Origin: a virus
IMG/VR virus record: IMGVR_UViG_3300030202_000372
Span: 1-23,867 of that record
Strand: one strand, 5' to 3'
Length of the DNA stretch: 23,867 bases
In this document: positions 1-23,867 of the stretch, in pieces
How positions within the stretch are numbered: position 1 is the first letter of the stretch
Layout: the number at the start of each line of letters is the position of its first letter
Position numbers and translations under genes: made by a program
The notes under the pieces: generated by a model
Database searches by the model: none
Seen by the model: the letters and a program-made list of their open reading frames with translations, nothing else
What the model was told of the DNA's origin: nothing

Positions 1-55
1 TAATTCTGCAAAGCTTTTCATGATCTTCTATTTTTTGTAATGCGTTTTTGCTCAT
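1..55 (-). CDS. Start of a gene running off the left edge, possibly an XhlA-like coiled-coil/lysis-associated protein
   Basis: Eighteen codons are visible, beginning MSKNALQKIEDHEKLCRI. The ATG overlaps the stop of the preceding 1399-aa gene by one base (TAATG), the coupling seen throughout this operon, which supports the start. The visible residues are hydrophilic and helix-prone, with heptad-like spacing. Small phage proteins that begin with a similar KIE-HE-C pattern and continue into a coiled coil plus one membrane helix (XhlA/holin-associated type) are known just downstream of internal virion genes in marine phages. That is a recollection and cannot be confirmed from 18 residues. Confidence 0.6.
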   Translation of the reverse strand, partial: MSKNALQKIEDHEKLCRI

Positions 56-3000
56 TATACTCTTCTCGATCTTTGTCTTATTAATTGTTCACCGGGAGAT
101 AGTAATGCACTCTCTGTCTGTGTCAAGCCTGTTGTTGGTATAATATTTTGTGCAATATTTTGTACTCTTGGCATAGGTGTATTTGGTAATGGTGGTGTTT
201 GTATGTTAGCTTGTTGTATAGAAGTATCTTGTTGGGGAACACTACTAAATAAATCTTTTACAACATCTAAACCTCTATCAATAATTCCTGGTTGTTCTTC
301 TTCAGGTATTAAAGATTTCTTTTTATATTCTCTAAGTATTTCTCTAAATAATCTTTTTGGATAAAAGTATTCTTTGTTTATTGTTTCACCTCTATCTTTT
401 GCTAATTTTTTAGCATCTATAACTTTTTTTCTCATACGACCATCGTAACCTGTGTATGGTATATTTTTTCCTTTTATTAAAAAGTTTGCATTCCTTGCAG
501 ATAAACCTCTTTTCCTCATAATTTTTTTTAATTCTTTTGAGCTTACACCCATTGTTTGTGCATCTTGTAATATTTGATAAAACTCTTTGTTAACTTTTAA
601 ATTTTCATCTTGAATATCTTTAAACTCTTGACCCATAGCTTCTGGTCCTCTTTGTCTAAAATCTTCTAAACTAAAAAATTTTTCTGTCGCTGTAACACTT
701 CTTTTATTTCTATTATATTCTGTAATTTTGTATTGCATTGTTCTTGGAACATCTATGTTAATTATTCTGACTCCTGATAATAGTGCAAGTATCTCATCCC
801 TTAAATTTGCAGGAACACCTCCTCTTGATACATCTTCTTGTGCTCCTTGTATTACTTTTCTACCAGTTGTAACTGCTCCAGGTTCAACACCTTTTAATAT
901 ATGTATAAAACTTTTTGCTATTTTATCACCTGAACTATCTGTATCAGAATAAACTTTTGCTCCAGTTTTTGTTACACCACCTCTGTTACCAAGACCTATT
1001 CCTGCGGGTAATACATCTGTAAATCTTTCAAGTGCAATTGATTGAGTAATAAAAGGATCCAATAAAGTTCTAACTGGTCCATCTTGATTAAAAGCTTGAG
1101 CAAGTAATTTTTCTCCTATGTCTTGTCCTTTAACAGTTCCTTCTTGCCATTGTTTAAATATGGCTTCAATTGGTTTCGTTACTACATCGTATGGACTAAA
1201 ATATGAAAAGTTAATTGCTTTACCAACACCTTCTTTCCATTTATTAATAGGTACAATCTGTGCTCTTTTTTCCCATGGTGCAGATAAACTTCTTTTGTAT
1301 GCTTCTATTTCCTCTAAAGTCACACCTGTTAAAGCCTCTGCTGTTGCACCTACAGCTTTACCTGTACCGACTAATGTAACATAAGCACCTAGTAATCTTC
1401 TAAGACCCATCTGTCTTAATTTAGGGTTTGAAGATGTAGCCTCTTTAGCACCTAGTTCTACAATATTATATGTTGTTCTCATCATTTCTGCTGGGAAAGA
1501 TACGAAATTACCAAAAGGTAGTTTTCTAATTGATTGAACAAATTCAGGAACTTTACTGTAAGTTGGGTATGTATTTCTTATATACCACGCGGCAGCTTCA
1601 TCTACTGATTCATCAAAAGTTTTTAGTTTTCCTGTGAATGTATTAACAGGATCAAATTTTCTACCAACAATTTCATCATACCATTTAGAAATGTCACTTG
1701 TTTTACTATATAAACCTCTTAGCTGTGATTTAACATATTCATGTCCATACCACTTCCACATATTATCACCACCTGCATATACTCTAGTGGCTCCTTTACC
1801 AAATTTACTTATAGTTTCTCCAGTTTTTTTAAGAGCAGTATCATCAAAAGCAAACTTACCATCTGATAAAGTTCTTATAATTTTATCTAAACTTGTTAAA
1901 CCTTTTGTGCTTTTTATTTCTTGTAATACTGCTTTAAGTTCTGATGCTACAATGTTTTCATCTAACACCCCAAGTTTAATTTTATTTTCTACATTTTTTA
2001 TAAATGCATTTTCGTCAATAACTTTTCCTGCACCAAATATGTCATCGATTGTCATTTTTAACGATTCAGATACAGAAGCTCGACCTCCTATATGACCGTT
2101 AGCTAACGGAAATAAACTCGCAGAAGTTACGTTACGTACTTGTGTTACCGGTGATAGTACAGTTTTACCATACTGTGCAGCTACTTTTAATTGTAATATA
2201 TTTCTATAAACACCGTTTTGTATCCATGTATCTAAACCTTTTCTTGTTTGTCTAAATACTTGTGTAAGTTCTGGTGTAGCATATAACTTAGACATATCAG
2301 TTTTCAATAAACCTAAACTTTTTATATCCCCTATTTTTTCTGTATCAAAATATCTTTTAGCATCTGATGCTGCTTTACTTCTAAATAACCAACCCTCATC
2401 TAAACCCACCTTAGCTAGTTTATCAAAAGCTTGTTTGTTGGTTGCATGCGTAATTGCATGCGATGTAGTTGTTAAAACAGAAGATTTTAAATTATCTTCT
2501 TGTCCTAGTAATTTTCTAATTGCATCTGGTAGTTCTTCGCCGGTTCTTATTATTCTGTCTGTTCTTAAAAACTCTTTCCCCGATATTGCTTGTAATTGTC
2601 TCAATGGATCTGCTCCATCTTGTTTACCAGCTTTTAATATTTTATCTGTTAATGCTTCAGCCATTTCATCAATAGCTTGTTTGTCTGTCATCTTTCCAGT
2701 CTTTAATGTTTTTAAAGCTTCTTGTCTTAAATCTTTATTTGCCTGTACAACATTTTTAGCTACCCAATTTACTGCACCATCATATATTTTTTTATCTGGT
2801 TGATAGTTAGGGTTAGTAAAAATACTAAACGACTGTCTCATATATGTTTTTAAATTATTTAACATAAAATTTTTAAGATCACCTTGAGGTAATAAATCTG
2901 CAAACTTTTCTTTTATTTGTAGTAATTCGTTGTTTAAACTTTTTGCACTTCCTTGTAGATCAGGTGCAACTGATTTTAATTTTACATTTCCTTTTAAGTA

Positions 3001-4254
3001 ACCAAGTATTTGATCAAGGTAATAATCTTGACTAGCTTCTGACGTAGTCTTTGTATTATGTTTTGTTTCAAAATCTTTTGCTAAATTATATGCTTTCTTT
3101 TCAATAGATTCTAAATATTTTTCTATGGTTCTTGATCGCGCTTTAATTTCTCTTTTAGCTTCTGATGATATTTGATAACCAAGCCCTGTTAGTTGTCCTT
3201 GTGATGTAAACCTTTCTAAAAAACCAGAAAGTTTTTTTAATCTTCTTTCTAATGGGTCCTTACTATCTCTAGTAAATAATTTCCATTCTTGAAATTTAGG
3301 TAATTGTTTTGCTCCAGTGCCTATTCTAATTGGTGCTAATGCTTTGTTTACTACAAATGCACTTGCATTTCTTATAGCTTTACCAGCAGGAGCCGGTATT
3401 GCTTTTGCTCCAAGGTACGTGATCGGTGATACAACGGCCTTGTCTACTACTTTTAATCCAATCCCTGCTACCTTTGCACCAGGTTTAAAAATACCATACT
3501 TAAAACCAAGAGCCACTGGTTTACCAATCATTGAAAAACCACCACCAATTAATGCACCTTCAGCGCCAAATCTAACCCTGTTTCTTAATTTAGTTAATGC
3601 TAAATCTCTACCTTGTAACCCTTCTGTCTTTTCTTCTTTTACAAATAAAGTTTCTTTATCAGGAGTAGATGCGATAAAATCTGTTGCAGCAAAAGCACTG
3701 GCCATGTATCCAGCTCTTTTTGCAATCTGTGATGTTTTTTGTAAAGTAGTTCCAGTAGCAGCTGCTTTTCTACTTCTTTGAAATATTTTAAATCTATTTA
3801 ATATTTTAAATGCTGCACCACCAGGTAAACCATATTGTGTAAGAACTTTTGTAATAGAACCTGTTAGTGTTTCAGGATCTTTTATTTTATTTTCTTGATA
3901 AACTTCATCTAACTTTTCTGAAAGATCTGTTCCAGCCGCTGCATCAATACCTGATGTAAGTAAATCACCAATAGCATAACCTAAATCTTGAACCCCTCCT
4001 GTAAGACCTTTTTCTATATCTTCAAAAAAATCTATATAATCTTTTTCTTTTTCTTTTGCTCCACCTGCAAGTTCTTTTAATCTATCTAATTTCTTTGTGT
4101 CAAAAGGGTTTGTTGAAAACATGGAAGTAGAAAGATTTGTTAAACCTTTCCATGTAAACTTTACAGGTTTTTTCTTTTTGTTTAACGCGTCTCTAATAAT
4201 AGTTTGAAGCTGATCCGCTTCTACTTGTGGGTCTTTTTTTTTAAAAGGGTCCAT
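55..4254 (-). CDS. Giant internal virion / DNA-ejection-type protein (1399 aa)
   Basis: This is the largest gene in the window. The protein is Lys-rich and basic at its start (residues 1-35), with a long Gly/Ala-rich hydrophobic stretch at about 228-310 and another at about 948-978 (RLLGAYVTLVGTGKAVG), separated by long charged, mostly helical segments. The C-terminus is disordered, Pro/Gln-rich, and ends in an arginine cluster (RQRSRRV). There is no signal peptide, and I see no confident lysozyme or transglycosylase motif. Size, membrane-active stretches and position as the last of four coupled genes after the tail nozzle match the largest ejection protein of short-tailed phages (P22 gp16 / T7 gp16 role). 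Marine homologues are sometimes annotated as internal virion or DarB-like proteins. A strong Shine-Dalgarno (AGGAGGG) lies in the end of the previous gene, one base before which that gene stops. Role is inferred from context. Confidence 0.75.
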   Translation of the reverse strand: MDPFKKKDPQVEADQLQTIIRDALNKKKKPVKFTWKGLTNLSTSMFSTNPFDTKKLDRLKELAGGAKEKEKDYIDFFEDIEKGLTGGVQDLGYAIGDLLTSGIDAAAGTDLSEKLDEVYQENKIKDPETLTGSITKVLTQYGLPGGAAFKILNRFKIFQRSRKAAATGTTLQKTSQIAKRAGYMASAFAATDFIASTPDKETLFVKEEKTEGLQGRDLALTKLRNRVRFGAEGALIGGGFSMIGKPVALGFKYGIFKPGAKVAGIGLKVVDKAVVSPITYLGAKAIPAPAGKAIRNASAFVVNKALAPIRIGTGAKQLPKFQEWKLFTRDSKDPLERRLKKLSGFLERFTSQGQLTGLGYQISSEAKREIKARSRTIEKYLESIEKKAYNLAKDFETKHNTKTTSEASQDYYLDQILGYLKGNVKLKSVAPDLQGSAKSLNNELLQIKEKFADLLPQGDLKNFMLNNLKTYMRQSFSIFTNPNYQPDKKIYDGAVNWVAKNVVQANKDLRQEALKTLKTGKMTDKQAIDEMAEALTDKILKAGKQDGADPLRQLQAISGKEFLRTDRIIRTGEELPDAIRKLLGQEDNLKSSVLTTTSHAITHATNKQAFDKLAKVGLDEGWLFRSKAASDAKRYFDTEKIGDIKSLGLLKTDMSKLYATPELTQVFRQTRKGLDTWIQNGVYRNILQLKVAAQYGKTVLSPVTQVRNVTSASLFPLANGHIGGRASVSESLKMTIDDIFGAGKVIDENAFIKNVENKIKLGVLDENIVASELKAVLQEIKSTKGLTSLDKIIRTLSDGKFAFDDTALKKTGETISKFGKGATRVYAGGDNMWKWYGHEYVKSQLRGLYSKTSDISKWYDEIVGRKFDPVNTFTGKLKTFDESVDEAAAWYIRNTYPTYSKVPEFVQSIRKLPFGNFVSFPAEMMRTTYNIVELGAKEATSSNPKLRQMGLRRLLGAYVTLVGTGKAVGATAEALTGVTLEEIEAYKRSLSAPWEKRAQIVPINKWKEGVGKAINFSYFSPYDVVTKPIEAIFKQWQEGTVKGQDIGEKLLAQAFNQDGPVRTLLDPFITQSIALERFTDVLPAGIGLGNRGGVTKTGAKVYSDTDSSGDKIAKSFIHILKGVEPGAVTTGRKVIQGAQEDVSRGGVPANLRDEILALLSGVRIINIDVPRTMQYKITEYNRNKRSVTATEKFFSLEDFRQRGPEAMGQEFKDIQDENLKVNKEFYQILQDAQTMGVSSKELKKIMRKRGLSARNANFLIKGKNIPYTGYDGRMRKKVIDAKKLAKDRGETINKEYFYPKRLFREILREYKKKSLIPEEEQPGIIDRGLDVVKDLFSSVPQQDTSIQQANIQTPPLPNTPMPRVQNIAQNIIPTTGLTQTESALLSPGEQLIRQRSRRV

Positions 4255-4255
4255 T

Positions 4256-5404
4256 TTAACCCTCCTGTGGTATTGTCAAACTTACGTTATATCTTTGGTT
4301 AAATTCATCAACATCCTGTTGGTCTCTAATATTTGCAAAATCTAATAATGCTTGTTTACTGTTTGCTAATATATTTACAACATCATTATTAATCGATTCT
4401 GGTAATCTTGATCTTAATTCAGAATAAGATAGATCTTGTGTTTGTGCTTCAGCTTGTGTTGCAGCCATCGGGTTTGTCATACCACCTAAATTGTAACCAG
4501 CTCTACCACCATCAGCCATAGGTTGACCAGGAATTTTAAAATCTGGTCCAAGTATTTCTTTATAGTTTGGAAAGATTTGAGATATTGCATTAAAGATATT
4601 TGATATACCCTCAGAATCTTCTAATTCACCAGCAGTTGCTGCACCTTGTAATATTTTTAATATTACATCTCTAGAAAATTCTACATCAGTTTGTTGACCT
4701 AGATAAATAGATTGTTGTCCTCTTATAATTTTATTTAATAAACCTTCTTTTTGTGACTCATATTGACCACGTAATTCAGGATCTTCTGTATCACTTATTA
4801 AATCGTTTAATCTTTGTAATTCAGGTGAAAAAGTTGCTTTGTAAGCTTCTGCAGCTTGTTTTTTAGCGTATGTTGTAGCATCCCCTGTTCCAAGTGTTGC
4901 TTCTAAATTAATTTTTTCTATTTCATTTGCATGTTCTTGGTCTACCAATGCAATGTCAGCATCAATTAACATCTGTGTTTTTTTCATAGATGCATCTGCA
5001 GCGTCTGATGATTGTTTTAAAGTCATAGCTTGATTAATTGCAGCTCTATTCATTGCTGCTCTATCCGATGCTCTTTGTGAAACACCTGTTTGAAATTGTT
5101 TAAATGGATCTTGAGCCGAGATTGCTGCTGTTTGAAATATGTTTCCTCTTGGTGTAGCTGAGGCTAAATTTAAACCAAAAGAAGTTAAGAAACCTGGTAA
5201 TGTACCAGCTGCTAATGATCCTTGTCTTGGCATTGCAGCATTTCTAGAATAAGCTTGTCTTACATCTTTAATAAATGGATCTAAACCTTGTGTAACTCTT
5301 TTACCATTTTCATATTGTTTTCTTGGTTGATCTAGTCCCGATGTAATACCCGTTCCTGTTGAACCGCCCATTCTAAACATTGGTCTTTTTAATGTTCTAG
5401 TCAT
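4256..5404 (-). CDS. Virion/ejection-module protein with a DGGRAG motif (382 aa)
   Basis: Function is not recognised with certainty. The N-terminus (residues 1-25) is basic and Gly/Thr-rich with the phrase FRMGG. The middle (about 75-240) is strongly alpha-helical and Ala/Gln/Lys/Glu-rich. Residues about 296-308 carry the phrase MADGGRAGYNLGG, followed by an acidic helical tail. The same ADGGRAG phrase recurs in the 536-aa protein two genes upstream, so the two proteins share a short conserved module. It sits one base after the 354-aa gene and one base before the giant internal virion gene, so it is almost certainly co-translated with them. By position and composition it belongs to the set that enters the cell with the DNA (P22 gp7/gp20/gp16-like roles), but no sequence similarity to P22 proteins is claimed. 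Confidence 0.75.
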   Translation of the reverse strand: MTRTLKRPMFRMGGSTGTGITSGLDQPRKQYENGKRVTQGLDPFIKDVRQAYSRNAAMPRQGSLAAGTLPGFLTSFGLNLASATPRGNIFQTAAISAQDPFKQFQTGVSQRASDRAAMNRAAINQAMTLKQSSDAADASMKKTQMLIDADIALVDQEHANEIEKINLEATLGTGDATTYAKKQAAEAYKATFSPELQRLNDLISDTEDPELRGQYESQKEGLLNKIIRGQQSIYLGQQTDVEFSRDVILKILQGAATAGELEDSEGISNIFNAISQIFPNYKEILGPDFKIPGQPMADGGRAGYNLGGMTNPMAATQAEAQTQDLSYSELRSRLPESINNDVVNILANSKQALLDFANIRDQQDVDEFNQRYNVSLTIPQEG

Positions 5405-5405
5405 A

Positions 5406-6470
5406 TTATCTTCCTAAATATAATCCAGCAAGTGTTGAACCAATACCAAGAGCAGATTGTAATGGTGTTGGGTTAGGAACATTTGTTGAAACTGTTTGAC
5501 CAGGATAACCACCCATGATTCCTGCAACTCTACCTGCATATCTATCTAGTTCTTCTTGTGGTTGATAGGCTGCCATTCTTGTAGCTTCTCTTGTTGCATC
5601 AAGTCCTGCTTGTGTTTGTGCTTGGTTAATTGCGCCCAATGAACCTAAACGTGAAATATCCGTTCCTTGTAATTGTTGTTGCTGTGCACCTAACTGTGCT
5701 TGTTGTGTTCCTAGTCCAGATTGAAATGCACCTAGACCTTGAGTTGCTCCAGCAATACCTTGCTGTGCTTGTCCTAAATTAAATCTGTTTTGTATATCTT
5801 GTTGTCTAGCTCCTTGTGCTTGCTGAAAACCTTGTTGCAAGAGACCAGCTTGTAATAAAGCTCTTTCTCTCGCTGCCCCTGTGCCAAACTCAGCGAGTTG
5901 CACTCCCGCTCGACCACTGCCGAGCGCACCCAATTTTGCTTGTTGATCTCGTATCTGCTGTTGTTGTATTTGAGAGTTACGATCAAATTCTGCTAATGAG
6001 GCATCAATCACTTGTGATTGATATGGTGACATAAATTGAGATACGTCTTGTTGAAATGCTTGTGCTCCTGTTCCAACTCCACCAAAAGTTGATGCAGCTG
6101 TTCCTAATTGTCCAAGAGCCATGGTTCCTAATCCACTAGCAAGTTGTGCTTGTGTTTGAGCTTGATTTAAAAATGGTTGAAAAGATCCTACACCTTGTGT
6201 AGCTAAAGTTTGTGCTTGTTGTTGTAATGGATCTTGACCAGCTATTTGTGGTGCAAGTCCTGCTAAATTTTGTTGTCTTGTTGTAAACGCTCTTGCAGCA
6301 TCTTGTCTTGCTTTAAATCCTTCTGCAGTCTCACCTGTTTGTTTTGATAAACTTCCAATTCCCCCTGTTACAATAGGTATACCTGATGAAGCTACAACTT
6401 GTGTTGCTAAATCTTTTCCTATGTCTTCTATAAAAGGTGCAGGTCTATTTATTTGAGTTTCTACGGCCAT
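5406..6470 (-). CDS. Gln/Ala/Gly-rich ejection-type virion protein (354 aa)
   Basis: The protein is low-complexity and very rich in Gln, Ala and Gly, with many short QAQ, QQQ and LGxxQ phrases from about residue 85 to 290. It starts with a Pro/Ile-rich segment (about 8-35) and ends in a small hydrophobic tail (LQSALGIGSTLAGLYLGR). The composition suggests long amphipathic helices rather than a globular enzyme. Gln/Ala-rich proteins in this position are typical of the DNA-transfer (ejection) proteins of podoviruses such as P22 gp20 and gp7, which assemble a conduit across the periplasm. The start codon overlaps the stop of the upstream 536-aa gene by one base (TAATG). An overlapping reading frame inside it is a shadow caused by the repetitive codons. 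Confidence 0.75.
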   Translation of the reverse strand: MAVETQINRPAPFIEDIGKDLATQVVASSGIPIVTGGIGSLSKQTGETAEGFKARQDAARAFTTRQQNLAGLAPQIAGQDPLQQQAQTLATQGVGSFQPFLNQAQTQAQLASGLGTMALGQLGTAASTFGGVGTGAQAFQQDVSQFMSPYQSQVIDASLAEFDRNSQIQQQQIRDQQAKLGALGSGRAGVQLAEFGTGAARERALLQAGLLQQGFQQAQGARQQDIQNRFNLGQAQQGIAGATQGLGAFQSGLGTQQAQLGAQQQQLQGTDISRLGSLGAINQAQTQAGLDATREATRMAAYQPQEELDRYAGRVAGIMGGYPGQTVSTNVPNPTPLQSALGIGSTLAGLYLGR

Positions 6471-8080
6471 TAAATAACTTCCTCTAGTCTTTGTGATGTT
6501 TTAAACATTTCTCTAGCGCCATCTAATCCTTGCGATTCTTCTGATACTTCTCCTCCGGATTCGAGGTTTTTCATCATGTTATACATGACTTCTGCTCCTT
6601 TGTCTATATCTCCTTCACCTGCATTTCTCACAGCGTCAGCAGTAAATACAAATTCATTTTTAGATAGTCTTGCAGGTACATCGTCTGCTTTTTCCATTCT
6701 ACCTAGTGGTACAAATCCACCTTCAGCTCTTAAATCCATTTCTTGACCACCCATATCTAATAATGGCATGGTCTTTTTTGCTACTGGTTCTTTAGACCCT
6801 TCTGCATAAGCAGTTCTCATTAAACCACCATCTGCTGCAAATATACTACCACCTATACTAGGTGCTAAAAAATTGTAAGGATTGTTTCTTATGTTTGCAA
6901 TATTCATGCTATTTTTTTTATAATAATTGTCTAAGTCAAAGTCATCTTCCTCTTCTTGTTTACCCATTAAAAATGGCGTTGCAGTTAAACCTGCTGCAAG
7001 TGCAAGCTTACCACGACCTGTCATACCCTGCTTTAATAATTCTCCAAAACCTATATCACCTGCTGCATAACTCGCACCTTCTTTAAATAAAAATGGAGCT
7101 GCTTTTGTTTTTAAAAAAGTACCAAGGCCACCACTCATAAGTGCATTACCACCAAAATATAATAAAGCTGCTTTACCTACTGGTGATTTTACAATTTTCT
7201 TAACTGCACGTGTTGCTTTCTTAACAAGTTTACCTAAGAAATACATTTGTCTTCCTGATTCAAGGTCCATGATTCCTCCTTCAGGAGTATCTTCCATCAT
7301 ACCACCGTCCATCATTCCTGCACGTCCACCATCAGCAAGACCTGTAAAATCATATATAGAACCACCAAACAATGGAGCAAGGCCTCCTAAATTTCTTGGT
7401 GGTGTTTGATCATCTTCTGTGTCATTATTTGTAGTATTGTCAGGTATAATTGGTGGTACATAATTATTATCTCCACCACCTCTATCTCCAGTCAAAAGAT
7501 TTTGATTATATCTCTCTGAATCTGTTAATCTTCTACCATAAGCGTTAATTAATCCTGCTTGTCTATCCTTGTCATATTGATCATAATTTTCTAAATCATA
7601 ACCATATTTGTTAAGTATATTTAAATTATCTACATAAAATCTTCTCGTAACTTTGTAAGGTAAAAATTTTTGTAAAGTATTTAAACCAGTGTTAACAATC
7701 GGAAAAGGAGTTTCAATTTCTTTAGGAGGTTTATTTATAAATTTATCTATTTCTTCTTGTCTTTTTGTTGCAGCTCTCTTTTCTGCGTCTTGTCTTTTTT
7801 TTATATTTGTATCAACTACATCAAAATCTTCACCACCAATCCGTGTTGTTGGTGCATCTGGTTCATCTCTACTTGTTTCAACACCACCACCTGAGTCTAT
7901 ATTTACACTTCTAGCTGTAGTGTCTTCTCTAGTCTTAGGATCACCTAAACCAGCCTGTACACTTTGCTCATCATAATCTTCTGAAAAAGATTTTGTAGCA
8001 GCATCAGCTCCACCTTTAAGTCCGATACGTCCACCTTTAGCTAGTAGTTGTTTGTATTGTTGTGCGTTTGTTATGGCCAT
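6470..8080 (-). CDS. Marine-phage structural/ejection-module protein with GGRxG and NEFVFTADAVRNAG motifs (536 aa)
   Basis: This modular protein opens with LAKGGRIGLKGG at about residues 13-24, followed by an acidic, disordered linker (about 30-125), a charged helical stretch, and a Pro/Asn/Asp linker (about 200-232). A second motif, LADGGRAGMMDGG, lies at about 248-260. A basic plus hydrophobic zone at about 282-372 (repeated Lys, then LLYFGGNALMSGGLG and LALAAGLTATPFLMG) could cross or insert into membrane. The C-terminus (about 455-536) carries EGGFVPLG, DDVPARLSKNEFVF and TADAVRNAGEGDIDKGAEVM, a block I recall as strongly conserved in SAR11-type phages but without assigned function. It lies nine bases after a 56-aa gene and overlaps the next gene by one base. 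No clear Shine-Dalgarno precedes its ATG. Confidence 0.75.
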   Translation of the reverse strand: MAITNAQQYKQLLAKGGRIGLKGGADAATKSFSEDYDEQSVQAGLGDPKTREDTTARSVNIDSGGGVETSRDEPDAPTTRIGGEDFDVVDTNIKKRQDAEKRAATKRQEEIDKFINKPPKEIETPFPIVNTGLNTLQKFLPYKVTRRFYVDNLNILNKYGYDLENYDQYDKDRQAGLINAYGRRLTDSERYNQNLLTGDRGGGDNNYVPPIIPDNTTNNDTEDDQTPPRNLGGLAPLFGGSIYDFTGLADGGRAGMMDGGMMEDTPEGGIMDLESGRQMYFLGKLVKKATRAVKKIVKSPVGKAALLYFGGNALMSGGLGTFLKTKAAPFLFKEGASYAAGDIGFGELLKQGMTGRGKLALAAGLTATPFLMGKQEEEDDFDLDNYYKKNSMNIANIRNNPYNFLAPSIGGSIFAADGGLMRTAYAEGSKEPVAKKTMPLLDMGGQEMDLRAEGGFVPLGRMEKADDVPARLSKNEFVFTADAVRNAGEGDIDKGAEVMYNMMKNLESGGEVSEESQGLDGAREMFKTSQRLEEVI

Positions 8081-8089
8081 TGTACTATT

Positions 8090-8260
8090 CTATTTTGTTT
8101 TTCCAAATAAATCAAGACTCGGCATCACGACATTTACATCTTGAGCCATGTCATCTGCTTTATAACCTTTAGCTTCCCAGTCTTTTCTTTCCTTAAAAAG
8201 CTCTCCAGTTTCCTTATGTCTATACGTTGTTTCTACTTTTGCTGGTTTTAATACTTCCAT
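8090..8260 (-). CDS. Conserved-looking 56-aa acidic/basic miniprotein
   Basis: A 56-codon gene starts MEVLKPAKVETTYRHKETGE and ends DLFGKTK. Its ATG overlaps the stop of the upstream 113-aa gene by one base (TAATG), and it fills what would otherwise be a 179-bp hole, which strongly supports it being real. It is highly charged and soluble, with a TTYRHKETGELFK-type beta-hairpin look followed by KERKDWEAKGYKADD and a short hydrophobic MPSLDLFG tail. No signal peptide, membrane segment or metal motif is seen. Function unknown; position between the nozzle and ejection genes suggests a minor virion or assembly factor. Confidence 0.7.
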   Translation of the reverse strand: MEVLKPAKVETTYRHKETGELFKERKDWEAKGYKADDMAQDVNVVMPSLDLFGKTK

Positions 8261-8601
8261 TATGTTGTCACCTCTCTTGGCTGTATTTCTAATATAGAGG
8301 CTATGACGTGCAGCTCATTTGCATCAGCAGCCTGTACTTTTAATACTTCAGCTTCCTCCATAACAAGGGGCTGAGTTAAGAGTTCAGTAGTTGCTTTAGA
8401 TCCTATAGCTTTGTCTTTAAATAAATTAAATATTGTACCACTAGAATTAACTAATGTTATAGTGATTGTGGTCCCTGATCCGGCGTCCTCGGATACTAAT
8501 AAAGATTTTACAACAGAAGATTTAAAATTAGGCACTGTATATAGTGTTGTTAAACCTGTTGTAGTTAAATCTACTTTTTTATTTATAAAACTATTTGCCA
8601 T
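8260..8601 (-). CDS. Small beta-sandwich-type virion protein (113 aa)
   Basis: A Thr/Val/Ser-rich protein with alternating hydrophobic residues (SSVVKSLLVS, TTITITLVNSSGTI, ELHVIASILEIQ), which predicts a compact all-beta domain. The last strand ends in an EIQ phrase after a gly-less acidic turn (MEEAEVLKV). The 121-aa protein at 17151-17516 has the same layout (N-terminal T/L-rich strand, a central strand with a SG hairpin, an LEEGDxI-like turn and a final I-x-E strand), so the two may be distant paralogues. Small proteins of this type occur near tail and fibre genes in marine phages and are usually virion components. It is coupled on both sides by TAATG overlaps to 54-aa and 56-aa genes. 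Confidence 0.7.
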   Translation of the reverse strand: MANSFINKKVDLTTTGLTTLYTVPNFKSSVVKSLLVSEDAGSGTTITITLVNSSGTIFNLFKDKAIGSKATTELLTQPLVMEEAEVLKVQAADANELHVIASILEIQPREVTT

Positions 8602-8765
8602 TAATTTAAAAAGAAGTTAAACGCTTCTACCTCCTCTTTTAATTCTTCTTGATATGTTGTATTTAATTTTTGCACAATCGCATCCAAATCTCTAGTTTGT
8701 GCTTCTGCTACTGTATAATCATATTCTTGAGAAGGTCTAGTTATAACTTGTGCTATTTTTGCCAT
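8601..8765 (-). CDS. Helical 54-aa miniprotein downstream of the tail nozzle gene
   Basis: A 54-codon gene begins MAKIAQVITRPSQEYDYTVA and ends AFNFFLN. Its ATG overlaps the nozzle gene stop, and its own stop overlaps the next ATG (TAATG on both sides), leaving no non-coding bases, which is strong support. After a short N-terminal strand it is predicted to be one long helix (AEAQTRDLDAIVQKLNTTYQ, then EELKEEVEAFNFF). It has no membrane segment or Cys motif. Function unknown; it may be an assembly chaperone or a short coiled-coil virion part of the tail. It contains its own AGGAGG near the end, positioned as a ribosome site for the following gene. Confidence 0.75.
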   Translation of the reverse strand: MAKIAQVITRPSQEYDYTVAEAQTRDLDAIVQKLNTTYQEELKEEVEAFNFFLN

Positions 8766-10951
8766 TATCTTCTTCCATCTGGTTGTACATCTAATCTAAA
8801 AGTTCCTAACTTCCAATCTTGACTAGTTGATGTATTTTCTATTTTTAATGCAACAGCTCTTGCTCTAGCACGAGTATCTACTTTTTGTGTAGATGTAGTT
8901 ATGTCAAATGGTCCAAGAGAAGAACTTGCAGATGTGTCGTTTGGAAAGTCTCTTAGATTTAATGTAATTCTAGTATTACCAGTTTGTGATATAAAATCAG
9001 GTATAAATCTTCTTATCTTCATTAAAAATTCTCCATCACCTCTAAATGTTGCAACACCTGTTTGTTGTCCGGTAGAGGATCTTGCTTGTGTAATATCATA
9101 ATCTCCAGAAGTAATGTTGGCTGTTATTGCAGTTATAGTTCCATTTCTATTTTGATCTACTCCCGTTTCGTGTTCATAGTATGATGTTCTACCCTCAGTA
9201 TTTCCTATAACATCAAAAGAAGTATCTGTAGCAGCATCATAAGATAATGCATGTGGTAAACCAAATACAGCAGAGTCCCTCCACATTGTTCTAGCTAAAG
9301 TTCCTACAGTCCATACAGGTCTCTGTGGTGATGAATCAAAATAATTATAGGCAACCATTTTATTTACTACAGAAGAAGTTGAAGATGGGTAAAACCATAT
9401 AACTTCACCAAATAAATTATTTAATCCTGCAGATATCATTTGATTACCAGAATCAATATTTATATCATCGTATACATGATCTTCTACTAAACATGGTAAT
9501 GACTCTAATCTACCAGCATATCTAAAGAAACCATTCTCTGACATCCAATACGCAGCACCATCAACTTCAACACATGCGTTCTGTCCTGCAAGTCCACAGT
9601 TAGTTCCAACTTGTGCAAAAGCAAAAGTAAATGGTTGACCAACAAAACGTTGAGTGAACAAAGCAGTATCAGTCCATACATAAATAGCATCTCTACCTCT
9701 AATTGCTCCTCTGATCTGTGATCCGTCGGCCAGTCTTTGTGTACCAGCTGTATTGGTTGCTGTAGGTACATATGTATTTATATCCTCTTGATCAGAGAAT
9801 CTAATAAACATGTCATCTTGTGTAGATGTATTTCCAATAGTTGTTTCTGTTCCAAAAAATACTAAGTGTCTATCTGGTGTAGATACAATCATGTGTCTTG
9901 ATGCAGTGGGTGCACCAGATATAATTGTTGCTCTTGTTGATGTTGCATTTGTTAATGAAGAGTCCCATTCAAAACAAGCACCATCGTGAATTAAACATAT
10001 TGCTTTGTCACCAAAATTATCTAATGACCACATCCCTGGTTCAAGGACCAAGTCTCCTGATGCGGCTTCACCCCATGCAACATAGTCTGTTGAGTTCGTA
10101 ACTGTTGCACCATCACTGTGAGAAGCAGCAGTTGTTCCTGCTACACCTCTTGTTAGACCTGTAAGTGTGTTTCCACTAACACCTGTGTAAGATATTTCTT
10201 CACTATCTATTATAATAAAATTAGTCCCAGAACTTGGGAACTGTGACGAGTCAGCTAATGTAAGAGTTGTAACAGCTGAATTAATGGCGCCATTTAATGT
10301 GGTTGTGTTAGCTCCTGCATCTTCACCACCCCAAGAACCTAATCCATATCCAAAACCTTTTGCTTGAACAGCTGGACCAACCGTATAATATTTTTGTATT
10401 CTTATGCCCCCAGATGTTGTTGCGCCAGATCCAGATTCATTAGAAGGCATTGTTATTGTCACTGTTGTATTTGTTGGTGTAGATACAACCATAAATTTTT
10501 TGTCGTCAAAATCAGAGGCACTAAAATTAGAATTAGTTATAGCAGTAAAATTATCCATTAATAATATATCTCCTGAAACTAAATTATGTGCAGAGGGATA
10601 AGTTATTGTTACAGTCGGTGATCCATTGGTTGTACTAAATGCACTTGTAAGAGTTGTTGTTGATTGAATAGGATGTATGTCATAAAACACACCACCAGAA
10701 AAAGCGTATAAAATCCTGTTTGTTCCTATAATTGCATATTTTCTAGATAGACTATTAATAAAGTGGTGTAGACCTCTTCCAGCACCTGTTAATTCATTTT
10801 GATTTGTATTGCCTAATTGATTCCAACCACCCATTTTTTCAGGTGTGCCATATCTAAATCTAACATTATCACAATCTACCCATTGACCTTCTGCGGTAGT
10901 TTCTGATATTTGTTTATTGATACCTGGCTGAAATCCTATTTTTTGTAACAT
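8765..10951 (-). CDS. Tail nozzle / tail accessory protein (P22 gp10- or T7 gp12-like role, 728 aa)
   Basis: The N-terminus holds the marine-phage nozzle signature QPGINKQ (residues 8-14), EGQWVDCDNVRFRYGTPEKM (21-40) and GGWNQLG. Two apparently inserted small beta domains follow. One at about 97-190 contains YPSAHNLVSGDILLM and Thr/Val strands. One at about 216-287 contains FPSSGTNFIIIDSEEISYTG and LTRGVAGTTAASHSDGATV, a mobile domain common in phage and surface proteins. After about residue 290 come beta-propeller-like strands with repeated blade-like phrases (SGDLVLEPGMWSLDNFGDKA, RHMIVSTPDRHLVFFG, RGRDAIYVWTDTALF, MSENGFFRYAGR). Such proteins form the distal tube of short tails. This gene is separated from the oxygenase array by 113 bp holding a promoter-like element and a hairpin. 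Only a weak AGG ribosome site lies seven bases before the ATG. Specific membership of P22 gp10 versus T7 gp12 is not resolved. Confidence 0.75.
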   Translation of the reverse strand: MLQKIGFQPGINKQISETTAEGQWVDCDNVRFRYGTPEKMGGWNQLGNTNQNELTGAGRGLHHFINSLSRKYAIIGTNRILYAFSGGVFYDIHPIQSTTTLTSAFSTTNGSPTVTITYPSAHNLVSGDILLMDNFTAITNSNFSASDFDDKKFMVVSTPTNTTVTITMPSNESGSGATTSGGIRIQKYYTVGPAVQAKGFGYGLGSWGGEDAGANTTTLNGAINSAVTTLTLADSSQFPSSGTNFIIIDSEEISYTGVSGNTLTGLTRGVAGTTAASHSDGATVTNSTDYVAWGEAASGDLVLEPGMWSLDNFGDKAICLIHDGACFEWDSSLTNATSTRATIISGAPTASRHMIVSTPDRHLVFFGTETTIGNTSTQDDMFIRFSDQEDINTYVPTATNTAGTQRLADGSQIRGAIRGRDAIYVWTDTALFTQRFVGQPFTFAFAQVGTNCGLAGQNACVEVDGAAYWMSENGFFRYAGRLESLPCLVEDHVYDDINIDSGNQMISAGLNNLFGEVIWFYPSSTSSVVNKMVAYNYFDSSPQRPVWTVGTLARTMWRDSAVFGLPHALSYDAATDTSFDVIGNTEGRTSYYEHETGVDQNRNGTITAITANITSGDYDITQARSSTGQQTGVATFRGDGEFLMKIRRFIPDFISQTGNTRITLNLRDFPNDTSASSSLGPFDITTSTQKVDTRARARAVALKIENTSTSQDWKLGTFRLDVQPDGRR

Positions 10952-11013
10952 ATAAAAACCTGTTTATTAGATGTTATAGCAGATTATGGCTAATTTCAAT
11001 AGGTTTAAAGCAA

Positions 11014-11038
11014 GGGGAATCTGTGGTGGATCATCCCC
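11014..11038 (-). other. G-rich hairpin in the leader of the nozzle gene
   Basis: On the minus strand GGGGA-TG-ATC pairs with GAT-TCCCC around a seven-base loop, giving an eight-pair stem with a two-base bulge. The left part lies in a run of six Gs. The adjoining bases TTGCTTTAAACC give only a weak U tract, so this is not a convincing terminator. It would lie just after the start site predicted for the promoter at 11051-11079 and could be a leader structure for mRNA stability or attenuation. Confidence 0.45.
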
Positions 11039-11050
11039 CCGCAAGCCTAA

Positions 11051-11079
11051 TGTATAGATTATTTTTAAATTTTTGTCAA
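11051..11079 (-). promoter_or_regulatory. Candidate sigma-70 promoter for the nozzle/ejection operon
   Basis: On the minus strand TTGACA (11079-11074, perfect -35) is followed by exactly 17 AT-rich bases and TATACA (11056-11051, four of six -10 matches). The -35 lies inside the last codons of the 211-aa oxygenase gene, and the -10 is in the largest gap of this half of the window. It would start transcripts about 90 bases before the nozzle ATG, allowing the tail and ejection genes to be expressed independently of the oxygenase array. Host sigma-70 use is inferred. Confidence 0.6.
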
Positions 11080-11700
11080 CTTAACACCTCTAAATGAAGA
11101 AGGCAAACCTACCAAAGGTCTCTTATCTAAGTAGTTTTCTTTAGCATTTTTAGCGTTAGCTTTATTGTAATGTAGAAATACTTGTCCACAGTTATCACCT
11201 TTAAATTCATCTCTCCAATGTTCAAGTTCACATCCAGAATAAATTAACATATCTCCAGGTTTTAAATCTACTTTTATACCTGCTTGACCTCTCTTACCCG
11301 TTGGATCAAGATATATTGGCCAAGGATCACCACCTAAATTTAAAGTAGTAGATATTTCGCATGAATATCTATCTTTGTGACGAGCCAAAATATCACCTTC
11401 TTTGTAGATTCTTGCATAGGAATATGTAGGACTTAACTCAATACCGGTGTGTTTTTCCATCACTGGTTTTACTTCCTCTAGTAAAGTTTCCATTGCAATG
11501 TCGCTGTAATGTGAATAAGTGTTTGGAACTTGCCCATCATTCCACGCACCAAAATATTCTGTAAAAGGTGATATATATTTTTGATCAAATAAAAATCTTG
11601 CAACTTCTCTTTTGTTTAAAAAATATTTATAAACAAAATTTGCTAATTTAGGTGATATGGCTTTTTTTAATATTGTATATTTATTTTTTTTAAAACTCAT
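11065..11700 (-). CDS. 2OG-Fe(II) oxygenase-like protein, HxD type (211 aa), eighth of array
   Basis: The core reads YARIYKEGDILARHKDRYSC, with the candidate iron ligands His108 and Asp110 (HKD). After the beta phrase EISTTLNLGGDPWPIYLD comes GDMLIYSGCELEHWRDEF with His161. The position where an Arg usually salt-bridges 2-oxoglutarate (before the last strand) is occupied by CGQVFLHY, so the co-substrate Arg is not obvious; Arg163 two residues after His161 is the nearest. I recall the phrase GCELEHWR...QVFLHY from cyanophage proteins annotated as 2OG oxygenases. It is the last gene of the array, overlaps the preceding one by ATGA, and its 3' end contains the -35 of the next promoter. A hand-counted 60-base sample (11101-11160) is 22/60 G+C, closer to the backbone than the array core. 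Confidence 0.75.
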   Translation of the reverse strand: MSFKKNKYTILKKAISPKLANFVYKYFLNKREVARFLFDQKYISPFTEYFGAWNDGQVPNTYSHYSDIAMETLLEEVKPVMEKHTGIELSPTYSYARIYKEGDILARHKDRYSCEISTTLNLGGDPWPIYLDPTGKRGQAGIKVDLKPGDMLIYSGCELEHWRDEFKGDNCGQVFLHYNKANAKNAKENYLDKRPLVGLPSSFRGVKLTKI

Positions 11701-12287
11701 TTTGGTGTTACTGATAAATTAAATGATAAACTTATTCTATCTTCGTTTGAATTATTTTTTTCAACAAGATGCTCTACATATCCAGGAAACATTACAAATC
11801 TATTTTCTTCAGGTTGTATAAAAAAACTATCACAGTTCAATACATTAGTTTCTTTTGCTGGTAAATCAGCAATGCCATCCATTCTATAGGTACTATTTTT
11901 TATTAAAACTAAATTTCCACAATCTTGCGGTGTTTTTAAATAATACACACACGCAAACTCAGAACAAGGATGAACGTGCGGTCTATTTTTATTTCCTTTA
12001 TTATTTATGTTTAACCAAGCATTTTTTACTTTAATATCTAATTGACAATCAAACGCATAAGTGTGTATGTTTTCTGTAATAATTGTTTGCAGCTTACCTA
12101 TTAGGTTTTGAAATTCAATAGAGTCTTTCATTCCTTTAGTTTGATAACCTCCTACATTTGTTTTTTGTTGTGAAGGTTCTCTAGATTTTATTTTGTAAAC
12201 CAACTTTATTAAAGCTTCTTTTTCTAAATTCGTGTCCTTGACATCTTCTACAAATACTGGCGTAGAAAACATAGTAAAATGTGTCAT
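11697..12287 (-). CDS. 2OG-Fe(II) oxygenase-like protein, HxH type of the TIGR02466/PF13759 kind (196 aa), seventh of array
   Basis: The N-terminus MFSTPVFVED and the phrase KNAWLNIN before RPHVHPCSEFACVYYLKTP (His104, His106) match the general pattern of the 'putative 2OG-Fe(II) oxygenase' family TIGR02466, where HxHP-S is followed by a YYL strand. The distal half is NRFVMFPGYVEHLVEKNNS with His173, then EDRISLSFNL with Arg184 as the likely 2OG-binding residue. The usual HxD aspartate is a histidine here, so the iron site may be HxH...H or may use another ligand. It overlaps both neighbours by four bases (ATGA). Substrate unknown; a cytosolic enzyme is expected. Confidence 0.8.
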   Translation of the reverse strand: MTHFTMFSTPVFVEDVKDTNLEKEALIKLVYKIKSREPSQQKTNVGGYQTKGMKDSIEFQNLIGKLQTIITENIHTYAFDCQLDIKVKNAWLNINNKGNKNRPHVHPCSEFACVYYLKTPQDCGNLVLIKNSTYRMDGIADLPAKETNVLNCDSFFIQPEENRFVMFPGYVEHLVEKNNSNEDRISLSFNLSVTPK

Positions 12288-12871
12288 AGTGTTACCTTTG
12301 ATGTTGGACCACCCAAGTCTCCTTTAGGTAATGCATTAAAAGCTATTGAGTATCTATCTTCTTTTCCATGATATTTGTTTATTTGATGATAGATATAATT
12401 AGGAAAAAGAATCATTTCATTTTTATTACTTTCAATATAATAAGATAAAGAGTTGTATTGATTATATTCCGTGGGTTCTATATTCCAAAAATCACTTTCA
12501 TATGGTTTATGTATTTTTATTTGATTACTATCTTTTAAATAAAAAACACCACTTAAAATACAATGAGAATGTTTATGCATTGATGAATACCCCCCTGTTT
12601 TAGTTTTAGTGGCCCAAGCTTCAATAATTCTAAATTTTACATTTAATTTCATTTTATCATTTAACCAATCATCACAAGCTTGCATGACACTTTTTTTTAA
12701 ATTAGGTAGTTGATCTAACAATGATTTACAATCAGAACTTCTTAAACAATCTTTGCCTTCAATAGGAACGTATGTTAAATTTTTTAAAGTATCTAATATT
12801 TCGTCACAGTCTAAATTAAATTTATATTTTAATATAGGTTCTGCAAATAAATTTAAATTTTCTACATTCAT
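12284..12871 (-). CDS. 2OG-Fe(II) oxygenase-like protein, HxH type (195 aa), sixth of array
   Basis: The beginning NLFAEPILKYKF and the core EAWATKTKTGGYSSMHKHSH (His99, His101, His103), then ILSGVFYLKD, fit the TIGR02466-like pattern. The distal motif NEMILFPNYIYHQINKYHGK supplies His162 (or His168), and EDRYSIAFNALPKGDLG supplies Arg173. The ending IAFNALPKG-G is recognisable from homologous marine phage and bacterial proteins. It starts in an ATGA overlap with the 155-aa gene and ends in an ATGA overlap with the 196-aa gene. A hand count of 12421-12480 gives 14/60 G+C, lower than the flanking structural genes, while 12301-12360 gives 22/60. Substrate unknown. Confidence 0.8.
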   Translation of the reverse strand: MNVENLNLFAEPILKYKFNLDCDEILDTLKNLTYVPIEGKDCLRSSDCKSLLDQLPNLKKSVMQACDDWLNDKMKLNVKFRIIEAWATKTKTGGYSSMHKHSHCILSGVFYLKDSNQIKIHKPYESDFWNIEPTEYNQYNSLSYYIESNKNEMILFPNYIYHQINKYHGKEDRYSIAFNALPKGDLGGPTSKVTL

Positions 12872-13335
12872 ATTTTTTTAAAATCCATAGCAATTGTTAT
12901 TCTTTCTTCTTTACATTTCATAACACTGTGTGGTGTTTGTGAATCAAATAATACTAACATTCCATTTCTTTCAGGTATGGGAATTACTTTATTATTTAAA
13001 TCATAAAAAATCAAGGGGTTATATTTAGAAGATTTAATTATTAAGATAGAACTTATAACGTCTTTTTTATGATCATGTAATTTTGCGTGATCTCCTTTTT
13101 CGTAAAAATTTACCCAATAACATTTCATTTTCCATTTATCATTAGTAATTCTAAATAAATTTTCACAGATATCTTTTTCTAATACTTTAAAAAAATTATA
13201 GCTTGGGTTAAATCCTGAAGTTTTTGCCTCTACTGAATTTAATTTTTTTGTCCACCCATCTTTTTCTTTATATATAAAATTTTTAATATTGTTATTAACT
13301 TTTTTATTAATGTATGAAATAGTAAAATTAATCAT
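12868..13335 (-). CDS. Short 2OG-Fe(II) oxygenase-like protein, HxH type (155 aa), fifth of array
   Basis: This is the shortest member. It keeps the double-stranded beta-helix core: CYWVNFYEKGDHAKLHDHKK (His87, His89), VISSILIIKSSKYNPLIFYD, then GMLVLFDSQTPHSVMKC (His136) and EERITIAMDF (Arg145). The N-terminal lid found in the longer members is reduced. It overlaps the upstream gene by eight bases, the deepest overlap in the array, and the downstream gene by four. The region encoding its N-terminus is extremely AT-rich (13261-13320 counts 5/60 G+C). It could be a minimal active oxygenase or a degenerate cupin; the intact His/His/Arg set favours activity. Confidence 0.72.
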   Translation of the reverse strand: MINFTISYINKKVNNNIKNFIYKEKDGWTKKLNSVEAKTSGFNPSYNFFKVLEKDICENLFRITNDKWKMKCYWVNFYEKGDHAKLHDHKKDVISSILIIKSSKYNPLIFYDLNNKVIPIPERNGMLVLFDSQTPHSVMKCKEERITIAMDFKKI

Positions 13336-13900
13336 AAAAATTATACGCTAAAGTAATTCTAGTTAAGTCTTCTTTTTGAGCTTCAACAGAATGATCCAAA
13401 TCAGATTTAAACATAATTAAAGTATCTTTTTTTGGTTCAATAAAATAAGTCTTCCAAGTATATATGTTGTTAGGATCAAAATCAGGTGTGTTTGGGTTGT
13501 CAGGTAAAGGACTTTTAAAATGAGTTTTAGCAGAATTAGAATCTGCTTTTAAATAATAAATAACAGAGATCAAAGCAAAATTATGATTGTGCCATTCTTG
13601 ATAGTCTTTTTTATTATACAAATTAAACCAACCGGTTGTTTTATTTAAATTAAGTTTTTTAAATCCTAAAACATTAGCAAATAAATTTACTTCTTTTACT
13701 ATCCAATTATTTAAATCTTTAAATTTATCATCTTTGTAAATATTGTATGTGTACGAAGAGTTAAAAACATTTTTACTTAACCAATGTTTTCCTCCTTGTT
13801 CAACTTTTTTTGATAAATTAAAACAATGATCAATTAGATGTTTTGTGTCTACAGAATTGTTTTTAACAATATTTAAAGGAGTGGGAAATAAATTAATCAT
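13328..13900 (-). CDS. 2OG-Fe(II) oxygenase-like protein, HxH type of the TIGR02466/PF13759 kind (190 aa), fourth of array
   Basis: It opens with LFPTPLNIVKNN, the FPTP start typical of TIGR02466-like proteins. The core is TTGWFNLYNKKDYQEWHNHN (His104, His106), FALISVIYYLK, then KDTLIMFKSDLDHSVEAQ (His170) and EDLTRITLAYNF (Arg181). The 2OG oxygenase fold is therefore well supported, with His instead of Asp in the HxD position. The insertion KSPLPDNPNTPDFDPNN between the two halves is Pro/Asp-rich and probably a loop over the active site. It overlaps the upstream gene by ATGA and the downstream gene by eight bases, so translation is probably coupled. Confidence 0.82.
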   Translation of the reverse strand: MINLFPTPLNIVKNNSVDTKHLIDHCFNLSKKVEQGGKHWLSKNVFNSSYTYNIYKDDKFKDLNNWIVKEVNLFANVLGFKKLNLNKTTGWFNLYNKKDYQEWHNHNFALISVIYYLKADSNSAKTHFKSPLPDNPNTPDFDPNNIYTWKTYFIEPKKDTLIMFKSDLDHSVEAQKEDLTRITLAYNFYD

Positions 13901-14463
13901 TTGGGTTCAGAATATTGATAATTAAACCAACCTGTTACTATCCATTTATCTATTTTACAGGGTAGACCTCTATGACGATGAGTAAAATCACTAGGCCATA
14001 AAACAGTTAAACCTTTTCTAGGTTCAATTTTTAATTTTTGCCAATAAAATTCAGTTTCACCACCATCTCCTAGATTAACATCATTTAAATAAGTCATAAA
14101 AACAACTTGTCTGTCACAAGTTTCTAAGGCCCCTCTTTCGTAATGGTATTTAAAAAAGCCGCCTTCATCTGCTTCATAGTGTTGTATATTTGTTCCAAGT
14201 TTTGATGTTTGTAAAAAACCTTTTATAAAATAAAATTTCATATAATCACTTACAAAGTGAGATATTTCTTGAAAATATTTTTTTATAAAAGGAGTATTAT
14301 TATTATTTAAAAAGGATACATCAGTAGAATTTTTTACTTGTAAATCTATTCCCGAACTAACAGTTCCTTTTCCTTTGTATTCAGTATTATTTTTGTGGTA
14401 CTCTATAAATTGATCACACAAATTTATATCATTTAATTGATATGTTTTTATAAAAGTTTCCAT
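13897..14463 (-). CDS. Prolyl 4-hydroxylase-like 2OG-Fe(II) oxygenase, HxE type (188 aa), third of array
   Basis: The core NIQHYEADEGGFFKYHYERG contains His107-Tyr-Glu109, followed by RQVVFMTYLNDVNLGDGGET (the GG-ET phrase after the major strand is typical of P4Hc/PF13640-type enzymes), then GLTVLWPSDFTHRHRG with His162/His164, and KWIVTGWFNY, where Lys173 would bind the 2OG carboxylate. Animal and plant prolyl 4-hydroxylases use HxD with a Lys; the Glu here is a conservative change I recall from phage homologues. Known members hydroxylate Pro or other residues in proteins. It is the best candidate in the array for a protein-modifying enzyme. It overlaps the upstream gene by one base and the downstream by four. 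Confidence 0.82.
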   Translation of the reverse strand: METFIKTYQLNDINLCDQFIEYHKNNTEYKGKGTVSSGIDLQVKNSTDVSFLNNNNTPFIKKYFQEISHFVSDYMKFYFIKGFLQTSKLGTNIQHYEADEGGFFKYHYERGALETCDRQVVFMTYLNDVNLGDGGETEFYWQKLKIEPRKGLTVLWPSDFTHRHRGLPCKIDKWIVTGWFNYQYSEPK

Positions 14464-14954
14464 TACCTATAATTTATATTTATATTAAATCTAGCTTTCG
14501 CATTTGTACAAGTTGAACTAGCGTGTTTTTTATTTCCTTCAAAAAATAAAATTCTATTTTCCTTAGAATCAATTTTTTTATTTTCAAACGATGTAAAACC
14601 ATCACACGTGTTTAAAGAAAACAAAGCTGACTTATGTTCATAAGGATAATCTACATGTAATTCATTTATATTTATTTTTTCAGATCTAGGATATAAATTT
14701 ACCACAACTCTAATAACTTCATTATGGGGTATAAAAAATAATAAATTTTTAGTAAATAAATTCCAATAACCACTTGGAGTATTATCTAAAAATACATTAT
14801 GAGTCATATAATAACTTAAATCTTTTTGATCATTTTTATGATTTATATTTATTTTTTCTTGAAAATACCAAGGAAAATAAGAACTAAATATTTCTTTCTT
14901 TAATATATTTAAATTTTCTTGCGGTAAAAAATTATCTTTTATTTCGTAATTCAT
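14463..14954 (-). CDS. 2OG-Fe(II) oxygenase-like protein, HxD type (163 aa), second of array
   Basis: The core VVVNLYPRSEKININELHVD (His100, Asp102) continues YPYEHKSALFSLNTCDGFT, then NRILFFEGNKKHASSTCTN (His144) and AKARFNININYR (Arg155). The HVDYPYEHK...LNTCDG...CTNAKAR pattern is one I recall from T4-like cyanophages, where it is annotated as a 2OG-Fe(II) oxygenase. The His/Asp/His/Arg set is complete, so catalysis is plausible. It overlaps both neighbours by one base (TAATG). The start of this gene's downstream end is AT-rich (14461-14520 counts 13/60 G+C). Substrate unknown. Confidence 0.8.
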   Translation of the reverse strand: MNYEIKDNFLPQENLNILKKEIFSSYFPWYFQEKININHKNDQKDLSYYMTHNVFLDNTPSGYWNLFTKNLLFFIPHNEVIRVVVNLYPRSEKININELHVDYPYEHKSALFSLNTCDGFTSFENKKIDSKENRILFFEGNKKHASSTCTNAKARFNININYR

Positions 14955-15571
14955 TATCTATAACTATTCCCATCATTCCAAATCACTAAACTATATCTTG
15001 TGCCAGAAGTTACTGGTTTAACTCTATGCCAAACAAAAGATGGGAAAACTATAATAGTTCCTTTAGTTGCTATATTTCTAAGATCATGTGCTTTTCTTTT
15101 AAAATCAGGACGTTCATCTGTTGCTAATTCTAGTTGTCCTCCTTCATATTCTTTAAAATCATTTAAACAAACAGTAACGGATAACTTTCTCATTAAACCT
15201 ACAAACTCAATTGAGGGTGCTTCCTTAGCAGAACCTTCTTTTACTTTTTGATAAGGTTTTACCCAAGCATCTACATGCCAATCGTAAAACTGACCTGGTT
15301 GGTAAACAGTAAATTGACATTTTTCGCTTCTACTAAATTCATAATTCCAACCAGCGTTTTTATTTGCTTTATGCACATAAGGCATAATTTCTTTATATAT
15401 CCAAGGATCATTTAACCAAGCAACGTTTGATTTTCTTATTTTACCATTTAAAGAAGCGTCACCAACAACTGCATTTTCTGTTGTATGTTGTAAACCATAT
15501 CTTACAATATCATCACATAAACGTTTTGGTACGGCACTTTTAAAATACCAATACAAATACTCTATATTCAT
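14954..15571 (-). CDS. PKHD/PiuC-type 2OG-Fe(II) hydroxylase (205 aa), first of array
   Basis: This is the clearest member. CQFTVYQPGQFYDWHVDAWV carries His99 and Asp101, LSVTVCLNDFKEYEGGQLEL is the conserved second block, and GTIIVFPSFVWHRVKPVTSG carries His182, followed by TRYSLVIW with Arg192. This order is diagnostic of the P4Hc/PKHD hydroxylase family (YbiX/PiuC-like). Some 39 bases separate it from the upstream fibre gene, with no hairpin and no visible Shine-Dalgarno before the ATG, so its initiation may be leaderless-like, weak, or dependent on upstream translation. It has G+C like the backbone (15001-15060 counts 21/60), in contrast to the middle of the array. It overlaps the next gene by one base (TAATG). 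Confidence 0.9.
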   Translation of the reverse strand: MNIEYLYWYFKSAVPKRLCDDIVRYGLQHTTENAVVGDASLNGKIRKSNVAWLNDPWIYKEIMPYVHKANKNAGWNYEFSRSEKCQFTVYQPGQFYDWHVDAWVKPYQKVKEGSAKEAPSIEFVGLMRKLSVTVCLNDFKEYEGGQLELATDERPDFKRKAHDLRNIATKGTIIVFPSFVWHRVKPVTSGTRYSLVIWNDGNSYR

Positions 15572-15610
15572 TCTATGGTTTTTATATACTAGAAATGTAT
15601 ATATGTCTAA

Positions 15611-16570
15611 TTATGCAGTCCAGCTATCTTGTTTTTTGAATGAAAATACATCTTGCATACTCCAAACTCCAGGAGCTCCTGTAACAACATTAAGTTCTTT
15701 AACAAGAACTACTCCATCTCCACCACTTCCAGCTTGTGCGCCTACTGCTCCTTGTTCTCCAGCGCCGCCACCGCCACCGCCTGAACCATCTACACCTGGT
15801 GTACCAGGTCCACTAGGGTTTCCTGAACCACCAGCACCACCGCCTCCAGGACCTCCTGATCCTGCCGGTCCTTGATCGGGTCTTTTACCACCACCACCAC
15901 CACCTGAATAAACTCCAGATGTTGGACCATAATAAGGTTGAGGTGCAGAACCAAAAACTGGAGTTGCATTTGTACCTTCTCCTCCAGGACCTGATGAAGA
16001 AGGGTTTCCAAATCCACCTTGATTAGTAAATCCACCTCCTCCTCCTGGGCTAGAAGGTCCATTACTTAAACCACCATTTGAACCTTCGGATGGAGAATAA
16101 CCTCCAACGTTTCCATTTCCCATATAAGGATTATTACTAGTATCACCGACTCCACCTCCTGCGCCACCATCTAAACTGTTTGTATTAGGAAAATTAGGTT
16201 GACCTTCTAATCCAGATCCTACGCCAGATCCTCCTCCAGTAGCACTAATAGGTCCAAAAGAAGTATCATCTCCTTGAGATGTTGTAAAAGGTTGACCATT
16301 TAAACTTTGCCCTGTTCCCCCTGCTCCAATCGTAACAGATACAGGTTGTCCTGCAGTTACTGGATGAGCTGGAAATAATCTAAAACCTCCTGCTCCTCCT
16401 CCAGATCCATTCCATTGAGTTCTGTGACCGCCACCGCCACCACCAGCTACAACTAATAAACCTACGTTTTGTGTTTTTTTAGCTACAAAAGTTCCAGGTG
16501 CTGAAAAAGGTGTGTATACATCCCCGGTTGTTGGTTCTTGAACTGGTCCTATAATTCCGCCATTTGCCAT
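15611..16570 (-). CDS. Polyglycine/proline-rich tail fibre or adhesin (319 aa)
   Basis: After a short N-terminal head (MANGGIIGPVQEPTTGDVYT) and a FSAPGTFVAKKTQNVGLLVV strand (the start of a Gly_rich_2-type domain), most of residues 42-285 is dominated by Gly runs (up to GGGGGG) with regularly placed Pro, Ser and Asn. I count 28 prolines by hand, many in Gly-x-Pro or Gly-Pro contexts such as SGPGTPGVDG. It ends in a conserved short tail domain (APGVWSMQDVFSFKKQ). Such proteins can fold as polyglycine-II bundles, as in the S16 gp38 adhesin, and usually bind host receptors. It directly precedes the oxygenase array, which makes it a candidate substrate. An AAGGA ribosome site precedes the ATG. 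Confidence 0.85.
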   Translation of the reverse strand: MANGGIIGPVQEPTTGDVYTPFSAPGTFVAKKTQNVGLLVVAGGGGGGHRTQWNGSGGGAGGFRLFPAHPVTAGQPVSVTIGAGGTGQSLNGQPFTTSQGDDTSFGPISATGGGSGVGSGLEGQPNFPNTNSLDGGAGGGVGDTSNNPYMGNGNVGGYSPSEGSNGGLSNGPSSPGGGGGFTNQGGFGNPSSSGPGGEGTNATPVFGSAPQPYYGPTSGVYSGGGGGGKRPDQGPAGSGGPGGGGAGGSGNPSGPGTPGVDGSGGGGGGAGEQGAVGAQAGSGGDGVVLVKELNVVTGAPGVWSMQDVFSFKKQDSWTA

Positions 16571-16580
16571 AATAATTTCC

Positions 16581-17135
16581 TTATACTATATCTTCCTCTG
16601 CAAGAAAAGAAGAACTTGATGCGTCCCATCTTCTCATTTTGTTAGAAGAAAGTGGATTTTTTTTACAAATCCAAGTTGTTAAATTTTCATTCCAGTCTGG
16701 TGGAAAGTAATCAAAAGTATCAATTCTATTTCCATCGTCGTCTAACTCATCAGTAAATCTCCAGTTTTTAATATCTACAGATGGGACTGCAATAGGTGCT
16801 TCATGTAATCCTGATGTAGTGTTTAATATCCAACTTGGGTATGGTTGTTTATCTGTAAAAATGTTATGAGTAGAATTCCATAGACAACTAGGTCCAGCGT
16901 ACATTCCTCTGTCAGGGTCATATTTATAAGTTTGTTTCCAAAAAGTATCTGGATAACTTAAACCTTGTGATTCATAATGTTCTTTTAATCTAATACCTTG
17001 GGGAATATTATCTTTAACCCATTGTTCTGCTTGAGTTGAATTGTTACCACCGTTATTGGCAACGTCTTGATCTGATACGACAATAACTCTGATTACTTCG
17101 TTATTATCAACCCTACATTCAGCAAAGTGCGCCAT
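16581..17135 (-). CDS. Conserved marine-phage fibre-associated protein (184 aa)
   Basis: The protein starts MAHFAECRVDNNEVIRVIVV and SDQDVANNGG, and contains FWKQTYKYDPDRGMYAGPSC, NIFTDKQPYPSWILN and a C-terminal NLTTWICKKNPLSSNKMRRW. The pattern (MAHFAE...V-RVIVV...WKQT...YAG...PYPSW) is one I recall as widespread in cyanophages and pelagiphages, usually next to tail-fibre genes, with no experimentally defined role known to me. Aromatic-rich beta segments suggest a compact virion domain. Three cysteines are present. The start is supported by AAGGAGGG nine bases before the ATG. It lies between a small beta protein and the Gly-rich fibre, so it is probably part of the same fibre assembly. Confidence 0.75.
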   Translation of the reverse strand: MAHFAECRVDNNEVIRVIVVSDQDVANNGGNNSTQAEQWVKDNIPQGIRLKEHYESQGLSYPDTFWKQTYKYDPDRGMYAGPSCLWNSTHNIFTDKQPYPSWILNTTSGLHEAPIAVPSVDIKNWRFTDELDDDGNRIDTFDYFPPDWNENLTTWICKKNPLSSNKMRRWDASSSSFLAEEDIV

Positions 17136-17150
17136 AGATTATGACCCTCC

Positions 17151-17516
17151 TTAACTTAATTCCTCGTAGTTTATAGTGACAGTTGCATCTGAGTTTGCAC
17201 TTGCTCCAGCTTCAATATTGTCGCCTTCTTCTAAATACAAAGCAGAATTTTTATCTACGACTATTAAAGTTGCATCCGCAGGACATGATATTGTGCTTGC
17301 AATTGCAACTGGTGAGCCACCTGATTTAGTTATAAAGACAGATATATTTACGGCTGATGAACCATCTATATTTGCTACGATAATGTTATTTACTTTAAAA
17401 ACTTTTCCTGAAGAACCAGCGTTTGCTAAAACTTCAGTTGTTAAAGTAGTGGTTAATGCTGCTTGAACAGATTTAGCTGTTATTGTTGAAACATTGACTA
17501 AGTTTGGTGCTGACAT
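17151..17516 (-). CDS. Small beta-sandwich virion protein (121 aa)
   Basis: Ser/Ala/Val/Ile-rich, with strand-like phrases VNNIIVANIDGSSAVNISVF, ATLIVVDKNSALYLEEGDNI and DATVTINYEELS. LEEGDxI followed by an ASANS turn and a closing beta strand are typical of compact phage fibre or decoration domains. It resembles the 113-aa protein at 8260-8601 in layout and may be a paralogue. No enzymatic motif, signal peptide or membrane helix is seen. A GGAG ribosome site sits upstream of the ATG, and the gene is bounded by gaps of 15 to 23 bases. Probably a fibre-associated structural protein. Confidence 0.75.
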   Translation of the reverse strand: MSAPNLVNVSTITAKSVQAALTTTLTTEVLANAGSSGKVFKVNNIIVANIDGSSAVNISVFITKSGGSPVAIASTISCPADATLIVVDKNSALYLEEGDNIEAGASANSDATVTINYEELS

Positions 17517-17539
17517 ATTTTATATTCTCCTATCCTTAT

Positions 17540-18436
17540 TTACCCAAAAATTAATGAAAAAGCAACAGCTAATCCAGCAGTGGCAATTTTATTTCCGCCT
17601 ACTTGAGCTTGTCCCGTTCCGTTCGGAGCTATATTAATGTTACCATTTGCTCCATCTGTTATTGTAATTGTTCCAGAATTAGTTCCAGAATTAGTGTCTA
17701 AAACAAGATCATGAGCGCCACTAGATGTTATGGCTGCTGCAGCTGCTCCTGTTCCAAATACAGTTTCACCTGATCCTTTTGGTTTAATAGCTAAATCGAT
17801 ATTAGTATCACCACCAGTTGCAGATAATGTTGGATCATTTCCAGTAGCTGCATTCGCAATAGTAAATTCATTTACGGCAGAACCTGTAGCTGTTAATAAA
17901 GCTAATTCATTTCCGTTCGTATCTAAAATAGATGTACCAATTTTTGGTGAAGTTAAAGTTTTGTTTGTTAAAGTTTGTGTTCCAGTGAGTGTAACATCAC
18001 CAAAATCTAAAGTTAAAATTTTAGGATTTGTTCCATCATCGGCTGTTGCAAAAATTAATTGATCACCTTTATCTGTTGCAGCAAAAGTAAAAGAAGATCC
18101 TGAACCAGATACATATTTAAATTGTACAGTATGTGATCCTGAAGTTGAATTTCTTAAAAAATAAAAGTTTTGAACATCAAGTGGAATAGTTACTATTTGA
18201 TTTCCGCTTATTGTTCCTGTGAACTCAATCATTCTGTGAGCAAGCTCTGCTCCAGTTGCTCCATCACTAACAGATAGTGTAGTAGTTTGCGCTCCACCAT
18301 TAATGTCTTTTTGAATAAAACCACCAGAAATTTGTTCTACTAATGATAAATTGGTATTAGTTTTTGTTCCCCATGTACCGGCGTTTTCCCCAGTTGCTTG
18401 AAGTTCAATACCTAAAGGTGTGTAAGTTGATGCCAT
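17540..18436 (-). CDS. Tail fibre protein with TLTNKTLTSPKI-type repeat (298 aa)
   Basis: The N-terminus STYTPLGIELQATGENAGTW, then GTKTNTNLSLVEQ, is a frequent attachment-domain signature in marine phage fibres. Residues about 148-170 hold the VTLTGTQTLTNKTLTSPKIG phrase, common in phage fibres and thought to form a beta-helical or shaft segment. The rest (about 175-290) is a Thr/Asn/Gly-rich beta region with GNDPTLSATGGDTNIDLAIK, a stretch typical of trimeric shafts. The hydrophobic end ATAGLAVAFSLIFG is short. No chaperone or endosialidase domain is seen. Role: virion fibre or fibre shaft. AGGAG precedes the ATG at normal distance. Confidence 0.82.
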   Translation of the reverse strand: MASTYTPLGIELQATGENAGTWGTKTNTNLSLVEQISGGFIQKDINGGAQTTTLSVSDGATGAELAHRMIEFTGTISGNQIVTIPLDVQNFYFLRNSTSGSHTVQFKYVSGSGSSFTFAATDKGDQLIFATADDGTNPKILTLDFGDVTLTGTQTLTNKTLTSPKIGTSILDTNGNELALLTATGSAVNEFTIANAATGNDPTLSATGGDTNIDLAIKPKGSGETVFGTGAAAAAITSSGAHDLVLDTNSGTNSGTITITDGANGNINIAPNGTGQAQVGGNKIATAGLAVAFSLIFG

Positions 18437-18449
18437 AAATTTTTATCTC

Positions 18450-19532
18450 CTATGCAACGTCAGTATAACTTGTATTTGATCCAGTTGCAACATTAGAATA
18501 ACTACTATTTGATCCTGCTGCAACACTTGTATACGTTGTATTTGACCCCGTGTCAATATTTGCATAAGCTTCTATTCCTAGTAATCCTACTGTTGATGTA
18601 AGTTGATCCGTAACTAAACCTTGAACTACGTCTGTTATAGTAAAAGAACCTACACTAGAAGTGCTTGATACACCTGTTAAACCTACCACATCTGCAGGTA
18701 AAATAGATCCTACTGAAGAGGTAGAGGCTACACCTGTTAAATTAATTAATTCTATAGATCCTGTCGTAAGATCTCCAACAGAAGATGTAGCTGAAACACC
18801 GGTAATTGCACTTGGACCAAATTCTAATCCAACACTACCTACCGCAGAAGTAGAGGCTACACCTGTTAAAGGTTCAGTGCTTACACCAAAAGCTAAACCT
18901 AAAAGCCCTTCATCCGAAGTTGCTGCTTGTCCGCTAATACTTACAGTAGGACTAATTACAAAAGTAACACTTCCAACACTTGTTGTTGATTCTTGACCAG
19001 ATACACCAACTACATCTGCTGGAGATATTGATCCAACACTTGCAGTTGCATCTTGACCTACTAAAGGAATAACTTGATTTGGAGATTCTCCCCAAGAATT
19101 ATCTCCCCATTCATCTCTACCCCAACCAACTAAAGTTCCAACATAAGACATTGTTGGTGTTGCAAAAGTTGATTCTACACCTGTAATAGGAACTCCTATT
19201 TCACCATCAACCTGTAGACTACCAACACTTGACGTTAGAGAGTGGTTTGAACCTATCATTTCTAATAGGTATTTCATCTCTATATTTATAGATCCTACTG
19301 AAGAAGTAAGACCAAAACCTGTAACAGAAATAGTTTCATCTGCTCCTTCACCCCAATCAGCAGTGTTCCAAGTTAATCTTCCCCAACCTGTTTCATTAAA
19401 TTCTTCTGAACTACCTAAAGAAGTTGTTGCAGATACACCTGTTAATTCTATAGTTAAAATATTAGATTGCCATGAATTTTGGTTCCATGCAACTGAGGGG
19501 TTGTCCCCACCCCAAATTGATGTTTCCGACAT
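18450..19532 (-). CDS. Repetitive adhesin/tail fibre with about twelve GVxxTxSVGS repeats (360 aa)
   Basis: The N-terminal third contains three Trp-rich blocks (WGGDNPSVAWNQNSW; GWGRLTWNTADWGEG; GWGRDEWGDNSWGES). From about residue 28 to 325 about twelve degenerate repeats of the form L-T-G-V-x-S/A-T-x-S-V-G-S occur, spaced roughly 18-26 residues apart, with the most regular copies near the C-terminal half. The protein ends in three near-identical 11-residue repeats of the form T/A-G-S-N-T/S-T/S-Y-T/S-x-V-A. Such patterns predict an extended all-beta solenoid or shaft. Its Shine-Dalgarno is inside a perfect hairpin with the start codon (19532-19548). Probably a fibre or receptor-binding protein; host target unknown. 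Confidence 0.8.
   Translation of the reverse strand: MSETSIWGGDNPSVAWNQNSWQSNILTIELTGVSATTSLGSSEEFNETGWGRLTWNTADWGEGADETISVTGFGLTSSVGSINIEMKYLLEMIGSNHSLTSSVGSLQVDGEIGVPITGVESTFATPTMSYVGTLVGWGRDEWGDNSWGESPNQVIPLVGQDATASVGSISPADVVGVSGQESTTSVGSVTFVISPTVSISGQAATSDEGLLGLAFGVSTEPLTGVASTSAVGSVGLEFGPSAITGVSATSSVGDLTTGSIELINLTGVASTSSVGSILPADVVGLTGVSSTSSVGSFTITDVVQGLVTDQLTSTVGLLGIEAYANIDTGSNTTYTSVAAGSNSSYSNVATGSNTSYTDVA
18453..18551 (-). repeat. Three tandem 33-bp units encoding 11-residue repeats
   Basis: Three adjacent units at 18453-18485, 18486-18518 and 18519-18551 begin TGCAAC on the plus strand and share the phrase ATTTGA at the same place. In the gene they encode the last 33 residues. Unit 2 and unit 3 differ from unit 1 at several, mostly third-position or conservative sites, so the repeat is old enough to have diverged. 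It could expand or contract by slippage or recombination. Confidence 0.85.
18721..18870 (-). repeat. Direct repeat of 21 bp within the adhesin gene
   Basis: An identical 21-bp stretch starting GTAGAGGCTACACCTGTT on the plus strand occurs at 18721-18741 and 18850-18870. It encodes the same part of the LTGVAST repeat. This degree of DNA identity among otherwise degenerate repeats suggests recent duplication or gene conversion between repeat units. Confidence 0.85.
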
Positions 19533-19548
19533 AAGGAGTTCCTCCTTA
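19532..19548 (-). promoter_or_regulatory. Ribosome-site hairpin controlling the adhesin gene
   Basis: On the minus strand TAAGGAG-GAA-CTCCTTA forms a perfect seven-pair stem with a three-base loop. The left arm contains the Shine-Dalgarno AAGGAG and the stop codon TAA of the upstream 145-aa gene. The right arm ends in the A of the ATG. A ribosome reaching the upstream stop would melt the stem, so adhesin translation is predicted to depend on translation of the upstream gene. Confidence 0.6.
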
Positions 19549-19983
19549 CGCTATACGAATTATTGCGTTAGATGCGTCTGCTGTTGGAAATTGAATTGTG
19601 AAAGTTCCAGAAGAAACTGTTTTATCACCACCGAAAGCGATAACTGCTACAGCTTTATCAGATTGAGTATCATTATAAATTAATGCACCATTAGCTGTAA
19701 AAGATGCTGAAGTGTAACTAACATCTGCAAAATCACACACTGCAGTTGAACCAGACAAAGCTGGAGTCGTGCTTGTTAGTGTTGCACCACCTGCGCTGTA
19801 AGCTGAACCAGATGCATTAGAAATTTCGTTTGATGTTGAATAAGCTGTAGTTCCAGCTCCTAAACTAGCATCGCTAGTAAACAAAGCTATTTTAAAAGTA
19901 TTACCACTTGACGCTGTAAAATTGTGTGTACCAACTAAAATCTCTTGTTTAAAGCTGTTACAAACTGCCGATGATATTGCCAT
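19546..19983 (-). CDS. Small conserved virion protein (145 aa)
   Basis: It starts MAISSAVCNSFKQEILVGTH and continues NFTASSGNTFKIALFTSDAS, a pattern I recall from many tailed phages, where it is an uncharacterised structural protein near fibre genes. The middle is a Ser/Thr/Ala-rich beta region (SGSAYSAGGATLTSTTPALS) and the end is VSSGTFTIQFPTADASNAII, then RIA. Predicted all-beta, with no signal peptide, two cysteines and no catalytic motif. The ATG is preceded by GGAG at proper spacing. Its TAA stop lies inside the hairpin that masks the next ribosome site, implying coupling to the adhesin gene. Confidence 0.75.
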   Translation of the reverse strand: MAISSAVCNSFKQEILVGTHNFTASSGNTFKIALFTSDASLGAGTTAYSTSNEISNASGSAYSAGGATLTSTTPALSGSTAVCDFADVSYTSASFTANGALIYNDTQSDKAVAVIAFGGDKTVSSGTFTIQFPTADASNAIIRIA

Positions 19984-19993
19984 AATTTATCTC

Positions 19994-20701
19994 CTATGGG
20001 TTTGCTGATTTTACTGGTATTCGAATAGCGCCATCTGTGTAGTCGTCTCTTCGTCTTCTACCAACTTGTTCGTTAGCAAACTTTTGTACCTCTTGTTTAT
20101 ATTTATTTTCGTAAAGTGTCAACATATCAATTGGACCTTTTAAAAACCCATATGTCTCTGAAAGACAGCAATATAATAGACCATTTGGAAAGTTCATGCT
20201 TATATAATTTGTAGCATTTCCAGACTCTAAAGTAGCTGGCATTTTATTATAATGCACTCTAAATTTGTAAGTATCATCAGGAACTGGTGCAAGAAACATT
20301 CTTCCTGATGTAGTATCGGTATCTCCAGTCGCTCCTCCATACATAGAATAATACTTTGGTTTACCTCTTTTAGCAGAAGCCGTTGAAGATACATATTCTT
20401 GTAAATAAGTTACATCTTTTTTTTCTAACCAAGTATTAGCACCTGTTATAGCAGAATTAGAGTCATAAACTTGTATACCTCTTACAAACAATGCACCTGC
20501 AGGAGCATTAATTGATTCTTGACCTATAACTAAATTACCTGATTGCTGTAATCTATCTGCATCAATAGGAATATCTCTCATAATTCTATATTGAGAATTT
20601 AAAATTATATTTTCTAAAATATCTGTAGTTAAAACATTAGAATCTGTTTCAGTGTAATTTCTTATCTGTGTAACTAAAGTTGAATAACTTATCCCAGCCA
20701 T
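19994..20701 (-). CDS. Head-tail adaptor-like / tail tubular protein A-like (235 aa)
   Basis: The opening ISYSTLVTQIRNYTETDSNV, then LTTDILENIILNSQYRIMRD, is helical and recognised in marine short-tailed phages as an adaptor or tail tubular A-like start. The centre is beta-rich (GNLVIGQESINAPAGALFVR, RGIQVYDSNS, MFLAPVPDDTYKFRVHYNKM). The end returns to helix: LLYCCLSETYGFLKGPIDML, then YENKYKQEVQKFANEQVGRR and a basic cluster RRRR-DD. Helix-beta-helix arrangement and position downstream of the capsid module support a role as a ring joining portal to nozzle. The 249-aa protein upstream has a similar overall plan. It starts in a TAATG overlap with the 35-aa gene. Confidence 0.72.
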   Translation of the reverse strand: MAGISYSTLVTQIRNYTETDSNVLTTDILENIILNSQYRIMRDIPIDADRLQQSGNLVIGQESINAPAGALFVRGIQVYDSNSAITGANTWLEKKDVTYLQEYVSSTASAKRGKPKYYSMYGGATGDTDTTSGRMFLAPVPDDTYKFRVHYNKMPATLESGNATNYISMNFPNGLLYCCLSETYGFLKGPIDMLTLYENKYKQEVQKFANEQVGRRRRDDYTDGAIRIPVKSANP

Positions 20702-20808
20702 TATGCTACTATCTCCTTACAGAATGGACAACTTTTTGTGAAACTAGTGTGATTCCAACAATGTTGTTTTTTTAAAAGTCTATACCAAAAAATTTTAATT
20801 TTATTCAT
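20701..20808 (-). CDS. 35-aa zinc-ribbon-like miniprotein
   Basis: This tiny gene begins MNKIKIFWYRLLKKQHCWNH and ends KEIVA. Its start overlaps the upstream stop and its stop overlaps the next start (TAATG both times), so it exactly fills a 106-bp hole with no leftover bases, strong evidence that it is translated. Residues Cys17-Trp-Asn-His20 and Cys27-Pro-Phe-Cys30 form a CxxH-x6-CxxC arrangement able to bind one zinc ion. The first 15 residues are basic and aromatic. The function is unknown: candidates are a nucleic-acid binding or assembly-stabilising peptide of the head-tail joint. Confidence 0.7.
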   Translation of the reverse strand: MNKIKIFWYRLLKKQHCWNHTSFTKSCPFCKEIVA

Positions 20809-21416
20809 TATGCTTCTATGGTTACGGGTCCAATTGAACAACCGTATCCACCTCCTTTTATATTACCTGTTGTAGCAGTATTTGTGTCAACTGTAAAAAA
20901 GAAAAAGTTATCTGTTAAGTAAGAATTTCTTGCATCTCTTCCAGGATTACCAGATCCATCTGAATCTGCTTTGTATTTTCCAGTTCTTATTGTGTACCCT
21001 GTAGATTTTGCAATATTTGCTCCTGATATACCATCAAAACTTTCTGGGTTTGCATAAGTAAAAGCACTCCCTGCAGAAGTAGTTGGTGGTCCTCTAAACC
21101 TATATGTTGTTGAATCTGTTAAACCATGTCCAGGTGAAAACACGTTTATAATCCCTGATCCTGAAGCGTAAGTTTCAAAACCATTGTTAACTATTCTAAC
21201 AGTTGTAGCGGGTTCTGTTCTATCTGGTCTTACTTGTAGTAGTGCAATACCATCACCACCTGTTGGTTTTGGTTCTAGTTGTGGCTGTTTTGGTTCAAAC
21301 TCTGTGTAGTGTACAAACGCACCATTCCACTCTCTAACCATTTCTCTATACGGAAATTCTAAACCCGATCTATCTGAAATAGCTTTTGAATGTTTTCCTG
21401 TTGCGTACTTAGACAT
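20808..21416 (-). CDS. Conserved marine-phage virion protein (202 aa)
   Basis: The N-terminus MSKYATGKHSKAISDRSGLE, then FPYREMVREWNGAFV, is a pattern I recall from cyanophages and other marine phages, where the protein is classed as a structural tail or neck component. Residues 30-60 are Pro/Glu-rich (FEPKQPQLEPKPTGG), after which the protein is beta-rich with STTYRFRGPPTTS, IRTGKYKADSDGSGNPGRD and NFFFFTVDTNTATTGN. It ends in GCSIGPVTIEA. No enzyme motif or signal peptide is seen. The start overlaps the stop of the 53-aa gene, and its stop overlaps the ATG of the zinc-ribbon miniprotein. Confidence 0.75.
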   Translation of the reverse strand: MSKYATGKHSKAISDRSGLEFPYREMVREWNGAFVHYTEFEPKQPQLEPKPTGGDGIALLQVRPDRTEPATTVRIVNNGFETYASGSGIINVFSPGHGLTDSTTYRFRGPPTTSAGSAFTYANPESFDGISGANIAKSTGYTIRTGKYKADSDGSGNPGRDARNSYLTDNFFFFTVDTNTATTGNIKGGGYGCSIGPVTIEA

Positions 21417-21577
21417 TAATTACCTAAAGGTTTATCAACATTGCCGCTTGCTTTTACGGTTAAAGAAATTATATCGCTTACATCCATAGCACCTAATAAA
21501 GATTCAAAATCTCCTATGGGTAAAGGTTCAACCCCTATTTCTCTAACTGCTCTAACATAATCTTTGTATTGTTCCAT
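21416..21577 (-). CDS. 53-aa conserved-looking small protein
   Basis: The gene starts MEQYKDYVRAVREIGVEPLP and ends NVDKPLGN. A longer in-frame reading with an upstream ATG at 21634 exists, but I chose 21577 because it lies one base after the previous stop, is preceded by AGGA at eight bases, and avoids a 56-base overlap whose extra residues look like out-of-frame translation of the upstream gene. A first helix with charged residues is followed by a Gly-Asp-Phe-Glu-Ser-Leu segment and a short beta-like tail. Function unknown; coupled to the virion protein gene by TAATG. Confidence 0.72.
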   Translation of the reverse strand: MEQYKDYVRAVREIGVEPLPIGDFESLLGAMDVSDIISLTVKASGNVDKPLGN

Positions 21578-21578
21578 A

Positions 21579-22328
21579 TTAAGTTCCTGGGTAATAAGCT
21601 TTTGGTGTAATAAATGTACTAGAAGCTGAACCATCTTCTGCCAAGGCTCTTGCTAATTCATCTTCATAATATAATTTCATTTGTTGAACCAATTGCGGTT
21701 GATATTTTTGTGCAAGATAAAAAGCTAACCCTGAAGTCATACAAGGTACAAATCTAAAAGGTAAATCTGTTGCGTTTGTATAATCCCCTACGTCTTGAAT
21801 TCTTTTTATGTAATAGAAATGCATATCTTTAGATGCATTAGTTGAATCAGGTGTAGGGTAAATACTAATACTAGTGTAATCAATAAATCTTTGGACCCAA
21901 TATTGATTAGGTGTTCCTTTAGAAAGTTTATTTGAAAAACCTCCATAAGTAGATCTATCAACTTTAGTCATAGGACTATCTGATTGATTTGTTGCTGTTC
22001 TATTACTTCTTAATTGTGCTTCAAGGACATCAGATATTCCATAAACACCATTTGGATTTGAAACAGCACTTGTACCATCAGAAGATGCTCTAAAAAATTT
22101 ATATTCAGCTTGTCCTTCAATTAAATCAAGATCTAATTCTCCTATTTCCCAATAATGAATACCTCTATTACCCCATTCTTGAAATAAGATATTAAGAGAT
22201 CTTCGGGCTGACTTCATTTGATAGCCAGCCACAGAATTTAATCCGATACGTTCAAAAGCTTCTTCTATTATTTCATCAATAGCAAAAGTTTTATCGAACG
22301 TTGTAGTGCCCGAGGTAGTATTAGCCAT
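21579..22328 (-). CDS. Head-tail adaptor, P22 gp4-like (249 aa)
   Basis: The region FDKTFAIDEIIEEAFERIGL, then NSVAGYQMKSARRSLNILFQ and EWGNRGIHYWEIGELDLDLI, matches the helix-turn-helix start of the tail accessory (gp4-like) adaptor family of podoviruses, with its conserved RIG-x-x-x-x-x-G-x-x-x-x-x-A-R-R-S-L-N. A beta segment with ISDVLEAQLRSNR and WVQRFIDYTSISIYPTPDST follows, and the C-terminal helices FVPCMTSGLAFYLAQKYQPQ plus MKLYYEDELARALAEDGSAS complete the expected plan. It joins the portal to the tail. No lysozyme-like motif known from P22 gp4 is evident. GGAG precedes the ATG; the spacing to the previous gene is 11 bases. Confidence 0.8.
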   Translation of the reverse strand: MANTTSGTTTFDKTFAIDEIIEEAFERIGLNSVAGYQMKSARRSLNILFQEWGNRGIHYWEIGELDLDLIEGQAEYKFFRASSDGTSAVSNPNGVYGISDVLEAQLRSNRTATNQSDSPMTKVDRSTYGGFSNKLSKGTPNQYWVQRFIDYTSISIYPTPDSTNASKDMHFYYIKRIQDVGDYTNATDLPFRFVPCMTSGLAFYLAQKYQPQLVQQMKLYYEDELARALAEDGSASSTFITPKAYYPGT

Positions 22329-22339
22329 TTAATCTCCTA

Positions 22340-22747
22340 CTATTCGTAAACTTTAATCCATTCACAAACGACTGTTCCAGAGTCTCCTGCTGTGCAAGCT
22401 GGTAATACTATATTAACATCTCCACTGTAACCACTAGCCTCTGTATTTTTTAATCCACCAAAAGATGAATAGTCATATTCCATTTCACCATTTAATGTTT
22501 GAAAAACAATATTAGTTCCTGAATTATCCCATTCCATACGTAAAGCATCAACTGGTGCTGTTACTGAAACGTTACAGCTAACTTTATTTAGTCTTACCGT
22601 TTGACAAGATTTACCGTTATTTTTAGCTAATCCAGAAACATCAACTATTTTAGTTGTGCCTCCAGAATTATCAGAAACTACATTGTAGTGAGTGATTAGT
22701 TTTTTTGCTCCGTCGAATACAGTTGTATTTAATACTGTGTCTGCCAT
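22340..22747 (-). CDS. Small beta-rich virion protein (135 aa)
   Basis: It starts MADTVLNTTVFDGAKKLITH and continues YNVVSDNSGGTTKIVDVSGL, a pattern I recall as common in marine phage structural modules but of undefined role. The remainder (VSCNVSVTAPVDALRMEWDN, then FQTLNGEMEYDYSSFGGLKN and VVCEWIKVYE) is all-beta with four cysteines. It lies just downstream of a terminator-like hairpin and carries an excellent AAAGGAGG ribosome site, part of which follows the hairpin. It sits between the putative decoration-type protein and the adaptor, consistent with a head or neck component. Confidence 0.72.
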   Translation of the reverse strand: MADTVLNTTVFDGAKKLITHYNVVSDNSGGTTKIVDVSGLAKNNGKSCQTVRLNKVSCNVSVTAPVDALRMEWDNSGTNIVFQTLNGEMEYDYSSFGGLKNTEASGYSGDVNIVLPACTAGDSGTVVCEWIKVYE

Positions 22748-22766
22748 GTTTTGTCCTCCTTTTAAA

Positions 22767-22790
22767 GGACGCCTGCATTACCAGGCGCCC
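22767..22790 (-). terminator. Terminator-like hairpin between two virion genes
   Basis: On the minus strand GGGCGCCTG pairs with CAGGCGTCC around a six-base loop (GTAATG), a nine-pair stem with one G-U pair and eight Watson-Crick pairs, rich in G+C for this genome. It is followed by TTTAAAAGGAGG, so the U tract is only three bases. It could be a partial terminator setting different transcript amounts for the 162-aa and 135-aa genes, or a processing/stability hairpin. Confidence 0.6.
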
Positions 22791-22802
22791 CGAGTTAATT
22801 TA

Positions 22803-23291
22803 TTACGATCCAAGCAATAAAGAATTGTGGACTAAGTATGTAGCAGTATCAATCGCTGTGAAAGATACTACGCTACCAACGATACCACCTTTTGTAGAAC
22901 CGTTCATAGTTATAACATCATTTGTTGCACCTGGAATGAAAGCTTTTTTAGAACCGTCATCAACAGCAATCATGATACCACCTTTGAATTTGTCAGTACC
23001 ATCTGTTTTGATGTCCATATCAGTTGCAGCAGTTTCCACGTAAAAGTGGAAAGTTGCACCAATGTTGTTTAAGTTATTAAAGTCGTTATCACCTGCAGTA
23101 GCACCATTACTATTTACATTGATTGCAGGTAAAGTAAATTTACCATCTGCATCATTTGTAAGTAAAATTTTGCCAGCGTGTGTAGCAACTGTTAAAGTTG
23201 TGTCAGCTGTTAAGCTAACAGTCATACCAGGACCTGTATTTACAAAGCCATTTTTAGAAATGACCGGTCCTGAAAACGTAGTGTTTGCCAT
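22803..23291 (-). CDS. Putative virion decoration/structural protein (162 aa)
   Basis: The opening MANTTFSGPVISKNGFVNTG, then PGMTVSLTADTTLTVATHAG, is Thr/Gly/Val-rich and predicts a beta-sandwich with a short N-terminal extension. Further phrases are KILLTNDADGKFTLPAINVN, NNIGATFHFYVETAATDMDI, DKFKGGIMIAVDDGSKKAFI and VSFTAIDTATYLVHNSLLLG. There are no cysteines, no signal peptide and no enzyme motif. Its optimal ribosome site (AGGAGG), its own upstream promoter-like element and a downstream terminator-like hairpin suggest high, separately set expression, as for an abundant capsid-associated protein. Location close to the capsid end supports a head decoration role, but that is inference. Confidence 0.7.
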   Translation of the reverse strand: MANTTFSGPVISKNGFVNTGPGMTVSLTADTTLTVATHAGKILLTNDADGKFTLPAINVNSNGATAGDNDFNNLNNIGATFHFYVETAATDMDIKTDGTDKFKGGIMIAVDDGSKKAFIPGATNDVITMNGSTKGGIVGSVVSFTAIDTATYLVHNSLLLGS

Positions 23292-23311
23292 GTTATTATC
23301 CTCCTAGTTAT

Positions 23312-23356
23312 TTGAATATCGTCTCTAGGCCGTCGACTATACGCGTCGATATTCAA
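23312..23356 (-). repeat. Large inverted repeat in the leader of the 162-aa gene
   Basis: A perfect 10-bp inverted repeat (TTGAATATCG ... CGATATTCAA) brackets 25 bases that contain the palindromes GTCGAC and ACGCGT and two CGTCGA copies. It lies 20 bases upstream of the ATG in the largest gap of the window. In RNA it would form a long hairpin just before the ribosome site; in DNA it could be a binding site for a dimeric protein. It is unusually GC-rich inside for this AT-rich genome. Confidence 0.7.
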
Positions 23357-23375
23357 TTTAATGTATAGTGTCAAA

Positions 23376-23404
23376 AGTATATACTAGTTTTTAGTAGAGT
23401 GCAA
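23376..23404 (-). promoter_or_regulatory. Candidate promoter for the 162-aa gene and downstream operon
   Basis: On the minus strand TTGCAC (23404-23399) is followed by 17 bases and TATACT (23381-23376, five of six -10 matches). A perfect TTGACA (23374-23369) and a CTATACATTA element lie just downstream, but these two are only one base apart and so do not form a standard promoter together. The gap follows the end of the 99-aa gene and precedes a strongly translated gene, which fits a promoter. Moderate support only. Confidence 0.4.
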
Positions 23405-23452
23405 GAGAGCCTGTAATGCGGAGTGGAATTTTTCCAACGATGTAGCTTTTGA

Positions 23453-23752
23453 TTAAGTAGCTACTGAAACTTCTGGAGCAGAACCTTCAATTGTGTTCTG
23501 TCTATGGGCAATTGCTGCTTCTTCCAGCTTAATGTCAGTGATGATTTGTTTTACTTTGTCATCTATAACCTCCTCATAGGTTATTCTATTTACCTTGTCA
23601 TTATAACTATTTCCAAGGTTTTCCCAAACTATACTATTTTCTCCAAGTTTGTCAAGGATAGATTGTTCAAGGGCAGTTGGGGAATCTTCTGATTCTACTT
23701 TAAATTTAGCGTGATGATTATACGCCCAAATGTTTACTATAAATTTTGTCAT
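23453..23752 (-). CDS. Hypothetical 99-aa protein downstream of the capsid gene
   Basis: The protein starts MTKFIVNIWAYNHHAKFKVE and contains SPTALEQSILDKLGENSIVW, then YEEVIDDKVKQIITDIKLEE and AAIAHRQNTIEGSAPEVS. It is acidic, soluble, with an N-terminal beta strand pair followed by helices. No known domain is recognised. It follows the probable capsid gene across a strong hairpin and is separated from the next gene by 161 bases. The ATG lacks a clear Shine-Dalgarno, suggesting low expression. A role as a minor head or assembly protein is possible but unsupported. Confidence 0.7.
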   Translation of the reverse strand: MTKFIVNIWAYNHHAKFKVESEDSPTALEQSILDKLGENSIVWENLGNSYNDKVNRITYEEVIDDKVKQIITDIKLEEAAIAHRQNTIEGSAPEVSVAT

Positions 23753-23775
23753 GGTTTTGTCTTTCTATTTACTAA

Positions 23776-23802
23776 TTGTGGCGAGACTATGTCCCGCCAC
23801 AA
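23776..23802 (-). terminator. Strong hairpin after the probable capsid gene
   Basis: On the minus strand TTGTGGCGGGAC pairs with GTCTCGCCACAA around the loop ATA: 12 pairs including one G-U. It lies 18 bases after the stop of the partial gene. It is preceded by five Ts and followed by TTAGTAAATAG, so the U tract is imperfect. It is a good candidate for a terminator, or for a 3'-end stabiliser giving capsid mRNA a higher level than downstream genes. Confidence 0.65.
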
Positions 23803-23820
23803 AAATTTTCTTTTTAATGA

Positions 23821-23867
23821 TTACGCACCTTCAACGCCGAAGATACCTCTAGGGTCTGATACTCCAA
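23821..23867 (-). CDS. C-terminal end of a gene entering from the right edge, probably the major capsid protein
   Basis: Only 14 residues and a stop are visible (GVSDPRGIFGVEGA). A xVxDPRGIxGVEGA-type ending is reminiscent of the C-termini of marine podovirus major capsid proteins. The gene is followed by a strong hairpin and by the adaptor, nozzle and ejection genes in the order expected downstream of a coat gene. The identification rests on these two points and remains tentative. Confidence 0.45.
   Translation of the reverse strand, partial: GVSDPRGIFGVEGA

Follow-up and report, generated by a model that had tools for sequence, protein, structure and literature searches.

The minus strand of the window, the whole 23,867-base stretch of viral DNA analysed here, carries a neck/tail operon around a micro-ORF of 35 residues (positions 20701 to 20808, stop codon included) that translates as MNKIKIFWYRLLKKQHCWNHTSFTKSCPFCKEIVA followed by a stop codon. 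Upstream of it lies a 202-aa gene (20808 to 21416, minus strand) matching phrog_28581, a family of unknown function, at E 1e-36, and downstream a 235-aa SU10-type adaptor (19994 to 20701, minus strand) recognized by Pfam PF24175 (E 2.2e-16) and phrog_10775 (E 1.1e-37). The original prediction had described a CxxH-x6-CxxC motif in a 35-residue frame with TAATG at both ends, and we confirm this description on the window sequence: C17, H20, C27 and C30 are the ligands of a predicted zinc knuckle (codons C17 to C30, positions 20719 to 20760, minus strand), and TAATG overlaps, both on the minus strand, join the stop of the 202-aa gene to the micro-gene start (20806 to 20810) and the micro-gene stop to the adaptor start (20699 to 20703). 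The latter junction recurs nearly universally in relatives, but TAATG at both ends is not a rule of the family, the usual 5' junction in the adaptor-drawn sample being an ATGA overlap (47/55 loci, against 5/55 of TAATG type and 3/55 others). In AlphaFold2 models of low confidence (mean pLDDT 66.7 and 65.6), the zinc knuckle is preceded by a basic N-terminal helix (codons 3-13, positions 20770 to 20802, minus strand, listed at mean pLDDT 66.7) and a further helix follows CPxC.

The gene preceding the micro-gene has a conserved N-terminal part and a length of about 164-278 aa among relatives, a variation which marks it as itself a variable neck-region gene. Next to it, a 72-aa ORF (21416 to 21634, minus strand) overlaps the end of a 249-aa gene by 56 bases and has no significant match in PHROGs or Pfam.

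The closest named relatives of the adaptor belong to Pelagibacter phages HTVC027P (43%) and HTVC023P (35%) and to phage 023Pt_psg01 (34%). Among the records carrying a micro-gene at this site, hereafter slot 1, the longer ones (G001, G002, G003 and G005) have a PolA matching HTVC027P at 51-64% as well as a 216-aa gene matching at 80-81% a query from a relative that carries the second site described below; we therefore assign them to HTVC023P-like phages. Neither gene was matched in the shorter carriers G004 and G007. Elsewhere on the minus strand of the window (11065 to 15571) lies a run of eight adjacent genes, each 155-211 aa long; six of them match 2OG-Fe(II) oxygenase families in Pfam. According to PMC9599517, HTVC023P-type phages have eight non-orthologous 2OG-Fe(II) genes, often nearby but not adjacent, whereas in the window at least five stand adjacent in a row.

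Coding evidence and the four ligands

Viral contigs were searched for DNA able to encode K[KQ][HY]CWxHxx[FY]T, a pattern which fixes the first two ligands and leaves the two later Cys free. Both later Cys were present in 48/48 stretches, and in 48/48 the stop lay in TAATG ahead of an adaptor homologue, whose homology begins at residue 1 in 47 cases and at residue 13 in one (L126). C17, H20, C27 and C30 are invariant in two alignments, A1 (18 rows) and A2 (32 rows), so that the four Cys/His ligands are kept among homologues as in a zinc knuckle. Pairwise dN/dS over 33 unique sequences of the window's class was 0.32, or 0.29 once the stretch that some of them share with the upstream gene is excluded, with dN somewhat underestimated as the search pattern fixed some codons; the adaptors from these loci gave 0.16. 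Third codon positions accounted for 44% of the differences between the micro-genes. Every class with enough sequences gave a dN/dS of 0.26 to 0.51, which indicates purifying selection. A value of about 0.3 gives no hint that any class is diversifying under selection, a point that weighs against the host-interaction role proposed below.

Among 186 unique slot-1 peptides, the zinc loop never occurs with a ligand missing. A looser pattern, C..[HC].{4,9}C..C, applied to ATG-started ORFs of 20-120 aa in 80 loci (among them the window and L001, a piece of it), returned 27 rows, two of them outside the slot. The comparison of ligands and dN/dS that had been proposed as a check therefore comes out in favour of the gene: its translation is supported by the kept frame, a dN/dS of about 0.3 and the conserved junctions, and metal binding by the all-or-none retention of the ligands, from which the micro-protein is predicted, probably correctly, to bind metal. 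Loss of Cys/His residues in close relatives had been named as what would speak against the claim; it does occur, through replacement of the whole gene, but decay does not, and slot-1 copies that keep the module retain all four residues. As far as sequence comparison reaches, the window ORF is a true gene, coding under purifying selection, and its four Cys/His ligands are kept wherever the module sits in slot 1.

The gene belongs to no family named in the libraries searched. The window peptide had no match in PHROGs or NCBIfam and one in Pfam, to PF14447 Prok-RING_4 (19.4 bits, E 0.00098). Membership in that family was rejected, as the score lies under the curated cut-off of 27 bits and none of nine other slot peptides matched; the two share a CxxH...CPxC spacing over residues 15-32 of the peptide, but overlap only in part, at profile positions 22-38 of 46. 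Nine other micro-proteins gave chance-like matches only against Pfam, PHROGs and NCBIfam, and of two sequence profile searches of the PDB one returned eS10 at E 1.4, taken as chance, and the other nothing. Against phage isolate records, tblastn with the window peptide found two Gordonia phage Bakery records at E 5, which were rejected, and with the other four micro-proteins (slots 1 and 2) found no match; in bacterial and archaeal genomes searched with A3, none of eight pattern stretches was confirmed. Within the terms used, a literature search for small zinc proteins of phages and pelagiphages yielded no description, and the available parts of PMC9599517 and PMC12753301 do not mention the micro-gene. 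The micro-genes are thus unnamed by any family library searched, while their kind, exchangeable phage accessory genes, is already known.

Occupancy of two slots and exchange at the first

Occupancy of slot 1 was assessed in two adaptor-drawn samples that overlap in some contigs and contain near-duplicates. The first comprised 80 loci and the window, of which 73 were informative after eight of the 81 rows were dropped (three without an adaptor start, two with <75 bases upstream, three cut); a micro-gene is present in 65/73 and absent in 8/73, and 24 of the 65 have the zinc motif. The second, 80 loci retrieved with an adaptor that has 63% identity to that of the window, left 69 informative loci (five had no ORF found, four were cut, two were short), with a micro-gene in 47, zinc motif included in 36, and none in 22. 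Slot length is 1 mod 3 with a spanning ORF in 55/55 first-sample loci with a known upstream stop, rows that are homologous, partly duplicate and not 55 independent tests, and known gaps are 1 mod 3 in 40/41 of the second sample. The micro-genes of both samples encode 25-71 residues, and where one is missing the flanking genes are joined directly by the same TAATG. Among slots roomy enough for a micro-gene, 3/215 (L240, L365 and L147, with gaps of 305-468 bases) contain no ORF fitting the measured slot. Five isolate records inspected have no slot-1 micro-gene.

The occupants are composite. Basic N-terminal helices join several C-terminal modules, namely zinc knuckles, KQKKIRLKH or KINRKH tails, or none: among the 186 unique peptides, helix types N1, N2 and N3 are each paired with KQKKIRLKH, with KINRKH and with zinc heads, while N4, the type of the window (class N4+ZnD), occurs only with its own zinc head. 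These class labels (N1-N5, ZnA-D, TA, KI) are hand-written regular expressions that were altered between counts, and in the first sample a faulty ZnA expression moved most ZnA rows to ZnC, leaving only the zinc and non-zinc totals usable. Profiles of the zinc and KQKKIRLKH modules run on 70,513 stop-to-stop ORFs gave 384 and 314 TAATG-ending matches (E<1e-3) against 2 and 0 elsewhere, counts that include duplicates and cross-hits and come from loci centred on the slot, hence biased toward it.

Exchange is clearest between near-identical phages. Between the window and locus L302, identity is 99.6% in adaptor DNA, 99.3% in the next protein and 95.4-99.5% over the aligned stretches upstream, whereas their micro-proteins are 18.6% alike, L302 having an unrelated, non-zinc version in the same slot. 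Identity stops at the 5' junction and returns at TAATG, with breaks near the gene borders, and about 100 bases ahead of the 5' junction are also more divergent. All slot-1 sequences come from metagenome contigs and single chimeras are possible, yet both arrangements recur, that of the window in L127, L130 and L099 (adaptor 99% at the amino acid level) and that of L302 in L002 and L003 (99%). Pairs of loci share their module class in 80-96% of cases, by bin, at 92-100% adaptor DNA identity, and in 37% at 88-92%, where the downstream protein is still 88% alike (median). On an adaptor tree of 123 rows, at least 57 class changes (75-90 in 200 shuffles) and at least 14 presence/absence changes (21-27 in 200 shuffles) are required; being fewer than in shuffles yet many, these indicate classes that are partly inherited and turn over often. 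Such comparisons demonstrate that the whole micro-gene is swapped between near-identical neighbours, and, read from sequence, the slot is a modular and exchangeable micro-gene site.

Two zinc-pattern matches away from the adaptor slot brought to light 27 loci whose micro-gene follows the same plan, comprising a basic helix, a linker and CxTHxR[YF]KKSC, mostly with one more Cys. In each of five loci examined over their whole length, this slot 2 has the 216-aa gene (phrog_3704; in L463 seen as a 101-aa part) on one side and a Cys-rich mini-gene on the other. All four ligands are in frame in 18/19 distinct C-terminal ends. In L474, near 3352-3429, the zinc part is out of frame with the micro-gene start, possibly through decay or a sequencing error. 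The Cys-rich mini-gene that directly follows the zinc micro-gene in L469 (4111 to 4272, plus strand), and also in L454, L456, L463 and L471, is about 45-63 aa long and metallothionein-like in look; the L469 copy has no match in Pfam or PHROGs. Other occupants differ: in G005 and G002 (L486 and L487), 33-aa and 40-aa micro-ORFs behind the 216-aa gene have an apparent membrane span at the end, G001 and G003 have no micro-ORF of at least 28 aa starting at the junction, and HTVC023P has a 30-aa ORF slightly further on. Membrane spans and amphipathic character in slot 2 were read off the sequence, not computed. At the same place in HTVC027P (L475:3141-3299), gp12 (QGZ17793.1, a hypothetical protein of this isolated pelagiphage) is a 52-aa micro-protein that resembles the window peptide in combining a Cys/His-rich part with a basic, Trp-rich end, but its parts are reversed (metal part first, helix last) and its ligand spacing differs, which makes the likeness one of plan.

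Proposed role and alternatives

Two known kinds of protein offer comparison. Small zinc-knuckle and zinc-ribbon proteins likewise have four short-spaced Cys/His ligands with basic and aromatic residues between them and, going by the low-confidence models, a helix after CPxC; the micro-gene differs in that it can do without its zinc head, non-zinc tails taking that place, and searches of Pfam, NCBIfam, PHROGs and the PDB gave it no sequence match. Phage morons and small superinfection-exclusion proteins, such as T4 Imm and phage T5 Llp, are small, dispensable and exchanged, some of them acting at membranes. The micro-gene resembles them in size, dispensability and exchange, and the slot behaves as a moron site does, being filled, empty or refilled among close relatives with conserved flanks; the micro-gene differs in being itself built from swappable modules and in its predicted translational coupling to neck genes. 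A moron in the classical definition has its own promoter and terminator, for which the TAATG and ATGA junctions leave no spacer.

The versions share a charge plan, with medians of +4 for the N-terminal helix, -3 for the linker and +3 to +5 for the head. We propose an accessory micro-gene translated from an exchangeable, modular slot in the neck-gene operon of HTVC023P-like (SAR11) phages, its product made together with the neck proteins through translational coupling. The basic N-terminal helix, amphipathic in some versions, would dock on a protein partner or at the surface of a membrane; a short linker, frequently acidic but almost missing from the window version, would extend a small basic head; and this head, in the window a zinc knuckle, may contact an anionic or host target. 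The micro-protein is predicted to be probably membrane-docked. Against such docking of the window helix, which has a charge of +5 over residues 1-15, stands its hydrophobic moment (p 0.2): significance is limited to N1 and N3 (p<0.01), with p 0.1-0.2 for N2, N4 (the window) and N5. Basic and aromatic residues between the ligands also make nucleic-acid binding a possible candidate activity. We place slightly less than even odds, about 0.45, on the reading as a whole, in which a docked helix with a zinc or basic head serves as a host-interaction factor.

The original prediction had also suggested a part of the neck. As an obligatory component this is not supported, near-identical neck genes being found with an unrelated non-zinc version and other phages sharing those genes, including the five isolates, with no micro-gene in this slot. 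A minor component of the virion, with a basic peptide and its zinc head sitting at the neck or close to it, binding the packaged DNA end or an adaptor ring and varying because neck interfaces differ, would suit the position between two neck genes, the tight translational junctions of all carriers and the basic, aromatic loop; we consider this rather unlikely, given the absence of the micro-gene from 8/73 and 22/69 informative loci and five isolate records, the slot-2 zinc relative behind a non-structural gene near DNA polymerase, and the swap beside a 99.6% identical adaptor, which implies that the micro-gene is not tracking its neighbour. Head turnover and frequent absence are easier to reconcile with a host-interaction factor (for takeover, superinfection exclusion or counter-defence) than with a component of the virion. 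Less probable again are neutral or selfish cassettes recombining into permissive operon junctions with little use to the phage: the frequent changes of presence (at least 14 on 123 rows) at two junctions would be expected of them, but the purifying selection seen in all classes that had sufficient sequences and a frame kept in 55/55 and 40/41 slots would not. The ORF might also serve only as a bridge for ribosomes between the 202-aa gene and the adaptor, its peptide without a role, as the stop/start overlaps at both ends and the very varied peptides could suggest; this is very improbable in view of the all-or-none ligands and a dN/dS of about 0.3, and loci without an ORF join both genes by the same TAATG, so that a spacer is unnecessary. 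A chance ORF with a chance Cys/His pattern, conceivable for 35 codons without a family match above a curated cut-off, is refuted by homologues in dozens of contigs that keep frame, ligands and place at a dN/dS of about 0.3.

The main surprise is that near-identical phages have different tiny genes, assembled from interchangeable parts, in the same place, so that module shuffling is seen here inside genes near the usual annotation cut-off. A slot that differs between near-identical phages is the kind of site expected for phage-host or phage-phage conflict, and the micro-proteins are small enough to be synthesized, which makes metal binding, membrane docking and effects on the host directly testable. 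In a broader and more doubtful extension of the host-interaction reading, conserved operons of HTVC023P-type ocean phages would hold two or more micro-gene ports, through which micro-proteins of about 25-75 residues, with a membrane-docking helix and a zinc or basic head, are swapped as a fast-evolving arsenal for host interaction or phage exclusion; if so, that arsenal would be largely missed by gene callers.
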